A stretch of DNA of 64,000 nt. Origin: Butyrivibrio sp. (GTDB lineage Bacteria > Bacillota > Clostridia > Lachnospirales > Lachnospiraceae). Shown in pieces: positions 1 to 64,000 of the stretch; the stretch's first letter is position 1, and the number at the start of each line of letters is the position of its first letter. The position numbers were made by a program, and so were the translations under genes. The notes under the pieces were generated by a model. The model worked only from the letters and a program-made list of their open reading frames with translations, had not been told where the DNA came from and did no database searches. Location of the stretch: the NCBI GenBank assembly GCA_016291375.1, contig JAEEXE010000001.1:1-64000 (forward strand). Direction: 5' to 3'.

Positions 1-889
1 CATAGAAATCCAGTGGCTGAGCAATCTCATCCCACTCTTCCTGTGAGAGCTTCGGAAGCATGTCTCCGAATGCTTCTTCTGATCCTTCCGCGTAACGGCC
101 AAGGAAGATCGGATCTGCCCACCACGCGTTTCCCATGAGGAAGCCGTACGGATCAATGGCAAAAGACATTTTTCTGCACCTTTCAACCTCTTCAGGGCTA
201 TCATCCTTTGGAACCCACACATTTCCTGTAGGCGCCATTCCAATCATGGCTTTTTGCCTGCTATTCTTCCTGATGGCAGAAACTGCCCTTCCATGGGATT
301 TAAAGACATTTACCGAAATATCCAGCATGGTCTTTGTGTCGTTCGACTCAAAGGGAGCCATTGCGCCGATCTGGTGTCCCAGTCCCACAAACATCTGATA
401 CTCGTTGAAGGTCATCCAGTACCTGACCCTGTCGCCAAGGCGTTTTACCACTACTTCTACGTATTCAGCAAACCAGTCTGCTATTTCAGGGTTCTTCCAG
501 CCGCCTTTTTCGTACAGTGCCATGGGAAGATTCCAATGGAAAAGAGTTACCATAGGCTCAATTCCAGCATTTATAAGTTCATCTACAAGATCCGAGTAAA
601 ACTGTAATCCCTTTTCGTTCACCTTTCCGGTTCCTTCCGGCATGACTCTTGGCCAGCTCACGGAGAATCTGTAGCTCTTTAAGCCGATCTGTTTCATAAG
701 AGCAACATCTTCCTTCATGTGATGATAGTGATCACAGGAAACCTCGGCATTCTCGCCAAACTCTATCCGTCCCTCTTCATGCTCAAAATGATCCCAGATT
801 CCAAGACCTTTCCCGTCATCAAGATATCCGCCTTCGATCTGGTGCGCTGCAGAAGCAGCTCCCCATAAAAAATCCTTTGAAAAACTCAT
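1..889 (-). CDS. Glycoside hydrolase family 1 (beta-glucosidase-like), 3' end cut by window
   Basis: Only the first 296 residues are in the window; a typical GH1 enzyme has about 450-480, so the catalytic nucleophile lies beyond the left edge. The protein opens MSFSKDFLWGAASAAHQIEG, the usual GH1 start, followed by SWPRVMPEG (residues 78-86), LFHWNLP and the acid/base motif WMTFNE (158-163). There is no signal peptide, so it should act in the cytoplasm on imported beta-glucosides or similar disaccharides. The ATG at 889 follows GAGGTG at a good distance. Only 12 bases separate it from the GH2 gene upstream, so the two are probably cotranscribed. Whether it prefers phosphorylated substrates cannot be told from this part. 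Confidence 0.93.
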   Translation of the reverse strand, partial: MSFSKDFLWGAASAAHQIEGGYLDDGKGLGIWDHFEHEEGRIEFGENAEVSCDHYHHMKEDVALMKQIGLKSYRFSVSWPRVMPEGTGKVNEKGLQFYSDLVDELINAGIEPMVTLFHWNLPMALYEKGGWKNPEIADWFAEYVEVVVKRLGDRVRYWMTFNEYQMFVGLGHQIGAMAPFESNDTKTMLDISVNVFKSHGRAVSAIRKNSRQKAMIGMAPTGNVWVPKDDSPEEVERCRKMSFAIDPYGFLMGNAWWADPIFLGRYAEGSEEAFGDMLPKLSQEEWDEIAQPLDFY

Positions 890-901
890 TCTTTCACCTC
901 T

Positions 902-3148
902 TCATTTCTTAATTCTGTTAAGCATCTGCTCACAGGAAACAAGGAGCGACTCCGGTATGTTAAGGGCTTTTACAAAGCCAAGCAGTGCATTTACTGTTAT
1001 CGGAGATGCAGGATCAAATCTGGGCCCCTCGGTTATCGGCCTCAGATACTTGATAAATACTGCCTTTGCCTCGTCATTTGAGAAGATATCAGCAATTGTA
1101 TCCTCAAAGGTAAAGCAGCCCGGATCCAGCTCCGTTCTATCTGCCTTTTCCATGGTCTCGGGATCCAGCCCCTCAAACCAGTTGATGGCGTTATCTGACT
1201 CTGTCTTCTTCTCACAAGTATAGGAAGGATCAGGCTCTTTTACCGAATTGATAATAATCTTGTCGCTAAGCTCTCCGCTGATAGCCACGATCTCATTGTC
1301 CCCGCATCTTATAGCCACATCCTTAAAAACAGTCATTGCGGACGATACTACCGCGTTTCCGACTGTCTCACCATTTACCCTGAGCGTTAGCTCTCTGACG
1401 TTTGAAATCACCGTTATATCCGTCTTATCGCTGGGTCTGTTGACGTATCTCCTGCCGGCTATATAAATGAACTTCTCCCCGGTCCAATGGGCTTTATACA
1501 GATAGTAAGCGTCCTTTTTGATCTTCCTGTCTATGGTCACAAGGCCTTTCTGGTTCTTGCCCTTTTCACCGCCCTCTGATCTTCCTGCGCTGCCAAAATC
1601 GAACATGTTCCATACATATCCCCCGGCCATAAACGGGCGCTCTTCTATGGCATTTATGGCATTTTCAGAAAATAACAGCTGATATTCTTCGCTGTAATCG
1701 TTGGCTCTTGGCTCTGTGCTATGGAATCTTACGTTGGTATCAACTCCGTATTCCGTGAGTATCAGCGGTTTATCCGGATTTGCAGCATGGATATGATCGA
1801 GCCTTGGCTGAAGATCCTCTGTTTTGCCGTAATACCAGCCATAGTAAAGGTTATATCCAAGGATATACGTGGATTTCAGGATCGGTGAATCATCCTCGGT
1901 GCCATACTCATTGGCCTGAGCTGTGAAGCGGCTCTTATCCAGCTCCTTTGCCTTTTTAGCGAGCCTGTCCACCAGGTCAAAGGTATACTCATTCTTGGAA
2001 ACCATGCAGACTTCGTTTTGAACGCCGTAGCAGTATACGCTTGTGTGGTTTCTGACCTGATCAATAAGGAGTTCCATCTGCTCAAATGCGTTTTCATCAG
2101 CTTTTGCCTTCTGCGGAACCGAGCTTATGACCGGTATCTCCGCCCAGACTAAAAGTCCTGCTTCATCACACAGCTCATACCATCTGTCGCAGTGCTGATA
2201 GTGAGAGCATCTCACGGAGTTGGCCCCCATTTCCAGGATAAGTTTAAGGTCTGTCTGCAGCTCTTTTTCCGTAATGGCATTCCCCAGGCCTCCAAAATCC
2301 TGATGCCTGGCTACTCCATGGAGCTTGTAGGGCTTTCCGTTCAGCAAAAGACCCTGTTCCGGTGAATATTCTATGGTCCTGAAGCCCGTTGGAATTGTCC
2401 TTTTGTCACAGAGATTTCCACTCTCATCGTAGAGCTCAAATACAACATCATATAAAAATGGACCATTGACTCCGTCCCACCGGCTCACTTTCGGAATGAC
2501 AGCTGTCATACTGGTGTGGCTGCCCTCGATTTCTGCAGATGCACAGGCCACTTCTTCACAGCTTTCTCTGTCAATTACTTTCAGCTCACAGGTCGCACCC
2601 CCGGCGTATCCGTTTTCTCTTTTAACAAAAACATCCGCAGAAAGCTCGCCGTCATCCCCATTGATACCGGGATGTACGTATATTCCGTCAAGTCCCTTGC
2701 CTGTTTCCTCGAAGTGAAGATCATCATCCAGGATAAGGTTCACATCCCTGTAAATTCCACCGTAGAAGGAGAAATCTGCCATAGCGGGGTAAATCGTATT
2801 ATCCACTGCATTACTGACCTCTATGCGGATTGTATTGGTGCCTTCAGAAAGGAGCTTGGTTATATCCACCCTGAACATTGAAAAGCCGCATCTAAACTCA
2901 TGGCACAGCTCGTCATTAATAAATACTCTGCTGGAAAGAGACGCTGCTCCAACCTCCAGAAGAACTGTACGCCTTAGTTCATCTCCCGTTATCCGGATAT
3001 CTCTCTCGTAAGTCGTAACACCCCGGAACATCTTTGAGCCGTCCTGACCGTCCACGGAGTTGTAGCAATGAGGGAGTGAAACTGTTTCAGGCTCTTCTTC
3101 GCCTCTGCGAAAAGTCCAGTTATCATTTATCTTATATATGCTTCTCAC
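902..3148 (-). CDS. Glycoside hydrolase family 2 (beta-galactosidase/beta-glucuronidase-like)
   Basis: A 748-residue GH2 enzyme: N-terminal jelly-roll domain, immunoglobulin-like domain, then a TIM barrel beginning near LLLNGKPYKLHGVARHQDFG. Family landmarks are present: GANSVRCSHY, CDEAGLLVWAEIP, the acid/base Glu in YGVQNEV (about residue 378) and the nucleophile Glu in ILTEYGVD (about residue 465). After the barrel and a further beta domain it ends with roughly 90 acidic/helical residues (from about DPETMEKADR) that are not part of the standard GH2 core. No signal peptide, so cytoplasmic. GGAGG precedes the ATG. Precedes the GH1 gene in one likely operon. Exact sugar specificity (galactoside, glucuronide or other) is not decidable from sequence alone. 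Confidence 0.92.
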   Translation of the reverse strand: MRSIYKINDNWTFRRGEEEPETVSLPHCYNSVDGQDGSKMFRGVTTYERDIRITGDELRRTVLLEVGAASLSSRVFINDELCHEFRCGFSMFRVDITKLLSEGTNTIRIEVSNAVDNTIYPAMADFSFYGGIYRDVNLILDDDLHFEETGKGLDGIYVHPGINGDDGELSADVFVKRENGYAGGATCELKVIDRESCEEVACASAEIEGSHTSMTAVIPKVSRWDGVNGPFLYDVVFELYDESGNLCDKRTIPTGFRTIEYSPEQGLLLNGKPYKLHGVARHQDFGGLGNAITEKELQTDLKLILEMGANSVRCSHYQHCDRWYELCDEAGLLVWAEIPVISSVPQKAKADENAFEQMELLIDQVRNHTSVYCYGVQNEVCMVSKNEYTFDLVDRLAKKAKELDKSRFTAQANEYGTEDDSPILKSTYILGYNLYYGWYYGKTEDLQPRLDHIHAANPDKPLILTEYGVDTNVRFHSTEPRANDYSEEYQLLFSENAINAIEERPFMAGGYVWNMFDFGSAGRSEGGEKGKNQKGLVTIDRKIKKDAYYLYKAHWTGEKFIYIAGRRYVNRPSDKTDITVISNVRELTLRVNGETVGNAVVSSAMTVFKDVAIRCGDNEIVAISGELSDKIIINSVKEPDPSYTCEKKTESDNAINWFEGLDPETMEKADRTELDPGCFTFEDTIADIFSNDEAKAVFIKYLRPITEGPRFDPASPITVNALLGFVKALNIPESLLVSCEQMLNRIKK

Positions 3149-3441
3149 ATTATCCTCCGGTCAAAATATAATCTCTTCATGGTAATTTTATCCCAGAGGA
3201 CTCTCTCATGCCTATGCCAAATCTTTTTATCCTATCGAACATTTTTTAAGATAACGATGTTTTTTCTTGTATATTATTTCAGTTCCATCACATTTTCAGT
3301 CTGCAAAAGTCTCTTTTTACGTATACAAGACGATAAACACAAAGTAAAAAAAGTAATTAAAAGTATCAGTTATATTTTTCTTTTCAATTTTTCAACCTTT
3401 CTTATGATTGTTTTATTTTCCTACTTTAAGGTAAAAATTGT
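3149..3441. other. AT-rich intergenic stretch upstream of the GH2 gene
   Basis: About 290 bases, strongly AT-rich, between the GH2 start and the terminator of the purine operon. It should hold the GH2-GH1 promoter, but I could not find a hexamer pair with convincing spacing. No coding region with a ribosome site is visible on either strand, and no riboswitch signature was recognised. Confidence 0.5.
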
Positions 3442-3476
3442 GAACAGGGGTCTGTCTACTTGACAGACCCCTGTTC
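3442..3476 (-). terminator. Rho-independent terminator of the purO-purH operon
   Basis: A perfect 15-bp inverted repeat (GAACAGGGGTCTGTC and its complement) with a 5-base loop. On the minus strand it is followed by a T-rich run (CACAATTTTTAC). It lies about 85 bases beyond the purH stop. Confidence 0.85.
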
Positions 3477-3559
3477 AATCCACCGCGACAGCGCTCATTT
3501 TGTGTTACTGTCTTATGAACACTGCTTTTTCCCACGGGATTTTATTATGTATTTCTTTA

Positions 3560-4738
3560 TCAGTGGTGGAACAAACGAAGTCCTGTGAATGCCATTACCA
3601 TATCGTGGCTGTTGGCTGCTTCGATAACGTTGTCATCACGAACAGATCCGCCGGGCTGAGCGATGTACTTTACGCCGCTCTTGAAGGCTCTTTCAACATT
3701 ATCACCGAAGGGGAAGAATGCGTCTGAACCGAGAGCAACATCTGTGTTCTTATCAAGCCAAGCTCTCTTCTCCTCTTCTGTGAATACTTCGGGCTTCTCC
3801 TTGAAGATATTCTGCCACTTGCCGTCTGCAAGAACATCCATGTAATCAGCGCCGATGTAGAGATCGATAGCATTGTCTCTGTCGGGTCTCTTGATGGTAT
3901 CAAGGAAAGGAAGGTTGAGAACCTGAGGTGCCTGACGAAGGAACCAGTTGTCAGCCTTGGAACCTGCAAGTCTTGTGCAGTGAATTCTTGACTGCTGTCC
4001 TGCTCCGATACCGATAGCCTGTCCGCCCTTTACATAGCAAACAGAATTGGACTGTGTATATTTAAGTGTGATAAGTGCGATGATAAGGTCGATCTTAGCT
4101 GACTCAGGAAGTTCCTTGTTGTCTGTAACGATGTTTGTGAGCATGTCCTCACCGATCTCGATGAAGTTGTGTCCCTGCTCGAAAGTTACGCCAAATACCT
4201 GCTTCTTCTCGATAGCAGCGGGAACATAGTTCTCATCGATCTCGATAACAGCGTAGTTACCGCCCTTCTTAGCCTTAAGAACAGCAAGGGCCTCATCTGT
4301 GTAGCCGGGAGCGATGATTCCGTCTGAAACCTCTCTTTTTACAAGGTTAGCTGTATCAAGATCGCAGACATCAGAAAGAGAAATGAAATCTCCGAATGAA
4401 GACATTCTGTCAGCACCACGCGCTCTTGCGTAAGCATTTGCAAGAGGTGAGAGCTCTCCGAGATCCTCTACCCAATAGATCTTTTTCTCAATATCGGAAA
4501 GGGGTGTTCCTACAGCAGCACCTGCGGGTGATACGTGCTTGAAAGATGTAGCTGCGGGAAGTCCTGTAGCTTTCTTAAGCTCTGAAACAAGCTGCCATCC
4601 GTTGAGGGCATCGAGAAGGTTGATGTATCCGGGTCTTCCGTTAAGTACCTTGATGGGAAGGTCGCTTCCATCCTCCATATATACTCTGGAAGGCTTCTGG
4701 TTGGGGTTACAGCCGTATTTAAGTTCTATTTCGTTCAT
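3560..4738 (-). CDS. purH: AICAR transformylase (PurH C-terminal domain only)
   Basis: This 392-residue protein is the AICAR formyltransferase half of PurH, transferring a formyl group from 10-formyl-THF to AICAR (ZMP) to give FAICAR. The signature SFKHVSPAGA (residues 65-74) carries the catalytic Lys-His pair. Bifunctional PurH proteins are about 510-530 residues with an N-terminal IMP cyclohydrolase domain; that domain is absent here and is supplied by the PurO-like gene just upstream (29-base gap). The pair is under a ZTP riboswitch, which fits because the substrate ZMP accumulates when 10-formyl-THF is short. Cytoplasmic; last gene before a strong terminator. Confidence 0.93.
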   Translation of the reverse strand: MNEIELKYGCNPNQKPSRVYMEDGSDLPIKVLNGRPGYINLLDALNGWQLVSELKKATGLPAATSFKHVSPAGAAVGTPLSDIEKKIYWVEDLGELSPLANAYARARGADRMSSFGDFISLSDVCDLDTANLVKREVSDGIIAPGYTDEALAVLKAKKGGNYAVIEIDENYVPAAIEKKQVFGVTFEQGHNFIEIGEDMLTNIVTDNKELPESAKIDLIIALITLKYTQSNSVCYVKGGQAIGIGAGQQSRIHCTRLAGSKADNWFLRQAPQVLNLPFLDTIKRPDRDNAIDLYIGADYMDVLADGKWQNIFKEKPEVFTEEEKRAWLDKNTDVALGSDAFFPFGDNVERAFKSGVKYIAQPGGSVRDDNVIEAANSHDMVMAFTGLRLFHH

Positions 4739-4767
4739 ACCGTTTTCTCCTATTATCCTACAAATAA

Positions 4768-5475
4768 TTATTTATTCTTGTTGATGATCCTTGACTCGTA
4801 CTTACCTGTCTCGATGTCAATGAATCTTGTGAACAATGAAACCTTGTTGTCCTCGTTGAGTGCATTCCAAACATTGTTTGTGAATGTATCGATGTCTCCG
4901 TCGATATCAACGAGTGTAGGCTCACCCTCATAGCTGGGAAGCGGGTTGCCGTCCTTCATATATGTATGGATAAAATAGCCTTCACCTGCCTTGGGATTTT
5001 CGTAAGCAAATGTAAATCTATGACAAGAAGAAGGATCTCCGTTGTTGCTCTTAAGGATTGACATTGCAAAATCGTACTTGCCGTTCTCAACGTTCATGAT
5101 ACCTGAAATACGAGGTGTGTAGTTGGGAGCGTCGGGCTCGAACTCTCTTGTGCGAAGAGCCTGCTCAAAAGTCTTACCCTCTTTCATAAGGTCGTAAACT
5201 GTATCTGTCTGATCGCCGTTGGTAACGATAGTTGAGTTACCGAGAACTCTTACGGGTGCGTAGATGATAAGGCTGGGATCTTCCATCTTGGAAGGATCGA
5301 ATGCCTGAGTGCGGATACCTTCGCCGTCTTCTACAAATACTCTGTTTCTTGAGTTTTCACTTCTTCCCATGATGAAGTAAGCACAAGCTGCCTTCTTACC
5401 GTCTTTGGTAAGACCGATAACGATGCCTCTTCCGGGGTAAGTGGTGCGTGAGATTTCTTCCTGTAAATTAACCAT
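4768..5475 (-). CDS. purO: IMP cyclohydrolase, PurO-like
   Basis: About 235 residues starting MVNLQEEISRTTYPGRGIVI. The sequence matches the PurO-type (archaeal-style) IMP cyclohydrolase family, which closes FAICAR to IMP, the last step of purine synthesis: note the N-terminal YPGRGIVIGLT and the internal YAPVRVLGNSTIVTNGDQT. The open frame extends 183 bases further upstream, but that part reads through the ZTP riboswitch and its terminator, so it is not coding. The ATG at 5475 has GGAGG seven bases before it. It complements the downstream PurH, which lacks its own cyclohydrolase domain. Regulation is by transcription termination in response to ZTP/ZMP. Confidence 0.9.
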   Translation of the reverse strand: MVNLQEEISRTTYPGRGIVIGLTKDGKKAACAYFIMGRSENSRNRVFVEDGEGIRTQAFDPSKMEDPSLIIYAPVRVLGNSTIVTNGDQTDTVYDLMKEGKTFEQALRTREFEPDAPNYTPRISGIMNVENGKYDFAMSILKSNNGDPSSCHRFTFAYENPKAGEGYFIHTYMKDGNPLPSYEGEPTLVDIDGDIDTFTNNVWNALNEDNKVSLFTRFIDIETGKYESRIINKNK

Positions 5476-5587
5476 ATCTGTCCTCCATTTAAATGAATCA
5501 CATGCTTCACTAAACTCGAAAAAACTTGTTAAGTGAACATGTGTGGCTCGCACTAAGCTCGACAATACCTCGCTAAGTGCTCTGCAC

Positions 5588-5700
5588 AAAAAAACCGCCT
5601 GAGTAACCACTGCTAAAAGCGGTTGCCCAGGCGGTCGACATACATTATTATTCTCCATACTCCCTCGTGGTTACCCACTTATCCGCCAGTTGTATGGACA
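5588..5700 (-). promoter_or_regulatory. ZTP (pfl) riboswitch with overlapping terminator
   Basis: Read on the minus strand, the leader has ACTGGCGGATAAGTGGG, a hairpin closed by GTGGG/ACCAC, GAGGGAG, a variable linker, then the invariant CCGCCTGGGCA (5624-5634). This is the consensus of the pfl/ZTP aptamer. The 3' conserved strand also pairs with ACTCAGGCGG to form a terminator stem (5595-5634) ending in seven T (A at 5588-5594 on the plus strand). Ligand binding should hold CCGCCTGGGCA in the aptamer and prevent termination. Genes controlled are purO and purH, the expected targets. Confidence 0.93.
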
Positions 5701-5705
5701 CATAT

Positions 5706-5734
5706 AACATACACTTTTGCTTAAAAAAAATCAA
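5706..5734 (-). promoter_or_regulatory. Promoter of the purO-purH operon
   Basis: TTGATT (5729-5734) and TATGTT (5706-5711) are separated by exactly 17 bases on the minus strand. Transcription would start near 5699, right at the 5' edge of the ZTP aptamer. Confidence 0.7.
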
Positions 5735-5763
5735 GGTGAAAAATAACCAAAGATTTTTTCATA

Positions 5764-6525
5764 TCACTTAAACGGATTTTCCGTAACTCCTCTCGCCATA
5801 CAAAGGCATGAAGTTGCGCCCCTGTAGGAAAGCGGATTTCCGTCTATATCCGTAACCTTGCAGCCTGCTTCCGATGCGATAAGCGCAGCTGCGGCGTAGT
5901 CCCAGAGTTGGATCTTAAGCTCAAAATATAAACTCGTTCTTCCAAGCGCCGTACAGCACATATCCCATGCAGCCGTACCGGACCTTCTGAGGTCTACGCA
6001 TTTGGGAAGTAGCTCTTTTGCCATCTCAAACGACTTGTCCCTAAGCTCAGTGTAATACGGAGCAGTTCCGAACACCGCCAGGGAGTCGGACAGGGGCGCA
6101 TTGGAGGACATGATCTTTTCACCATTCATGTACGCGCCCTGTCCAATAACAGAGGAAAAAAGCATATCATCGTAAGGGTTATAAACTACAGCCATATATG
6201 GTTCCCCGTCTTTTAAAAGACCTATCGAAACCACAGAAGGTCTGTATTCAAAAATAAAATTACTTGTTCCGTCGATAGGATCGAGAACAAAACAATATCC
6301 GCTGCTCATTTTTTCCGAAAAGACATCCTGTCCGTCCTCTTCTCCGAGAAACGCCGCTTCGGGAAGAACTTCCTTAAGTCTTTCGATCAAAAATGCCTGA
6401 ATCTTCTCATCAGTCTCGGTGCAGAAATTGGCATGCCCCTCTTTTTCCATAACCTTGGGTCGTTTCGCACTTACCATTATATTTCCCGCATCTTTTGCAA
6501 CTTCAATAATTTTCTCAATTAACAT
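5764..6525 (-). CDS. Inositol monophosphatase family protein
   Basis: A 253-residue member of the Mg-dependent inositol monophosphatase/fructose-bisphosphatase superfamily. Metal and substrate motifs are intact: LGEEDG (about residue 61), DPIDGTSNF (about 82-90) and the C-terminal WDYAAAALIASEAGC. It removes phosphate from a sugar, polyol or nucleotide phosphate; the true substrate is unknown. It starts 45 bases beyond the small membrane peptide gene of the sugar transporter operon, with GGAG before the ATG, so it may be the last gene of that operon. If so, a polyol- or sugar-phosphate substrate would be logical. Cytoplasmic. Confidence 0.88.
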   Translation of the reverse strand: MLIEKIIEVAKDAGNIMVSAKRPKVMEKEGHANFCTETDEKIQAFLIERLKEVLPEAAFLGEEDGQDVFSEKMSSGYCFVLDPIDGTSNFIFEYRPSVVSIGLLKDGEPYMAVVYNPYDDMLFSSVIGQGAYMNGEKIMSSNAPLSDSLAVFGTAPYYTELRDKSFEMAKELLPKCVDLRRSGTAAWDMCCTALGRTSLYFELKIQLWDYAAAALIASEAGCKVTDIDGNPLSYRGATSCLCMARGVTENPFK

Positions 6526-6570
6526 CTGATATCTCCGCTTGTTCTTTTTTTCTAAAATAATAACTCCATA

Positions 6571-6684
6571 TTATTCCTTGAACAAGCTGTGAACGATAGC
6601 GATGATATTCCATACAGAGCCCCAGATCTGCCAAGCAAGGAGCAAAAGTAATATTATAGAAGCTACGCTTAAGATTATATTCAT
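6571..6684 (-). CDS. 37-residue single-pass membrane peptide at end of the sugar ABC operon
   Basis: A very short gene with a full GGGAGG ribosome site and ATG at 6684, stop TAA at 6571. The peptide begins MNIILSVASIILLLLLAWQI, one hydrophobic helix of about 19 residues, followed by an aromatic amphipathic part (WGSVWNIIAIV) and a short polar tail ending FKE. It lies 15 bases after the stop of the second transporter ATPase and before the IMPase gene, so it is translated from the same message. Function is not known. By position it could be a small subunit or stabiliser of the permease complex. Support is the ribosome site, the coding-like composition and the tight spacing. Confidence 0.6.
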   Translation of the reverse strand: MNIILSVASIILLLLLAWQIWGSVWNIIAIVHSLFKE

Positions 6685-6699
6685 CACAATTCCTCCCTA

Positions 6700-7821
6700 T
6701 CAGTTCTTTTCTCTAATACGATCACCGGTCTCGATATCGAAAAGGTGTGTCTTTTCTTCGCGAACTTCGAGCTTTATAACGTCGCCTCTCTTGTAACGCT
6801 TCTCATCTTCCGTGATAAGCATCATGAGCACGTCGCCAACGCGGACACCTATTCTTCTCTCATCTCCGAGATTCTCAAAAGTAGCGATCTCTTCGGAAGT
6901 TCCCTGTGAATCGGGTCCGCCGATAAGAACGTCCATAGGACGAACACCCATCTTGCAGCGGAAGCCGTCACTTACAACACTGTAGTATCTCTTGGGAACC
7001 GCGATCTGAAGATTGGAATCCTCGAATGTAAAGAAGAATGTTCCGTCTTTATTAATGATCGTAGTCTCCAAAATATTCATGGGAGGCTCACCGATAAAGG
7101 ATGCAACAAACTCATTGGCGGGATCGTCGTAAACTTCCGTAGGTGTTCCGAACTGCTGAAGCACACCGAAGTTGATGATGGCGATCTTATCCGCAAGTGA
7201 CATAGCCTCAAGCTGATCGTGTGTAACGTAAACCGTTGTACATTTGATCTTGTTTATAAGGCGCTTTATTTCAGTACGCATTGCCTGACGTGCCTTACCG
7301 TCAAGGTGAGATAAAGGCTCGTCCATAAGAAGAAGCTCAGGCTCTCTGATGATGGCTCTTGCGATATTAACACGCTGCTTCTGTCCACCCGAAAGCTTAA
7401 CGGGCATCTTATCAAGAAGGTCGTCTATCTGCATGAGAGGAGCGATCTCGCGAACCTTTTTGTCTATCTCATCCTTCGGAACGCCTTTTGCTCTCATGTT
7501 GAACGCAACGTTTCCGTATACGTTTAAAGGCGGATACATCGCGTAATCTTCGAATGCAAGTCCGATATTTCTGTCCTTGGGGTGAAGCTTGTTTACAAGT
7601 CTGTCTCCGATATAGATTTCTCCGTCAGTAATCTCCTCAAGTCCTGCGATCATTCGCAGAGTTGTTGTTTTTCCGCATCCGGAAGGACCGAGTAATGCGA
7701 CAAATTCGCCCTGTTCACAAACAAGGTTTAAGTCTTTTACCGCAAAATCGTTCTTGATCTTTTTCTTTTTACCTGAATTATCATATCTTTTATAAAGATG
7801 ATTAAGTGTTAATCCGGCCAT
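6700..7821 (-). CDS. Sugar ABC transporter ATPase (UgpC/MsmK type), subunit B
   Basis: A 373-residue CUT1-family nucleotide-binding subunit with a C-terminal TOBE-like regulatory region. Walker A GPSGCGKTTT (45-54), signature LSGGQKQR (143-150), Walker B LLLMDEP and the H-loop VTHD are all present. The Q-loop, normally FQ, reads AFEDYAMYP, so the conserved Gln is Glu (residue 91). Its start overlaps the stop of the preceding ATPase gene by one base, so the two ATPases are translationally coupled and probably form a heterodimer. It powers the two permeases encoded upstream. Confidence 0.92.
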   Translation of the reverse strand: MAGLTLNHLYKRYDNSGKKKKIKNDFAVKDLNLVCEQGEFVALLGPSGCGKTTTLRMIAGLEEITDGEIYIGDRLVNKLHPKDRNIGLAFEDYAMYPPLNVYGNVAFNMRAKGVPKDEIDKKVREIAPLMQIDDLLDKMPVKLSGGQKQRVNIARAIIREPELLLMDEPLSHLDGKARQAMRTEIKRLINKIKCTTVYVTHDQLEAMSLADKIAIINFGVLQQFGTPTEVYDDPANEFVASFIGEPPMNILETTIINKDGTFFFTFEDSNLQIAVPKRYYSVVSDGFRCKMGVRPMDVLIGGPDSQGTSEEIATFENLGDERRIGVRVGDVLMMLITEDEKRYKRGDVIKLEVREEKTHLFDIETGDRIREKN

Positions 7822-8984
7822 TATTCTTCCTCCTTTGATGCAGCGAGTGCAATAAAGCTTGCCTCATCGTAACGAACTATATATTCTTTGCTCTCAAAGT
7901 CAAAGAGGATTATATGATCCATTTCGAGTTTAATATAAACGTCACTGTCAATCTGAACATTCAGACCGTTGGGCGCTATCATGCGCAGCTGATAATCTCC
8001 GCACTCCGCAACGATAACGGACTTGTTTCCGATACTTTCGTAGCTGTATACTGTGCTTCTGAAATAACCTTCCTTAGGTTCAAAAGAGTATTTGACATTC
8101 TGCGGACGTATTCCGATATCGCAGCGGATAATACCCTGCTCTTTTATCATGGAATAAACTCTTTCATCCTTCGGAAGCTCAAGAGTAACCTCTTCGCCGC
8201 ATACATTCACCTTGGCATCAAAGCCGTCGTTGGTTGCAGCTATAGTTGCTCCAAAGATATTTATCTGAGGCTCGCCCATAAGCTGCGCGGTGAACTCATT
8301 GCAAGGCATGTAGTATATCTCATCGCCTGTACCTATCTGAACAATCTGTCCTTTATTGATAATGGCGATACGGTCGCCAAGCGCCATTGCTTCCATAAAG
8401 TCATGTGTTACGTAGATACATGTCGATCCCAGGTTTGCCTGCATCTCTTTAAGCTCTGTACGCATTGAGTTACGAAGCTTGGCATCGAGGTGCGCCAAAG
8501 GCTCATCCATAAGGAATACGTTGGGAGTACGAACAAGAGCTCGTCCCATTGCCACTCTCTGCTTCTGTCCGTTTGAAAGCTGGCTCGGAAGTCTCTCAAG
8601 AAGATTTTCCATCTTCATTATCTTGGCTGCATTTTTAACTCTTTCAGCGATCTCTTCTTCGCTTGTCTTGTAGAGCTTACTTCTCAGAGCCGATGCCATG
8701 TTGTCATATACGGTCATCTGCGGATAAAGCGCATAGTTTTCAAAAACCATCGCAACATTGCGGTGTGCGGGATCCGTAAGATTCATTACTTCATCGCCAA
8801 ACTTAACAACGCCTTCATCAGGCATCGCTATTCCCGCGATACAATTCAAAATAGTTGTCTTTCCTGCGCCGGCAGGTCCGAACAATACAAAAAACTCTTT
8901 ATCTTTAACGTCAATTGTGATTCCATCAAGTGCCTGAACTTTGCCGAAGGCCTTCTTGACATTCTCAAGTTGTATTCTTGCCAT
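7821..8984 (-). CDS. Sugar ABC transporter ATPase (UgpC/MsmK type), subunit A
   Basis: A 387-residue CUT1-type ATPase. Walker A GPAGAGKTTI (36-45), a slightly altered signature LSNGQKQR (136-143), Walker B FLMDEP and VTHD are visible. As in its partner, the Q-loop Gln is replaced by Glu (VFENYALYP, residue 82). Most CUT1 importers use one ATPase gene, often unlinked; having two unlike copies side by side recalls the paired ATPases of rhizobial glycerol/polyol importers. A C-terminal regulatory domain of about 140 residues follows. Ten bases separate it from the upstream permease. Confidence 0.92.
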   Translation of the reverse strand: MARIQLENVKKAFGKVQALDGITIDVKDKEFFVLFGPAGAGKTTILNCIAGIAMPDEGVVKFGDEVMNLTDPAHRNVAMVFENYALYPQMTVYDNMASALRSKLYKTSEEEIAERVKNAAKIMKMENLLERLPSQLSNGQKQRVAMGRALVRTPNVFLMDEPLAHLDAKLRNSMRTELKEMQANLGSTCIYVTHDFMEAMALGDRIAIINKGQIVQIGTGDEIYYMPCNEFTAQLMGEPQINIFGATIAATNDGFDAKVNVCGEEVTLELPKDERVYSMIKEQGIIRCDIGIRPQNVKYSFEPKEGYFRSTVYSYESIGNKSVIVAECGDYQLRMIAPNGLNVQIDSDVYIKLEMDHIILFDFESKEYIVRYDEASFIALAASKEEE

Positions 8985-8993
8985 AAGTCCTCC

Positions 8994-9818
8994 TTAACCT
9001 TTAACGGCACCAAAGCTGAGTCCACGAACGAGATGCTTCTGAATGCAAAGTGCAAAGATCACAGCAGGCAGAGCCGATACTGTTGAAGCAACCGCAAGCT
9101 GTCCATAGTGAGCACTGTCGGTACCTAAGTATTTCATGATCGCAACGGTTACAGGGTACACCTTGTTGCTTGAAAGAATGAGCGGGAAAGTGAAGGAATT
9201 CCAAGCAAATATAAAGGCGAGGAGCGCTGACGAAACCAAACCGGGCTTGATCAGAGGAACCAGCATCTTGAAAAAGATCTGGTACCAGCTGTAACCGTCG
9301 ACCTGAGCCGCATATTCAATCTCTACCGAGATGTCCTCGAAATATCCGCGGACAACCCATATCAAAAGAGGAAGTGATATTAGCTGGTAAACCCATATAA
9401 GGCCCACATAGCTGTCATAAAGACCGATTTTTTGGTAGATCATGAAAAGTGGCAGAACAACCAATATTTCGGGTGCAAATTTATAAGAAAGAATCTGGAA
9501 TGCCAATTCTTCTTTTCTCGGGAAATTGTATCTTGCAAGCGCATATGCCGCAGGGACACCTACGAGCACCGATACCAAAACCGCACCGCCCGATACTATA
9601 ACGCTGTCAAGGATGTATCTTGCGTAGTTGGAACGAAGAAGTACTTCCTGATAGTTTGCAAGTGTGGGGTGAAACAAAAATGTTGTTGTGAATACTTCCG
9701 TATCTGACTTAAAAGTTATAAGCACCATCCAAATAAGAGGGAAGAGCGCAAATATCGCATATACGATAAGTAAGAAGTTTTGAAGCACATATAGTGCTCT
9801 CTGTTTTCCTGTCTTCAT
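8994..9818 (-). CDS. Sugar ABC transporter permease (MalG type)
   Basis: A 274-residue inner-membrane permease with six predicted helices, the first at about residues 12-32. The cytoplasmic EAA loop that docks on the ATPase is present as EYAAQVDGYSWYQIFFKMLV, followed by PLIKPG. It partners with the MalF-type permease directly upstream (12-base gap) and the two ATPases downstream, making a CUT1 importer for a sugar or polyol. The ligand is suggested only by context (LyxK-like kinase, UlaE-like epimerase and a polyol-type dehydrogenase at the same locus). Confidence 0.92.
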   Translation of the reverse strand: MKTGKQRALYVLQNFLLIVYAIFALFPLIWMVLITFKSDTEVFTTTFLFHPTLANYQEVLLRSNYARYILDSVIVSGGAVLVSVLVGVPAAYALARYNFPRKEELAFQILSYKFAPEILVVLPLFMIYQKIGLYDSYVGLIWVYQLISLPLLIWVVRGYFEDISVEIEYAAQVDGYSWYQIFFKMLVPLIKPGLVSSALLAFIFAWNSFTFPLILSSNKVYPVTVAIMKYLGTDSAHYGQLAVASTVSALPAVIFALCIQKHLVRGLSFGAVKG

Positions 9819-9830
9819 CTTGCTCCTCCT

Positions 9831-10763
9831 TTACTCTTCCAGACCTGCGGCCTGCTTCTGTGCAGTACGCTGTAAGTTTACAATACGTTTTGCGGCAATG
9901 TTGATAATAAGCCAAAGAACCAGAATAAACGGTATTGCCGCACCAAACTTCTGGAATTTGAAGCCTTTCTGATATGCGGTAAGTGAAAGAGACATCAGCG
10001 CATTTCCCGGGCCTCCCTTTGTAAGTGCAAAGATTATCGCATATTCCTGAAGTGCCGCCATGAAGCGGAACAAAAGTGCAATGTAAAGACTTGGCTTAAG
10101 CATCGGAAGTGTGAGGTTTGTAAAGTTAAACCATGCGCTTCCTCCGTCTATAAGCGCCGATTCGAAAGGTGACTTCGGAAGTGACTGAAGTCCTGCCAGA
10201 ACCAGCAAGATAATAAATGCGGTATTGATCCATACGTCTATAATAATTACCGTCAGCATAGCCGTTCCCGGTGCTGCAGCCCAAGGAAAGTTGTATACGC
10301 CGAATATATTCAAAAGCTTTTCAACAATACCTACCGAACTGTTCAGCATAAGCTGCCATACGATCGTCGCCGTAACGGGTGCGATCATAAGCGGAAAAAC
10401 AAGCAGAACTCGAAGTACTTTTGAAAGCCCATTATTCAAATTATTAAGTAAAATAGCGACTCCAAGACCTATAAGCATTTCCAATACCGTGGAAATGACA
10501 CCGTACATTAATGAAATTTTTACTGCTCCCCAGAACGCAGGGTCTCCCAACATGCTTACCCAGTTGCTTATACCTATGAATTTGTGATTGGGAAGTTTAA
10601 AAGAATAATTAGTAAGTGAATACCAAATTGCCATTGCAAAGGGAACCATGATTCCGATTGTAATGATGAGTGAAGGTGCAACGATCAAATAGGGTCTGAC
10701 ACGTGTCGAAAACGGCACTTTGTTCAGTTCGGATTTACCGTTGCTCTTGTTCTTTGCGGTCAT
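9831..10763 (-). CDS. Sugar ABC transporter permease (MalF/UgpA type)
   Basis: A 310-residue permease with six predicted membrane helices after a basic N-terminal tail. The EAA loop reads ESALIDGGSAWFNFTNLTLP, then MLKP. Encoded between the binding protein and the MalG-type partner. The start has GAGGTG a few bases upstream. A GC-rich hairpin separates it from the binding-protein gene, which would make the binding protein more abundant than the membrane subunits, a common arrangement. Confidence 0.92.
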   Translation of the reverse strand: MTAKNKSNGKSELNKVPFSTRVRPYLIVAPSLIITIGIMVPFAMAIWYSLTNYSFKLPNHKFIGISNWVSMLGDPAFWGAVKISLMYGVISTVLEMLIGLGVAILLNNLNNGLSKVLRVLLVFPLMIAPVTATIVWQLMLNSSVGIVEKLLNIFGVYNFPWAAAPGTAMLTVIIIDVWINTAFIILLVLAGLQSLPKSPFESALIDGGSAWFNFTNLTLPMLKPSLYIALLFRFMAALQEYAIIFALTKGGPGNALMSLSLTAYQKGFKFQKFGAAIPFILVLWLIINIAAKRIVNLQRTAQKQAAGLEE

Positions 10764-10792
10764 GTCTACACCTCATACATTATTCAAAACAT

Positions 10793-10818
10793 CACGGGGG
10801 AAAATTGCCTCCCCCGTG
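10793..10818 (-). terminator. Intercistronic hairpin after the binding-protein gene
   Basis: CACGGGGG and CCCCCGTG form a perfect 8-bp GC-rich stem between the binding-protein stop and the first permease. On the minus strand it is followed by only a short T run (TGTTTTG), so partial termination or 3' end protection of the binding-protein message is more likely than full stop. Confidence 0.6.
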
Positions 10819-10851
10819 CGTTTTGTGTTAGTTTTTTACTTCTTTTTCAGA

Positions 10852-12312
10852 TTACTCTACTTCAAGATCGGAAACAAGTTCATCCATCGTAACCTTTAGC
10901 TGATCCATAGCTTCTTGAACGGAAGAATACTTATCTGTCGTTACAAGATCCTGGAGGGTCTTAGCCCACTCAGTTGTTGTCTCTGTGAAGTATGGCTGAG
11001 CTGTGAAGAAGATACTTGCATTCTTAGATATTGTGGAGAAGGCCTCGTAGTATCCTTCAGCACCTGCAACAGACTGCTTGTAAGCATCGCTGTTAAGTAC
11101 AGAAGTACGAGGGGTATCTGTGCAAGCCTTCTCAACGCCTGACCAAAGCATAAACTCAGGACTTGTGAAGTACTGCATGAAGTACCATGCAGCTTCCTTC
11201 TTGGTTGAATCAGCGTTCATAGCCATTGACCATACCCAAAGGTTAGACTTCATATCTGCCTCTGTCTTGCCTGCAGATTCGGGATAAGGAACCATACCAA
11301 ATGCCATGTTTCCGGCCTCGTTAGATGATCCGGGAGTATTCTGAGTGTAACCACCTCTGTCTGCGTCCCACATCATAGCAGCTTTTCCTGCTCCAAGGTC
11401 AGCTCCGCACATTTCCCATCCGTATGTTGCCCACTGAGGTGCACTACCGTTCTTTACAAGGTCAACCCAGTACTCAGTCATTGCAACTGCTTCAGGAGAA
11501 TTTACTTTACTTACAAGCTTGCCGTTCTCAATTTCAAAGTCCTTAGCACCCCATGTTGAATACATCGACATGTATGCGGGATGGATTGTTCCCCAGTCGG
11601 GAAGACCACGAACTGCAAGTCCGTAAGAACCGCTGCCGTCGAACTCTTTAAGAGCCTTAGCGGCATCAAGAAGCTGCTCGGCTGTCTTGGGAGGCTCAAT
11701 ACCCTTCTCATTAAGAATTCTCTTATTATAAGTAAGGATATTTACTTCCCATCCCATAGGAAGAGCCCACTGGAAGCCGGAGCCTACAGCATGTCCGGGA
11801 ACGAGATCCCACTTAAGAGCATCGATAACCGCAGGAATGAAATCATCGTAATCCCAGTCAGGGCTGGTAAGTGTAGTGCCAATGTATTTCTCAAGAGGTT
11901 CAAGATTTCCGGCTGTAGCATATTCCCATGACTGATATGCACCTGTCATGAAAACGTCGATAGATCCTGAATGGCTGCTAAGTTCAACATTAAGTTTCTC
12001 AAAGTAGTTTCCTTCGGGCATTGAAGAATAATTAACCTTGATACCTGTTTTCTCTGTAAACTCATCCAGTTTTTCTTCAACAGCATCTGCATAAGTATGT
12101 TCACTGAAAAGAACGGTGATCTCTTCTCCGTCAAACTTCTTCCAGTCGAACTCTTCCGCTGCTGCTTCGGGGGTAGCGGAATCCGTTGCAGGTGCCGCTT
12201 GCTGTCCGTCAGATTCGGGTGTTGGAGCTGTCTGAGGTGAGTCTACCCCACAGCCAGTGAGCGTTGCTGCTACCATAGTAGCTGCCAATACAAGTGACAT
12301 TAACTTTCTCAT
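10852..12312 (-). CDS. Sugar/polyol-binding lipoprotein of the ABC importer
   Basis: A 486-residue extracellular solute-binding protein (family 1). It has a lipoprotein signal with lipobox TLTGC near residue 21, a Pro/Ala/Ser/Glu linker, then a type I binding fold that begins with EEITVLFSEHTYADAVEEKL. It is anchored outside the membrane and delivers ligand to the two permeases downstream. The gene follows the dehydrogenase gene with a 71-base gap and has AGGAGAG before the ATG. The ligand is not recognisable from sequence; the linked catabolic genes point to a pentitol or related sugar. Confidence 0.92.
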   Translation of the reverse strand: MRKLMSLVLAATMVAATLTGCGVDSPQTAPTPESDGQQAAPATDSATPEAAAEEFDWKKFDGEEITVLFSEHTYADAVEEKLDEFTEKTGIKVNYSSMPEGNYFEKLNVELSSHSGSIDVFMTGAYQSWEYATAGNLEPLEKYIGTTLTSPDWDYDDFIPAVIDALKWDLVPGHAVGSGFQWALPMGWEVNILTYNKRILNEKGIEPPKTAEQLLDAAKALKEFDGSGSYGLAVRGLPDWGTIHPAYMSMYSTWGAKDFEIENGKLVSKVNSPEAVAMTEYWVDLVKNGSAPQWATYGWEMCGADLGAGKAAMMWDADRGGYTQNTPGSSNEAGNMAFGMVPYPESAGKTEADMKSNLWVWSMAMNADSTKKEAAWYFMQYFTSPEFMLWSGVEKACTDTPRTSVLNSDAYKQSVAGAEGYYEAFSTISKNASIFFTAQPYFTETTTEWAKTLQDLVTTDKYSSVQEAMDQLKVTMDELVSDLEVE

Positions 12313-12383
12313 ACTGTCTCTCCTTATCTTTTTTCTTTTAGCATTTTGTCGTTTGTTTTTTATTTCATTGTCGCATGCTTATT

Positions 12384-13472
12384 TTAATCAAAGGTAAGTA
12401 CAACCTTGAGATCCCCCTCGCGTCCCGAAGCAAGATCGAATCCCTTCTCCCATTCGTCAATGGGAAGGATTGTCGTGATTACTCCTTCTGTCTTTAAGTT
12501 GCCGTTCATCATGTTTTCAATTACAAAAGGATATGCGTAAGGGCTAAGGTGTGCTCCTCTGATATCAAGCTCTTTTCTGTCTCCGATGATAGACCAGTCA
12601 ACTGTGGTCTCTTTGCCAAATACGGAGAACTCAACAAATGTTCCGAGTTTTCTTATTATAGTAAGACCCTGGATTACGCTGGCCGGATTTCCTGTTGCCT
12701 CTATATAGATGTCACATCCGTAGCCGTCTGTAATAGCCTTGATCTCTTTATCTATATCACACTTACCGGGATTAAATACCAGGTCAGCGCCGAATTTCTT
12801 TGCCATCTCCAAGCGGTTCTCCTGCATGTCGAGAACGATAAGCTTCTTGGGATTCTTCATTCTTGCGTATGTGATCATTCCAAGTCCGAGTGTTCCTGCG
12901 CCTGAAATAACAACAACGTCTTCATTGGTAATCTCTGCTCTGTCTACCGCATGCTTGGAGCAACCATAAGGTTCAACAAGCGCTGCCTGCTCCAAAGGCA
13001 TATCCTTCGGAAGCTTGGAAATAACAGATGTCTTTCCGTATCTTACATACTCTGCCATACCGCCGTTGGTATATGACATGAAACCGTACATGTCATGTGG
13101 CTGACACATCCAATAATGTCCGTCTTTGCAGAACTTACATTTTCCGCAAGGAACGATCTGATCCGCTGTGATCTTTTCACCAAGTTCATATCCTTCAACA
13201 TTCTCACCCATCTGAACAATGGTTCCGTAGAACTCATGTCCGGGAATGAAAGGGGGTTTTACCCAAGAAGGTTGAACATCATCTCCCCAGAACATCGCTG
13301 CCCCATGCTTACATTTTAAATCACCTGCACAGATACCGCACGCCTCGGTTTTTATTATGATATCGTCCGGTCCGCACTCGGGAGTCGGATAGGCAAGTTC
13401 TAATCTGTAGTCATCCTTGCTGTAAGCAACCAAAGCTTTCATAGTCTTTGGAATACTTCCTCTAACTGCCAT
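12384..13472 (-). CDS. Zinc-dependent alcohol/polyol dehydrogenase (MDR family)
   Basis: A 362-residue medium-chain dehydrogenase that should oxidise a sugar alcohol with NAD(P). Catalytic zinc ligands are Cys in ACGICAGD and His-Glu in IPGHEF. The four structural zinc cysteines are in CGKCKFCKDGHYWMC. The Rossmann glycine motif is GAGTLGLG. It resembles the sorbitol/threonine dehydrogenase and erythritol-dehydrogenase-like branch, but the substrate is not certain. It is first in the minus-strand operon ahead of the importer. The start at 13472 has GGAGGG upstream. With the divergent kinase and epimerase it would supply a ketose such as L-xylulose. Controlled by a consensus promoter overlapped by an operator. 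Confidence 0.9.
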   Translation of the reverse strand: MAVRGSIPKTMKALVAYSKDDYRLELAYPTPECGPDDIIIKTEACGICAGDLKCKHGAAMFWGDDVQPSWVKPPFIPGHEFYGTIVQMGENVEGYELGEKITADQIVPCGKCKFCKDGHYWMCQPHDMYGFMSYTNGGMAEYVRYGKTSVISKLPKDMPLEQAALVEPYGCSKHAVDRAEITNEDVVVISGAGTLGLGMITYARMKNPKKLIVLDMQENRLEMAKKFGADLVFNPGKCDIDKEIKAITDGYGCDIYIEATGNPASVIQGLTIIRKLGTFVEFSVFGKETTVDWSIIGDRKELDIRGAHLSPYAYPFVIENMMNGNLKTEGVITTILPIDEWEKGFDLASGREGDLKVVLTFD

Positions 13473-13574
13473 TTTATAATTCCCTCCTATTCTGTTGTCT
13501 TATGTAGAAATCGCAGTTATGGAACGTGTGCACATTTTCCAGTTTTGTAAAGCCGTTTTCTATAACGAATTTCT

Positions 13575-13597
13575 AAACCGAATATACAACTCGGTTT
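13575..13597. promoter_or_regulatory. Palindromic operator overlapping the dehydrogenase -10
   Basis: AAACCGA (13575-13581) and TCGGTTT (13591-13597) are exact inverted half-sites with a 9-base gap. The site covers the -10 hexamer of the minus-strand promoter, so binding would block transcription. The ROK repressor encoded at 16323 is the obvious candidate, by inference. Confidence 0.6.
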
Positions 13598-13609
13598 TTC
13601 GTTTGTCAA
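13581..13609 (-). promoter_or_regulatory. Consensus promoter of the dehydrogenase-transporter operon
   Basis: TTGACA (13604-13609) and TATATT (13581-13586) with a 17-base spacer on the minus strand, essentially the sigma-A consensus. The leader to the ATG at 13472 is about 100 bases. Confidence 0.8.
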
Positions 13610-13704
13610 CTTTAAACATCAAAAAAGTTTTCGCTTTTTGTGTTTTTAGCAAAAATATACAAAAACTGCAATTTCTTTTCATATCTTTTGCCTTTAATCT
13701 TGGA

Positions 13705-13764
13705 TTGCATTTTGAAATAAAACTGTGTTAAATTAAAGTCGTTATATAAATGCGTTTTATATAA
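13705..13764 (+). promoter_or_regulatory. Probable promoter and inverted repeat ahead of the epimerase-kinase operon
   Basis: TTGCAT (13705-13710) and TTAAAT (13728-13733) are 17 bases apart on the plus strand, a plausible but weak promoter. Just downstream is a perfect inverted repeat, TTATATAAA (13742-13750) and TTTATATAA (13756-13764), with a 5-base gap, which could be an operator or an alternative -10 region. Confidence 0.4.
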
Positions 13765-13821
13765 TGAGTTAAAAATCAAATTATTATATTCAAGTTGATC
13801 AGGTAAGGAGGAAAGACTACC

Positions 13822-14709
13822 ATGTTGGGCAATCACTTACTCGGTTTGTATGAAAAGGCACTTCCGCCCGAAATGGATTGGGAACAGCGCCTGCAGACCG
13901 CAAAGGACCTCGGATATGACTATGTTGAAATATCCATTGACGAAAAAGATGAAAGAATAAACAGACTGGATTGGACCGAAAAAGAAAAAGAAAAGCTTCA
14001 CGCCGCGATTCAAAAGACCGGCGTTCCCATACCTTCCATGTGTCTTAGCTGTCATCGCCGTTTCCCGTACGGAAGCGCCGATCCCATTATAAGAGAAAAA
14101 GCACATGAACTTATGGATAAAGCAATTCTCTTTTGCAGAGAATTCGGAATCCGTGTGATCCAGCTAGCGGGCTACGATGTTTACTATGAACAATCGACTC
14201 CCGAAAGCTTACAGCTCTTTTTGGAAGGCTTGCAATCCGCAGCAAGGACTGCTGAGAAATATCAGGTAATGCTTGCGATGGAGATCATGGACACGGAGCT
14301 TATGAGCAGCATCACACGTTACAAAAGATATAAAGATGAGATCCCATCCCCCTGGTTCACGGTATATCCGGACCTTGGAAATCTCACAGCTTGGGGAAAC
14401 GATGTAAAGCATGAACTCGAGCTCGGAATCCATGAAATAGTCGGAGTTCATTTAAAAGATACTTTGGCGGTGACTCCGACCTTTGAAGGAAAGTTTAAGT
14501 GCGTGACCTTCGGAGAAGGCTGCGTTGATTTTGCAAAAGAACTAAATATCCTTGAAAACTTAGGCTATTCCGGACCGTACATGATGGAAATGTGGTATCA
14601 GGAAGGCATGGATTATAAAGAATACATCACAAACGCCAAGAAATACATAGAAGAACAATACCGGAAAGGAGTAACCGAAAACAATGAGATATTATCTGGG
14701 GTTAGATAA
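13822..14709 (+). CDS. L-xylulose/L-ribulose-5-phosphate 3-epimerase (UlaE/SgbU type)
   Basis: A 295-residue TIM-barrel epimerase strongly resembling UlaE and SgbU of E. coli, which interconvert L-xylulose 5-phosphate and L-ribulose 5-phosphate. Matching blocks include LGLYEKALPP near the N-terminus, IPSMCLSCHRRFPYGS, IQLAGYDVYYE, SPWFTVYPDLGNLTAWGNDV and FGEGCVDF. The metal-binding Glu and Asp of the family fall in AMEIMDT and YPDLGN. A GGAGG lies just before the ATG. It overlaps the kinase gene by 26 bases and would act on the kinase product. A 4-epimerase (AraD/UlaF) to complete entry into the pentose phosphate pathway is not in this window. Confidence 0.92.
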   Translation: MLGNHLLGLYEKALPPEMDWEQRLQTAKDLGYDYVEISIDEKDERINRLDWTEKEKEKLHAAIQKTGVPIPSMCLSCHRRFPYGSADPIIREKAHELMDKAILFCREFGIRVIQLAGYDVYYEQSTPESLQLFLEGLQSAARTAEKYQVMLAMEIMDTELMSSITRYKRYKDEIPSPWFTVYPDLGNLTAWGNDVKHELELGIHEIVGVHLKDTLAVTPTFEGKFKCVTFGEGCVDFAKELNILENLGYSGPYMMEMWYQEGMDYKEYITNAKKYIEEQYRKGVTENNEILSGVR

Positions 14710-16213
14710 CGGAGGAACAAATACAAAGGCAGCTCTTTTTACAAAAGAGGGAAAACAGGTTGCTGTAGAATCAATCGCAACCGCGGCAATTACTCCGGCT
14801 CCCGATTTTGTAGAACGCGATATGGATCAGATGTGGGACGATAACTGCACCGTTATCCGCGAGCTTATAAGAAAGAATAATATAGACCCGGAAGACATTG
14901 CGGGAATCGGACTTTGCGGTCACGGAAAAGGTCTTTATCTCTGGGGAAAAGACGGACATCCCGTAAGAAGAGGTATCATCTCATCCGACAACCGCGCATG
15001 GAAATACTATTCCGATTGGAAAAAAGACGGTACGGAAGAAAAAGCTTTTGAGCTCTCCTGCCAGCACATCATGGCATGTCAGCCGGTATGTCTTCTTGCA
15101 TGGATCCGCGACAACGAGCCTGAAAACATGGATAACATCGAGTGGATATTTGAATGTAAGGACTACGTTCGTTTCAGATTAACAGGTGAAGCAAGAGCCG
15201 AGATCACGGATTACTCAGGCACAGGACTTATGAATCTTCACACCGCTTCTTTTGACAAAGAATTATTGAAACTATTCGGCATCGAAAAGCTCCGGGACGC
15301 ACTTCCTCCCATCTGCCTCTCAACAGATATCGCGGGACACATCACCAAAGAAGCCGCTGAAGCGACAGGATTAAAAGAAGGCACACCCGTCATCGGAGGA
15401 ATGTTCGATATAAACGCCTGTGCACTCGCAGTCAACGTAACAGATGACAAGAACATCTGCATGATCGCAGGCACATGGAGCATAAATGAATATCCTCGCA
15501 AAACAGCGGTTCTCGACGGAAGCGTACAGATGAATTCAATCTTCTGTCTTCCCGGATATTATCTTATCGAGGAATCAAGCCCCACTTCCGCAGGAAACAA
15601 CGAGTGGTTCATCCGTCAGCTTCTTCCCGAGCTAAAAGAGGAAGCAAAGAAAAACGGACGCAGCATCTATGAAATCATGAATGAATGGTGCGAAGAATTT
15701 GAACCTAAAGACTTTGTTCCGGTGTTCCTGCCTTTCCTTACCGCAAGCAATGTTAACCCTCTTGCGCGCGCAGCGTTTGTAGGACTCGACGCATCTCACA
15801 CAAGACACCATATGCTGCGCGCCGTATATGAAGGCATTGTTTATTCACATAGATGGCACCTTGACAGACTCATGAACACCAGAGATTCCAAGGAAGCGGT
15901 GATCCGTCTCGCGGGCGGCGTTGCCAAGTCCAAAGCTTGGACACAGATGTTTGCGGATGTTATGAATCTTCCCGTAGAGACAGTCGATGTTGACGAGACC
16001 GGAGCTCTCGGCTGTGCTATTGCTGTTGCCACCGCGGTTGGCGACTACATGAGTGTCACGGACGCAGCAGATCACATGTGCCGCATGAGTGAGCCGGTTC
16101 TTCCGAGAGCATGGGCTCATGACGACTATGAAAAGAAATATCTTTTATACAAAAAAGTCATCGAGGCGCTGGACTGCACTTGGAGCGACATGCAAGAGAT
16201 AATCGGGGGATAA
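14684..16213 (+). CDS. L-xylulose kinase-like FGGY carbohydrate kinase (LyxK type)
   Basis: A 509-residue FGGY kinase. It opens YYLGLDNGGTNTKAALF and has the second phosphate motif IAGTWS and the adenosine-region RLAGGVAKSKAW. Blocks such as PAPDFVERDM, ESSPTSAGNNEWF and RAVYEGIVYSHRWHLDR resemble E. coli LyxK, so L-xylulose is the best guess, with L-ribulose or other pentuloses as alternatives. It phosphorylates the ketose made by the dehydrogenase; the product goes to the overlapping epimerase gene. Ribosome site AAGGAG lies inside the epimerase gene. Confidence 0.9.
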   Translation: MRYYLGLDNGGTNTKAALFTKEGKQVAVESIATAAITPAPDFVERDMDQMWDDNCTVIRELIRKNNIDPEDIAGIGLCGHGKGLYLWGKDGHPVRRGIISSDNRAWKYYSDWKKDGTEEKAFELSCQHIMACQPVCLLAWIRDNEPENMDNIEWIFECKDYVRFRLTGEARAEITDYSGTGLMNLHTASFDKELLKLFGIEKLRDALPPICLSTDIAGHITKEAAEATGLKEGTPVIGGMFDINACALAVNVTDDKNICMIAGTWSINEYPRKTAVLDGSVQMNSIFCLPGYYLIEESSPTSAGNNEWFIRQLLPELKEEAKKNGRSIYEIMNEWCEEFEPKDFVPVFLPFLTASNVNPLARAAFVGLDASHTRHHMLRAVYEGIVYSHRWHLDRLMNTRDSKEAVIRLAGGVAKSKAWTQMFADVMNLPVETVDVDETGALGCAIAVATAVGDYMSVTDAADHMCRMSEPVLPRAWAHDDYEKKYLLYKKVIEALDCTWSDMQEIIGG

Positions 16214-16322
16214 TTGTAAGTCACTTTATAAAACAAGATGCAAAAAGTTTTCAAATAAGGTATCATATAAATGTAGTGCCCGAATAGGGCTTCACACACA
16301 ACCAGAATGGACGATTATAAAA

Positions 16323-17435
16323 ATGGAAAGTTTTGATTTTAACTTAAGGAAATTCAACACATCTAATATCTATTCCTATTTTTTAGACCATCCGGAAGCA
16401 ACCAAGCAAGATCTGGCTTCTGCGCTGAATTTAACCCTACCGACAGTAAACAAGAACATTGATTATCTGTCGGAACTCGGGCTGATATCGGTCAGTGGAT
16501 CAAGAGGTCAGACCGGTGGAAGAAGAGCTACAACATATTCACTTTGTGCCGACGCCAAAGTCGCACTGGGACTTGATATAACCAAACACCACGTCTCATG
16601 CGTTGTAGTCGACCTTAACGGCAACATAATCTCTTTTAGCCGTAACTATCTGATTTTTGAATACAAGGATTCATACTTCAAGGAAGTAGCCAATCTCCTT
16701 AAGAAATTCATCAAGGATAGCAAGATCGACAACAAAAAGATTTTGGGAGTCGGAATCGGTATCCCCGCTCTTGTTCAATCAGATAACAAGACGGTATTCT
16801 ACAGCGGAATCATGGATATCCGAGAAGACATCTACGATATGTTCCGCAAATACATAGACATGGACATAGTTATGTTCAATGACGCGAAAGCCTCTTGCTT
16901 TGCGGAAAAATGGATCAACAAAGACATGGTGAATGCATTTTATATAATGCTCAGCAACAACGTCGGCGGTGCCATGATAATCAACGGTCAGGTCTACTCG
17001 GGAGATAACTTCCGTTCAGCCGAGGTCGGTCATATAACCCTCGTTCCTCACGGAAGAAAGTGTTACTGCGGACAGAACGGATGCGTAGATCCTTATCTTG
17101 CGGCAACCAATCTTTCTCAGGACGATCTCGAGGGATACTTCAAGGACCTTGAGACCACCACCGATGAAAAGATACTGGACGAATGGCAACAGTACTTGGA
17201 TTACACCGCTCAGACCGTAGTCAATGTCCGCGCGATACTTGATTGCGACATTATCCTCGGCGGATATGTCGGAGCATATCTGGAACCTTATTTAGACGAG
17301 ATAAAGAAAAGAGCTCTCAAGATCAGCACTTTCGATACAAATGCCGATTTCATCAAGCTCTGTTCCTACAAACGCGAGAACATCGCGGCAGGCGCTGCCC
17401 TGTACTTTATCTCACAGTTTATAAAGACAATTTAA
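16323..17435 (+). CDS. ROK-family transcriptional repressor
   Basis: A 370-residue regulator: N-terminal winged helix (about residues 15-60, with the recognition helix around LTLPTVNKNIDYL), then a ROK sugar-kinase-like sensor domain with ALGLDITKHHVSC and the zinc motif CYCGQNGCVDPY. Such proteins bind operators and release them on binding a sugar or sugar phosphate. It lies 109 bases after the kinase gene and most likely controls both arms of this divergent polyol locus, for example via the AAACCGA palindrome at 13575. It ends at a shared hairpin terminator. Confidence 0.92.
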   Translation: MESFDFNLRKFNTSNIYSYFLDHPEATKQDLASALNLTLPTVNKNIDYLSELGLISVSGSRGQTGGRRATTYSLCADAKVALGLDITKHHVSCVVVDLNGNIISFSRNYLIFEYKDSYFKEVANLLKKFIKDSKIDNKKILGVGIGIPALVQSDNKTVFYSGIMDIREDIYDMFRKYIDMDIVMFNDAKASCFAEKWINKDMVNAFYIMLSNNVGGAMIINGQVYSGDNFRSAEVGHITLVPHGRKCYCGQNGCVDPYLAATNLSQDDLEGYFKDLETTTDEKILDEWQQYLDYTAQTVVNVRAILDCDIILGGYVGAYLEPYLDEIKKRALKISTFDTNADFIKLCSYKRENIAAGAALYFISQFIKTI

Positions 17436-17449
17436 TTATTAACCGCGTA

Positions 17450-17490
17450 AAAAAGTCGGAACGCCTCACAAAAAAGGTGTTCCGACTTTT
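17450..17490. terminator. Bidirectional terminator between the ROK gene and the ABC operon
   Basis: AAAAAGTCGGAACGCC pairs with GGTGTTCCGACTTTT with one G-T pair, a 10-base A-rich loop, A run on the left and T run on the right. It can serve the plus-strand ROK gene and the minus-strand operon ending at 17502. Confidence 0.85.
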
Positions 17491-17501
17491 ATTTGCCTTT
17501 A

Positions 17502-17780
17502 TCATAGCCCGAATACGAAGATTGCCACAATATAAAGAAATATGATGTACAGCGTTGAAAGAATGTCCAGTATTCCCAGTATCTTTACCGCTTTGCAATC
17601 TTTACACAAGAAACGTCCGATAAAAAAGAATACAAATCCCAAAAAAGCAAGCAACATTGTCACCGAAACAACCTTACTCGCAACGCCCGTTCCCGGCGCA
17701 AAATGCATAAGCAAAACACATATGATAACCGAAAGAATCGGTATTGCCTCAAGTATAATGGCTATATTTTTCTTGTTCAT
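17502..17780 (-). CDS. Small membrane protein, unknown function
   Basis: A 92-residue protein with three predicted membrane helices: IAIILEAIPILSVIICVLLM, a central VVSVTMLLAFLGFVFFFIG and a C-terminal LSTLYIIFLYIVAIFVFGL. A Cys pair (FLCKDC) sits between helices two and three. The start at 17780 is chosen because GGAGG lies before it; the frame stays open further upstream only because it overlaps the preceding gene. It follows the lipoprotein gene by 17 bases and ends at a terminator, so it is the last gene of the importer operon. I do not recognise the family. Confidence 0.7.
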   Translation of the reverse strand: MNKKNIAIILEAIPILSVIICVLLMHFAPGTGVASKVVSVTMLLAFLGFVFFFIGRFLCKDCKAVKILGILDILSTLYIIFLYIVAIFVFGL

Positions 17781-17797
17781 ATTAAAACCTCCATAGA

Positions 17798-18787
17798 CTA
17801 ATGCTTTTTCAAATATTCCCCAAAGGGGATCCATTCTATCTTGACCTGTCTGCCTTCCCATTCTTGAGATAATGCCCCTTGTTCTTCAAGAGATATCTGA
17901 TACTTCGGTAAATTAGCCAATTTATCAATATCTGTTATCGGTTCTGTTATATGTACATAATCTCCCCAACAGCCCAAAAATTCATCTTTTACAAATTTAA
18001 TAGGATCAGTTCCCTGCTCGCCATTATATGTGTTTGGCGCAGAAACATCATCAAGATGTATTCTCGAAATCCCGCCATAGGCAGCTCCGCAGCTACCCTC
18101 ATTATATATATATCCATCATTTCCAAGCCAGTAATTACTCCTTGATCCGCCCTCACAGATTTTTTCCGGCTTACCGTCTACCAACGCGTAGGCACGTTCA
18201 AAGACTAGCTGCGGTTCATTATCCTGATATTTATCATGAAGCACACCGAATATCAGCTCATAATCACCGTCACTGTTCAGGTCCACATATGTATATCCCA
18301 CGTTTAGAAGATCAAAACCATAGTCCATTTCAAAGGTTGATCCGGTTTCTATCATCCGACTCTCATTAGTATCCTGATATAAAAGATTGCTTGTAACCAC
18401 AGTTTGATCCGAATAAACACTCTGATCAAGCCAAGCAGCTTCTTCCTCTTGAGTTTTTACAACATCCGCAAATGCATCCGCGTAAAGTTCATCATACTTT
18501 TCAATAATGCTCTTATCCGTAAGCTTGTAGACATATTCTCCGTCCACGTTTTCCAGATATGTACGATCGTATTGAATATCTTTAGCTTCCGCTTTTTCTT
18601 CAGTCGACGCATTGGAAGCACTGTCTTCAACAAAAATACTGCTTGCTGCACCGGATGCATTCTCCGCAGTATTCTCTGCTACAGAATTGTCAACCGCGGC
18701 AGTATTGTTTATCTCAGTCTCACCGTTACATGCCGTAAGCATAAACGTAAGCCCAAATAAAAGGCCAAAAATATTTCGTTTTTTCAT
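17798..18787 (-). CDS. Lipoprotein of unknown function in the ABC importer operon
   Basis: A 329-residue lipoprotein with signal and lipobox LTAC at about residue 20, then a low-complexity Ser/Ala/Asn/Glu linker to about residue 70. The folded part contains DLNSDGDYELIFG, an Asp-rich loop of the type found in calcium-binding or FG-GAP-like repeats of many Firmicute lipoproteins. It starts three bases after the importer ATPase stop with GAGGAA before the ATG, so it is very probably cotranscribed with the importer. It would sit on the outer face of the membrane. No function can be given; a role in ligand capture would fit the context. Confidence 0.8.
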   Translation of the reverse strand: MKKRNIFGLLFGLTFMLTACNGETEINNTAAVDNSVAENTAENASGAASSIFVEDSASNASTEEKAEAKDIQYDRTYLENVDGEYVYKLTDKSIIEKYDELYADAFADVVKTQEEEAAWLDQSVYSDQTVVTSNLLYQDTNESRMIETGSTFEMDYGFDLLNVGYTYVDLNSDGDYELIFGVLHDKYQDNEPQLVFERAYALVDGKPEKICEGGSRSNYWLGNDGYIYNEGSCGAAYGGISRIHLDDVSAPNTYNGEQGTDPIKFVKDEFLGCWGDYVHITEPITDIDKLANLPKYQISLEEQGALSQEWEGRQVKIEWIPFGEYLKKH

Positions 18788-18790
18788 ATT

Positions 18791-19606
18791 CTATTCCTCT
18801 TTCCTCCATAGTTTTGCTCTTTCACTCATATAATACTCTACGTCGAGTCCATATAAGGTCTTTAGATTTTCTCCCGAAAGGGCCTCTTTTTTATCCCCAA
18901 AGCAAAGTATTTCTCCGTCTTTGATCAAAAGAATTTTCTCCGCTACCATAAGCGCCATATTGATATCATGATATACACCGATCAAGGTGTTGCGAACGCG
19001 TCTTCCGTCAGACATTTGAGTCTCTTTTTCTTTCCAAACGTTTAGAAAATCGAGTAGTTCCGCCTGATATTTAAGATCAAGGTGATTGGTGGGTTCATCG
19101 AGAAGAAGTATCGGCGTTTCCTGCGCAAGCGTTCTCGCAAGGAAAACTCTCTGAAGCTGGCCTCCCGAAAGTTCACCTATCTGCTTGTCCGCTAGCTTCT
19201 CAAGCCCTGTGCTTGCAAGACATTCATCGACAACTTCGATATCTCTTTTATCATAAGTTCCGAAGATATTTTTGCAGTACAGATACCTTCCCTGCATCAC
19301 AGTCTCTTTTACGGTATATGAAAAATACACGCCCGAAAGCTGCGTCATTGACGAAACGTAAGACGCCAGCTCTTTTCTCTTCATATCGCGGATCTCGCGC
19401 CCTTCTATGCAAGCGCTGCCTTCGTATGGAATAATTCCGCCGAGCGCGCGAAGAAGCGTTGTCTTACCGCAGCCGTTGGGGCCGAGAATTGCTATACTTT
19501 CGCCCTCGTTTATATCAAAGCCGATCTTTTTGATTATGGAATTGTCCGAAGGTCTCCTGCCGTATCCGCAGGAAAGCTCACTGCATTCAAGTATCTTCTG
19601 TTCCAT
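18791..19606 (-). CDS. Siderophore/cobalamin-type ABC importer ATPase
   Basis: A 271-residue FecE/BtuD-family ATPase: Walker A GPNGCGKTT (about residues 40-48), signature LSGGQLQR, Walker B ILLLDEP and H-loop VYHD. The C-terminal part has the usual KDGEILCFG strand. It begins two bases after the FecCD-type permease stop. It drives uptake of an iron chelate, haem or cobalamin; which one is not shown. No cobalamin riboswitch precedes the operon, which slightly favours iron or haem. Confidence 0.92.
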   Translation of the reverse strand: MEQKILECSELSCGYGRRPSDNSIIKKIGFDINEGESIAILGPNGCGKTTLLRALGGIIPYEGSACIEGREIRDMKRKELASYVSSMTQLSGVYFSYTVKETVMQGRYLYCKNIFGTYDKRDIEVVDECLASTGLEKLADKQIGELSGGQLQRVFLARTLAQETPILLLDEPTNHLDLKYQAELLDFLNVWKEKETQMSDGRRVRNTLIGVYHDINMALMVAEKILLIKDGEILCFGDKKEALSGENLKTLYGLDVEYYMSERAKLWRKEE

Positions 19607-19608
19607 AA

Positions 19609-20622
19609 TTACTGTTTCCTATCGTGAAAATAAACCCAAACAAAGAAGGGTGCTCCGACAAATGCCGTAACCGCGCCGACAGGTATTTCCCTGGGCGCCA
19701 AGAGAGTTCGTGCGACCATATCCGAAAGTGCCATAAATGCACCTCCGAGAAGCAGCGACATCGGTATGACAAGTGCATGCTTTGCCCCGAAAATCCTTCT
19801 TGCGATATGCGGAACCGTGAGGTCCACAAAACCGATGATTCCCGAAAAACACACAGCCGCTCCGGTCAAAAAAGATGACAAAAGAAGCAGCATTATCTTG
19901 GACTTTCCGACATCAACGCCCATGCTCATCGCCTGTTCCTGTCCAAAGCTCATGATATCGAGTTCTCTGTGATATAAAGCCGTTCCGATCGTTCCAAGCA
20001 CAAGGCAGATTAAAAGGATCAGCACATGAATCCATCTGCGTCCCGAGAAGGTTCCGAGCTGCCACAGAACAAGCCTTTGCATATGCTCGCCGTTAAGCGT
20101 ACTTACAAGAGTAAGGATCGCATTTACAAAAAGAGAAAATACCATTCCGAACAGGATTATCGTATGGTTGTGCATGTTCCTGTCTATCTTAAGCGAGAAC
20201 GCAAGTACAAGAAGCACGGTCAAAAGACCTGACGCAAAGCCGCACACGGGAAGAAGAAACATTCCGAATATTGTCCCCGTCACTCCCGTTATGATAACAA
20301 AAGCCGCACCAAGAGAGGCTCCTGCGGACACACCCATCGTATAAGACGACGCAAGCGGATTCTGCAAAAGAGCCTGCATGATCGCACCGCTCACAGAGAG
20401 AGCCGCGCCGACAAGAAATGCCGTAAGTGCTCTCGGCATACGAATATCCCAAAAGATTGAGACATTTGTCGGAGTCACGCTCTCGGGAAGCGGAACGGAA
20501 AATATTTTATTCATTACGATTTGCAGTCCTTCCAACGGAGATACGAATACGCTTCCTATTCCTATGCAAAGAAAGAGTATCGCAAACGAAAGAACAACGA
20601 CCGCAGCAATCTTTTTTCTCAT
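19609..20622 (-). CDS. FecCD-family ABC importer permease
   Basis: A 337-residue permease of the FecCD/BtuC family with about ten predicted helices. Family blocks seen are IRMPRALTAFLVGAALSVSG, GAIMQALLQNPLA and GFVDLTVPHIARRIFG near the C-terminal third, followed by REIPVGAVTAFVGAPFFVWV. It would work as a homodimer with the ATPase downstream and the binding lipoprotein upstream. Confidence 0.93.
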   Translation of the reverse strand: MRKKIAAVVVLSFAILFLCIGIGSVFVSPLEGLQIVMNKIFSVPLPESVTPTNVSIFWDIRMPRALTAFLVGAALSVSGAIMQALLQNPLASSYTMGVSAGASLGAAFVIITGVTGTIFGMFLLPVCGFASGLLTVLLVLAFSLKIDRNMHNHTIILFGMVFSLFVNAILTLVSTLNGEHMQRLVLWQLGTFSGRRWIHVLILLICLVLGTIGTALYHRELDIMSFGQEQAMSMGVDVGKSKIMLLLLSSFLTGAAVCFSGIIGFVDLTVPHIARRIFGAKHALVIPMSLLLGGAFMALSDMVARTLLAPREIPVGAVTAFVGAPFFVWVYFHDRKQ

Positions 20623-20657
20623 AAATCACCCGTTCATTAATAAGTGCAATCGGCTGA

Positions 20658-21797
20658 TCAAGCCGCAGGTTTCTCCTCTGCAACTTCTTCAGATGACGCA
20701 TCGCTTGCAGCATCCACTGTGCTTGCATCGCTTGCAGCGTCTGCCTTGTCACCCGCAAAAGGATCTACAACATCTTTATAATAATCGGGATAAATGTCTT
20801 TTCCCATCTCAATCATAGCACTGATAACATGCTGATTGGGGCGATTTACAGTATCGTTGTCGATCTGATAAACTGCCTTGTCTTTAATTGCAGAAACGTT
20901 CTCCCAGCCCTTCATTTTAAGAAGCACATTGATAACATCATCCGTGTACATGTCAGCAGTAAGGATAACCTGGGGATCCATAGCAACTGCCGCTTCCTCT
21001 GTAAGAGCCGGCCACTGCTCGGCTTCTTTTCCCGCAACATTAACTGCTCCGATAATATCAAGCATCTCGTTTATATATGTGTTTGAACCTGCAGTGTAGA
21101 TCGTAGGTGTATCTCCCGAAGGAGTGAAAAGCTCAAAAAGAACCGTCTTTTTCTCTTCTTCCGGAATTGTAGCCGCAATCTCTTTTATCTCATCGATAGA
21201 AGCACTCATCTCTTCATTGATCTTGGCAGCCTCATCGCTCTTTCCGACTGCCGCGCCGAAAAACTCTATGTCTTTTTGGATATCTTCAAGGCTTGCGCTG
21301 CTTGGAGTATCGCAAACACATACACCCGCTTCTTTTACCGAAGCAAAAACATCTTCACCGTGGCTTGCACTCATTCCGGTTGTGAAAACAACGTCAGCTC
21401 CGAGTGCGATGATCTGCTCCTGATCGGGAGTCATCATATCGAACTGAGGAATGTCTTTTGCAAGAACATCTCCGTAGCTCGCTGCCGAATATGTATCGCA
21501 AGCTATGATCTTATCGGCAAGACCGAGATCAATAAGAATCTGAGTTGTCGAAGGCGCCATTGAAACTATCGCATTAATCTCATCGGGAATAGTTACCGCG
21601 TTGCCGCTTCTGTCGGTAGCGGGCTTTCCTGATGCATTTGCTTCATCTGTACTCTCTCCGCTTCCGGGCTGAACTTCTGTTATTTGAGGCTCTTTCTCAG
21701 GAGTTTTGGGTGTAACGGTATATTTGCTTGTACATCCCGCAAGTACAGACACAGCCATGGCTGCGGTCATGATCACAGCTAAAACTTTCTTTTTCAT
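20658..21797 (-). CDS. Siderophore/cobalamin-type binding lipoprotein
   Basis: A 379-residue cluster-A-type binding protein (TroA/BtuF-like fold). The signal peptide ends in a lipobox LAGC at about residue 22; a Pro/Glu/Ser linker follows. The ligand-binding body starts near GNAVTIPDEINAIVSMAPST and contains EQIIALGADVVFTTGM. The last 25 residues are a repetitive acidic Ala/Ser/Asp tail (DAASDAST, then DAASDASS), unusual for this family. First gene of an importer operon with a good promoter at 21843. The ligand is unresolved between ferric siderophore, haem and cobalamin. Confidence 0.9.
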   Translation of the reverse strand: MKKKVLAVIMTAAMAVSVLAGCTSKYTVTPKTPEKEPQITEVQPGSGESTDEANASGKPATDRSGNAVTIPDEINAIVSMAPSTTQILIDLGLADKIIACDTYSAASYGDVLAKDIPQFDMMTPDQEQIIALGADVVFTTGMSASHGEDVFASVKEAGVCVCDTPSSASLEDIQKDIEFFGAAVGKSDEAAKINEEMSASIDEIKEIAATIPEEEKKTVLFELFTPSGDTPTIYTAGSNTYINEMLDIIGAVNVAGKEAEQWPALTEEAAVAMDPQVILTADMYTDDVINVLLKMKGWENVSAIKDKAVYQIDNDTVNRPNQHVISAMIEMGKDIYPDYYKDVVDPFAGDKADAASDASTVDAASDASSEEVAEEKPAA

Positions 21798-21842
21798 ATT
21801 TTTTCTCCTTTTATAATGTAATAATTCATATTGTCCTAAACA

Positions 21843-21871
21843 AATATACCTTTTTTAGCGCATTTCTTCAA
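21843..21871 (-). promoter_or_regulatory. Promoter of the siderophore/cobalamin importer operon
   Basis: TTGAAG (21866-21871) and TATATT (21843-21848) with a 17-base spacer on the minus strand, about 45 bases ahead of the binding-protein ATG. No riboswitch or clear Fur box was recognised around it. Confidence 0.65.
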
Positions 21872-22009
21872 CGCTTACGTCGTTCTTTCCGCTCTGCTTC
21901 TACTATTCTTTTTCACTTGAAGTAGCACCCAAAAAACCTTAAACTTATCTAAGGGGAAAAAGGAAAAACATTTGCCGCATTTTTATCCTGCGGCGGAACG
22001 GAGCCAAAC

Positions 22010-23038
22010 ATGAAAAAACTAAAGGGGTATATGCACGGAGTTAACCTTGGCGGATGGCTTTCACAGTGCGACCACACCAAGGAAAGGTATGACTTCTTTA
22101 TCACAGAAAGCGATATAGAAGTTATAAAGAGCTGGGGAATGGATCACATCAGAGTTCCCGTTGACTACGACCTTGTTGAAGATGCTCAGGGCAACTACAA
22201 AGAGGACGGTTTTGCATATATTCAGAAAGCGATCGAGTGGTGTAAAAAGAACAAGCTCAATATGGTACTCGATCTCCATAAAACCTTCGGTTACAGCTTT
22301 GACAGCGGCGAAGGCGAGCTCGGATTCTTTGAGAAAAAAGAGTATCAGGATCGCTTTTATAAATTGTGGGAGCAGTTTGCGATAAGATTCGGCAAGAACG
22401 ATAACATGCTCGCATTCGAGCTTCTCAACGAAGTTACCAAAAAAGAATATTGTGAGATCTGGAACGATGTTTCGAGAGAATGCATCACAAGGATCAGAAA
22501 GATCTCTCCTAATATCAAGATTCTCGTGGGCGGTTACTACAACAACAGTATCGAGGCGTTAAAAGACCTAGCGGAACCTTATGATGACAACATAGTCTAC
22601 AACTTCCACTGCTATGAGCCCCTCATCTTTACACATCAGGGAGCGCCGTGGATAAAGGAGATGGACACCGAGTTCAGAATGCCTTTTGACTCAACCTACG
22701 GTCAGTACATCGAATTTAACAACAAGCATCTCGACCATATAACCGGCGACATGTCAGCGTTTGATAAAGAGGCTATGTTCGGTCCGGAGTTCTTTGACAG
22801 ATATCTCGCAGAGGCCGTTAAAGTTGCCGAAGAGCGAAACGTAATGCTCTACTGCGGCGAGTACGGAGTCATCGACAGAGCAACTCCCGAAGATACCCTT
22901 AAGTGGTACAAGGTAATATGCAAGACATTCGATAAGTACGGTATCGGCCGAGCAGCATGGAGCTACAAGGAAATGGACTTCGGTCTTTCCGACGAGCGCA
23001 TGAAGGGCGTTATCGGAGAAATAACCAAAATAATGTAA
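22010..23038 (+). CDS. Glycoside hydrolase family 5 (cytosolic glucanase/glucosidase)
   Basis: A 342-residue GH5 TIM barrel without signal peptide. It opens MHGVNLGGWLSQCD, with DHIRVPVDYDLV, then the acid/base Glu in FELLNEVT (about residue 141) and the nucleophile Glu in YCGEYGV (about residue 284). The NLGGW start is shared with exo-beta-1,3-glucanase-like GH5 members. Because it is intracellular it probably trims short imported beta-gluco-oligosaccharides. The GH13 gene follows 52 bases later on the same strand. It is divergent from the ABC importer operon. Confidence 0.9.
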   Translation: MKKLKGYMHGVNLGGWLSQCDHTKERYDFFITESDIEVIKSWGMDHIRVPVDYDLVEDAQGNYKEDGFAYIQKAIEWCKKNKLNMVLDLHKTFGYSFDSGEGELGFFEKKEYQDRFYKLWEQFAIRFGKNDNMLAFELLNEVTKKEYCEIWNDVSRECITRIRKISPNIKILVGGYYNNSIEALKDLAEPYDDNIVYNFHCYEPLIFTHQGAPWIKEMDTEFRMPFDSTYGQYIEFNNKHLDHITGDMSAFDKEAMFGPEFFDRYLAEAVKVAEERNVMLYCGEYGVIDRATPEDTLKWYKVICKTFDKYGIGRAAWSYKEMDFGLSDERMKGVIGEITKIM

Positions 23039-23090
23039 TGATATTCCGGCTCTTTTTTCAAAGGGCCGGTTTTCATCTTAGGAGGTTACA

Positions 23091-24638
23091 ATGCCAAACT
23101 GGTTAAAAGACGCTGTTTTTTACGAAATATATCCACAATCCTTTAATGATACAAATGCCGACGGTATCGGAGATCTTCAGGGTATCATCGATAAGCTCGA
23201 TTATGTAAAGAGCCTCGGATGCAACGCAATCTGGCTCAATCCCTGCTTTGATTCTCCTTTCAAGGATGCCGGGTACGATGTAAGAGATTACAAAAAGGTC
23301 GCTCCCAGATACGGAACAAACGACGATCTTGTAAGACTCTTTGACGAAGCTCACAAGCGTGATATCAAGATCCTTTTGGACCTCATTCCCGGTCACACCT
23401 CAGAGGAGCATGAATGGTTCAAAAAGAGCTGTGAGATCGAAAGAAACGAATACTCAGACAGATACGTTTGGACCAACGGTGCATTCTGCGGAATCGGCGG
23501 ACACCCTTATATCGGAGGCGAAGCCGACAGAGACGGCTGCTATATGCTCAACTTCTTCAAGTGCCAACCCGCTCTTAACTACGGCTTCTTAAACCGTACG
23601 GAGGACTGGCAAAAGGCCCCCGACGATCCCGCTTGCATCGAGACAAGAGAAGCAATGAAGGACATCATGCGCTTTTGGCTTGATAAGGGATGCGACGGTT
23701 TTAGAGTCGACATGGCAGATTCCCTTGTAAAAGAGGATGACGAAAACAAATCAGCAACGGGAAAGATATGGAAGAACGTCAGGGAAATGCTTGATAAGGA
23801 TTATCCCGAAGCTGCTATCGTAGCCGAATGGTGTGATCCCGGACAAGCTCTTTTGCACGGCTTCCACGCAGACTTTTATCTTGATCACTGGGGCAACGGC
23901 TACAACACTCTTATCCGCGATTATGAGACAGAGGGCGGTGACCACAGCTTTATCAAAAAGGACAGTGGCAGCGATATAATGCGCTTTTTAAATGACTATC
24001 TTCCAAGATATGAAAGGACAAAAGATAAGGGCTTCATAAGCTTTATCACCTGCAATCACGACACTCCCCGTCCTGCAAGAACTCTTTCAAATGAAGAGCT
24101 TAAGCTTGCATATGCAATAATCCTTACACTCCCCGGAGTGCCTTTTATCTACTACGGCGACGAGATCGGAATGCGTTATCTTGACGTCAGAACTAAGGAA
24201 GGCGGCTATCACAGAACAGGCTCAAGAACTCCCATGCAGTGGGATAACTCCGAAAGCCGCGGCTTCTCTTCCGCTTCCAAGGACAAGTTCTATCTCCCTG
24301 TCGATGAATCGAAAGATGCTCCTACGGTAGAAGCTCAGGAAAAAGATCCTTCGTCACTGCTAAACGAAGTGCGAAGACTTACCGCTCTTAAGCACGAGTA
24401 CACTGATCTTAACGCCGATGCATCCTTTGAAGTTATTTACGCAGAAAAAGAAAATTTCCCCTTCATTTACAGAAGAGGAAATCTTGTAATTGCAATCAAT
24501 CCTTCAGGTAAGGAATGCAGCGCTAATATATCCGCAAAAGCAAATGTAGCGGGCGATCCTGTCTATACGATAGGAACGGCAAGCTGCGATAGCGGCAAGC
24601 TAACCATTGCTCCGCAGTCATTTGCGGTATTTGGATGA
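23091..24638 (+). CDS. Glycoside hydrolase family 13 alpha-glucosidase-like enzyme
   Basis: A 515-residue GH13 enzyme with the oligo-1,6-glucosidase/trehalose-type opening FYEIYPQSFNDTNADGIGDL. Catalytic residues: Asp in GFRVDMAD, acid/base Glu in IVAEWCD and the transition-state Asp in CNHDTPR. A C-terminal beta domain finishes the protein. No signal peptide, so it hydrolyses imported alpha-glucosides in the cytoplasm. An AGGAGG lies just before the ATG. Likely cotranscribed with the GH5 gene. The converging esterase gene starts 21 bases after its stop and no clear terminator is seen between them. Confidence 0.92.
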   Translation: MPNWLKDAVFYEIYPQSFNDTNADGIGDLQGIIDKLDYVKSLGCNAIWLNPCFDSPFKDAGYDVRDYKKVAPRYGTNDDLVRLFDEAHKRDIKILLDLIPGHTSEEHEWFKKSCEIERNEYSDRYVWTNGAFCGIGGHPYIGGEADRDGCYMLNFFKCQPALNYGFLNRTEDWQKAPDDPACIETREAMKDIMRFWLDKGCDGFRVDMADSLVKEDDENKSATGKIWKNVREMLDKDYPEAAIVAEWCDPGQALLHGFHADFYLDHWGNGYNTLIRDYETEGGDHSFIKKDSGSDIMRFLNDYLPRYERTKDKGFISFITCNHDTPRPARTLSNEELKLAYAIILTLPGVPFIYYGDEIGMRYLDVRTKEGGYHRTGSRTPMQWDNSESRGFSSASKDKFYLPVDESKDAPTVEAQEKDPSSLLNEVRRLTALKHEYTDLNADASFEVIYAEKENFPFIYRRGNLVIAINPSGKECSANISAKANVAGDPVYTIGTASCDSGKLTIAPQSFAVFG

Positions 24639-24659
24639 AGATAGATTTCATGTGATTAC

Positions 24660-25709
24660 TTAGATCAGTCTTTTTAACTCTGTTGAAAGAGCCTTTGCTG
24701 CTTTAATATGGCCTTTGAGTGTGGGGTGATCTCTCATTCCAAGCTCATCGGCTGTGCAAAGCGGAAGAATGAAAAGAGACACTTTTTCATCACCTGCTGC
24801 CAGGCTGTATTCCTTGACTGCTGCCTCTATTGTATCCTTTATATCTGCGCCCATCATTCCATATGCCCATAAAATATAAGCATCCGGGTTATTCTTTCTT
24901 ATCTTTTTAAGGAAATCGACTGCTGTCGCTTTAAAATCTTGCAAGAATTTTTCTTGTTCTTTTTTGCCTTCCAAGTTTTTAAGTCCAAACTGATCATTCG
25001 TTCCGAGATTAAGTATAACGGCGTCGACTTTTCTTTTTCCAAAATCCCAGTCATCCTGAGCGCCCGCTGCTGCGTTCTCTGCTCCACCGAGAGTTCCCGC
25101 AACCTGCTCATAGTGCGGCGGTATAACAAGAGTAAGATCTCCGTTCCATGCGGCGTAGAGCCCAAATCCGCTCTGTGATACTACGTTGTAATCAGCATCA
25201 AGCTCTTTTGCCGTAAGATACGCATAATCATTGGAACAGCTAAACACCGCCGGAACCCAGTCTTCTTCTTTGGTAAGCGCTGCGCCTTCACCGGAAGTTA
25301 TGCTGTCGCCGATAAATTCAAGGAAAAGCTCCTTTTCTTTTACCTCTGCGAAATTCCCGTTAGCCTCTATATCTTTAATCTTGATATATGATACAGTGTC
25401 TTCAAAGTATCCTTGCGTAGTCCTAAGTATTTTAAACTCTCTGTTCTTCTTAAGCTCTCCGCCGCCCCACAAATGAATCCTGTTCTTGCCTTTTTCAAGC
25501 GATCTTCTCTGTGACAACTCATCATTTACAAATACTTCAATCCAAAGATCAAGCCTGTCAAATGCAGCCTCAAGCTCGATCCATACATCCGTCGCATCCG
25601 TGACAAATCGCACTCCGCTTCCGCTCAGAAAAAGTGTGATATCTTCTCCTATCGGAGAGCGTCCGTATACTTGTAATTTCTTCTCTTTTGCCAATATCCC
25701 CGGTTTCAT
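24660..25709 (-). CDS. SGNH-hydrolase carbohydrate esterase, CE2-like
   Basis: A 349-residue protein made of an N-terminal beta-sandwich (about residues 1-120) and a C-terminal SGNH esterase domain with nucleophile Ser in FIGDSITSGEG, oxyanion Asn in LNLGTNDQ and a C-terminal Asp-His pair in MRDHPTLKGH. That two-domain layout is typical of carbohydrate esterase family 2 deacetylases, which remove acetyl groups from xylo- or gluco-oligosaccharides. No signal peptide, so it would deacetylate imported oligosaccharides, in keeping with the neighbouring GH5 and GH13. The AAGGAG lies rather far (about 16 bases) from the ATG, so the exact start is a little uncertain. Confidence 0.85.
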   Translation of the reverse strand: MKPGILAKEKKLQVYGRSPIGEDITLFLSGSGVRFVTDATDVWIELEAAFDRLDLWIEVFVNDELSQRRSLEKGKNRIHLWGGGELKKNREFKILRTTQGYFEDTVSYIKIKDIEANGNFAEVKEKELFLEFIGDSITSGEGAALTKEEDWVPAVFSCSNDYAYLTAKELDADYNVVSQSGFGLYAAWNGDLTLVIPPHYEQVAGTLGGAENAAAGAQDDWDFGKRKVDAVILNLGTNDQFGLKNLEGKKEQEKFLQDFKATAVDFLKKIRKNNPDAYILWAYGMMGADIKDTIEAAVKEYSLAAGDEKVSLFILPLCTADELGMRDHPTLKGHIKAAKALSTELKRLI

Positions 25710-25838
25710 GTTTTCTTTTTCTTATCTCCTTACTACAAGTGATTCCTACATCATAAAATCAATTATATCATCACTCAGATGCTACCGCGACTGCAACCGG
25801 CTGTTTCCCCACAGCTTATCTATGGATATGGCATGCAT

Positions 25839-28652
25839 TCAAGCTTCTTTTATTCCGTCGGTTCTGATGATGAACTTCACGCTGCTGTCTATGTCGTCCG
25901 CAGCTCCGCCGAATGTTTTGTATTCAGAGCCGGCTTTCTGTATTGCCGTAAGCTTATCGGTAAACTCAGAAAGATCTCCGTCAAATACTTCATAGAGCTT
26001 GTCTATTCCTTCTTCGTCGAATTTGATCACTCCGTCCACAAGCTCCTGAACGCCGTCGTCGAGCTCGACAACTCCGTCGTACAGTTCTTTTACTCCGTCG
26101 TTAAGCTGATTTGTTCCGTCATTGAGCTTATATGCTCCGTCAACGAGTGCGTCGTTATTGGAAACGAGAGTACCTGTTCCGTCAGAGAGCTGTTTTGCTC
26201 CGTCGCTTAATTTTCCAAGTCCCTCATCGAGCTTACTTGTTCCGTCATACAACTCGGAAAGGCCGCCGGCAAGAGCCTTGTTTCCTTCTGCCACCTGCTG
26301 TGCGCCGAGAACAAGCTGCTGTAACTGCTTTGCCGCTTCGGGGGTCATTCCTGTGCTTCCTCCGGTTGCTGAAGACATTGTCTGTATAACGGCTCCAAGT
26401 GCATTTGCCATACCCTGAGCTGCACCTATAATGCTGTAGTACTCATTTGCAGCCTGCACATAGCCTGCGATCTCGCCCTGATCATAGCTGATAGATCCGT
26501 CAACAGGGCTTACACTATAGAGCATTGCTCCAAGTCCCGCTCCCTGCTGAAGATTATTCGCATTAACTGTCAGCTGGCTTCCTGCAAGCATTGCCGCTTT
26601 CTCTTCAGCTGTCATTCCGTCTCCGGCGTTGCTGTTGCCTAAACCATTTCCGCCTGCGCCGGTGCCGTCATTATTACCGTTCGCACTGCCTGCGCCGCCA
26701 TTACCCAAGCATAAGTTTCCGTTTCCTGCATCGCCTGAATTACCGCTACCATTGTCTCCGCTGCTGCCACTTCCGGAGCCATTACTGTTTCCACCGGCTA
26801 ATCCGCTACTGCCATTTCCGGAACCGTTATTTCCATCGCTGCTTCCGCCGGTCAGGTTTCCGCTACCGGTATCACTGCTTCCGGAGTTTCCGTTACTGTC
26901 CCCGCTTTCCGCGCCGGCACCGCCATTTCCGTTACTGTCGCCGCTTCCGGCATTTCCGCCGCTGTTGTCTCCGCTTCCGGCATTTCCGCCGCTGTTGTCT
27001 CCGCTTCCGGAGTTTCCGTTACCATTTCCGTTTCCGCCATCTCCGCTGCCGTTGCCATTGTTGCCGTCTCCGTTATTGTCTCCGGATCCGTCTCTGCTAA
27101 GTTCTCCCTCAGTCACATCTCTTTCGGGAGCTTCATCTCCGCTAGGTACAGGTGTTGCGGTCACTGTATATCCACCCAATTTAGTCAACTCAACAACTGC
27201 ATTTAAATGAGCATTTCTCCAAGCGACTGCTTTGGCAGCAGAATCAATACCACCGTTTGTAAGCTTGTACATGCAGGCTACGATCGCAGGTGAACAATCA
27301 CCTCCGTTCTTAAGCCAAGCAGCCGTAGCTTCAAATGCTGCTTTTTGATCATTTAACTCTTTTACCGAATCGCTAAGACCGGAAAGACTCTCAGCCATCT
27401 TAGCTACAGTGGCAACGCCGTCACTTACCTGTTTTGAGCCGTCCGCAAGTTTGTTGGCATTCTCAACAAGCTTAGCTTCATCCATAGCTTTTTTCATCTT
27501 GTGAGTTCCGTCATGTGCCTGGCTTGCTCCGTCTGCAAGAGCAGACGCACCTTCGTTTATCTTACTTGTTGCGTCGGTGTAAGCAACAATTCCGTTGTAG
27601 AAATCAAGTGTTCCGTCTTTAAGCTCGCTCGTTCCGTCGTAGAGCTCTCCCACTCCGTCTTTTAACTCGCCCGTTCCATCTTTAAGCTCCTTGTTGGCAT
27701 CCACAAGCTTATCGGATGCATCGTTTAACTCTCCCATGTCATCTTTAAGATCATTGATCTTGTCGGATTCTGTTATATCAGTAATACCAAAGTCGGAAAG
27801 TACATCGGAGCTTGCCATAGTGACCGTCATTCCAAGCTCAAAATCCGTAGTGTTTGCAGTTACTTCAAAATAATTTGCAAGTTTACTGTCAAGATCTCCG
27901 TCCTCATTGAGCTCATCCCATTTATCCTCATCGATATCAAGACTGTCCTTAAGTCCCGGAAGTGCAATGCCAAGAACAATTATATTTCCGCCCTCCGAAA
28001 TAACTTTTCCGTTGGATACTTCAACCTCACTGAACTTATCGGGATCAAGCGTCATTCCGGATATCATCGCAAAAGGTGTGTATACTTCAATCTCTTTTCC
28101 GTCCACATCAACCGTCTGTTTATCATTATTCTCATAGTCAAAGCGGATGGTTACCTTTCCGCTCTTTCCTGCGAGCTCTTCGGGAGAAATATCTTTTCCG
28201 TCAAGCTTGTATGAAACCTTCATCTTGACCGGGAGCTCTTTTGCCGTGGTTCCCTGATAATAAATGTCAGAGCCCTTGGCATTCCATGTAAGTGTTCCGT
28301 CGCCGTTGTCCGTGTAGCTCTCATCGCCCTTTACGTTAACAATGTTCTGAAGAGTCGTTGTATCCGAAAGAGTATCCGAAGCATCTGCATTCTTAAGCCA
28401 CTCGCTGACTATAACATCATCAACCGCTCCGTTTGCATCCGCCGTAACGTACACGGTCTCTACCTTTCCGGCTTCATCCGATGCGCCCGCCGTACTCTTT
28501 ATTATGCTATCCTCAAGCTCTTTTTCCTGAGCGGTTTCTTCTACGGCCACGCTCGCGTCTTCCGTAGTATTTGCCCCGCAAGCTACAGTCATTATCGCAA
28601 GCATCGCTGCCATTACAACAGATAATGATTTAATAAGTTTTTTTCTGATCAT
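25839..28652 (-). CDS. Large lipoprotein with L-x-D-G-T repeats and a Gly/Asn/Ser-rich linker
   Basis: About 937 residues. The signal ends in VACGAN, so it is a lipoprotein. After an N-terminal beta-rich part come many copies of a heptad-like L-x-D-G-[TV]-x-x-L motif (for example LKDGTGELKDGVGELYDGTS), as in YhgE/Pip-type proteins. In the middle (about residues 510-675) is a run almost wholly Gly, Asn, Ser and Asp; after it the L-x-D-G repeats resume (LYDGTSKLDEGLGKLSDGAK). No C-terminal membrane helix is seen. It starts 21 bases after the MMPL stop and is cotranscribed with it. Likely an extracytoplasmic partner of the MMPL transporter. The start at 28652 is chosen for its ribosome site; an ATG at 28673 is the alternative. 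Confidence 0.8.
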   Translation of the reverse strand: MIRKKLIKSLSVVMAAMLAIMTVACGANTTEDASVAVEETAQEKELEDSIIKSTAGASDEAGKVETVYVTADANGAVDDVIVSEWLKNADASDTLSDTTTLQNIVNVKGDESYTDNGDGTLTWNAKGSDIYYQGTTAKELPVKMKVSYKLDGKDISPEELAGKSGKVTIRFDYENNDKQTVDVDGKEIEVYTPFAMISGMTLDPDKFSEVEVSNGKVISEGGNIIVLGIALPGLKDSLDIDEDKWDELNEDGDLDSKLANYFEVTANTTDFELGMTVTMASSDVLSDFGITDITESDKINDLKDDMGELNDASDKLVDANKELKDGTGELKDGVGELYDGTSELKDGTLDFYNGIVAYTDATSKINEGASALADGASQAHDGTHKMKKAMDEAKLVENANKLADGSKQVSDGVATVAKMAESLSGLSDSVKELNDQKAAFEATAAWLKNGGDCSPAIVACMYKLTNGGIDSAAKAVAWRNAHLNAVVELTKLGGYTVTATPVPSGDEAPERDVTEGELSRDGSGDNNGDGNNGNGSGDGGNGNGNGNSGSGDNSGGNAGSGDNSGGNAGSGDSNGNGGAGAESGDSNGNSGSSDTGSGNLTGGSSDGNNGSGNGSSGLAGGNSNGSGSGSSGDNGSGNSGDAGNGNLCLGNGGAGSANGNNDGTGAGGNGLGNSNAGDGMTAEEKAAMLAGSQLTVNANNLQQGAGLGAMLYSVSPVDGSISYDQGEIAGYVQAANEYYSIIGAAQGMANALGAVIQTMSSATGGSTGMTPEAAKQLQQLVLGAQQVAEGNKALAGGLSELYDGTSKLDEGLGKLSDGAKQLSDGTGTLVSNNDALVDGAYKLNDGTNQLNDGVKELYDGVVELDDGVQELVDGVIKFDEEGIDKLYEVFDGDLSEFTDKLTAIQKAGSEYKTFGGAADDIDSSVKFIIRTDGIKEA
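26941..27000 (-). repeat. Exact 30-bp tandem duplication inside the Gly/Asn/Ser-rich coding region
   Basis: The 30-base unit starting CCGCTTCCGGCATTTCCGCC occurs at 26941-26970 and again, identically, at 26971-27000; a third, diverging copy follows. It keeps frame (ten codons) and encodes GlyAsnAlaGlySerGly-type sequence, suggesting recent slippage. Confidence 0.85.
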
Positions 28653-28673
28653 AATATCACCTCTCCAACGCAC

Positions 28674-30800
28674 TTAAGCAATCCTGTGCATATGATTGTG
28701 TATAAACTCATGAATATGTCCTTTGGGGACATCCACGCCCTTCATTCCGAACGTGGTCTTTATGATAAGCCTGTCAAATATCATGTACATGGCAGGAAGT
28801 ACAAGTAATACGGTAAACATACTTACGATCGCGCCCCTCGCCATAAGGTTACAAAGAGAGCCGATCATATCGATGCTCGAGATAAGTCCGACACCGAAGG
28901 TCGCAGCAAAAAAGCTGAGCGCACTTACAATTACCGACTTCATACCGGTCGAAAGAGATATAAGCGTCGCCTCTTTTTTGTCATGTCCGTTCTTTCTCTC
29001 GGAAAGATATCTCGTCGTCATAAGTATCGCGTAATCAACCGTCGCACCGAGCTGTATGGTTCCTATTACAACCGATGAGATGAAAGGTATTGTCGTCCCC
29101 GTGTAATACGGAAGTCCCATGTTTACGAATATCGCAAACTCAATGACCGCAACGAGTATAAACGGAAGCGAAACCGATTTGAGCACGAATGCGATGATAA
29201 GGAAAACAAGTCCTATCGAAACGGCATTTACCACCTTAAAATCGTGCGCCGTTATATTTATAAGATCCTTGGTGCACGGAGCCTCTCCGACTACCATAGC
29301 TTTAGGATCGTAGCTTTTTACTATCTTGTCGACTGTCGCTATCTGATCGTTAATCTCGTCGGAAGCGATCTTATAATCTGTTGTCAAAAGAATCAGCTTC
29401 CAGTCGTCACTCTCAAGATCGGATAAAAGATCTTCAGGAATAAATTCTCTCGGAATCGAAGGCCCGAACACCGTGTCTGCGCCGAGTACAGTAAGAATGC
29501 CGTCGGTATTCTTAAGCTCTTTTATCATCTGCTGAGTCGAAGCCTCATCCAGGTTCTTATCTATTAAAAGCATGTAGGCCGAGTTCATATCGAACTTTGC
29601 ATCAACCTCATTCGCGCCCTGCACGCTCTCAAGCTTATCGGGAAGCGTCTGCGTAAGATCGTAGTAAACATTCGCATGCTCGTTTCCGTAGATTGCAGGT
29701 ACCAATAATGCAAGAAAAACAGCAAAAAACACAGGATAAAACTTAGCTATTGCCTTGGGAAGCCTTGTAAATTCAGGCATCAGAGGCTTATGTCTTGTCT
29801 TTTCGATAACCTTGTCAAAAACAAGTATCATGCTCGGAAGGATCGTAACGCATCCGATAACTCCGAATACTACGCCCTTGGCCATTACCACGCCGAGGTC
29901 AAGTCCAAGCGTAAAGCTCATAAAGCAAAGCGCCACAAAGCCGGCAACCGTTGTTATCGAGCTTCCTATAACGGACTGGAAAGTCGCCGTTATCGCATTG
30001 GCCATGGCTTCTTTTTTATCTTTATTACCGGTCTTCTCAAGCTCTTCCTCGTAGCTGTGCCATAGGAAGATCGAATAATCAAGCGTTACCCCGAGCTGCA
30101 ATACCGCGCTCAGTGACTGCGTGATAAAAGATATTTCGCCTTTAAATACATTGGTTCCCATGTTGTAAACTATCGCCATTCCTATGCTGAGCAAGAAGAA
30201 CAGCGGAATAAGATAGGAATCCATAGTAAGCGAAAGGACTATAACCGCCAAAAGAACCGCGATACCTACATATATCGGAGTCTCAGCCATCGCAAGATTC
30301 TTGGTGTCGGTAACTATCGCACTCATACCGCTCATGAAGCACTGCTTGTTTGAAACCTTGCGGATATCTTCAATGGCTTCCATCGTCGCATCCGCGGAAG
30401 TTCCCTCATCGAAGATCACAAACATCATCGTTGCATCGCCCGAATTAAACGCATCGTATACGTCTTTCGGAAGCATTGTCATCGGCACGGACAGGTCCAT
30501 GACCGAGTCGTACCAAAGAACCTTGGCAACGTGATCCACGTTTTCTATATTGGATTTTAATTTCGCGACATCTTTTTCTTCCATGCCTTCGGCGACATAT
30601 AACACAAAAGAGCCTGTGCCGAACTGATCAAGAAGAATGTCCTGTCCTTTCATTGTCTCGATATCCTTGGGAAGATATGTGAGGATATCGTAGTTGACTC
30701 TCGTGTTAAAATAGCCGATCGCGGAAGGAACAAGAAGCGCAAAAGCCAGTATCAGTATGATATATCGAAGTTTTACGATTACCTTTGACAGCTTTTTCAT
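28674..30800 (-). CDS. MMPL/RND-superfamily transporter
   Basis: A 708-residue membrane transporter with two similar halves, each an extracytoplasmic domain followed by about five or six helices. The paired motifs GVTLDYSIFLWHSYEEEL and GATVDYAILMTTRYLSE carry the charged residues typical of MMPL/YdfJ proteins, which use proton force to move lipids or drugs. AGGAGG lies before the ATG. The unusual repeat lipoprotein follows directly and is probably its partner. The promoter is flanked by two palindromes, so expression is likely repressed until an inducer appears. Confidence 0.9.
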   Translation of the reverse strand: MKKLSKVIVKLRYIILILAFALLVPSAIGYFNTRVNYDILTYLPKDIETMKGQDILLDQFGTGSFVLYVAEGMEEKDVAKLKSNIENVDHVAKVLWYDSVMDLSVPMTMLPKDVYDAFNSGDATMMFVIFDEGTSADATMEAIEDIRKVSNKQCFMSGMSAIVTDTKNLAMAETPIYVGIAVLLAVIVLSLTMDSYLIPLFFLLSIGMAIVYNMGTNVFKGEISFITQSLSAVLQLGVTLDYSIFLWHSYEEELEKTGNKDKKEAMANAITATFQSVIGSSITTVAGFVALCFMSFTLGLDLGVVMAKGVVFGVIGCVTILPSMILVFDKVIEKTRHKPLMPEFTRLPKAIAKFYPVFFAVFLALLVPAIYGNEHANVYYDLTQTLPDKLESVQGANEVDAKFDMNSAYMLLIDKNLDEASTQQMIKELKNTDGILTVLGADTVFGPSIPREFIPEDLLSDLESDDWKLILLTTDYKIASDEINDQIATVDKIVKSYDPKAMVVGEAPCTKDLINITAHDFKVVNAVSIGLVFLIIAFVLKSVSLPFILVAVIEFAIFVNMGLPYYTGTTIPFISSVVIGTIQLGATVDYAILMTTRYLSERKNGHDKKEATLISLSTGMKSVIVSALSFFAATFGVGLISSIDMIGSLCNLMARGAIVSMFTVLLVLPAMYMIFDRLIIKTTFGMKGVDVPKGHIHEFIHNHMHRIA

Positions 30801-30820
30801 TTTCGTTCCTCCTAAATTTA

Positions 30821-30874
30821 TGACCGATAGTCATTTTCTAAATATGGTATATCACTTATCTGACCATTGGTCAA
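30821..30874 (-). promoter_or_regulatory. MMPL promoter with two palindromic operators
   Basis: TTGACC (30869-30874) and TATACC (30846-30851) with a 17-base spacer. The palindrome TGACCATTGGTCA (30861-30873) covers the -35, and a related TGACCGATAGTCA (30821-30833) sits just past the start site, 40 bases away. This is a classic repressor layout; a TetR-type protein is likely. Confidence 0.7.
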
Positions 30875-30916
30875 TAATTTAACTGAGGATTTTTATCAAT
30901 ATGTAAAATTTGCAGT

Positions 30917-33244
30917 TTATTCAACGTTCTTGAGCGCTTCACTCATAGGTATCTTGCCGATCTTTCTGTATTCGATGATCGCCACGACAACATATGTTAT
31001 AAAGCCCATAAGGAACATCTTTACATATACGCTCGGGTCAAGCCAGATGACCATCCAGCCGCTCATCATCTGCTTTAGCATCACCCTGAATATCTCAACC
31101 ATCACATATGACAGGATCGGATAAGACAAAAGAAGCGATCCCACAACGACTATTGCAGTCGGTAAAATATATAAAAGCGCGATCTCTTTTTTCCTGTAAC
31201 CAAGTATCTTGACCATTGAGATTGACTGAACGTTTCTCTCTATAATGAGCTTGGACAAAAGATAAATAAGCACAACGAAAAGGATGACTGAGAACGCATC
31301 AACCATGTACATAAGGTCGCCCATCGAGATCATAAGCTGCCTGGTGACTCTCGTAAGAGACTCCTCATCGATCGTCGTTCCGATGTACTTGGTGTCTATG
31401 TCCGTTATCTCGCTGTCAGAGAAGTAACCCGAGAACATCTCTTCATCAAAGCCCATAAGCTCATTAAGATGCTTCTGACTCATGAACACAACAATTCCGC
31501 CGTCGTAGTCATAAATTCCCGTCACCTTAAAGCCGTAGTACTTATCCTCATACGGCTCTTTAAGCGTTATGACATCGTCTTTTTTAAGTCCGTATTTATC
31601 GGCGTATGCTGAGGAAATAAGGACCGTCTTGTCGTCAAACTTCGCATTTATATATCTGCTGTCTTCTTTTATTCCATAGAGCGTGACATCCTCGACTCTG
31701 GCGCCGTCATCTCCTATCGTCTTAAGTCCGTAAGCCGAGAACTTTTCGGCATCGGGATTGTTTGATGTGATCTTGCTTTGTAAAAAGACATAGGAAAAAG
31801 CCGCTGAAAGCTCATCATCCGTATCGACAACACCGGCCGGAATCTCTATTAAATATGTGTGCTTTGCAAGCATCGACTGCGTGACGATACCCTGATAGTG
31901 AATAATAAGCGGAGGCAGCATCATTCCGAAGAAAAGAAGCATGTTCGCAAACAAAAGTCCCATGAACAAAATGATGTAGCTGCTCTTGTTTTGTATGAGT
32001 ATTCGAAGTCTGAAACGATCAAAAAATCTGATCTTATTATTTAATCTGATCGCATCCTTTTGCCTTCCACCCGAAAGATCTCTTCGAATAAGCTTAAGAG
32101 GACTTATCCGCAGTTTCCTTCTTAATATTAGATAGGTAACGATCACCATGATTGCAAAAGGCACAAGCGTAGTCTTAAGGAATGCTTCCGCGCTCCAGAC
32201 AGTTACATATGTCGGAAGTGAATAGCTGTTATAGTACATGGATACGCAAACGTCTTTAAAGAACGTATATCCCATGATGTTTCCAAGTACAGCTGCGATC
32301 ACGGTCACTATAAGAGGCATAGCCATATAGTGTCTTATAAGCTCGCTCTTGGTATAGCCCGAAGCACGGAGCGTACCGATAACGCAAGCTTCCTTGTGGA
32401 TCGTATTGTTGATCGTTATACCAAAGACAAAAGCAATAATGATGATCATTATGTATAAAAGAACTTCAACCATCGCCTTGTCGCTTCCAAGATCCTCACC
32501 CGTAAATGTGATCGACTGATTAAGGAATCCCGGAACGAAATTTTCAAGCTCGGCCTTCTTTGCAATAAGTTCCATGAGATCGTCCGACATCTCTTTTTCC
32601 TCGATATCGTCCAAAGGCTTCTTGTCATAGATCCACGCATAGTTATAGCGAAGGTCGCGCTCGGCATATTCAGAAAATTGCTCTTTTGTTACCACTGCGA
32701 CACCGAATGCGGATGCATCAAACATCATGTCATTGTTGTTGTAAAAAAGTGCGCTGTAATCGGACAAGGCAACAAGTGCGGTTATCTTATATTCCGTGCC
32801 TTCAGAAGTAAGCGTATCTCCGACATTTAAACCATTGTTGTCGGCATACATTCTGTCTATCGCGATCTCTTTTGAATTTGACGGAAGCTCTCCTTCCATG
32901 ACACAGGCTCTGTCTACTTCTTCTCTGTTTGCAAATATCCTAAGCGTAGTGTTGTTATCAAATTCTTTTTCTACATAGAAATTTTCATATATCTTTACGG
33001 GAACTTTGCCGTTTTCTATTCGCTCTTTCTGCGTATCTTTGAGTCTGTCCTCCGTCCTGAAATTACCGTCTTCTATAGAGTATTTTTCAAAGCTTTCGTT
33101 ATAAGCCTTGATCATACTTTCGCCGGCAACCAAAAAGCCCGAGACAAATCCGATAGACAACAAAAGAAGCAAAAAGATAACTATGTATTTTCCTATATCT
33201 CCCAGTAGCTCTCGCGGGAGCCTTTTGTTTAAAGGATTTCTCAT
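30917..33244 (-). CDS. FtsX/MacB-like ABC transporter permease
   Basis: A 775-residue permease with an N-terminal helix (YIVIFLLLLLSIGFVSGFLV), a large extracytoplasmic domain, then two FtsX blocks of three helices each, the second ending the protein. It pairs with the MacB/LolD-type ATPase encoded 14 bases upstream. Such duplicated FtsX permeases move lipids, peptides or lipoproteins or transmit mechanical force, rather than import. The C-terminal block holds ISMVKILGYRKKEIALLY, a conserved cytoplasmic loop of the family. Confidence 0.88.
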   Translation of the reverse strand: MRNPLNKRLPRELLGDIGKYIVIFLLLLLSIGFVSGFLVAGESMIKAYNESFEKYSIEDGNFRTEDRLKDTQKERIENGKVPVKIYENFYVEKEFDNNTTLRIFANREEVDRACVMEGELPSNSKEIAIDRMYADNNGLNVGDTLTSEGTEYKITALVALSDYSALFYNNNDMMFDASAFGVAVVTKEQFSEYAERDLRYNYAWIYDKKPLDDIEEKEMSDDLMELIAKKAELENFVPGFLNQSITFTGEDLGSDKAMVEVLLYIMIIIIAFVFGITINNTIHKEACVIGTLRASGYTKSELIRHYMAMPLIVTVIAAVLGNIMGYTFFKDVCVSMYYNSYSLPTYVTVWSAEAFLKTTLVPFAIMVIVTYLILRRKLRISPLKLIRRDLSGGRQKDAIRLNNKIRFFDRFRLRILIQNKSSYIILFMGLLFANMLLFFGMMLPPLIIHYQGIVTQSMLAKHTYLIEIPAGVVDTDDELSAAFSYVFLQSKITSNNPDAEKFSAYGLKTIGDDGARVEDVTLYGIKEDSRYINAKFDDKTVLISSAYADKYGLKKDDVITLKEPYEDKYYGFKVTGIYDYDGGIVVFMSQKHLNELMGFDEEMFSGYFSDSEITDIDTKYIGTTIDEESLTRVTRQLMISMGDLMYMVDAFSVILFVVLIYLLSKLIIERNVQSISMVKILGYRKKEIALLYILPTAIVVVGSLLLSYPILSYVMVEIFRVMLKQMMSGWMVIWLDPSVYVKMFLMGFITYVVVAIIEYRKIGKIPMSEALKNVE

Positions 33245-33258
33245 GATCTTTATCTCCT

Positions 33259-33957
33259 TTACCAGTCAAGCTCTGCCGCTTTTTGTTTTTCTTCGTTTCG
33301 ATAGCTCTTTCTTATAACACCGTCTCTTAGCTTTACAACGAAATCCGCCATGTTTTTGATAGCGTCGTTGTGAGTGACCATGATGACGGTATTTCCGTAC
33401 TTTTGATTGACTTCTTCTATAAGGGCCAGAATCTCTTTTGACGTATTGTAATCGAGCGCTCCCGTAGGTTCGTCGCACAAAAGAATATCCGGATTTTTCA
33501 CAATGGCTCTGCCGATAGCGCAGCGCTGTTGTTGTCCTCCGGATAATTTGCTTGGTATCTTATTTTGATGTTCTTTCAGACCGAGTACCTCTATGAGTTC
33601 GTCTATGTCAAGCGGATTCTTGGAAAGGTATGCTCCGACCTCGATATTTTCTCTTACCGTGAGATTCGGAATGAGATTGTACATCTGGAAGATGTAGCCG
33701 AGATGCTCCCTTCTGTAGCTTGTAAGCGCCTTCTCATTCATGTCGGACATGCTCTTGCCTCTTATGATGATCTTGCCGGAATCTGCGTTGTCTATTCCTC
33801 CTATGATATTAAGGAGTGTGGACTTTCCGGATCCCGAGGGTCCGAGTAAAACTACAAACTCTCCCTTCTTGGCTTCGAGGCTTATGTCCTTAAGTACTTC
33901 TATACGGCTTCCGCCCTCGCCGTATGACTTTTTGATATTTTGTAATTCAAGTTGCAT
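33259..33957 (-). CDS. MacB/LolD-type ABC ATPase
   Basis: A 232-residue ATPase beginning MQLELQNIKKSYGEGG. Walker A GPSGSGKSTL, Q-loop IFQMYNLIP, signature LSGGQQQR, Walker B ILLCDEPTGALD and H-loop VTHND are complete. The start at 33957 is chosen because AGAGG precedes it; the frame is open for 16 more codons without a ribosome site. It partners with the FtsX permease downstream. The gene is divergent from the TetR regulator, and a perfect palindrome lies between them. Confidence 0.92.
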   Translation of the reverse strand: MQLELQNIKKSYGEGGSRIEVLKDISLEAKKGEFVVLLGPSGSGKSTLLNIIGGIDNADSGKIIIRGKSMSDMNEKALTSYRREHLGYIFQMYNLIPNLTVRENIEVGAYLSKNPLDIDELIEVLGLKEHQNKIPSKLSGGQQQRCAIGRAIVKNPDILLCDEPTGALDYNTSKEILALIEEVNQKYGNTVIMVTHNDAIKNMADFVVKLRDGVIRKSYRNEEKQKAAELDW

Positions 33958-34015
33958 AGTAAACCTCTTTCTACTAACACCCGATAAAGTGATAATTAAT
34001 ATCATATAGTTTAGG

Positions 34016-34059
34016 ATTATATGTTAGCACTTGCTAACAAGAATGGCAAGAATTATTTT
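34016..34059. promoter_or_regulatory. Divergent promoters and TetR-type operator
   Basis: The perfect palindrome GTTAGCACTTGCTAAC (34023-34038) lies next to a minus-strand TATAAT (34016-34021) facing the ABC ATPase gene, and overlaps a plus-strand TTGCTA (34031-34036) that is 17 bases from TATTTT (34054-34059) facing the TetR gene. One bound repressor could close both promoters. Confidence 0.65.
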
Positions 34060-34125
34060 TTACTTCTCCTTTATCCTTGCAATGTAGTAAAATAAGGGTA
34101 CAGATGCATTTTGAAAGGCATAACT

Positions 34126-34728
34126 ATGGGAAAAGCTGATCAGAATAAAAAACTGAAAATGGAGAACCTTCTCAACAACGCCTTCGAGCTCTTTACGTCA
34201 AAAGGCATCACCAAGACCTCGATCTCCGATATCGTAGAAAAAGCGGGTGTTGCAAAGGGAACGTTTTATCTGTATTTCAAGGATAAATATGATATCAAGA
34301 ACAGGCTGATATCACATAAATCAAGCCTCCTTTTTATGGAGGCTTACGAAGCGTTGCAAAAAGCAAAGCTGACTGCATTTGAAGACAGGCTTATTTTCAT
34401 CATGGATTACGTTCTTGATGAGCTTGCCAAGAACAAAGGACTTCTTGCATTTATCTACAAAGACCTTAGCTGGGCTGTATTTAAAAAAGCCCTGACTTCA
34501 CCGGCTACAAGCTCGGAAGTAGACTTTGAAGCTGTCTACAGAAAAATGCTCGATGAATCCGGCTATAAATTTAACGATCCGGAAGTTATGCTGTTTCTTA
34601 TAATCGAGCTTGTCGGCTCAACAGGTTACAGCTCCATAATGTACAGCGATCCAGTGTCGCTTGATGAGCTTAAGCCGCATCTTGAAGAGACCGTTCGCGC
34701 CATTATCAGGCAACATATTAAGAATTAA
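34126..34728 (+). CDS. TetR/AcrR-family transcriptional regulator
   Basis: About 200 residues. The N-terminal helix-turn-helix reads FTSKGITKTSISDIVEKAGV, followed by AKGTFYLYFKDKYDI, which is the TetR signature. The C-terminal ligand domain is unassigned. The ATG at 34126 has GAAAGG upstream; a TTG 15 bases earlier is less likely. It is divergent from the FtsX-type ABC operon and most likely represses it and itself through the palindrome at 34023. It may also act on the MMPL operon, though the operators there have a different sequence. Confidence 0.9.
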   Translation: MGKADQNKKLKMENLLNNAFELFTSKGITKTSISDIVEKAGVAKGTFYLYFKDKYDIKNRLISHKSSLLFMEAYEALQKAKLTAFEDRLIFIMDYVLDELAKNKGLLAFIYKDLSWAVFKKALTSPATSSEVDFEAVYRKMLDESGYKFNDPEVMLFLIIELVGSTGYSSIMYSDPVSLDELKPHLEETVRAIIRQHIKN

Positions 34729-34731
34729 AAT

Positions 34732-34764
34732 ACGCCTGCTCTATCACCAATATAGAGCAGGCGT
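34732..34764. terminator. Bidirectional terminator between tetR and nagA
   Basis: A perfect 13-bp stem, ACGCCTGCTCTAT with its complement, and a 7-base loop. It is flanked by AAAAT on the left and TTATTA on the right, so it can end both converging transcripts. Confidence 0.85.
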
Positions 34765-34770
34765 TTATTA

Positions 34771-35901
34771 TCAGATTATTTTATTTCCTCTTGCAAATAC
34801 GGCTTTTACTTCAAATGTCTTTTTATCGATAAGTACAAGATCTGCGAATTTACCGGGCGTAATTGATCCCGTAAACTCATAGCATCTGACCGCCTTTGCA
34901 GGTGTAACAGTCGCAGAATATACCGCGTCTTCAATCGGAATTCCCACATTAAGTACGGCATGTCTTAAGCATCCCATAAGGTTGGTAACAGAGCCTGCTA
35001 TAGTGCCGTCATGAAGCTTGGCTTCGTTTCCTCTTACGGTAACGGGCTGCTTACCAAGCTCGTACTCTCCGTCTGCAAGTCCCGTAGCCATCATTGAATC
35101 ACTTATAAGAGCCACTCTCTCTTTTCCGAAGAGCTTAAATGTTGCTCTCACCATAGGTGCCGCTACATGGATTCCGTCGCAGATAAGCTCCGCAACAACG
35201 TCGCCGTCCTCGGCTGCTGCCGCGATAGGTCCGGGATTCCTGTGATGAAGCGGTGCCATCGCATTATAAAGATGTGTCATATGTCTTGCGCCCGCATCTA
35301 TAGCTCTTTTTGCCATATCATAATCGGCATCGGTGTGCGCTATGGAAATCCTGCACTTCTTGGAAATCTCATTGATAAAATCCATCGAAGGTGTATCTTC
35401 TTCAGGAGCGATATCGCAGAGCATTATGCATCCTTCCGATACCTCAATGAGTCTGTTAAACATGTCTATATCAGGCTTTCTGATATATTTCGTATTCTGC
35501 GCGCCGCACTTTTTTTCAGAGATAAAAGGTCCTTCCATGTTGATTCCTTGGAAGTATGCTCTTTTACCGTCTTCCTGAGTCTTCTTATAGGATGCGGCAT
35601 TCTTCATGACCTTAGTGAGATCTTCCTCAGAAAGAGTCATTGTCGTCGGCGTAAGAGTCGTAACACCCTGTCTGACTTCATAGTCGAGGATCTTCTCAAG
35701 TGTACTTAGTTCTCCGTCACTGAAATCAACGCCGTTACAGCCGTGAGTGTGAATATCGACAAGTCCGGGAATGGCATAACATCCGGAAGCATCGACACTC
35801 TCTCCGCCTGCGTTTTCCGCAAACTTAGTACCGTCTATAAAAATATCTTTTGATACAAAGGAGCCTTCTTCGGTAAAAACAGCTGCATTCTTAATTATCA
35901 T
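34771..35901 (-). CDS. nagA: N-acetylglucosamine-6-phosphate deacetylase
   Basis: A 376-residue amidohydrolase that converts GlcNAc-6-phosphate to glucosamine-6-phosphate and acetate. Family marks: DIHTHGCNGVDFSDG near residue 50, NMEGPFISEKKCGAQN (metal Glu), HLYNAMAPLHHRNPG, CDGIHV and the catalytic Asp in ISDSMMATG. It starts three bases after nagB with GGGGAG inside the nagB end, so the two are one operon for amino-sugar breakdown. Cytoplasmic. Confidence 0.95.
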   Translation of the reverse strand: MIIKNAAVFTEEGSFVSKDIFIDGTKFAENAGGESVDASGCYAIPGLVDIHTHGCNGVDFSDGELSTLEKILDYEVRQGVTTLTPTTMTLSEEDLTKVMKNAASYKKTQEDGKRAYFQGINMEGPFISEKKCGAQNTKYIRKPDIDMFNRLIEVSEGCIMLCDIAPEEDTPSMDFINEISKKCRISIAHTDADYDMAKRAIDAGARHMTHLYNAMAPLHHRNPGPIAAAAEDGDVVAELICDGIHVAAPMVRATFKLFGKERVALISDSMMATGLADGEYELGKQPVTVRGNEAKLHDGTIAGSVTNLMGCLRHAVLNVGIPIEDAVYSATVTPAKAVRCYEFTGSITPGKFADLVLIDKKTFEVKAVFARGNKII

Positions 35902-35904
35902 GTT

Positions 35905-36627
35905 TTATCTCCCCATAGCTGCTTCGTCTGCAACGATATAAAGGTCATTGTGAAGCTGTAAGATTGAGCCCGGAACCTCCGGAGTGATCACTCCGTTAAG
36001 GCACTTATTAAGGGCGTCCGCTTTGTCCGCGCCGCTTACGATCAGCACGATCTTCTTGGCGGACATGATACTCTTAATTCCCATTGTGATAGCCTGTCTC
36101 GGAACCATAGACTCATCGTCAAAAAGTCTTGAATTGGCTTCTATCGTACTCTGAGTCAGATTTACGAGATGTGTTCCCGTTGAGAAATGATCATCAGGCT
36201 CGTTAAATCCGATGTGACCGTTTCTTCCAAGACCGAGTACCTGAAGATCCGCGCCTCCGAATAAAGCGATAAGGTCGTCGTAGTCCTTACACTCCATCTC
36301 GATGTCTTTGGCCATTCCGTTTGGAAGATGCACGTTTTCAGGTTTGATATCAACTTTGGAAAAGAGATTGTCATTCATGAAATAGTGATAGCTGTGCTCA
36401 TCCTCTTTGGGAAGTCCGACATACTCATCAAGGTTAACCGTGCGCACCTTGGAAAAATCAAGATCGTTCTTGTTATACCACTCGACAAGCTGCTTATAAG
36501 TACCGATAGGTGATGAACCCGTTGCGAGTCCGAGAACGCTGTCAGGCTTTAAGATAACCTGCGCGGAAATAAGATTTGCTGCCCTTCTGCTGACAGCATC
36601 GTAGTTTTTCTCAACGTAAATCTGCAT
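35905..36627 (-). CDS. nagB: Glucosamine-6-phosphate deaminase
   Basis: A 240-residue NagB starting MQIYVEKNYDAVSRRAANLI; it turns glucosamine-6-phosphate into fructose-6-phosphate and ammonia. Motifs: GLATGSSPIGTY, the catalytic NLDEY region and GLGRNGHIGFNEP. The ATG at 36627 follows AGGGG; the open frame further upstream lacks a ribosome site and crosses a TATAAT (36700-36705) that probably is the promoter. Together with NagA it reverses the direction of GlmS, which is encoded at 61057. Confidence 0.95.
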   Translation of the reverse strand: MQIYVEKNYDAVSRRAANLISAQVILKPDSVLGLATGSSPIGTYKQLVEWYNKNDLDFSKVRTVNLDEYVGLPKEDEHSYHYFMNDNLFSKVDIKPENVHLPNGMAKDIEMECKDYDDLIALFGGADLQVLGLGRNGHIGFNEPDDHFSTGTHLVNLTQSTIEANSRLFDDESMVPRQAITMGIKSIMSAKKIVLIVSGADKADALNKCLNGVITPEVPGSILQLHNDLYIVADEAAMGR

Positions 36628-36772
36628 AACACTAACCCCTTTGATATAAATAAATTTACAGCTGCGCATAATCTCGCAGCATCCATAACCCTTATCCACA
36701 TTATAGTCTTACGGAAAAGAAAAAAAAACCTCACATCGAAAACCCGACAAAAAAAGTCAACAAAAGACAAAG

Positions 36773-36829
36773 GCCGTCAGTCCCTTTGCATTTTTGAGCC
36801 TTAGCGGAAAATGCAAAGGGACTGACGGC
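36773..36829 (-). terminator. Strong terminator after the SDR gene
   Basis: A perfect 22-bp inverted repeat (36773-36794 with 36808-36829, starting GCCGTCAGTCCC) with a 13-base loop. The minus strand then has T-rich CTTTGTCTTTTG. It ends the SDR transcript just before the nagB promoter. Confidence 0.88.
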
Positions 36830-36875
36830 TGGAAATCCGTTCAATGTAACCCGGTTATGTCTATTGTGATCATGA

Positions 36876-37631
36876 TCACTGAACAACTATACCACCGTTA
36901 GGAGAAATAGTCTGTCCTGTAAGATACGAAGCTGTAAGGATATAACCAAGTGCGCCTGAAATATCAGGAACGTCTCCGATATAGCCTTGAGGTATAGTTG
37001 CAGCGAGAGCATTGAGTTCATCCTGATTAACTCCTCTAAGCATATCAGTCATGATCATTCCGGGTGCGATGGCATTAACTCTGACACCTCTTCCCGCAAA
37101 CTCCATGGCAAGCGCTCTTGTAAGGCCTATAACTCCGGCCTTGGCTGCGCAATAATCAGCTTGATTGACAACTCCGATCATTCCTCCGATCGATGAAGTA
37201 TTAACTATACAGCACTGGTTATCCTTGCTGCTGTGATTTACCATATACGGAAGAACAAGATGTGTCATGTGAAGAAAACTCATGAGGTTAGTATTTATAA
37301 CACGCTCATAATCTTCTTTCTTAATATCGATCCAATTGCTGTTATTAGTGATTCCGGCGTTATTTACAAGGACATCGATCTTGTCCCCAAACTTATCAAC
37401 GGCCGCTTTTACCAAGGCCTCACAGTCCTCATACTTGCTTACATCAGCTCTTACAACAAGCGTATCAACACCGTATTCTTTTTTTACCTTCTCGGCAATA
37501 TTATCCGATAAAGCCTTTGAAGATTCGCTTCTGTAATTAATAACTACATTGTAGCCAAGCTCCCCAAGCTTAAGAGACATTCCTTCACCGATTCCTCTTG
37601 AACCTCCGGTAATAATTGCAGTTTTTGCCAT
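36876..37631 (-). CDS. Short-chain dehydrogenase/reductase (FabG-like)
   Basis: A 251-residue classical SDR: cofactor motif TGGSRGIGEG (residues 7-16), NNAG near 90, active-site Ser in VNTSSIGG and the catalytic Tyr-Lys in YCAAKAG. It reduces or oxidises a keto or hydroxy group with NAD(P). It resembles FabG-type 3-oxoacyl reductases, but it is alone, outside any fatty acid cluster, so the substrate may well be a sugar or other small molecule. AAGGAGG precedes the start and a palindrome lies in its promoter region. Confidence 0.88.
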   Translation of the reverse strand: MAKTAIITGGSRGIGEGMSLKLGELGYNVVINYRSESSKALSDNIAEKVKKEYGVDTLVVRADVSKYEDCEALVKAAVDKFGDKIDVLVNNAGITNNSNWIDIKKEDYERVINTNLMSFLHMTHLVLPYMVNHSSKDNQCCIVNTSSIGGMIGVVNQADYCAAKAGVIGLTRALAMEFAGRGVRVNAIAPGMIMTDMLRGVNQDELNALAATIPQGYIGDVPDISGALGYILTASYLTGQTISPNGGIVVQ

Positions 37632-37679
37632 TTGTACCCCATCCTCCTTCTAGTAATATTCTTTACTCTAATACACTAT

Positions 37680-37695
37680 AATTCGACTGCGAATT
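37680..37695. promoter_or_regulatory. Palindrome in the SDR promoter region
   Basis: AATTCG and CGAATT with a 4-base gap, about 50 bases upstream of the SDR start and adjoining a minus-strand TATAGT-like -10. Possible operator for an unidentified regulator. Confidence 0.35.
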
Positions 37696-37739
37696 ACTAA
37701 TTTATCATAACACATTTAGCTCATTCCCGACAGAAAGTA

Positions 37740-38855
37740 TTATCCCCAAACTTCTTCAGCAATTTCTTTTACAAGTTTGAGCTTAGCCCACTGCTCTTCT
37801 TCCGTGAGCTTATTTCCGATCTCGCATGATGCGAATCCGCACTGAGGGCTTAAATACAGGCGATCGAGCGGAATGTATTTAGCTGCCTCGTGAATTCTTG
37901 CGATCACCTTCTCTTTATCTTCAAGTACAGGTGACTTTGTTGTGATAAGGCCGAGTACTACTTTCTTATCATCCGAAACCTTTGAAAGAGGCGCGAAGCC
38001 ACCGGATCTCTCATCATCATACTCAAGGAAAAGAGCATTCACATTCTCTTTTGCAAATACGTGATCCGCTACTGTATCGTAAGGACCGCTTGTAAAGTAT
38101 GTTGAATGATAGTTACCTCTGCAGATGTGTGATGTGATAACCATGTCTGAAGGCTTTCCTTCAAGTGCAAGATTATTTACTTCAAGAAGCTGATCCTGTA
38201 CTTCTTCAAGATCTATGCCAAGTGATTTGTATCTGAGCTTAGCGGCGTCTCCGACGATTGCTCCCCATGTGCAGTCATCGAACTGAAGGTTTCTGCAGCC
38301 CGCATCGTAAAACTGCTTGATAACGTCTCTGTAAGCTGCCGCAACGTCCTTGATAAGCTCCTTGTTGTCGGGATAGAACTGTCTTGTTCTCTCAAAGTTG
38401 GCAGGTACGATCATCTGCTGGAAAGTCTGCGCAGGTGCAGGGATTGTGTACTTTGCTACTGTATTCTCATCTTCGAACTGCTTAAGGAACTTGAAGTACT
38501 CAACGAAAGGATGTGCCTTAGCCTTGATCTTGCCTACAAGGTATGTGTCATCAAGAACAGCGAGCTCTCCGTTAAAGGGAACTCCGTTTCCTGTTGCCTT
38601 GTGCTCAACGCCTTCAAATCCCCACATGAAATCGAGGTGCCAGAAGGTTCTTCTGAACTCTCCGTCAGTGATTATGTGATATCCAAGCTCTTTCTGCTTG
38701 GCTACTACCTTGGTGATCTCATCATTTACTATCTTGTCGTACTCTTCCTGTGTAATCTTTCCTTCCTGAAAAGAAGCCTTGGCATCCTTAAGTGCCTGAG
38801 GCCTTAAAAAGCTTCCTACAAAGTCATAACGATATGGTGTCTGAATCTTACTCAT
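37740..38855 (-). CDS. MetE-like cobalamin-independent methyltransferase (YxjG/YxjH type)
   Basis: A 371-residue protein of the catalytic (C-terminal) half family of methionine synthase MetE; full MetE has about 750 residues. It starts with PYRYDFVGSFLRP and has ITDGEFRRTFWHLDF, FDDCTWG, SHICRGNYHSTY, and the zinc-type C-terminal LSPQCGFAS. Short YxjG-like members are thought to methylate homocysteine or a related thiol with a donor other than the polyglutamyl folate used by MetE. No S-box or T-box was seen upstream. The gene stands alone, with the glycogen phosphorylase terminator just upstream. Confidence 0.88.
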   Translation of the reverse strand: MSKIQTPYRYDFVGSFLRPQALKDAKASFQEGKITQEEYDKIVNDEITKVVAKQKELGYHIITDGEFRRTFWHLDFMWGFEGVEHKATGNGVPFNGELAVLDDTYLVGKIKAKAHPFVEYFKFLKQFEDENTVAKYTIPAPAQTFQQMIVPANFERTRQFYPDNKELIKDVAAAYRDVIKQFYDAGCRNLQFDDCTWGAIVGDAAKLRYKSLGIDLEEVQDQLLEVNNLALEGKPSDMVITSHICRGNYHSTYFTSGPYDTVADHVFAKENVNALFLEYDDERSGGFAPLSKVSDDKKVVLGLITTKSPVLEDKEKVIARIHEAAKYIPLDRLYLSPQCGFASCEIGNKLTEEEQWAKLKLVKEIAEEVWG

Positions 38856-38940
38856 CTATGTTGTCTCCTTCCAATAGTTGCCAGTTTAATGAGATGAGTA
38901 TAAGCCTATCGCATCAGTAGGTATAATATAAAATATAATA

Positions 38941-38971
38941 GGCCATCCATAGATTTAATCTATGGATAGCC
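38941..38971 (-). terminator. Terminator of the glycogen phosphorylase gene
   Basis: ATCCATAGAT and its complement form a 10-bp stem with a 3-base loop, extended by GGC/GCC across one mismatch. The minus strand then reads TATTATATTTTATATT. Confidence 0.8.
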
Positions 38972-38988
38972 CGCTTAGATCAAATGCA

Positions 38989-41295
38989 TCATAAATGCCA
39001 AATGTCTTTATTGTAATCGTTTATCGTTCTGTCCGATGAGAAGTAGCCTGCCTTGGCGATATTTGTAAGCATCATCTTCTTCCACTTATCGCGGTTCTCA
39101 TAATCTGCAAAGATCTCATCCTTTTTCTTGATATAGCTCTCAAGATCCAAAAGTGTCATGAACCAGTCTTTGTTTATGAGCTCTTTGTAGAGTCTTTCAA
39201 GGTTCTCCTTGTGACCGACCGCAAGGCACTTCTTACTTACAATGAAATCCACAGCTTCTTTTATCACAGGACTCTTTTTATAATAGTCCTTGGATACGTA
39301 ATCGGCTTTCTTGTAGTGCTTAATAACTTCATCGGCCTTTACTCCGAAAATGTAGATATTGTCATCTCCTACAAGCTCATGGATCTCAACGTTGGCTCCG
39401 TCATCGGTTCCGAGTGTGACCGCACCGTTAAGCATGAACTTCATGTTACTTGTTCCGGAAGCTTCCTTTGATGCAAGTGAGATCTGCTCAGAAACATCAC
39501 ACGCAGGGATAAGCTTCTCTGCGTAAGTAACGTTGTAGTTCTCAACCATGATAACCTTCATGTACTTGTTCACATCGGGATCGTTGTTTACGATCTCGGA
39601 AAGCACAAGAATAAGGTGAATAATGTCTTTTGCTATGACATAAGCAGGTGCAGCCTTGGCGCCGAAGATAAATGTGATCGGGCGTGTAGGCTTCTTGCCG
39701 CCCTTGATCTCAAGATACTTATGAATAATATAAAGAGCATTCATCTGCTGTCTCTTGTACTCATGAAGTCTCTTTACCTGAATATCGAAGATTGAATCGG
39801 GATCAACCTCGACATTTTCATGCTTCTTAAGATACTCCGCAAGCTCTTTTTTCTTGCCCTTCTTGATGGCATCGAGCTCGTCGAGAACCTCCTGTTCATC
39901 AATATGATCAAGGAGCTTTTCAAGCTTAAGTGCGTCCTTCTTGAAGCCGTCGCCGATCGTCTTTGAAAGGAAATCGGTAAGCGGATGGTTGCAGGACATA
40001 AGCCATCTTCTGAAGGTGATACCGTTGGTCTTATTATTGAACTTCTCGGGATAGATCTTGTAGAAGTCATTGAGCTCACTGTCCTTAAGGATATCAGTAT
40101 GAATAGCGGCAACACCGTTGATAGAGAAGCCGTAGTGGATATCGATAAAGGCCATGTGAACCTTCTTATCCTTGTCAATTATATGAACCTTGGGGTTCTT
40201 GTGCTTAGCCTTAACTCTCTTATCAAGCTCTTTTATATACGGAACGAGCTGAGGAACAACCTTCTCCATGTATGCGAGAGGCCATGTCTCGAGCGCCTCG
40301 GCAAGGATTGTGTGGTTGGTGTAAGCGCAGGTCTTACTTACAACGCTTATCGCTTCGTCAATGTTAAACGCCTTATCCTCAACGAGAATCCTGATAAGCT
40401 CGGGGATTATCATTGTAGGATGCGTATCGTTGATCTGAATAACCGCATGATTGTGAAGCTCATGAAGGTCGTACTGACGCTCCTTCTGCTCTCTTAAAAT
40501 AAGCTGAGCCGCGTTGGAAACAAGGAAATACTCCTGATATATTCTAAGTAAATTACCGGCCTCATCCGAATCATCGGGATAGAGGAAAAGAGTAAGATTC
40601 TTGTCGATCTTGGTCTTGTCGAAATCGATGCCCTTTTTTACGAGGCTTTCATCAATGCTCTCAATATCAAAAAGACGAAGCTTGTTAACACCTGTATCGT
40701 AGCCCGCAATGTTCATATTGTAGAGCCTTGATACGACCTTTTTCTTGCCAAAAGAAACTTCGAAGGTGGTATCCGTCTTCTCAAGCCAGCTCATATCCTC
40801 GATCCAGTCATTCTTTTCCGCATTCTGAAGGTGATCTTTAAATACCTGCTTGAAAAGTCCGTAGTGATAGCAAAGTCCGATTCCCTCTCCGGAAAGTCCG
40901 AGTGTAGCGATGGAATCAAGGAAGCATGCCGCAAGTCTTCCAAGTCCGCCGTTTCCAAGTGAAGGCTCGGGCTCGCACTCCTCTATCTGTGCAAGGGATT
41001 TGCCGTTCTTTTCAAGGATGGCATTAACCCTGTCGTATACACGTAAATTTATAAGATTATTGGAAAGAAGTTTACCGATAAGGAACTCCATTGAAATGTA
41101 GTAAATCTTCTTCTCGCCGTTACTAAGTTCAGTAACGTCCATAAGACGTGTAGTCATCTCAAGAAGCACATAGTAAGTCTCCTTGTCTGTGCACTCCTTA
41201 AGTGTTTTTCCAAATAATTCTCCTGCAATTCCGTCAAGCTGCTCCTCAAGATTGAGAACCAATACGTCGCGCTGCATATTCGTGTGCTTGGACAT
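38989..41295 (-). CDS. glgP: Glycogen/maltodextrin phosphorylase
   Basis: A 768-residue GT35 phosphorylase that releases glucose-1-phosphate from alpha-1,4-glucans. The pyridoxal-phosphate lysine lies in [18 protein letters not shown]; other blocks are [19 protein letters not shown] and [16 protein letters not shown] [17 protein letters not shown]. Its length is slightly below the 800-plus residues of many bacterial homologues. Expression seems controlled by twin LacI-type operators at 41333 and 41374, and a LacI regulator is encoded immediately upstream. Cytoplasmic; supplies glycolysis from stored glycogen or imported dextrins. Confidence 0.94.
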
Positions 41296-41332
41296 TTTTT
41301 CTTCTCCTCTCTAAATCAGGTAAATTGATTTC

Positions 41333-41397
41333 GGAAAACGTTTTCCAAAATCCTATATCGGTACTGTATCATAGGAAAACGTTTTCTGCAAGTGCAA
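41333..41397 (-). promoter_or_regulatory. glgP promoter with twin LacI-type operators
   Basis: TTGCAC (41392-41397) and TATGAT (41368-41373) with an 18-base spacer. The palindrome GGAAAACGTTTTCT (41374-41387) fills the spacer and the perfect GGAAAACGTTTTCC (41333-41346) lies downstream of the start site. They are 41 bases apart, about four helical turns, so one dimer pair could bridge them. Confidence 0.8.
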
Positions 41398-41430
41398 CTT
41401 TATAAATTTACATTGAATAGAAATCCTTAT

Positions 41431-42420
41431 TCAATAAATGATATCTTCATATTTCATTCGCACAAGTTCATGAGAAGCCACTATCTTGCGCCCCTTTTCT
41501 CCGTTCATAAGTCCTGCCAGTTCCTCAAGAGCCATTCCCGAAATATCCGCAAAATCCTGTTTTACGGTATTCATCTGTTTTCCTACGTAGCCCATAAGCA
41601 TGATGCCGTCAAAACCGCATACCGGCCTGAATATATCCATATCTATAAGTGCCTTCATTGCTCCTATAGCCATAAGGTCGGAAGCGCATACGACTATGTC
41701 ATTGTTCTTGGCAAATTTCATGGTTATCTCTCTGGCCGTAAGCTCGGAGAACTTGCCGTTTTTCACGGTAAGCTTTAGCTTCTTTTCATCGCAGAGCTTT
41801 TTGATACCTTCAAGCCTCTCTCCGGTGACGTATCCGTACTCATCTCCGGAAATATAGAGAACTTTCTTACTCTTATTCTCTGTGATTGTCTTCTTGGCTA
41901 TATCGTACTGAGCCTTTGCCTGATCGACGCTGACCGATGATGTCGTCTCATTTACCATAGGCGCATCAACAACAACTATCTTGAAATTACCACTCTCAAT
42001 GAGCTTATGAAGGACCTTATCCTTGGTCGTCATGCCATAGATTATAAGTCCCTTTATTCCCTGTGAAACAAAGTAATTCGTGACTTCTGCAACGGTCATA
42101 TCCTCTATCATGGACATGAAAACAGTGATAACATCCATCTGCAGCTCTTTTGCCTTGTGCACCGCACCTGAAATATACTGCATATTGATCTCATCTCTTG
42201 AATTACTGCGCTGACCGAGTCGTATAAGAAGCGCCACTCTGCCGGCTTTCTTGGATGAAAGCGTTGCAGCTACGGTGTTGGGAACAAAGCCGAGCCTGTC
42301 CACCACTTCATTAACTTTTTTCCTTGTTGCTTCACTTACATTCGGATAGTTGTTTAAAACCTTGGAGACCGTTGAAATAGCAACTCCCGCCTCCTTGGCC
42401 ACGTCTTTTATCGATACCAT
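41431..42420 (-). CDS. LacI-family transcriptional regulator
   Basis: A 329-residue regulator starting MVSIKDVAKEAGVAISTVSK, the LacI helix-turn-helix, with hinge VAATLSSKKAG and a periplasmic-binding-type sensor domain. The ATG at 42420 has AGAGG before it; a longer frame upstream reads through structured non-coding DNA and is rejected. The nearby GGAAAACGTTTTCC operators ahead of glgP have the CG-centred symmetry this family recognises, so glgP is its likely target; the effector is unknown. Confidence 0.9.
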   Translation of the reverse strand: MVSIKDVAKEAGVAISTVSKVLNNYPNVSEATRKKVNEVVDRLGFVPNTVAATLSSKKAGRVALLIRLGQRSNSRDEINMQYISGAVHKAKELQMDVITVFMSMIEDMTVAEVTNYFVSQGIKGLIIYGMTTKDKVLHKLIESGNFKIVVVDAPMVNETTSSVSVDQAKAQYDIAKKTITENKSKKVLYISGDEYGYVTGERLEGIKKLCDEKKLKLTVKNGKFSELTAREITMKFAKNNDIVVCASDLMAIGAMKALIDMDIFRPVCGFDGIMLMGYVGKQMNTVKQDFADISGMALEELAGLMNGEKGRKIVASHELVRMKYEDIIY

Positions 42421-42459
42421 ATATTTGCCTCTGAAAACTATTATACTATATATGATGTA

Positions 42460-42540
42460 CGAATTACTCCATGGCGGAGCCATTCTCGTAATTCTACAAC
42501 CATTCGGAAATCGCTGATTTGCTACGCAAACAGCTTTTTT
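42460..42540 (+). ncRNA. Candidate small RNA or structured leader divergent from lacI
   Basis: A nested hairpin GAATTAC/GTAATTC (42461-42494) enclosing ATGGC/GCCAT is followed by GCTG-TTTGC paired with GCAAA-CAGC (42513-42534) and six T. On the plus strand this is hairpin plus terminator, and TTGCCT (42425) with TATATA (42447), 16 bases apart, could be a promoter. No coding potential. It might instead be the lacI leader on the other strand. Confidence 0.3.
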
Positions 42541-42556
42541 CCTCATGTTTGTGCGG

Positions 42557-42610
42557 GTCACGAATACAAAAAGTTTCTCATGCAAGCATGAAAACTTTTT
42601 GTATTGTGAC
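42557..42610 (-). terminator. Long hairpin after the ABC exporter gene
   Basis: GTCAC plus AATACAAAAAGTTT pairs with AAACTTTTTGTATT plus GTGAC (one bulged base), 19 bp in all, with an inner CATG/CATG pairing. It begins 10 bases past the exporter stop. There is no T run after it, so it may be a weak terminator or a processing/stability element. Confidence 0.5.
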
Positions 42611-42619
42611 ACCTGTATA

Positions 42620-44353
42620 TCATATCTTCCCTAACTGCATGCGATAGTATTTCTCATACAAGCCGCCGTTCATTACGAGCTCTTTGTGGGTTCCGCGCTC
42701 TTCGATGCCGTTGTTTCCAAGCACGATGATCTCATCGGCGCCAAGTATCGTAGAAAGTCTGTGCGCGATCGTTATCGTCGTTCTTCCGACCGACAATTTT
42801 TCAAGACTGTCCTGAACGTATCTCTCACTTTCGTTATCAAGCGCGCTAGTAGCCTCATCAAGGATAAGGATCGGGGGATTCTTAAGGAACACTCTTGCGA
42901 TAGCGATCCTCTGCTTCTGTCCGCCCGAAAGTCTTGCTCCTCTCTCACCCACACGAGTATCAAAGCCGCTTGGAAGAGAATCTATAAACTCCAAGAGATC
43001 CGCTTTCTCCGCAGCCTCTCTGATTTCCTCAAATGTGGCGTCGGGCTTACCGTATGCGATATTCTCCCTGACGGTCCCGTTAAAAAGATATACATCCTGC
43101 TGCACGATACCGATAAATGAACGAAGCGACCTCTGCGTAACGTCGCGGATATCGATTCCGTCTATCTTGACGCTTCCGCCCGTAACATCGTAAAACCTTG
43201 GAAGAAGCGAGCAAAGCGTTGTCTTTCCGCCACCGGAAGGGCCGACAATCGCTACATTTCTGCCTTTATCAACATGAAGATCTATATGATCAAGAACGTT
43301 ATCCTCTTCTCCGTAGGCAAAAGAAACATCTTCGTAGTCGATAACACCTTCCACCTTCGTAAGCTCTTTTGCCCCCTCTTTATCAACTATTTCGGGCATC
43401 GTATCCATGACCTCGCAGAATCTTCCAAAGCCCGCAAGCCCCTTCTGAAGCTGCTCCGTAAACTCGACAAGTACGTTCACGGGATTGATGAAGATGTTGA
43501 TGTAGAGAGCATAGATAGCCATGTCCTCTACGCTCATCTGCCCTTTGGCGATAAACACGCCGCCCGCAACGATAACGGTCACAAACAGGAGCCCTTCAAA
43601 GAAATTGTTTCCCGAATGGAAGAGAGCCATCTGCTTGTAATTGTCTTTCTTGGATTCAAGGAAAGCGAGGTTGCTTTCGTCAAATTTCTTTTCCTCGATC
43701 TCCTCACCGGTAAAGGATTTCACGACCTTGATGCCGCCGAGCGTATCCTGAAGTGATGAATTGATGCCGGCAACCTTCTTCCTGTTATCGGAGAACGTTG
43801 CTCTCATCTTCTTGTTGCGGCTTACGGAAAAAACAGCCATAACAAGCACTACTACGACCAGGCATAGCGTCATCGGCACGTTTATTCGCATAAGCAAAAT
43901 GATCGATCCGACTATTTTTATAAAAGAAATAAATATGTTCTCGGGGCCGTGGTGGGCAAGCTCGGAAATATCGAAAAGGTCCGAGACAAGCTTACTCATC
44001 ATCTCTCCCGTATTGTGCGTATCATAGTAGGAAAAAGAAAATGCTTCAAAGCGTTCAAACAGCTCTTTTCGCATGCCCGATTCCATCTTGGCGCCCATCA
44101 TATGACCCCAGTAGGTAACATACCATCTGCAGAGGAATCTGATGAAATACAGAACCAGCAAAACAAGTCCGATTATCCAGATTCTCTTTATGATGACCTG
44201 TGGTTCTTCCAAGAAAAGTGTTGCTCTGAGTATCCTTATAAACTGCGGAAAAACAAGGTCTATAACAGATAAGACCGTGGCGCAGAAAAGGTCGAACAAA
44301 AATACTCCTATATATGGTTTGTAATACGGTATAAATTTCTTGATAAGATCCAT
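42620..44353 (-). CDS. ABC exporter, fused membrane and ATPase domains
   Basis: A 577-residue half-size exporter of the MsbA/LmrA type: six helices in the first 320 residues, then an ATPase with Walker A GPSGGGKTTL, signature LSGGQKQR, Walker B ILILDEATSALD and H-loop IAHRLST. It would function as a homodimer, pumping drugs or lipids, or peptides. It starts 21 bases after the MATE pump gene, so both efflux systems are one operon. The upstream region of that operon holds the three evenly spaced inverted repeats at 45991-46191. Confidence 0.92.
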   Translation of the reverse strand: MDLIKKFIPYYKPYIGVFLFDLFCATVLSVIDLVFPQFIRILRATLFLEEPQVIIKRIWIIGLVLLVLYFIRFLCRWYVTYWGHMMGAKMESGMRKELFERFEAFSFSYYDTHNTGEMMSKLVSDLFDISELAHHGPENIFISFIKIVGSIILLMRINVPMTLCLVVVVLVMAVFSVSRNKKMRATFSDNRKKVAGINSSLQDTLGGIKVVKSFTGEEIEEKKFDESNLAFLESKKDNYKQMALFHSGNNFFEGLLFVTVIVAGGVFIAKGQMSVEDMAIYALYINIFINPVNVLVEFTEQLQKGLAGFGRFCEVMDTMPEIVDKEGAKELTKVEGVIDYEDVSFAYGEEDNVLDHIDLHVDKGRNVAIVGPSGGGKTTLCSLLPRFYDVTGGSVKIDGIDIRDVTQRSLRSFIGIVQQDVYLFNGTVRENIAYGKPDATFEEIREAAEKADLLEFIDSLPSGFDTRVGERGARLSGGQKQRIAIARVFLKNPPILILDEATSALDNESERYVQDSLEKLSVGRTTITIAHRLSTILGADEIIVLGNNGIEERGTHKELVMNGGLYEKYYRMQLGKI

Positions 44354-44374
44354 GTATGTCTCCGTTTTAAGTAT

Positions 44375-45763
44375 TTACGCGGCGTGTCCCTCCGCGAGGT
44401 TCTTAAGCCAGCGTTCTTTTTTTAGCCAGAAATAGAATATCGTAACTTTGATGAAATCAACAAGCTTGATATAGATAAAAAGCTGAATAGGGCCGATGCT
44501 TGTATATATTCCAAGGATAAGTATCATAGGGATCAATATAACAAGGGTTACCAGCGCATCCCCGTATGCTCCCATCTTGGTATCGCCTCCGGATCTGGCA
44601 ACCGCCTGCTGTGCGTTGATATAAACCCAAACAGGCATAAACAGTGCAAGTACAACTACCATTCTTTCGGTTATGCTGATCGCTTCCGGGCTAAGCCTTC
44701 CGTAGACGACGGGAACAAGCACTATCGTAAAGAAACCAAGAAGTGTCATAACGCACCCAAACACAATAGATCCGGATAAGAGCCAGTTCTTTTGATCACG
44801 TGCTTTTTCAAGATTTCCTTCTCCCAGCGTCTTACCTATTATAACGCTTGTTGCCGAATAAATTCCTCCGAATGCCACGAAAAAGAGATTTGCTATCGCA
44901 AAGCTCGCCGACATTCCGGATACGACTTCAGCGCCGCCTCTGCTGTTGAAGATAGCGGTATTTACCGTCTCGGAAAATACCCAAGTCATCTCGCAGAAAA
45001 GCATGAGAGCGCCCTTCTTAAGTATCTCACCAAAGAGCCTGAAGTCAACTTTAAAGCCTTTTCCGAATTCAATCGCAAACTCGGGCTTAACCTTAATATA
45101 TATGCCTAAAAAGATTAAAAATTCCACAGTTCTCGCAATAACGGTCGCAACCGCAGCTCCTCTTACGCCAAGCGCGGGGAACCCGAAGTGTCCGTAGATA
45201 AGAATATAGTTAAATACAGTATTGGTCAGTGTCGCGATAACCGTAACAACAAGCGGCGCCTTAACTCTTCCCATATCTCTCAGGGAGCTTGCAATGCTGA
45301 CGGACAGCGTCATAAGAGGTCCCATAAAGAACATTATGCGTATATATCTGACCGCCTCATCGAGGATAAGCGGCGCCTGGCTGTTTCCTATCAGCATAAG
45401 TGACAACACCTGCCTTGGGAAAACACGGCAAACAAAGAAATACGGTATAAATGCGGACATTCCCATGAATACCTTAAATACAAATGCCTGCTGCATTCCC
45501 GCCTTGTCTTTTGCCCCGAAAAACTGTGTTAAGAAGATTCCGCCTGCCATGGTTATTGTATTTACAAACACCATAAAAATAAACAGAATCTGGCCCGCAA
45601 CGTTAACTCCGGACATGGAGACATCTCCAAGCCCCGAGACCATAAAATTATCTATAAGCGATACCATGTTCTGAATAAGCGCCTGTAGCATGATCGGAAT
45701 CGCAATCGCAAGTGCGCTTTTGTAAAAAGACACATCACCGAATAAACTTTTTTTCTCTCTCAT
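44375..45763 (-). CDS. MATE-family multidrug efflux pump
   Basis: About 462 residues with twelve predicted helices in two halves, typical of MATE (NorM/DinF-type) antiporters that expel cationic compounds using sodium or proton gradients. The N-terminal helix reads ALAIAIPIMLQALIQNMVSL, with the family's DNFMVSGLGDVSM following; the second half starts near KKGALMLFCEMTWVFSETVN. The start at 45763 has GGGAG upstream; an ATG four codons earlier is possible. First gene of an operon with the ABC exporter. A TACAAT that may be its -10 lies about 70 bases upstream. Confidence 0.92.
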   Translation of the reverse strand: MREKKSLFGDVSFYKSALAIAIPIMLQALIQNMVSLIDNFMVSGLGDVSMSGVNVAGQILFIFMVFVNTITMAGGIFLTQFFGAKDKAGMQQAFVFKVFMGMSAFIPYFFVCRVFPRQVLSLMLIGNSQAPLILDEAVRYIRIMFFMGPLMTLSVSIASSLRDMGRVKAPLVVTVIATLTNTVFNYILIYGHFGFPALGVRGAAVATVIARTVEFLIFLGIYIKVKPEFAIEFGKGFKVDFRLFGEILKKGALMLFCEMTWVFSETVNTAIFNSRGGAEVVSGMSASFAIANLFFVAFGGIYSATSVIIGKTLGEGNLEKARDQKNWLLSGSIVFGCVMTLLGFFTIVLVPVVYGRLSPEAISITERMVVVLALFMPVWVYINAQQAVARSGGDTKMGAYGDALVTLVILIPMILILGIYTSIGPIQLFIYIKLVDFIKVTIFYFWLKKERWLKNLAEGHAA

Positions 45764-45990
45764 AACTTCTCCCATGTTTTGCCTGAAATACTCTCTGTTT
45801 CCATAACTTAAGTGTAAGTTTCTCTATTGTACTCTTTGTATGGGAAGAAATCCATTCAAAAAAGCATATAGGCTTATCATTTTCTGTGAAATCCGGGCCG
45901 AGATTCATTTAAGAATCAGTAGGTTTTCCGGTATAAATGGAATAATGGAATTGACAGCGGCCAAAAATTCTACGTAATACCGTCAATCGG

Positions 45991-46191
45991 CATGTATATC
46001 TACCTTTGCCTCAAATATGCATGCTTAATTGTTACGACTATCGGATGTTTTCGGCTGTGAAGCAACAAAAAAAACATGCATTAACTCTTTTTATCTTGTA
46101 ATGCATGCTTTTTCATTTTTTTGACAAATTGAAATAACGTAAATTCTTCCAAAAATGACATGCATATTAGCTAAAAGTAGGTATATGCATG
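45991..46191. repeat. Three 33-nt inverted repeats at exact 84-bp period
   Basis: CATGTATAT/ATATGCATG (45991-46023), CATGCATTA/TAATGCATG (46075-46107) and CATGCATAT/ATATGCATG (46159-46191). Each has 9-base arms and a 15-base loop; unit starts are 84 bases apart. Loops and the 51-base spacers are unrelated in sequence, so only the arms are conserved. Confidence 0.85.
46075..46107. terminator. Probable terminator (middle inverted repeat)
   Basis: The middle member of the array has eight A on its left and CTTTTTCATTTTTTT on its right. On the minus strand it would end transcription from the gene stopping at 46255, 150 bases upstream of it. Confidence 0.55.
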
Positions 46192-46254
46192 TACAAAACA
46201 CTGATTTGACTCTAAATCAAAGCCAAGAGTGACCTCTAATCAATCGGTTCTACA

Positions 46255-48201
46255 TTATACAAACTTGCTGCCTTTGTGTCTCTTGATCTCGAAGCTTCCG
46301 CCTGATGAGATCGTCTCTTTTACGAAGGCATTCATGATATCGTTGTAGCCGCGCTTATCATCCTTGCTGTAACCGGGCTGAAGCGAATCAAATTCACCGT
46401 TTTCATAAGTAACCGCGAGCGCATTGCTCTCATTGGTCTTGATAATGATAAGAGTCTTGGCTCCGCTGCTTACAACGGTATATTCATAATCATCTGTATC
46501 GAGGAAGCTCTCTATATCGGTAACGGCGCCTGCAACGGCATCCGCAAGATCTGTCGAAGAAGCTTGCGCTGTTTCTTCAAATGCAGCTTCTTCTGCAACA
46601 GGTTCTGTGAGAGCATCTACCTCTGCGTTTAATATATCGTCAAGGCTCCGGCCGGTGCTTTCTGCCACAGCAGCGTCATTCTCTGCTGCCGCCATTGCCG
46701 CCATAAGGGCATCCATCTCGGCTGCATCTGCAGTTGCTGCCTCAGGAGCAATTGCTTCCGGCGCTCCGGCCTCAGGTGCTGCCACATCAGGCATCTGTAT
46801 TTCTGCAGCTCCGGCGTCAGGTGCAATCGCTTCTGCCGCTGTCTCCTGCGCAACAACGTCTCCGAGCGAAGGCTCCTCTAATGCAGGCTCTTCTATTGCG
46901 GGCTCTTCAAGAACAGGCTCCTCGATATCGGGAATTTCGATCGTTTCGGGTGTAGGCTCCGCAAGTGCCTCTGCCGCGATATCAGGCATCTCTGCGGGTG
47001 CTTCTGCTGCAATATCAGGCATTGCTTCCGGCGTAGGCTCTTCTGCCGGCATTGCAGCTTCCGATGCAGCTACGAGCGCTTCAAGCTCAGCTGCCTGTTC
47101 TTCTGTTGTCAATGCTGATCCAAGTACTTCCAACTCAGATGCCTGCTCATCTGTTGCCGGTGCGGCGCCCAGATCAAGCGCGTCGTCCGCCATAGCGGAA
47201 ATATCAATATCGGGTGCAGCCTCTGCAGGTGCTGCATCCGGTGCGAGCTCAGGCATTGCCTGTGCAAGTGCTTCATTTGCAACATCGCTTGCTCCCATTG
47301 CAGCAAGCATAGCATCTATATCTGTTGCACCGCCGTCTGCGGGTGCTTCTGCCGAAATATCAGGTGCTGCATTCGCAGCAGGTTCTTCCATCGCAGGAAT
47401 CTCTGCCGTAGGTTCTGTGATTGCATCCGATGAAGGCTCTGCAATAGCTTCCGCAGGCATTTCTTCCGCAGGAATATCAGCTGCCGCAGGTTCAGCTTCT
47501 GCTGCCGCAGCAGCCATAAGGGCATCAACATCGGAAGCTGTCTCGGCATTTGCCATTGCGGCGAGCATAGCATCTACATCTACAGGCGCAGCCTCAGGTG
47601 CAGGTTCCTCTGCAGGAATCTCCGCTCCGGTAGCTTCACTTCCGCTTGCAGCCAACATAGCATCAATATCAACAGCTTCCGCCGCCGGTTCAGCCACTGC
47701 TTCGCCTGCCATAGCTGCCATTGCCGCCATTGCATCGGCTTCCGCCGTTTCAGCGGGACTTGCGGGGATCTCGGCGTCAGGCGCTGCCTCCGCTGCCGCT
47801 GTTTTAGCCTTTTCTTCGGCTAATATCTCTTCAAGATCCGGAATATCCGGCTCTGCCACTGTATCCATTTCAGGTGTGGCTTCCGCCACCGGTTCTGCCG
47901 GCACTTCCGGTGCCGCTTCGGGGATAACCTCTGCCGCCGCTTCGGGAACTGCCTCTGCTGCTACTTCGGGCACAGCTTCTGCCTCCGGAGCAGGCGCAGC
48001 CGCTTTCTTACGGGTTCTCTTTGGCTTGGGAGCCTCTTCCACAGGTGCTTCAGGCACAGTTTCTTCAACAGCTTCCGCCTCTGCGCTCGCAGCAGCTGCC
48101 GCAGCATTCTCTTCAGCTTTCATAGCCGCCAAAAGATCGTCAACATTCGCAGTAGATAAATCCTGTCCGTTAAGAATATCCTGAGTGCTCATGCCTTCCA
48201 T
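46255..48201 (-). CDS. Ala/Glu/Pro-rich protein with repeated D-x-D-A-[ML]-[ML]-A-A motif and small C-terminal domain
   Basis: A 648-residue, very acidic, low-complexity protein. About eight short amphipathic motifs stand out: NVDDLLAAMKAEE (19-31), DLEEILAEE (122-130), DIDAMLAAS (178-186), DVDAMLAAMANAE (208-220), DVDALMAAAAAE (224-235), DIDAMLAAM (294-302), EMDALMAAMAAAE (495-507) and SLDDILNAEVDAL (519-531). They resemble the CheY-binding N-terminal peptide of FliM/FliY (S-x-x-E-I-D-A-L-L). A basic patch KPKRTRKK lies at 59-66. The last 100 residues (from about 551) are ordinary in composition and form a small unknown domain. No signal or membrane helix. GGAG precedes the ATG. Function unknown; a cytoplasmic multivalent scaffold is my inference. 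Confidence 0.8.
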   Translation of the reverse strand: MEGMSTQDILNGQDLSTANVDDLLAAMKAEENAAAAAASAEAEAVEETVPEAPVEEAPKPKRTRKKAAAPAPEAEAVPEVAAEAVPEAAAEVIPEAAPEVPAEPVAEATPEMDTVAEPDIPDLEEILAEEKAKTAAAEAAPDAEIPASPAETAEADAMAAMAAMAGEAVAEPAAEAVDIDAMLAASGSEATGAEIPAEEPAPEAAPVDVDAMLAAMANAETASDVDALMAAAAAEAEPAAADIPAEEMPAEAIAEPSSDAITEPTAEIPAMEEPAANAAPDISAEAPADGGATDIDAMLAAMGASDVANEALAQAMPELAPDAAPAEAAPDIDISAMADDALDLGAAPATDEQASELEVLGSALTTEEQAAELEALVAASEAAMPAEEPTPEAMPDIAAEAPAEMPDIAAEALAEPTPETIEIPDIEEPVLEEPAIEEPALEEPSLGDVVAQETAAEAIAPDAGAAEIQMPDVAAPEAGAPEAIAPEAATADAAEMDALMAAMAAAENDAAVAESTGRSLDDILNAEVDALTEPVAEEAAFEETAQASSTDLADAVAGAVTDIESFLDTDDYEYTVVSSGAKTLIIIKTNESNALAVTYENGEFDSLQPGYSKDDKRGYNDIMNAFVKETISSGGSFEIKRHKGSKFV

Positions 48202-48389
48202 ATAAAGTCTCCTTTCGAACCGATAAACCCTTCAAATATATTACTGTCGCTATACTATGACATAGGGCTCAAAAATCTCCAATATCATCATAGAATAGCA
48301 ACATATTTTTCACTATAAACCGTCTACTAATATTATCTAATATTTCATACCGAATTAACAGTAAATTTTTTATGAATTCAGAAATATAA

Positions 48390-48428
48390 AAGGTTTGGAC
48401 TTTGGGACTGTGCCCATAGTTCAAACCT
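48390..48428 (-). terminator. Terminator of the LanM-like/two-component operon
   Basis: AGGTTTGGACTTTGGG pairs with CCCATAGTTCAAACCT with one mismatch and a G-T pair around a 7-base loop. The minus strand then has TTTTATATTTC. It begins 27 bases past the kinase stop. Confidence 0.75.
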
Positions 48429-48455
48429 CTTGTCCTTTATAAAATGATATAGATG

Positions 48456-49724
48456 TCACAATATCAGCTCTACAACAAAGTTTCCGTCTTCGACTTTGAT
48501 GTCCATGTGACCATCATACTTATTAATGACTGTCTTTACGTTATCAAGGCCGTGTCCGTGGAGTTCTTTATCTTCTTTGGTCGTTACAAGCTTACCATTT
48601 TCATATTTAAGTTCCTTGTGGATCGGGTTCTTTTGCAGGATACACAAAACATCGTTGTATGGATAGCACACAAGTCTTATCTCATCGCCGCTTTCGCAGG
48701 CCTCGATCGCATTGTTCATAATATTGGAAAAGATAATACAAAGCTCATAATCATCCGCTTTATTTTCCTTAAGAAGCGCGACCTGATACGTGAATGTAAT
48801 TCCTTTCTCCTCGCACATATCGGCACACCGTCCCAGTATTCCGTCAACAGCAACATTTCCGGAAATAATAGCCTTGCTGTATTTTTTCGAATCTTCGACA
48901 AGACCGCCGCAATACTTCTTAAGACCTTCCGTATCTCCGGCCTCTGCAAGGGAACTTAGCGCATAGATGTGTGCCTTAAAATCATGTCTGCATGATCTTA
49001 GCTTTTTCTCACTCTCCAAAATCGCATCAATCTGCTCTTTTTGCGAATTTAATGTATTTTTTTGGCATTCCGAAACAAATCTTTCATGCATTCGCGATTT
49101 TTCCAAATAGATTAAGTACATTACAAGTATATAAAAAATAAAACTCATGATAGTAACCGAGTTTACATACACCTCGGTTTTAATTCTACTTCCATTTGAA
49201 AACATGGATTCTTTTTCGGCAAATGCAATTCCCACCAACAGGGTGCAAATATTCAAAAGAACTATCTGCATTGCACTAAGCTCTAAGCCATGCGTATTAA
49301 TTCTAGTTTTGTACACAAAATACAAGAGTCCGCACACAACAAAAACTTCAAGAAATCTGATGGAATAATTATCTAACAAGATTCTCTGAAAAATAGCATT
49401 GGCAGTATCAATCAAAGTATTAACTATTGATGATATTGTCGTAGGAATACCCAAAATCGGAAAATAGAGCCCTAACCACTTAAGAGTTTTTCCTTTTAAT
49501 AAAAAAGGAATAATAGCACCGGTCAGCAATGTGATTACAGCAGTAGTGATAAAGCCTCCTGTTATAGCTGATATTCCTTCAAGCAACACGCTTACGCCGA
49601 CTAGAATAAGTATAGAAAAAAAAGCGTTTTTCTTGTATCGCGCTCCAAATATCAATCTGTAAATTATCAAATATATGCATAGGTCAAAAAACACAAATAA
49701 ACATTCCAATAAATAATTTACCAT
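48456..49724 (-). CDS. AgrC-like membrane sensor histidine kinase (GHKL, HPK10 type)
   Basis: A 422-residue kinase with six or seven helices in the first 200 residues and no large external domain, the layout used for peptide or membrane-stress sensing. The phosphoacceptor His is in CRHDFKAHIYALSSLAEAGD (about residue 240); the N box is SNIMNNAIEACES and the G box GHGLDNVK. The start overlaps the end of the response regulator gene by seven bases, so the two are coupled. Last gene of the operon that begins with the LanM-like protein. No AgrB or recognisable AgrD is present, so the signal is unknown. Confidence 0.9.
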   Translation of the reverse strand: MVNYLLECLFVFFDLCIYLIIYRLIFGARYKKNAFFSILILVGVSVLLEGISAITGGFITTAVITLLTGAIIPFLLKGKTLKWLGLYFPILGIPTTISSIVNTLIDTANAIFQRILLDNYSIRFLEVFVVCGLLYFVYKTRINTHGLELSAMQIVLLNICTLLVGIAFAEKESMFSNGSRIKTEVYVNSVTIMSFIFYILVMYLIYLEKSRMHERFVSECQKNTLNSQKEQIDAILESEKKLRSCRHDFKAHIYALSSLAEAGDTEGLKKYCGGLVEDSKKYSKAIISGNVAVDGILGRCADMCEEKGITFTYQVALLKENKADDYELCIIFSNIMNNAIEACESGDEIRLVCYPYNDVLCILQKNPIHKELKYENGKLVTTKEDKELHGHGLDNVKTVINKYDGHMDIKVEDGNFVVELIL

Positions 49725-50440
49725 CCCATACGTCCTTTAACTTTAGCAAGTACATAATCATCATATTTATTCTTTACATCTTCAGAAAAACTTCTTCCAA
49801 GCGGAATAGCCTCTTCATTATCGATGCATATCTCATTGTATTTGATCCTTTGTACATGAGATAAGTTAACTATATACGACCTATGGATACGAACAAATCT
49901 ATTTTCGAGCTTTTTTAAAAAAGATGTCACTCCCATTCTTTCCGAAGCAGTTTCTTTTCCGTTTGACAATTTGGCAACAAGATAGTTTCCGTCTGATTTG
50001 ATATAAAGAATATCATCATAGTTATAAACCTTATCACCAAAGGTAATGCCTTCCTTATTGCTGTATTCCTTATATATATTCCTAATCCACTCGCACACTA
50101 GCTTTTTATCAAGCGGCTTATTCATAAAGCCGACTACTCTAAGTCCAAAAGCCTGTTGCATTGCTTCGGTGTGACTTGTTATAAAAATAATTTTTTCGAC
50201 AGCGGAATTTTTTTGTAGACTGTTTTTTATCTCAATACCTGTTTTACCGGGCATCTCGACATCAAGAAACAGAATATTTATAGAGACATCCCCTGAAGAC
50301 AGCTTTTTATCAAGCTCCTCTCCGTTTTTGCATAAGATAAAATTATACTGCGCCCCGGATACAGAAAAAAATTCATTCACACAATCTTGGATGAATTCTC
50401 TGATCCTCTCATCATCATCGCAAATAGCTATTGTGAACAT
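49718..50440 (-). CDS. LytTR-family response regulator (AgrA-like)
   Basis: A 240-residue regulator: receiver domain with ICDDDERIREF and phospho-Asp in LFLDVEMPGKTG (about residue 58), then a LytTR DNA-binding domain with FVRIHRSYIVNLSHVQRI near residue 190. LytTR proteins bind paired 9-base direct repeats about one turn upstream of the -35; such repeats (TTGTCGTTC, twice) occur at both 52876 and 56067, so this regulator probably activates its own operon and the ABC operon. GGGGAGAG precedes the ATG. Confidence 0.93.
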   Translation of the reverse strand: MFTIAICDDDERIREFIQDCVNEFFSVSGAQYNFILCKNGEELDKKLSSGDVSINILFLDVEMPGKTGIEIKNSLQKNSAVEKIIFITSHTEAMQQAFGLRVVGFMNKPLDKKLVCEWIRNIYKEYSNKEGITFGDKVYNYDDILYIKSDGNYLVAKLSNGKETASERMGVTSFLKKLENRFVRIHRSYIVNLSHVQRIKYNEICIDNEEAIPLGRSFSEDVKNKYDDYVLAKVKGRMGW

Positions 50441-50498
50441 ATTACTCTCTCCCCCACTATAAGTGTTTTATCATTCCTCTTTGTCCATAATAGCACAT

Positions 50499-50522
50499 CA
50501 GGAGCCGAATAATCGACTCCTG
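50499..50522 (-). other. Stable hairpin ahead of the response regulator gene
   Basis: CAGGAG-TCGA-TTAT-TCGG-CTCCTG on the minus strand makes a 10-bp stem with a 4-base loop, about 60 bases before the response regulator ATG. The T run lies before, not after, the stem, so it is not a standard terminator. It may be a processing or stability element. Confidence 0.4.
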
Positions 50523-50567
50523 CGCAAAAAAAATTCCTCATAAGAAAACGCTCAAACTCATATCTCA

Positions 50568-50636
50568 CTAGTAAATAAGTTCCCCCCATGAAAAAAGACA
50601 CATTGACATGATACAACTCATAATCTGATATCCCAT
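50568..50636 (-). CDS. Candidate 22-residue peptide
   Basis: An ATG at 50636 has the best ribosome site of this stretch (AAGGAGG, eight bases upstream). The frame codes 22 residues beginning MGYQIMSCIMSMCLFSWG and stops at 50568. It is hydrophobic, with two Cys and several Met, and lies between the 100-residue membrane protein and the response regulator, where a signal peptide would be expected. A competing 86-residue frame over the same bases has no ribosome site. This is a weak call. Confidence 0.25.
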   Translation of the reverse strand: MGYQIMSCIMSMCLFSWGELIY

Positions 50637-50663
50637 TCTTCGTTCCTCCTTCCATCGTTTGCT

Positions 50664-50966
50664 TTATTGAAAGTAACTTATCTGGCATAAAAGCCAGGCT
50701 ATTACCAATACAAGATTTAATCCCGCCAATACCTTTTCCGGCGGCTCCATATCCAAAATAAACCTTGAATTATTATTTTTATCTTCCCGAAAAAGAATTC
50801 TGTAAATAAACATCAGCGAAAAGGCTGATAATATAACATAATTCGATATATAAAATCCTTCTGTCAAACCTTCGTTTCTGTTGAATGCTGACAATAGTAC
50901 CGCCACGATCAAAGCAAAAGTAAATGCCAGTCTCTGGACTGTAATGCCGTGTTTTATAGAATCCAT
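50664..50966 (-). CDS. Small membrane protein in the LanM-like operon
   Basis: A 100-residue protein with three predicted helices: LAFTFALIVAVLLSAF, GFYISNYVILSAFSLMFIYR and a C-terminal VLAGLNLVLVIAWLLCQI, with a charged loop (REDKNNNSRF) between the second and third. Its start overlaps the end of the LanM-like gene by 13 bases, so translation is coupled. It is too short for AgrB and lacks that family's His/Cys protease residues. I do not recognise it; an immunity or anchoring role is possible by context. Confidence 0.7.
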   Translation of the reverse strand: MDSIKHGITVQRLAFTFALIVAVLLSAFNRNEGLTEGFYISNYVILSAFSLMFIYRILFREDKNNNSRFILDMEPPEKVLAGLNLVLVIAWLLCQISYFQ

Positions 50967-52573
50967 TCATTCACCACACTTTCTATATTTTTGTCATTAT
51001 CAAAGTAAGCTAAGCTGCAGTGATCGTAGTCAAATGCACTCCTTATAAAATCAATCTGTTTTTCTTTATCTTCTTTAGAAAAATCATCGAGCTTATTTAT
51101 TATGCATTCTAACGGAGATTCGTAGCGTCTTTTAAGCGCCCTGTCCCATTCCTGGGTATAGACTGTTCTGTCCTTTAATAGCGTTGTGAAATAAGGCACA
51201 TCACCTCTCATCAACTGCTGTATCTCATGCTTAAGCGAATACTCATCTATACTGCTGTCTGTAAAAACTAATTTTATATAATCCTGCGTAGTCTCTTTAT
51301 CCTTTAAAAGCTCAGGTGAATTAAGCTTTTTTAGCATTTGAGAATAAAATTCGCGGTTTCTTAAACTTATTCTTATCTTGGTATTTTCATAATCTTTTAA
51401 AAGCTTATATATAGCAGGGAGGCTATCCATGATATTGTCATAGCCTTCATCAAACCCTTCTATAACATCATCAACATACTCCCATACGGGAACGCTTTCG
51501 CCGGACAACTTCGGTAAATGCGTATGTTTTCCTTTGTATTTTCTGACTTCCCATCGCTCTTTTGCCTTGGACGTGAACTCATCTGTTATATCACTCTCGG
51601 AACGAGCAACAAATATCACATCTCCCAAAGCGTTGTGCTCTATTATATCTTTGTTTTCCCTGCTGTAATGCATAGGAATGATCGCTGTCTTAAATACAGA
51701 TCTATCAAAAAGCTTTTTCCCTTTGGTCATCTTTTTTGAAAAAAGATTGGTCGAAGATAATGTTTCCGCATCGATAAGCACCGGATATTTGCCAACGGCG
51801 TATACTTTTCTGTCATCTATATCAACAGCGTTCATCAAATACGCCAAAGCAAGCATAAATCCCGCATTCTTATAAAACTCTCTTATATCACTTTCAGTAT
51901 TACATCTGTAGTTAGTGACATGCTCGGCCCAGAAATATTTATTTCCCTGAAGCATATTCAAAATCTTGTAATTATCATCACCGCTTACAAGCTTTATCAG
52001 TTTGCCATACAGCTCAAATATTCTTCCGCTCTCAGGTTTGTAGATGACATAGTCTTCATTTATCTTGCATCTGACCGTGCATTTCCCGCTGTTTCTTTTA
52101 TCTCCGAGAAATTCCACTTCCTGAAGAACGTATTCACCGGCTCTTTTAAGAAGTCTCTTGGTCCTTAGCTTATCCAGATCGTTCAAGTATCTTTTTATCA
52201 CTTCCAAGAGGAAAGCATAGCCAAGATCCATGGTACGATGAATTCTTTCGTGCCAAAGCTTGTATCTGGCAATGAATCTCTCATAGTAGTACTTGTCAAA
52301 AAAGCGATCTATGTACTGTTTATACTGTGAATCGGGATAAAGATCCCAGAATTCAAAAACGCCTTGTCTCTGCTCGTTAATATCAGCTATCAACAGCGTC
52401 TGACTTATATCTCTTAATTCCCCCTTGAGATATTCCTTAAACTGCTTTTTGATCTTCCTTACATTTATGAGTTCTCTTTCGGCTTCTTCATAGCCTCTTG
52501 TCAGTACGGATAAGTCCTTTTCGAAATCCCTAAGCTTCTCTTTTACCAAAGATTCATATATGGATTCAAACAT
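50954..52573 (-). CDS. Stand-alone LanM-type dehydratase (DUF4135-like), degenerate, no cyclase domain
   Basis: About 539 residues. The middle matches class II lanthipeptide synthetase LanM dehydratase domains: YVIYKPESGRIFELYGKLIK, YFWAEHV, FYKNAGFMLALAYLMNAVDI, YPVLIDAETL and MRGDVPYFTTLL near the end. LanM proteins are about 1,000 residues with a C-terminal LanC cyclase; that is missing here. Key positions differ from the consensus as I know it: GDxH is GDKR (157-160), D-x-H-x-x-N is DIDDRK (251-256) and RpT is RNR (405-407), while YKP Lys (179) and LID Asp (268) remain. The start at 52573 is chosen for AAGGAG; a TTG further up is unlikely. No precursor peptide is obvious. Confidence 0.8.
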   Translation of the reverse strand: MFESIYESLVKEKLRDFEKDLSVLTRGYEEAERELINVRKIKKQFKEYLKGELRDISQTLLIADINEQRQGVFEFWDLYPDSQYKQYIDRFFDKYYYERFIARYKLWHERIHRTMDLGYAFLLEVIKRYLNDLDKLRTKRLLKRAGEYVLQEVEFLGDKRNSGKCTVRCKINEDYVIYKPESGRIFELYGKLIKLVSGDDNYKILNMLQGNKYFWAEHVTNYRCNTESDIREFYKNAGFMLALAYLMNAVDIDDRKVYAVGKYPVLIDAETLSSTNLFSKKMTKGKKLFDRSVFKTAIIPMHYSRENKDIIEHNALGDVIFVARSESDITDEFTSKAKERWEVRKYKGKHTHLPKLSGESVPVWEYVDDVIEGFDEGYDNIMDSLPAIYKLLKDYENTKIRISLRNREFYSQMLKKLNSPELLKDKETTQDYIKLVFTDSSIDEYSLKHEIQQLMRGDVPYFTTLLKDRTVYTQEWDRALKRRYESPLECIINKLDDFSKEDKEKQIDFIRSAFDYDHCSLAYFDNDKNIESVVNEWIL

Positions 52574-52632
52574 ATACTTCTCCTTGGTAGTACTCTTTTC
52601 CTTCAACGTCTTCCCTCACCTTTAGAATAAGA

Positions 52633-52656
52633 CCGGAGTATCACGACATACTCCGG
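52633..52656 (-). terminator. Attenuator-like hairpin before the LanM-like gene
   Basis: CCGGAGTAT and ATACTCCGG form a perfect 9-bp stem with a 6-base loop, followed on the minus strand by the T-rich TCTTATTCTA. It sits 60 bases before the ATG, inside the transcript, so it could limit read-through as seen between lanA and lanM genes. Confidence 0.6.
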
Positions 52657-52834
52657 CCTGCTTTTGGCATAACATTATGGATAAAAAATAATAATCAGGT
52701 TATAGTAGTTTTGGTTTTATCCACTTATATCAATAATGATGTTAGAGACTTTGTTATTCATGTACACTTAATTGTTCATTGTGTTTTGACTTCCCCCATA
52801 ATGTTATGGTAAGGCGTTAGACCCTTACACCCCA

Positions 52835-52904
52835 AGCTTAATGTGTCCGAAAACGTTTTTCAACATCAATGGGACGAACGACAATTTTTTGTTATGAACG
52901 ACAA
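52835..52904 (-). promoter_or_regulatory. LytTR-type promoter B (LanM-like operon)
   Basis: Minus strand: direct repeats TTGTCGTTC (52896-52904 and 52876-52884, 20-base period), then TTGAAA (52858-52863), a 17-base spacer and TAAGCT (52835-52840). The spacer also carries the AAAACGTTTT palindrome (52850-52859). The architecture is that of promoters activated by AgrA/ComE-like LytTR regulators. Confidence 0.75.
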
Positions 52905-52942
52905 GTTTTTTAACGATAAACATTAAATATCGAATTGGAAAT

Positions 52943-53656
52943 TCAAATCATTCCTTCCATTTTCATAGGCATCCTCGTAATAATTTTTCTAACCATAAAC
53001 TCACCAATTACAAAAACAACAACCATATATACAATGCTCACAGGTTTAAGCCCTCTGTAAAAAAGGGCATGTTCAAAGTTATACCAAGGATTTATCCAAG
53101 AAAATCCCAGCGGATTAAGTACACTTCCAAAAACCGTTGCCACAACCGATATAAGCATTGATATCATCTGACTTCTGGTAACCATTATAAGTATTGCTAC
53201 AAAATTGACCAGTGTAAAAACATTGAGCATTGAAAGAACTACCCACTCCCATTCATTCAAGAGCACAAAAAACGGATTACCTCCTTTTATTCCCACAAAA
53301 ACAAGCGTAATGGCAGTTGCCAGAAAAAAATAAAAAGCATTAATTATATAGTTTGTCAAAAGCTTCATCTTATAGCTCTTTTTCACGGATATATCAAAGA
53401 AAAAAGAATTGACTATACCGCAATTAACTTCCTCAATAAAAAAGCTTCTGGCAACAACAACAGAAATGATTATAGGGAAAAAGAAGCTCGCAAAAAGATC
53501 CATTGCAGTAACATAAATAATATCTGCCGTAATATCATCAACAAGAAGTCCCAGATATCCTTGAAACACAACGGAAAGTATTGTGATAAAAAGTCCGAAC
53601 AGAAGTATTCCCGCTCCCGTTATTTTCTTTAATTCAAATCTTATATGCTCCATCAT
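52943..53656 (-). CDS. ABC-2 type transporter permease (LanE/G or BcrB-like)
   Basis: A 237-residue membrane protein with six predicted helices, beginning FELKKITGAGILLFGLFITI. It matches the general layout of ABC-2 permeases that work with the BcrA/LanF-type ATPase two genes upstream. Five bases separate it from the preceding permease. Last gene of the second LytTR-controlled operon. The sequence is AT-rich compared with flanking metabolic genes. By context it probably helps expel or resist a membrane-active peptide. Confidence 0.82.
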   Translation of the reverse strand: MMEHIRFELKKITGAGILLFGLFITILSVVFQGYLGLLVDDITADIIYVTAMDLFASFFFPIIISVVVARSFFIEEVNCGIVNSFFFDISVKKSYKMKLLTNYIINAFYFFLATAITLVFVGIKGGNPFFVLLNEWEWVVLSMLNVFTLVNFVAILIMVTRSQMISMLISVVATVFGSVLNPLGFSWINPWYNFEHALFYRGLKPVSIVYMVVVFVIGEFMVRKIITRMPMKMEGMI

Positions 53657-53661
53657 TACCT

Positions 53662-54384
53662 CTACGAATAAAACTTCCTACCACACACATACACTAACGC
53701 AACACTGATAAAAATGTTAAAAGCAGTTATTCCAGCAATCATTCCAGCATTAAAAACATTACCCGATTCAAATAAATACACGCTCGCATACTGCGAAAAA
53801 TATCTAATAAATCTCAACCTTTCCGCCATAATTCCCATCAGATACATAATAAGAACCCCGAATATAACCGCCATTGGGAAACTCTTTATATAGAGCTGCA
53901 TGCAAAACTGAAGCGCATATCCAAAAACATTGGTAAAAAGAATAAATACCAATGCCGCATACCACATCCTACAGTCAGGCTCCATTCGCAAAAAATATTT
54001 TGTAATTGGGTAATATAATGCAACTGTCAGCACTCCGTATATGCTCTGATACAGCAAAAAAACCACATATTTTGAAATAACCAGTTTCTTTCCGTCAAAG
54101 AGTTTGGTCATCAAAAGATCCCACGTATCATTTATATATTCTTTTGTCAGTATGTTATATCCTAGGAACATAGAACAAAAAAGTCCGACTATAAGCCCCA
54201 ATCCGCAAAAGAAATACATGTTCACGCCTTCTTTTCCATAATGAGCATAGACGTTTGGATTCTCTCCAAGCCTAAACACTGCATAAGAAAGCACGCAACA
54301 TAGGATTGAAAATCCGATAACGCCAAAAATGTTTTTTTTGTCCGTTCTTAATTTTTTTAGTTCTTCAACAACAAGGCATCTCAT
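53662..54384 (-). CDS. ABC-2 type transporter permease, second subunit
   Basis: A 240-residue permease with six predicted helices. The N-terminus is CLVVEELKKLRTDKKNIFGV, an ABC-2 start, and the last helix reads NIFISVALVYVCGRKFYS. Its start overlaps the ATPase stop by four bases (ATGA type), so translation is coupled. With the next gene it forms the two-permease set seen in LanFEG immunity transporters. Substrate not known. Confidence 0.82.
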   Translation of the reverse strand: MRCLVVEELKKLRTDKKNIFGVIGFSILCCVLSYAVFRLGENPNVYAHYGKEGVNMYFFCGLGLIVGLFCSMFLGYNILTKEYINDTWDLLMTKLFDGKKLVISKYVVFLLYQSIYGVLTVALYYPITKYFLRMEPDCRMWYAALVFILFTNVFGYALQFCMQLYIKSFPMAVIFGVLIMYLMGIMAERLRFIRYFSQYASVYLFESGNVFNAGMIAGITAFNIFISVALVYVCGRKFYS

Positions 54385-55283
54385 ATATTGTCTCTTTCTT
54401 TTTCAGTAAGAGTAAGGTATATGCTCTCAAGATTATTGCTCGGCGAAATTTCAAATACCTCTACATCTTTTTTTACAAGTTCTTTTACAATCCCGGGGAT
54501 AATGGATTTTGCTGTCTCAATATAAAAAGCGTCTTTTTTTCTGCTATAGCTGACTCCAATCGCCTTCAGTACTGCAGCAGTATTTCCAGCATCGTTCGTT
54601 CTAAGGCAATACTCAAGTCCTTCTGTTGCATAGAGCTCATCTACTGTTCCTTCAAAGATTTTGCTTCCTCTATCAATTATGCAGATTCTGTCGGAAAGCT
54701 TTTCTATTTCGGCAATATTATGACTTGAAATAAATATGGTACATCCTTCATTGTGTGCCATCTCTTCAAGCATTTGTCTGATTTCAAAGATTCCCTTAGG
54801 ATCCAGGCCATTTGTAGGTTCGTCCAGGATAAGCACTTGGGGATTATTCAAAAAAGCTATCGCCAGTCCCAGCCTTTGCTTCATACCGAAAGAAAAAGAC
54901 GAAACCTTTTTGTTTCCTGTGTGATCAAGTCTTACAAGCTTAAGAACTCTGTCCACTTCGCCAAGCGGTTTTCCCAGTATTTTCTGCAGATATAAAAGAT
55001 TCTCCCTCGCTGAAAGGTTCGGATAATAATTAGGCTTGCTTATAAAGACACCGACATTTTGCATAATACTGCTATCCAAATGTTTCATCTCTTTTCCATC
55101 GTACTTGACAGTTCCGCAGTCAGCCTTAAGAAGCCCCACCATCATCTTCATGGTTGTGGTCTTTCCCGCTCCGTTCGCCCCAATAAACCCATAAATCTTT
55201 CCTGCAGGGATTGTTAGTGAAATATTATTTACTGCAATATATTCCCCGAATTTTTTGCTCAAATGTTCTACTGTGATTTCCAT
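54381..55283 (-). CDS. ABC transporter ATPase (BcrA/LanF-like)
   Basis: A 300-residue ATPase: Walker A GANGAGKTTTMKMMVG (about residues 37-52), Q-loop region VGVFISKPNYYPNLSARENL, signature SFGMKQRLG, Walker B VLILDEPTNGLDPKGI and H-loop SSHNIAEIE. The C-terminal 80 residues are the variable domain of bacitracin/lantibiotic-type ATPases. It is followed by two ABC-2 permeases. The signature is SFGMK rather than LSGGQ, normal for this subfamily. Likely function is immunity to or export of a membrane-active peptide. Confidence 0.9.
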   Translation of the reverse strand: MEITVEHLSKKFGEYIAVNNISLTIPAGKIYGFIGANGAGKTTTMKMMVGLLKADCGTVKYDGKEMKHLDSSIMQNVGVFISKPNYYPNLSARENLLYLQKILGKPLGEVDRVLKLVRLDHTGNKKVSSFSFGMKQRLGLAIAFLNNPQVLILDEPTNGLDPKGIFEIRQMLEEMAHNEGCTIFISSHNIAEIEKLSDRICIIDRGSKIFEGTVDELYATEGLEYCLRTNDAGNTAAVLKAIGVSYSRKKDAFYIETAKSIIPGIVKELVKKDVEVFEISPSNNLESIYLTLTEKERDNI

Positions 55284-55291
55284 ATTTTCCC

Positions 55292-55525
55292 TTATCTTGT
55301 AATCTTAATGCTTGTTCCCAGAATCATGACAATAATAACTATCACCTTAAAAACAAAAAAGCCCTTGGAATTACCATCTTTTGAAAATAGATTTGACGTC
55401 ATAGGAAGCGCTAAGATACATCCAAGCACCATAATAATTCCTCTTATATAATCCTTGTCAATAAAATCAAACACTCCAAGAAATAAACAAAAAGCTGCCA
55501 GTACCCATGAAATTATAGTTTGCAT
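55292..55525 (-). CDS. Small membrane protein, unknown function
   Basis: A 77-residue protein starting MQTIISWVLAAFCLFLGVFD, with two or three helices (also YIRGIIMVLGCILALPMTSN and a C-terminal VFKVIVIIVMILGTSI). The ATG at 55525 has GGAG upstream; a longer open frame with no ribosome site is rejected. Eight bases separate its stop from the ABC ATPase start, and it follows the other small membrane protein by 22 bases. Possibly an accessory immunity protein; no family recognised. Confidence 0.7.
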   Translation of the reverse strand: MQTIISWVLAAFCLFLGVFDFIDKDYIRGIIMVLGCILALPMTSNLFSKDGNSKGFFVFKVIVIIVMILGTSIKITR

Positions 55526-55547
55526 TTTTTCTCTCCTTGCTAAAAAT

Positions 55548-55976
55548 TTATATTTTTTCTTTTTCAAATTTTTCTAAACCTTCTTGAAATGGCACAGAAA
55601 TCATCATCATAGCGCCGGTTAACACGGCTATGCCCACATAAATTCTTTTCATATCAAGCCCAAGCATCCATAATGCTGTAATAATAAAAATAAATCCGAG
55701 CACTAATTGATATATCTTCATAATTCCTTTTTTACTTTTTTTCAGTCTAATTATAAAAAAGTAAATATCTAACACAAAAACAAGGATAAAATCGATGATA
55801 AGGAGTACTTCTCCTATTGGGTTCTTACCAAAAAAAGCCAAAAATATATTATATGTCCCCAAGATGCAGGAACAAACTTTGATTACCCTATTTTCCCATA
55901 TAATATTAAATACCTTCCATTTTGTTAAAGCGAATATAATCCAGGAACATCCTACCACTACTAATAAATTTTTCAT
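55548..55976 (-). CDS. Membrane protein, unknown function, first gene of the ABC operon
   Basis: A 142-residue protein with four predicted helices: KNLLVVVGCSWIIFALT, VCSCILGTYNIFLAFF, VLLIIDFILVFVLDIYFFII and two short hydrophobic stretches near the C-terminus, which ends in a charged tail (EGLEKFEKEKI). ATG at 55976 with GGGAG nine bases before it; a GTG two codons upstream is too close to that site. It is the first gene after LytTR-type promoter A. I cannot assign a family. Confidence 0.7.
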   Translation of the reverse strand: MKNLLVVVGCSWIIFALTKWKVFNIIWENRVIKVCSCILGTYNIFLAFFGKNPIGEVLLIIDFILVFVLDIYFFIIRLKKSKKGIMKIYQLVLGFIFIITALWMLGLDMKRIYVGIAVLTGAMMMISVPFQEGLEKFEKEKI

Positions 55977-56025
55977 TTCCACACTCCCTAATGTTATGGT
56001 AATACTATGTTTGTCTTACAAGCAA

Positions 56026-56095
56026 AGCTTACTGTGTCCGAAAACGTTTTTCAATAACAATGGGATGAACGACAAGTTTTTGTTATGAACAACGG
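56026..56095 (-). promoter_or_regulatory. LytTR-type promoter A (ABC operon), near-copy of promoter B
   Basis: Minus strand: CCGTTGTTC (56087-56095, decayed) and TTGTCGTTC (56067-56075), then TTGAAA (56049-56054), 17 bases and TAAGCT (56026-56031). Sequence and spacing match promoter B at 52835-52904 almost base for base, including the AAAACGTTTT palindrome. Confidence 0.75.
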
Positions 56096-56113
56096 GTTTT
56101 CGTATCATTTAGT

Positions 56114-56149
56114 AAAAAAAGAGCTCTGAGGAATAATCCTCCGAGCTCT
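56114..56149 (-). terminator. Terminator of pfp
   Basis: AGAGCTC-GAGGA and TCCTC-GAGCTCT form a 12-bp stem with one mismatch and a 4-base loop, followed on the minus strand by seven T (A at 56114-56119 and next base). Confidence 0.85.
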
Positions 56150-56187
56150 CCACTTAACTCAATCCGTAATTCAATTTACCGGTAATA

Positions 56188-57453
56188 TCACACAGCCTCA
56201 GCGATAACAAGGTGTCTGGGAAGTCCTCCTGAAATGATCGGCATCATCTCGCCGAAGATAAGAGGACGGGCATACTTGTCAAACTGCTCTGTAAGGCCGC
56301 ATCCGTCGGGTGTTATCCACTCGTTGGGGATCATCTTCTCGCAGTTGGCGATAGAGTGTATGTCGTAGGTTCCGTAAGTGCAGATGTAAGGGCAATCACT
56401 GCTCCACTCTTCCTTACCGAAGTCTTGATACATAGCTCTCTTCATGATGATCATCTTGCCGGTCTCACCCGCAACGGCAGCATTAAGAGCTTCATAGCCG
56501 CACTGATAAGCCTCTCTTACGTCTGTAAGTGATGCCATGTGAGAAGCTGCTCTCTGAAGAGTGCTGAGCTCAACGGTTCTTGTACGTAAGCCAAGCTCTG
56601 CACTTAATTTGTCGGCAAGTACCTTACAAGCTGCGCTCATCTGCTTATGACCGAATGTATCCGTTGCAACTTTGCCTCCGAGCTCGCACACATATGTGCC
56701 GTCGGCAAGTTTGATTCCCTCTGAAATTACAATAAGTACGGGCTTACCTTTGGAAGAGAGTTCCTTCATCTGCTCCATGAACTTGTCCATGTCAAAAGGT
56801 CTCTCCGGAAGAAAGATTGCATCGGGTCCCGAGCAATCATCAGATTTGGATAAAGATGCCGCTGCCGCAAGCCATCCCGCATTTCTTCCCATGATCTCTA
56901 CGATAACGGTTGCAGGATTTCTTTTGTCAGCTGCCTGATTGTCTCTGATCAGCTCTTTTACGCTGGTCGCTATATATTTGGCTGCAGAACCAAAGCCGGG
57001 GCAATGATCGGTGATAGGAAGATCATTGTCTATTGTCTTGGGTATGCCGATAAAACGCTGGGATTTACCCTTTTCTTTTGCATAATCCGACAACTGCATG
57101 ATTGTATCCATTGAATCGTTGCCACCGATATAGAAAACCATATCGATATTGTTCTTCTCAAGAACGTCGAAGATCTTGATGTAGTCAGCTTCATTCTTAC
57201 TTGCTACAGGAAGCTTGTATCTGCATGTACCGAGAACCGCTGCAGGCGTTCTCTTAAGCAGTTCCACATTGGTCGTATCCGACAAATAATTATCCAGATC
57301 AACGATGTGTCCGTTAATAAGACCTTCAATACCATGGAGCATACCGAATACCTTTGGTGCTCCGAGTTCCTTGGCGCGTACATAAGCGCCGGCCACAGAC
57401 GCATTGATAGCGGCCGTAGGCCCACCTGACTGTCCGATTATGACGTTATTCAT
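56188..57453 (-). CDS. pfp: 6-phosphofructokinase, pyrophosphate type
   Basis: A 421-residue phosphofructokinase that phosphorylates fructose-6-phosphate. It begins NNVIIGQSGGPTAAINASVA. The phosphate-donor site reads YIGGNDSMDT, with Asn-Asp instead of the ATP enzyme's Gly-Asp-Gly, and the next motif is PKTIDND; both are marks of PPi-dependent enzymes. MGRNAGWLAAA follows. Length (421) also fits PPi-PFK better than the 320-residue ATP form. Single gene with GGGAGGG before the ATG and a strong terminator. Cytoplasmic glycolysis. Confidence 0.9.
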   Translation of the reverse strand: MNNVIIGQSGGPTAAINASVAGAYVRAKELGAPKVFGMLHGIEGLINGHIVDLDNYLSDTTNVELLKRTPAAVLGTCRYKLPVASKNEADYIKIFDVLEKNNIDMVFYIGGNDSMDTIMQLSDYAKEKGKSQRFIGIPKTIDNDLPITDHCPGFGSAAKYIATSVKELIRDNQAADKRNPATVIVEIMGRNAGWLAAAASLSKSDDCSGPDAIFLPERPFDMDKFMEQMKELSSKGKPVLIVISEGIKLADGTYVCELGGKVATDTFGHKQMSAACKVLADKLSAELGLRTRTVELSTLQRAASHMASLTDVREAYQCGYEALNAAVAGETGKMIIMKRAMYQDFGKEEWSSDCPYICTYGTYDIHSIANCEKMIPNEWITPDGCGLTEQFDKYARPLIFGEMMPIISGGLPRHLVIAEAV

Positions 57454-57749
57454 GAGTCCCTCCCAACTTAAGTAGATTTTTGTGTAGTTTCTTTTTATAT
57501 ATCACGGATCTAACCCGCAATTTTCACACAACTAAGATAATAATGCCAAAGGCTCCCTCAAATAACAAGTCTTGACTTTTCCGGCGTTTTTTCTCCTGTC
57601 TAAAAAGTTTATAGATTTTTATTATTTATTTATTTGATTTGGGTACAAAAACGACCTTATCATTAATCTAGGATAAGAAAAAAGTTTGTAAATGGGGATC
57701 GTAACTACAGTCAGCTAACATCATAGTCAGGCACAAATAGGTGTAAGCT
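57454..57749. other. Divergent intergenic region between pfp and the CAP-domain gene
   Basis: About 296 bases, AT-rich. TTGATT near 57634 with a weak TTATCA 17 bases later could serve the plus-strand gene. No convincing hexamer pair was found for pfp. No riboswitch signature or peptide gene recognised. Confidence 0.4.
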
Positions 57750-58262
57750 ATGAAAAAGACATTACGAATAATCCCGGCTCTCTTAATGATCACATACCTT
57801 GTCGCAACATTCGAAGGCAGCGCATACGCAAAAAGCGCCAATCCACCTGATATTTACGACATTATAATGCTTCAGAAAATTAATTCGTTTAGAGAAGAAA
57901 ACGGACTTCCTGCTCTGGAACTAAACGATGATCTTCTGGATGTCGCCGATGTGCGCCTAAACGAGCTCCCGGTTAATTTCGATCATACAAGGCCAAACGG
58001 AGAGAGTTACAAGACAGTATATACAGAGCTTGGACTTACGGATAAATATGAGCGCGGAAGCGAGAACATCGCCAAGATTCTTGATGATTGGGATTTTGAA
58101 AACGAAAACGGCGACGAATATGTTGAATATATCTTTGAAGCATACGTAAACAGTGACAGCCACCGTGAGAACATGCTTAAGCCTTACTGGAAATACTACG
58201 GCAGCGGATTCCTGACCAATTACAACGGTAATTGCTACCAGATACAGGTATTTGCAAAATAA
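57750..58262 (+). CDS. Secreted CAP/SCP-domain protein
   Basis: A 170-residue protein with a signal peptide (KKTLRIIPALLMITYLVATF, cleavage near GSAYAK) followed by one CAP domain. Typical CAP blocks: INSFREENGLPALELNDDL, the SENIA-type box and SDSHRENMLKPYWKYYGSGF. The conserved His of the first CAP motif is present in FDHTRP. Bacterial CAP proteins are secreted and often of unknown role; some bind sterols or lipids. AGGTG precedes the ATG. Single gene ending at a bidirectional terminator. Confidence 0.88.
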   Translation: MKKTLRIIPALLMITYLVATFEGSAYAKSANPPDIYDIIMLQKINSFREENGLPALELNDDLLDVADVRLNELPVNFDHTRPNGESYKTVYTELGLTDKYERGSENIAKILDDWDFENENGDEYVEYIFEAYVNSDSHRENMLKPYWKYYGSGFLTNYNGNCYQIQVFAK

Positions 58263-58272
58263 AACGGCTAAT

Positions 58273-58312
58273 AAAAAAGGATTTCGGTTTTTGATATACC
58301 CGAAATCCTTTT
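58273..58312. terminator. Bidirectional terminator
   Basis: AAAAAGGATTTCGG and CCGAAATCCTTTTT form a perfect 14-bp stem with a 12-base loop, between the CAP-domain gene and the converging chemotaxis gene. Confidence 0.88.
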
Positions 58313-58336
58313 TAATGTGATAAATTTTCCGATATT

Positions 58337-60811
58337 TCATCCAATCCTAAAGAACTCAAGATCCTCTTTTAAGTTATCCGCAAGTCCCTTTAGCTCTGCA
58401 CTTGTCTCTGCAAGCTTTGCCGTCTCCATATTAAGTTTTGTCATCGCCGTAGATGTAGTCTCGGCAGATGCCGCATTCTCCTGAGATATAGCCGACAGAT
58501 TGGTCATAAGATCGACAACCGTTTCTCCGGATTTCTCGCAATCCTGCGCCTGTATAAGGACTTTCTCAACCGCTTCGATAGTATAATCAATACCCGTACT
58601 TACATCTCCGAATATATTACTTGTGCTGTCGATGCTGTTCTTTTGCTCTTCGATGCGCTCTGTAACTTCATTGATCGTTTCAACCGTACGATTGGACTCT
58701 TCTGTAAGGTCTTTTATGATTCCTTCAATAATCGTTGTGGATTCATTGGTCTGATCCGCAAGATTCGATATCTCACTCGCAACTACCGCAAATCCTCGTC
58801 CGGCTTCTCCCGCTCTTGCCGCTTCAATACTTGCATTAAGAGACAAAAGATTGATCTGATTGGCAACAGATGCTATAAGACTTACCGCATCCTGGATCTT
58901 TCCTACGGATTCATCAGTCTTGTTAACCTGTTCAACGATCCTTCCGAATGCTTCATTTGTAGAAACACTGGATCTGTTCAATGTATCCATGTTTGCAGAA
59001 GCTTCTTTTCCGGCACTGCTCATATCTCCTGACTTTTCGGATAGTCCCGATACACTTGAAAGGATCTCTTTAATATTGTTTCCTATATCAACAACCTTCT
59101 GTGAGGATGACTCGATATCTACAGCCTGCTCTCCGGCTCCCTTTGAGATCTCACTTATGGTCTCATTTATCTCGCCGGCAACGATCTTTGTCTTATTTGC
59201 GCTCTCTTCAAGCTGTAATCCGGAATCCGCAAGCACACCCGTAAGCTCTTTTACCTTACCGATGGTTCCTTCCAGCGTATCCATGAATCCGTTAAGACTC
59301 GAAGCAAAGAGTGCAAATTCATCTTTACCTTCAGCATTGGCTCTTGCCGAGATATTTCCGCCTGCTATCTCATCAATAGCGTTACTGAAATTATTAACGC
59401 TCTTATTTATACCTGTGCTAACCCTTGCAAGGATGAGAAGTAGGATAACGATACTGATGATAAGGACCAGGATAACTATAACGGTTACGCTTGATCTTAC
59501 TGCATTCATCTGTGCAACAGCATCGCCCTGGACCTGTGCGCAAAGTTCACTGAGTTCACCGTTAATCACACTGTTATCAGCCTTTATCGCAAGTGTCCTC
59601 TCATCTATTGTCTTGAGCTCTTCGAAAATAGCTTTCTTGGCGCTCAAAGAAGCAAGTGAGATGTCAGCGAGCGAAGGATCTGTTGTATATTTGGGTATAT
59701 TGGCTTCTATCTCGGCTATTCTCTCTTCTATCTCCGCAAGGTTGGCCGAAACATCTTTTCCCTCAACTACAAGCTTACTGTAGGCACCTACCATCGTATC
59801 CAGTTCTTCAAGATTGGTTTCAAAGTCATATACTCCGGATATGGAGCCGCCGTATTTATACTCACCGCCCGGATTTATAACTGAATTATCAAGATACATC
59901 TCATATTTAAGTACGGGATATTTCTCGATGTCATATTCTTTTACCGGAATACTCGTAGAAGCCTCTTCCCATCTGGCATTAGCTTCATCATACTTACCTG
60001 TGACCTTTATCGCCGTTGCTCCGCCAAATTCAGCGAAATCCGCTTCTGCAAGGCCATCACCTGATTTTTCCATGGTATCAAATGTAGAAAGATCTATATC
60101 AAGAACTTCCGCTCCGTTTACAAGCTGAACATTCTTAACGTAGTAATCGCCCTTATAGGTAAAGGTTCCTCCGAGACGGAATGCAAGCTTGTCACGCTTT
60201 CCCGCTACCGGTAGTTCTCTTTCGTAAGCGACCATCGTATAGTTCTTTCCGTCCACTGTTACAGGTGTGCCCTCTACTCCGAAAGTGGAATCGATCCATG
60301 GGATCTCGAGCCACTCATTGTTATTTACAAGGTTTTTAAAGCTGTCGGAAAGATCGGTACTTGCATCCGTAAATTCCTTGAACTTACCGATGGAACTGTC
60401 GTATCCACGCTCTGAATGTATTGACTTTATCTCGCCATAATTGGCTTTGTCCTTGGAAACATTGGCAATAATGGCATCTACGTTACTTGCATATGCCCTG
60501 TCCGCTATTGATTTTAGCTGATTTGCCTTAAGATCCATCTCGTCAAGGTTTGACAAGGTGGCATCAAGATAGCTCTCATCAACGTAGTACTGATAAAGAG
60601 CGTCATTGGCCAGATTCTGAGACTGTAAAACATTAATCTCATTTACAAGAGAGACAACCTCACTGTTCTGACCGTTCCTGTTTATGGATGTGACACCAAG
60701 CAATCCGATAATAAGAGCTGCTGCTATTCCCAGTGCACCCATGATCAGGATTTTTCCTTTTACGGATTGAAATAAGTTACCTTTGCCGCTACGAGTCTTC
60801 TTTTTGTTCAT
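58337..60811 (-). CDS. Methyl-accepting chemotaxis protein
   Basis: About 824 residues: a basic N-terminal tail, helix 1 (about 19-41, [19 protein letters not shown]), a large outside sensor region, helix 2 (about 437-462, [20 protein letters not shown]), a HAMP domain and a cytoplasmic signalling domain with the hairpin tip [20 protein letters not shown] (about 650-680). It signals to CheA/CheW. The sensor of about 390 residues is long and unassigned, with internal low similarity to known families. The ATG at 60811 has GAGG nine bases upstream; two earlier ATGs are less well placed. Shows the host is chemotactic. Confidence 0.92.
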
Positions 60812-60992
60812 AATCATCCACCTCACAAGGTTAATCAATTACTCCCACATTGCCCCCAACAGCTCCTAAACTTATTCAGCACGCCATAAATTATGCACAA
60901 TTATATTTTACATCAGAAAAAGAGTGCGAAGTATTAAATAATTATTATTTTTTATCGGTTTTTCGTCTTGATGATGCTCAGAAAAATAAAAA

Positions 60993-61025
60993 AGCCATAA
61001 GAGTGAATATTACGCTCTTATGGCT
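60993..61025 (-). terminator. Terminator of glmS
   Basis: AGCCATAAGAGTG pairs with CGCTCTTATGGCT (one G-T pair) around a 7-base loop. The minus strand then reads TTTTTATTTTTC. Confidence 0.85.
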
Positions 61026-61056
61026 CAATATAATCTATATTATCCAATATTATCTA

Positions 61057-62880
61057 TTACTCAACCGTAACAACCTTAGCGAGGTTTCTCGGCTTATCAA
61101 CGTCAAAGCCCTTGGTGTAGGATGTGTAATATGCGATGAGCTGCATTACAACAGCCGCAGGGAACGGCATGAACATATCGCTCATCTCGGGAAGGATAAA
61201 TGTGTCATCCTCGGGGATGTTCATATCCTTGTAGAGAGACTCTTTTGTAATAAGGATCATGCTGGCACCACGTGACTGCACCTCTCTGATATTGGAGTAT
61301 TCCTTTGATGCAAGTAAGCTCTGAGTTACAAGAGCAACTACAGGCACTCCGTCTGTGATAAGTGCGATCGTTCCGTGCTTAAGCTCACCTGAAGCATATG
61401 CCTCTGAATGAACATATGAGATCTCTTTTAATTTAAGCGATCCCTCAAGAAGAAGTGAGTAATCAAGGCCTCTACCGATCATGAATGCATTATCTGCGTG
61501 AAGGAATTTGTTTGTCATCTTCTTTACAAATTCTTTTTTCTCTAAGATCTCCTCGATAGCATCGGGAACAGTCATAAGTTCATCAAGGTAAGCCTTCATC
61601 TCTTCGGGCTCGAGCATACCGTTAAGTCTTGCGGTATGAATGGCAAGCAGATAGAATATCGAAATCTGGCTTGTAAATGCCTTGGTACTTGCAACCGCAA
61701 TCTCAGGACCTGCCTGTGTATAAATGCAATAATCACTGTTATCGGCAATTGTAGATCCCTTTACATTAACTATAGAAAGAACCTTGGCGCCTCTCTTCTT
61801 GGCATACTTGATAGCCTCGAGAGTATCGATTGTCTCACCTGACTGAGAAACGGCGATAACAAGAGTTCCGGGCTTGATAACAGGATTGGTATAAGTAAAT
61901 TCGGATGCAACCGCAACATCGGTGTGGATGTTAGCAAGTGTATGGAAGAGCTGCTGTCCGATAAGTCCCGCATGCATAGCAGTTCCGCAGGCGATAACGA
62001 TAATATTCTGATTTTCTCTGAAAAGAGAATGAGGAATACCCTCAGCTGTAAATGTTGTTCTTCCGTCTACTATATGAGGCATGATAGTGTCTCTGATAGC
62101 GTCGGGCTGCTCGTGGATCTCTTTTTCCATATAAAAAGCGTATCCGCCTTTTCCGCCACGACTGGTATCCCAGTCGATAGTCATAAGCTGAAGAGGTACC
62201 TCGTGCTTCTTCTCATCGTGTACCACGATACCCTTGGATGAAAGGCATGCGATGTGATACTCGGGAAGGAAAGCGTACTCCTTGGCGTGAACACCGAGAG
62301 CCGCAACGTCAGATGCAAGCATAGCGCCGTGCTCGGTCATGGCAACAACGATAGGGCTTACGTTACGAGCCGCATAGATCTTGCCGGGCTGATCCGCAAA
62401 AAGAACCGCAAAAGCAAATGTTCCCTTTAAAACGCTGATCGTTGATCTGATAGCCTTCTCTGCATCTCCGTCATAGAAGTGATCCATGATCGCAGCAGCT
62501 ACCTCTGTATCTGTCTCTGAAACGAGCTTATCCTTAAGATCGTACTCTTTAATAAGCTCCTTGTAGTTCTCTATGATTCCGTTATGTACGAGAGTTACTC
62601 TGCCCTGATTGTGAGGGTGAGCATTGGCATCGCTAACGCCGCCGTGAGTAGCCCAACGTGTATGTCCGATACCTGCGCATGCCTCTTCCGTATCTCCGGC
62701 AGTGATCTCTCTTAACTTGGATACACGGCCCGCAACCTTCTTAACGAAAGGCGCATCAGCCTCACCGGGGAAAAGAGCTATTCCCGCACTGTCATATCCT
62801 CTGTATTCCAAAAGTTCAAGTGAATCAAGAAGTATCTCTTTGGTACTTCTCTTACCAATATAACCGATAATTCCGCACAT
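61057..62880 (-). CDS. glmS: Glutamine-fructose-6-phosphate aminotransferase
   Basis: A 607-residue GlmS that makes glucosamine-6-phosphate from fructose-6-phosphate and glutamine for cell-wall amino sugars. Cys2 of MCGIIGYIGKR is the glutaminase nucleophile; HTRWATHGGV and HNGIIENY follow. Two SIS domains make the C-terminal half, with the sugar-site ACGTAMHAG, SQSGETIDT and the terminal PRNLAKVVTVE. The 109-base upstream region is too short for, and lacks, a glmS ribozyme. Works opposite to NagB encoded at 35905. Confidence 0.96.
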   Translation of the reverse strand: MCGIIGYIGKRSTKEILLDSLELLEYRGYDSAGIALFPGEADAPFVKKVAGRVSKLREITAGDTEEACAGIGHTRWATHGGVSDANAHPHNQGRVTLVHNGIIENYKELIKEYDLKDKLVSETDTEVAAAIMDHFYDGDAEKAIRSTISVLKGTFAFAVLFADQPGKIYAARNVSPIVVAMTEHGAMLASDVAALGVHAKEYAFLPEYHIACLSSKGIVVHDEKKHEVPLQLMTIDWDTSRGGKGGYAFYMEKEIHEQPDAIRDTIMPHIVDGRTTFTAEGIPHSLFRENQNIIVIACGTAMHAGLIGQQLFHTLANIHTDVAVASEFTYTNPVIKPGTLVIAVSQSGETIDTLEAIKYAKKRGAKVLSIVNVKGSTIADNSDYCIYTQAGPEIAVASTKAFTSQISIFYLLAIHTARLNGMLEPEEMKAYLDELMTVPDAIEEILEKKEFVKKMTNKFLHADNAFMIGRGLDYSLLLEGSLKLKEISYVHSEAYASGELKHGTIALITDGVPVVALVTQSLLASKEYSNIREVQSRGASMILITKESLYKDMNIPEDDTFILPEMSDMFMPFPAAVVMQLIAYYTSYTKGFDVDKPRNLAKVVTVE

Positions 62881-62989
62881 AATATCTCCTATTCGATTAC
62901 CTTTTATTCAACTGATTTATTATAAAAGTTTGTTACTTTACAGTCAAATTTGACATCAAAATGATCATCATGTAAAATGCATAGGAATT

Positions 62990-63955
62990 ATGGAATTTAA
63001 TGTTATGAAGAAAAAAACTATCGAAAAAACAAACAACTTAATAGTGAAAAGCCCCTTTGTAGCAGCATTTGCCATGATATTCGCTTTAGGATTTCTGGCA
63101 AGCGGAACAGTATGTATTGCAGAAGAAAACCCTGACACCGCTTCCGAAGTTGCACCGGCTCCCTTAGAGGTAGCCGCACCTGAAACGAACCCTGAAGGAC
63201 AGCCACAGCCTGAAGATGCAGCAGCTTATGCAGTATCTACTCCTTTTGCGGTCACTAAATTTGAAACTCCCGTTACCATGTACGTCACCGAGACAATCAA
63301 CGTACGCGACGGAGCGGGTACAGAATACAATCCGATCGGTAAACTCGGTTGGGGTAATTGTGTTTCTGTTACCGGAACAACCGACAACGGTTGGTATGAG
63401 ATTGATTACAACGGCACTGTTGCATATATAATAAGTAATTACGTGTCACAGGATATTCCCGGTATCCCATATCTTTTTGTGGGTGATTCAAGAACAGTAC
63501 AGCTTCAGATGGCTGTAGGTTCCAATGAAAAAGCTTATGTAGCCAAGGTCGGCGAGGGCTACTACTGGTTTAAGAACACAGCAATGCCTCAGATTCAGGC
63601 AAGCGCCGGCGCGGGCACAACAATGGTCATCAACTTCGGTGTCAATGACCTTGCCAACGCTTCCAAGTACATCAAGCTTGTAAACAGCAACATTGATGCA
63701 TGGGAAGCACAGGGTATTACGGTTTACTACGCTGCGGTAACTCCCGTAGGCGACTGCTCTACAGTATCTAACGATCAGATCGAGAAATTCAATGCAAGGC
63801 TTCAGGCAGAGCTTGATCCTCGTATCAAGTGGATCGATGGATATTCATTCCTTAAGCAGAACGGATTCTCTGCTTCAGACGGGCTTCATTACAACCGTTC
63901 AACTTACAAGAACCTTTATTCTTACTACATGTCAGTAATAGGAACAGACGTATAA
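62990..63955 (+). CDS. Secreted SH3b-SGNH hydrolase family protein
   Basis: About 321 residues. A signal peptide (FVAAFAMIFALGFLASG) is followed by a Pro/Ala/Glu linker, an SH3b domain (MYVTETINVRDGAGTEYNPI, about residues 96-150) and an SGNH/GDSL esterase-like domain with nucleophile Ser in FVGDSRTVQ, oxyanion block NFGVNDLAN and C-terminal Asp-His in DGLHYNRSTY. SH3b domains bind cell wall peptides, so a cell-wall O-acetyl esterase is a reasonable guess. ATG at 62990 follows TAGGA; an ATG five codons later is possible. Ends at a good terminator. Confidence 0.87.
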   Translation: MEFNVMKKKTIEKTNNLIVKSPFVAAFAMIFALGFLASGTVCIAEENPDTASEVAPAPLEVAAPETNPEGQPQPEDAAAYAVSTPFAVTKFETPVTMYVTETINVRDGAGTEYNPIGKLGWGNCVSVTGTTDNGWYEIDYNGTVAYIISNYVSQDIPGIPYLFVGDSRTVQLQMAVGSNEKAYVAKVGEGYYWFKNTAMPQIQASAGAGTTMVINFGVNDLANASKYIKLVNSNIDAWEAQGITVYYAAVTPVGDCSTVSNDQIEKFNARLQAELDPRIKWIDGYSFLKQNGFSASDGLHYNRSTYKNLYSYYMSVIGTDV

Positions 63956-63960
63956 AATGA

Positions 63961-63994
63961 TGGGTGGACCAAAGCTTACGGTCCACCCATTTTT
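63961..63994 (+). terminator. Terminator of the SH3b-SGNH gene
   Basis: TGGGTGGACC and GGTCCACCCA form a 10-bp stem with a 9-base loop, followed by five T on the plus strand. Confidence 0.88.
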
Positions 63995-64000
63995 CAATTG

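Follow-up and report, generated by a model that had tools for sequence, protein, structure and literature searches.

The DNA analyzed here, a 64,000-nucleotide stretch of a Butyrivibrio sp. genome (the window; contig JAEEXE010000001.1, positions 1 to 64,000), carries a block of genes that probably forms an autoinducing peptide-pheromone (quorum-sensing) circuit controlling bacteriocin and immunity genes. The block consists of two minus-strand operons. In the first (the signalling operon), genes for an AgrC-like kinase and a LytTR regulator are accompanied by those for a LanM dehydratase domain standing alone and for a membrane protein of 100 aa; the second (the ABC operon) combines a LanF-like ABC transporter with two small membrane proteins. 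The genes, order, and strand given in the original prediction held on re-reading, the LytTR and GHKL domains of the regulator and kinase were matched by Pfam, and the AT-richness of the block was confirmed: 49–56 kb is 33–37% GC, compared with 41–57% for the adjoining kilobases and lowest values of 38.7% and 39.9% elsewhere in the window. The features are as follows.

56067–56093, minus strand: LytTR-type direct repeat before the ABC/immunity-type operon (pattern search with reversed control).
55548–55982, minus strand: 144-aa membrane protein, ~5 TM, putative immunity protein (homologue in the G070 bacteriocin operon).
55292–55567, minus strand: small membrane protein of 91 aa (homologue of 77 aa in G049, 45% identical).
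54381–55283, minus strand: ABC ATPase, BcrA/LanF-like (PF00005, 1.5e-33; TIGR03740, 3.2e-69, below cut-off).
53662–54384, minus strand: ABC-2 permease (Pfam match below cut-off).
52943–53656, minus strand: second ABC-2 permease (Pfam match below cut-off).
52876–52902, minus strand: LytTR-type direct repeat before the signalling operon (pattern search).
52631–52882, minus strand: conserved, structured 5' leader (folding z-score; arms and stem-loop).
50954–52606, minus strand: 550-aa protein (TTG start) consisting of the LanM dehydratase domain only, with altered catalytic residues (PF13575, NCBIfam LanM).
50664–50966, minus strand: 100-aa membrane protein, its start overlapping the end of the LanM-like gene (ORF).
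50568–50636, minus strand: gene for a hypervariable 22-aa peptide, the proposed precursor of the signal (comparison of five loci).
50500–50521, minus strand: stem-loop, conserved 9 bp, between the peptide gene and the regulator (one compensatory change).
49718–50440, minus strand: LytTR response regulator, AgrA-like (PF00072 and PF04397).
48456–49724, minus strand: AgrC-like histidine kinase with 6 hydrophobic segments and a GHKL ATPase (PF14501).

The signalling operon was compared across five orthologous loci from four genomes, a set of few related Butyrivibrio. In G070, as compared with the window, the sensor half of the kinase (gene at 48456–49724, minus strand) and the tiny ORF have been replaced, and the remaining proteins are ~99% identical. 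At the DNA level, identity per 90-base segment of the operon is mostly 90–100%, but only 38–63% across the tiny ORF with its downstream spacer and 54–79% across the sensor half. The sensor dS of 0.94, compared with 0.03–0.17 for the other genes, indicates that the block was exchanged between loci rather than drifting. Conversely, G070 and G028 share a peptide type (1 aa different) and a 99% identical sensor despite LanM N-halves that differ with a dS of 1.46. Signal and sensor domain are thus polymorphic together, among few alleles, as in agr, and this joint replacement is the signature by which pherotypes are recognized in peptide quorum sensing. The peptide sensing that had been proposed earlier is in this way supported more strongly than before, by a hypervariable small ORF that co-varies with the sensor domain of the kinase.

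That ORF had been overlooked: the original prediction saw no clear precursor, but a 22-aa frame (50636–50568) separates the 100-aa gene from the regulator, and each of the five loci has an equivalent in this position (22–27 aa, four peptide types only). Its Shine-Dalgarno sequence is strong and the best in the operon, with a ribosome-site pairing energy of −12.3 to −12.8 kcal/mol in every locus compared with −4.9 to −8.4 kcal/mol for the other four genes. Every peptide type contains at least two Ser and at least two Cys, none has a GG leader, the usual feature of Blp/GSP-type signals, and none of the four is matched by an NCBIfam or Pfam family model, for which shortness may hide a match. The open frame by itself is weak evidence, since a random sequence of the same composition would lack a stop in 22 codons with a probability of 0.19, and no conservation test backs coding because the window and L026 peptides differ by amino-acid changes at eleven aligned codons and silently at two. 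A longer, 86-aa frame listed between the same genes was rejected, as stops interrupt it in relatives. An AgrD-like ring pattern ([C/S]-x3-W with an acidic residue 1–2 places on), seen by eye in the peptides, was also set aside, four sequences being too few.

The near-identical promoters noted earlier were recovered as direct repeats at 52902–52876 and 56093–56067. The strict repeat pattern occurs at 13 sites in the 4 genomes and at 0 in the reversed control. Reading downstream of each site, we found the signalling operon itself (5/13), 128-aa or 144–146-aa membrane proteins (5/13), a bacteriocin operon (1/13), or other exported-type genes (2/13). The leader behind the signalling-operon repeat contains two 13-nt arms, CATAACATTATGG (52808–52796) and CCATAATGTTATG (52680–52668), followed by a stem-loop (52658–52631), and the folding z-score of 52600–52840 is −2.86; an Rfam search of 48200–56400 returned no match up to E = 1. 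For the stem-loop at 50521–50500 the shuffle control is weak, with 103 of 500 shuffles reaching the observed covariation.

The bacteriocin operon, found under a LytTR-type promoter in one of the four genomes (G070), encodes a 78-aa peptide that matches PF10439 (Bacteriocin_IIc) above cut-off (4.5e-10), and it also contains a 69% identical homologue of the 144-aa protein, which has no Pfam match. The homologue of the 91-aa protein in G049 (77 aa) lies at the same chromosomal site. The closest family of the ATPase is the lantibiotic-protection ABC family TIGR03740 (233 bits against a cut-off of 309.75); it is related to the LanFEG immunity family and, by that cut-off, not a member of it. Of the five loci, a single one has the ABC operon; among 79 genomes searched, five other Butyrivibrio have homologues of the first permease (53662–54384; 45–51% identical), and no LytTR-like site was found beside any of the five. 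A peptide-antibiotic-resistance-type transporter behind a matching promoter is what would be expected if the kinase detected a foreign antimicrobial or membrane stress and the tiny ORF were a leader peptide or toxin. We consider this unlikely: a circuit for foreign drugs would not be expected to have its sensor block exchanged along with the tiny ORF, nor to have a bacteriocin operon downstream of the same repeats, as in G070; the tiny ORF, moreover, is intergenic with its own strong ribosome site.

Gene content, promoter repeats, and the hypervariable peptide and sensor blocks, as read from sequence, instead point to the pheromone circuit. The 22–27-aa peptide would be secreted and sensed by the polymorphic membrane domain of the kinase, which would then phosphorylate the LytTR regulator. 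The regulator may bind the direct repeats before its own operon, closing a positive feedback loop, and those before accessory genes, which in the window are the 144-aa immunity-type protein, the 91-aa protein, and the LanF-like ABC transporter. The regulator would also control the bacteriocin operon of a sister species. The LanM-like protein, a putatively dead dehydratase domain, most likely has a non-catalytic role together with the 100-aa membrane protein co-transcribed with it, in peptide handling or export or as a downstream effector.

Profile searches with the 539-residue LanM-like protein matched PF13575 (DUF4135; 6.8e-58) and positions 5–520 of the 932 in NCBIfam LanM (TIGR03897; 7.8e-77, 258.9 bits, below the cut-off of 304). 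The match is confined to these positions and the LanC domain is therefore absent, in agreement with the cyclase-less LanM described earlier. A TTG at 52606 (550 aa) is a likelier start than the ATG at 52573, since three orthologues have an ATG at or near the TTG position and L024 has the same TTG. For the active site we compared the equivalents of residues with catalytic and phosphorylation roles in CylM. The predicted alteration of dehydratase residues was evident in all five loci, so that the protein does not retain the intact catalytic set: the equivalents of H254 and H349 are lost in 5/5 loci, N352 and T512 each in 4/5, D347 in 2/5, and E366 in 1/5, and those of D252, K274, D364, and R506 are retained in 5/5. 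These last four, together with the Ser and Cys residues of every peptide type, are what could be expected of an enzyme that still phosphorylates or dehydrates the tiny-peptide Ser and so makes a lanthionine-type pheromone; given the residues lost and the missing cyclase domain, we regard such activity as improbable. The suggestion of a kinase-only enzyme likewise found no support, the residues equivalent to those for phosphorylation in CylM being lost or varying, and the neighboring ABC/144-aa operon is a better candidate for an immunity factor than the LanM-like protein is.

The gene is nonetheless under purifying selection, with a dN/dS of 0.05–0.18, where computable, across the five loci, and is not the decaying single-strain pseudogene that the original prediction had named as evidence against itself. 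Sequence comparison thus suggests a selected pseudo-enzyme, inactive as judged from its residues and neither a lantibiotic maker nor a decaying gene. A LanM-like gene, a LanF-like ABC, and a LytTR pair side by side, in genomes that have a complete class II cluster elsewhere, could also be left over from a decaying lantibiotic locus that retained its regulator and immunity genes. This reading, already disfavored, is very unlikely in view of the selection, the absence of lanA and lanT from the locus, the mere 22–26% identity between the LanM-like protein and the full LanM of the same genomes, and an ABC operon confined to one locus.

In each of the four genomes, another contig carries the full precursor/lanM/lanT/protease set together with a kinase and regulator of its own. 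The original prediction held that a full set under the same promoter type would count against it; the set exists, and no repeat site was found before lanM. Across the 18–19 kb around the set, sites with up to 2 mismatches numbered 0 in L022, L027, and L029, and the one 1-mismatch site in L028 (G028) lies upstream of a lipoprotein-type gene; on this search we rejected the cluster as a target of the circuit. An apparent paralogue on G000:C20 was also rejected as a duplication, having the same flanking genes (PFP 87% identical; glmS on both, that in the window at 61057–62880); G000 is a draft assembly with 4.7% contamination, and G000:C20 most likely comes from a second species in the bin.

Pfam identified no AgrB among the locus proteins. 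Each of the four genomes has one AgrB on another contig, which we considered as a partner of the tiny peptide and rejected when the AgrD model found an agrD above cut-off ~4 kb from agrB in 4/4 (of 14 control genomes, none scored above cut-off and 6 scored below); the canonical agr system is therefore complete and separate from the locus. That system repeats the contrast seen in the signalling operon, its sensor being 48–77% identical compared with 88–95% for the kinase half, and AgrB is divergent at 65–84%; without G000, whose agr contig may be the contaminant's, the values are 48–77%, 92–95%, and 73–84%. Its sensor types do not track the signalling-operon peptide, G070 and G028 having agr sensors 48% identical and the same peptide type. 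Unlike such an AgrB, the LanM-like protein and the 100-aa protein are 99% identical in the window and G070 even though the peptides differ, which speaks against a maturase specific for the peptide.

The LanM-like protein could be a downstream effector, uninvolved in making the signal: its gene is first behind the quorum-sensing-type promoter, its sequence does not track pherotype, and in the available portion of Humphreys et al. 2023 (PMC10301443), CA_C0082 of Clostridium acetobutylicum, which lacks catalytic residues, is shown genetically to be an Agr-controlled downstream output dispensable for signal production. By that account the CA_C0082 proteins retain a degenerate cyclase region, of which the LanM-like protein has none. 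Its gene moreover lies inside the signalling operon, overlapping the 100-aa gene in each of the five loci except L023, and precedes the peptide gene in an order reminiscent of agrB-agrD. We give the effector role a substantial chance, somewhat short of even. The pheromone circuit has against it that the signalling operon encodes no recognizable dedicated exporter or protease and that only one of the four genomes has a bacteriocin operon behind the repeats. We tentatively suggest, as a less probable extension of this circuit, a distinct quorum-sensing class in which a 22–27-aa precursor, without an AgrD, double-glycine, or other known leader, would be delivered to or through the membrane by the pseudo-LanM and 100-aa proteins instead of AgrB or C39, and in which pherotype would switch by exchange of the peptide and sensor segment only.

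In 397 genomes of the family and 391 of the class, samples drawn evenly from larger groups and overlapping the genus itself, LanM-like matches were in larger frames (at least 766 aa), except for short-frame matches in G103:C23, G773:C151, and G610:C19; within the genus, G012 also encodes a dehydratase that stands alone but is of a different kind. Outside the known loci, the 100-aa protein had only matches of E ~0.002–0.01 in the 397 family genomes. We found no description of the locus in the open-access literature, including the accessible parts of PMC13289728, PMC7035670, and PMC4289311; INlla21 and X503 are absent from the main text, as accessible, of the Hungate1000 bacteriocin paper (PMC13289728).

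Among known systems, class II lanthipeptide clusters (LanM/LanT/LanFEG) share the DUF4135 domain and LanF-like ATPase with the locus, which differs in its altered catalytic residues and in having no LanC domain, no LanA precursor with a GG/GA leader, and, as predicted, no LanT; such genes are on another contig. With agr (AgrBDCA) the locus shares a GHKL kinase with a polymorphic sensor, a LytTR regulator, and a hypervariable small peptide in one operon, but it has no AgrB, and its peptide has neither the leader nor the tail of AgrD. Blp/GSP-type systems, as the excerpted text on gallocin describes them (PMC8545106), likewise have a small peptide, a histidine kinase, and a LytTR regulator, and a conserved operator precedes their bacteriocin genes; LytTR repeats stand here before bacteriocin genes (in one of four genomes) and putative immunity genes; the locus differs in its signal without a double-glycine leader, in an operon in which Pfam found no C39 transporter, and in the added LanM-like pseudo-enzyme. 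The closest precedent for that protein appears, by analogy, to be CA_C0082 beside Clostridium agr. As far as the available text of PMC10301443 goes, the likeness lies in lost catalytic residues and a link to an AgrC/AgrA-type circuit with a quorum-sensing-type promoter; proteins of the CA_C0082 type have 670–728 aa and a degenerate cyclase, lack parts of the dehydratase, and in all but one listed species adjoin a complete agr cluster, whereas the LanM-like protein, outside that size range and not downstream of agrBDCA, matches over the dehydratase length without cyclase, AgrB, or AgrD, and is set apart by this description. If our reading is true, the locus would be a second setting, in another genus and with other domain content, for a LanM relative without catalytic residues tied to an Agr-type circuit, and the role of such pseudo-synthetases would become directly testable with a small genetic kit. 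Rumen Butyrivibrio would then have, alongside canonical agr, a candidate pheromone language of at least four signal types linked to bacteriocin/immunity-type genes.

The host of the window is a Butyrivibrio, judged from its relatives; the source genome is a draft that is 88% complete and 4.7% contaminated, and the locus is 99% identical to that of Butyrivibrio sp. INlla21 and 87% identical to that of X503. The block is AT-rich in the window and all of its genes lie on the minus strand, in an upstream ABC operon and a signalling operon with a structured leader:

55982-52943, minus strand: upstream operon, encoding in order a 144-aa protein, a 91-aa protein, an ABC ATPase and two ABC-2 permeases
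52631-52882, minus strand: structured 5' leader that precedes the signalling operon, strikingly conserved among five loci, with a terminator-like hairpin at 52658-52631
52606-50954, minus strand: LanM-like gene, with an inferred TTG start
50966-50664, minus strand: 100-aa membrane protein, second gene of the signalling operon
50636-50568, minus strand: 22-aa ORF, third gene
50440-49718, minus strand: LytTR regulator, fourth gene
49724-48456, minus strand: kinase, last gene

A search of the genus found the LanM-like protein at 80-100% identity in 4 of 79 genomes, plus a 60% copy on a second contig of the source genome (L023), which most likely belongs to another species within the bin. The remaining matches were at 21-30% identity, nearly all in frames of at least 874 aa, and the single 514-aa frame, in genome G012, is a different stand-alone dehydratase. 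Three short frames aside, no further copy of this form was seen among 397 genomes sampled from the family and 391 from the class. The window, L023 and the orthologous loci of three relatives, L024 (genome G070), L025 (G028) and L026 (G046), share one chromosomal place, with a PFP gene on one side and an Ala/Glu/Pro-rich gene on the other. At the same site in another Butyrivibrio genome (L095:1-10603, contig C56 of G049) are a gene for a 77-aa target-type protein homologous to the 91-aa one, preceded by a repeat with two mismatches, and a 40% identical regulator; the LanM-like protein, 100-aa protein, kinase and peptide were not seen there. A decayed or listening-only version of the system is suggested. 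Two different Rpn-type nuclease genes (PD-(D/E)XK-like, named by eye) adjoin the signalling operon in two loci, at L023:8911-9843 and, in L024 (contig C16 of G070), between the PFP gene and the operon. The slot upstream of the signalling operon appears to be a site at which accessory genes are exchanged.

The LanM-like protein has a DUF4135 match, covers no more of the LanM model than its dehydratase part, and aligns with the solved LicM2 (5.1e-30) and CylM (1.9e-19). The active site was read at the positions of the CylM catalytic residues D252, H254, K274, D347, H349, N352, D364, E366, R506 and T512. The equivalents of D252, K274, D364 and R506 are retained in all five loci; in all five, H254 is replaced by R and H349 by D, N, S, C or Q. 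N352 has become K in four loci, D347 is G in two and E366 is K in one, and the T512 position reads R/R/R/S/T. Judged from these kept and lost residues, the active site is degenerate, in ways that differ among loci, and the protein is very likely not an active dehydratase. The gene is nevertheless not decaying, because dN/dS is 0.05-0.18 among pairs with computable dS (dS being saturated in several distant pairs). The N-terminal halves of the G028 and G046 proteins differ from that of the window at dS of 1.4 or more, while the C-terminal half of the G028 protein hardly differs from that of the window; this marks a second block of recombination, which is independent of pherotype.

A tiny ORF with a near-perfect ribosome site follows the 100-aa gene and precedes the regulator in every one of the five loci (22 aa in the window, 27 in L024 and L025, 23 in L026 and 25 in L023). 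In the five loci this site pairs with the 16S tail at -12.3 to -12.8 kcal/mol, against -4.9 to -8.4 for the operon's other four genes. The window and L026 peptides share nine identical codons and have distinct ends, with two silent and eleven amino-acid-changing differences; the case for a coding ORF therefore draws on its position, its ribosome site and the residues held in common, and not on a test for selection.

When the window was compared with G070 in 90-base windows along the operon, identity was mostly 90-100%, fell to 38-63% across the tiny ORF and the spacer that follows, was 54-79% over the sensor half of the kinase, and then returned to about 90-100%. Between these two, dS is 0.94 for the sensor but 0.03-0.17 for the kinase half and the rest of the genes, which marks a block replacement. 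The tiny ORF and the kinase quite probably act as signal and receptor. The canonical agr systems elsewhere in the same four genomes have kinase sensors 48-77% identical and kinase halves 88-95% identical; their AgrB is also divergent (65-84%), although the copy in the source genome could come from a contaminating species.

The boldest reading is that the pseudo-LanM and the 100-aa protein handle the peptide. Both are 99% identical between the window and G070 and do not diverge alongside it, which is evidence against a peptide-specific maturase and weighs against that reading. G070 and G028 have a common peptide type and sensors 99% identical, yet their LanM-like N-terminal halves stand at dS 1.46. 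Peptide handling and downstream action are roughly evenly balanced as roles for the LanM-like protein.

The strict LytTR repeat pattern occurs at 13 sites in the four genomes, and its reversed control at none. Five sites precede the signalling operon itself and five precede adjoining 128-aa or 144-146-aa membrane proteins, the window's ABC operon among them; two precede other exported-type protein genes. The last, in G070, lies upstream of genes for two double-glycine peptides, for a protein of 144 aa that shares 69% identity with the 144-aa protein of the window, and for a C39-type ABC transporter with an accessory protein (these two labelled by eye); the 78-aa peptide of this operon matches Pfam Bacteriocin_IIc. 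The circuit probably drives bacteriocin and immunity genes. The two repeats before exported-type genes, at L045:8028 (minus strand) and L043:7318 (minus strand), precede genes encoding an anchored-type protein of 308/310 aa and, in G028, a sugar-binding-type lipoprotein; these are a possible target outside bacteriocins. Homologues of the window's ABC permease (45-51%) occur in five other Butyrivibrio, and no LytTR-like site was found beside them (0/5 loci). In the three inspected, a small membrane protein of another kind precedes the ABC genes, and an HTH gene is clear in one, so the window's circuit seems to have recruited the ABC module.

Folding of the window's leader beats 198 of 200 shuffles (z -2.86). 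Its two complementary 13-nt arms are invariant in all five loci and so provide no covariation signal either way. A small regulatory RNA may arise by release of the leader; to call it an RNAIII analogue would be guesswork. A second stem-loop, between the peptide gene and the regulator, has one compensatory change among four distinct sequences, with 103 of 500 shuffles reaching the observed covariation (a weak control).

The 514-aa dehydratase of G012 (L014:517-2061, contig C28) has an intact-looking DxHxxN motif and IDLET, read by eye, and is adjoined by a Cys-rich radical-SAM/SPASM-like protein upstream and a nearby 62-aa GG-leader-like ORF; it is possibly a RiPP locus with an active, dehydratase-only enzyme. 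A complete class II lantibiotic cluster lies on contig C10 of the source genome (L022:1-19400). It encodes LanM, a C39-type transporter, an S8-type protease, its own LytTR/HK pair and a flavodoxin-like protein (labels partly by eye), and several GG/GA-leader precursors, some lacking Cys. Related clusters are present in G028, G046 and G070.

Considerably more can be learned from this locus than from a degenerate lantibiotic one. Functionally, the block resembles a peptide-pheromone two-component system whose output is bacteriocin/immunity genes. Unlike agr it has neither AgrB nor AgrD, unlike Blp-type systems it has no double-glycine signal, and unlike class II lanthipeptide synthesis it lacks a cyclase, LanA and LanT and has an altered active site; it is therefore not a member of any of the three. 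CA_C0082 of C. acetobutylicum is a LanM relative without catalytic residues, Agr-controlled and dispensable for signal production (PMC10301443). It is the nearest precedent for the LanM-like protein, which differs from it in domain content and neighbourhood.
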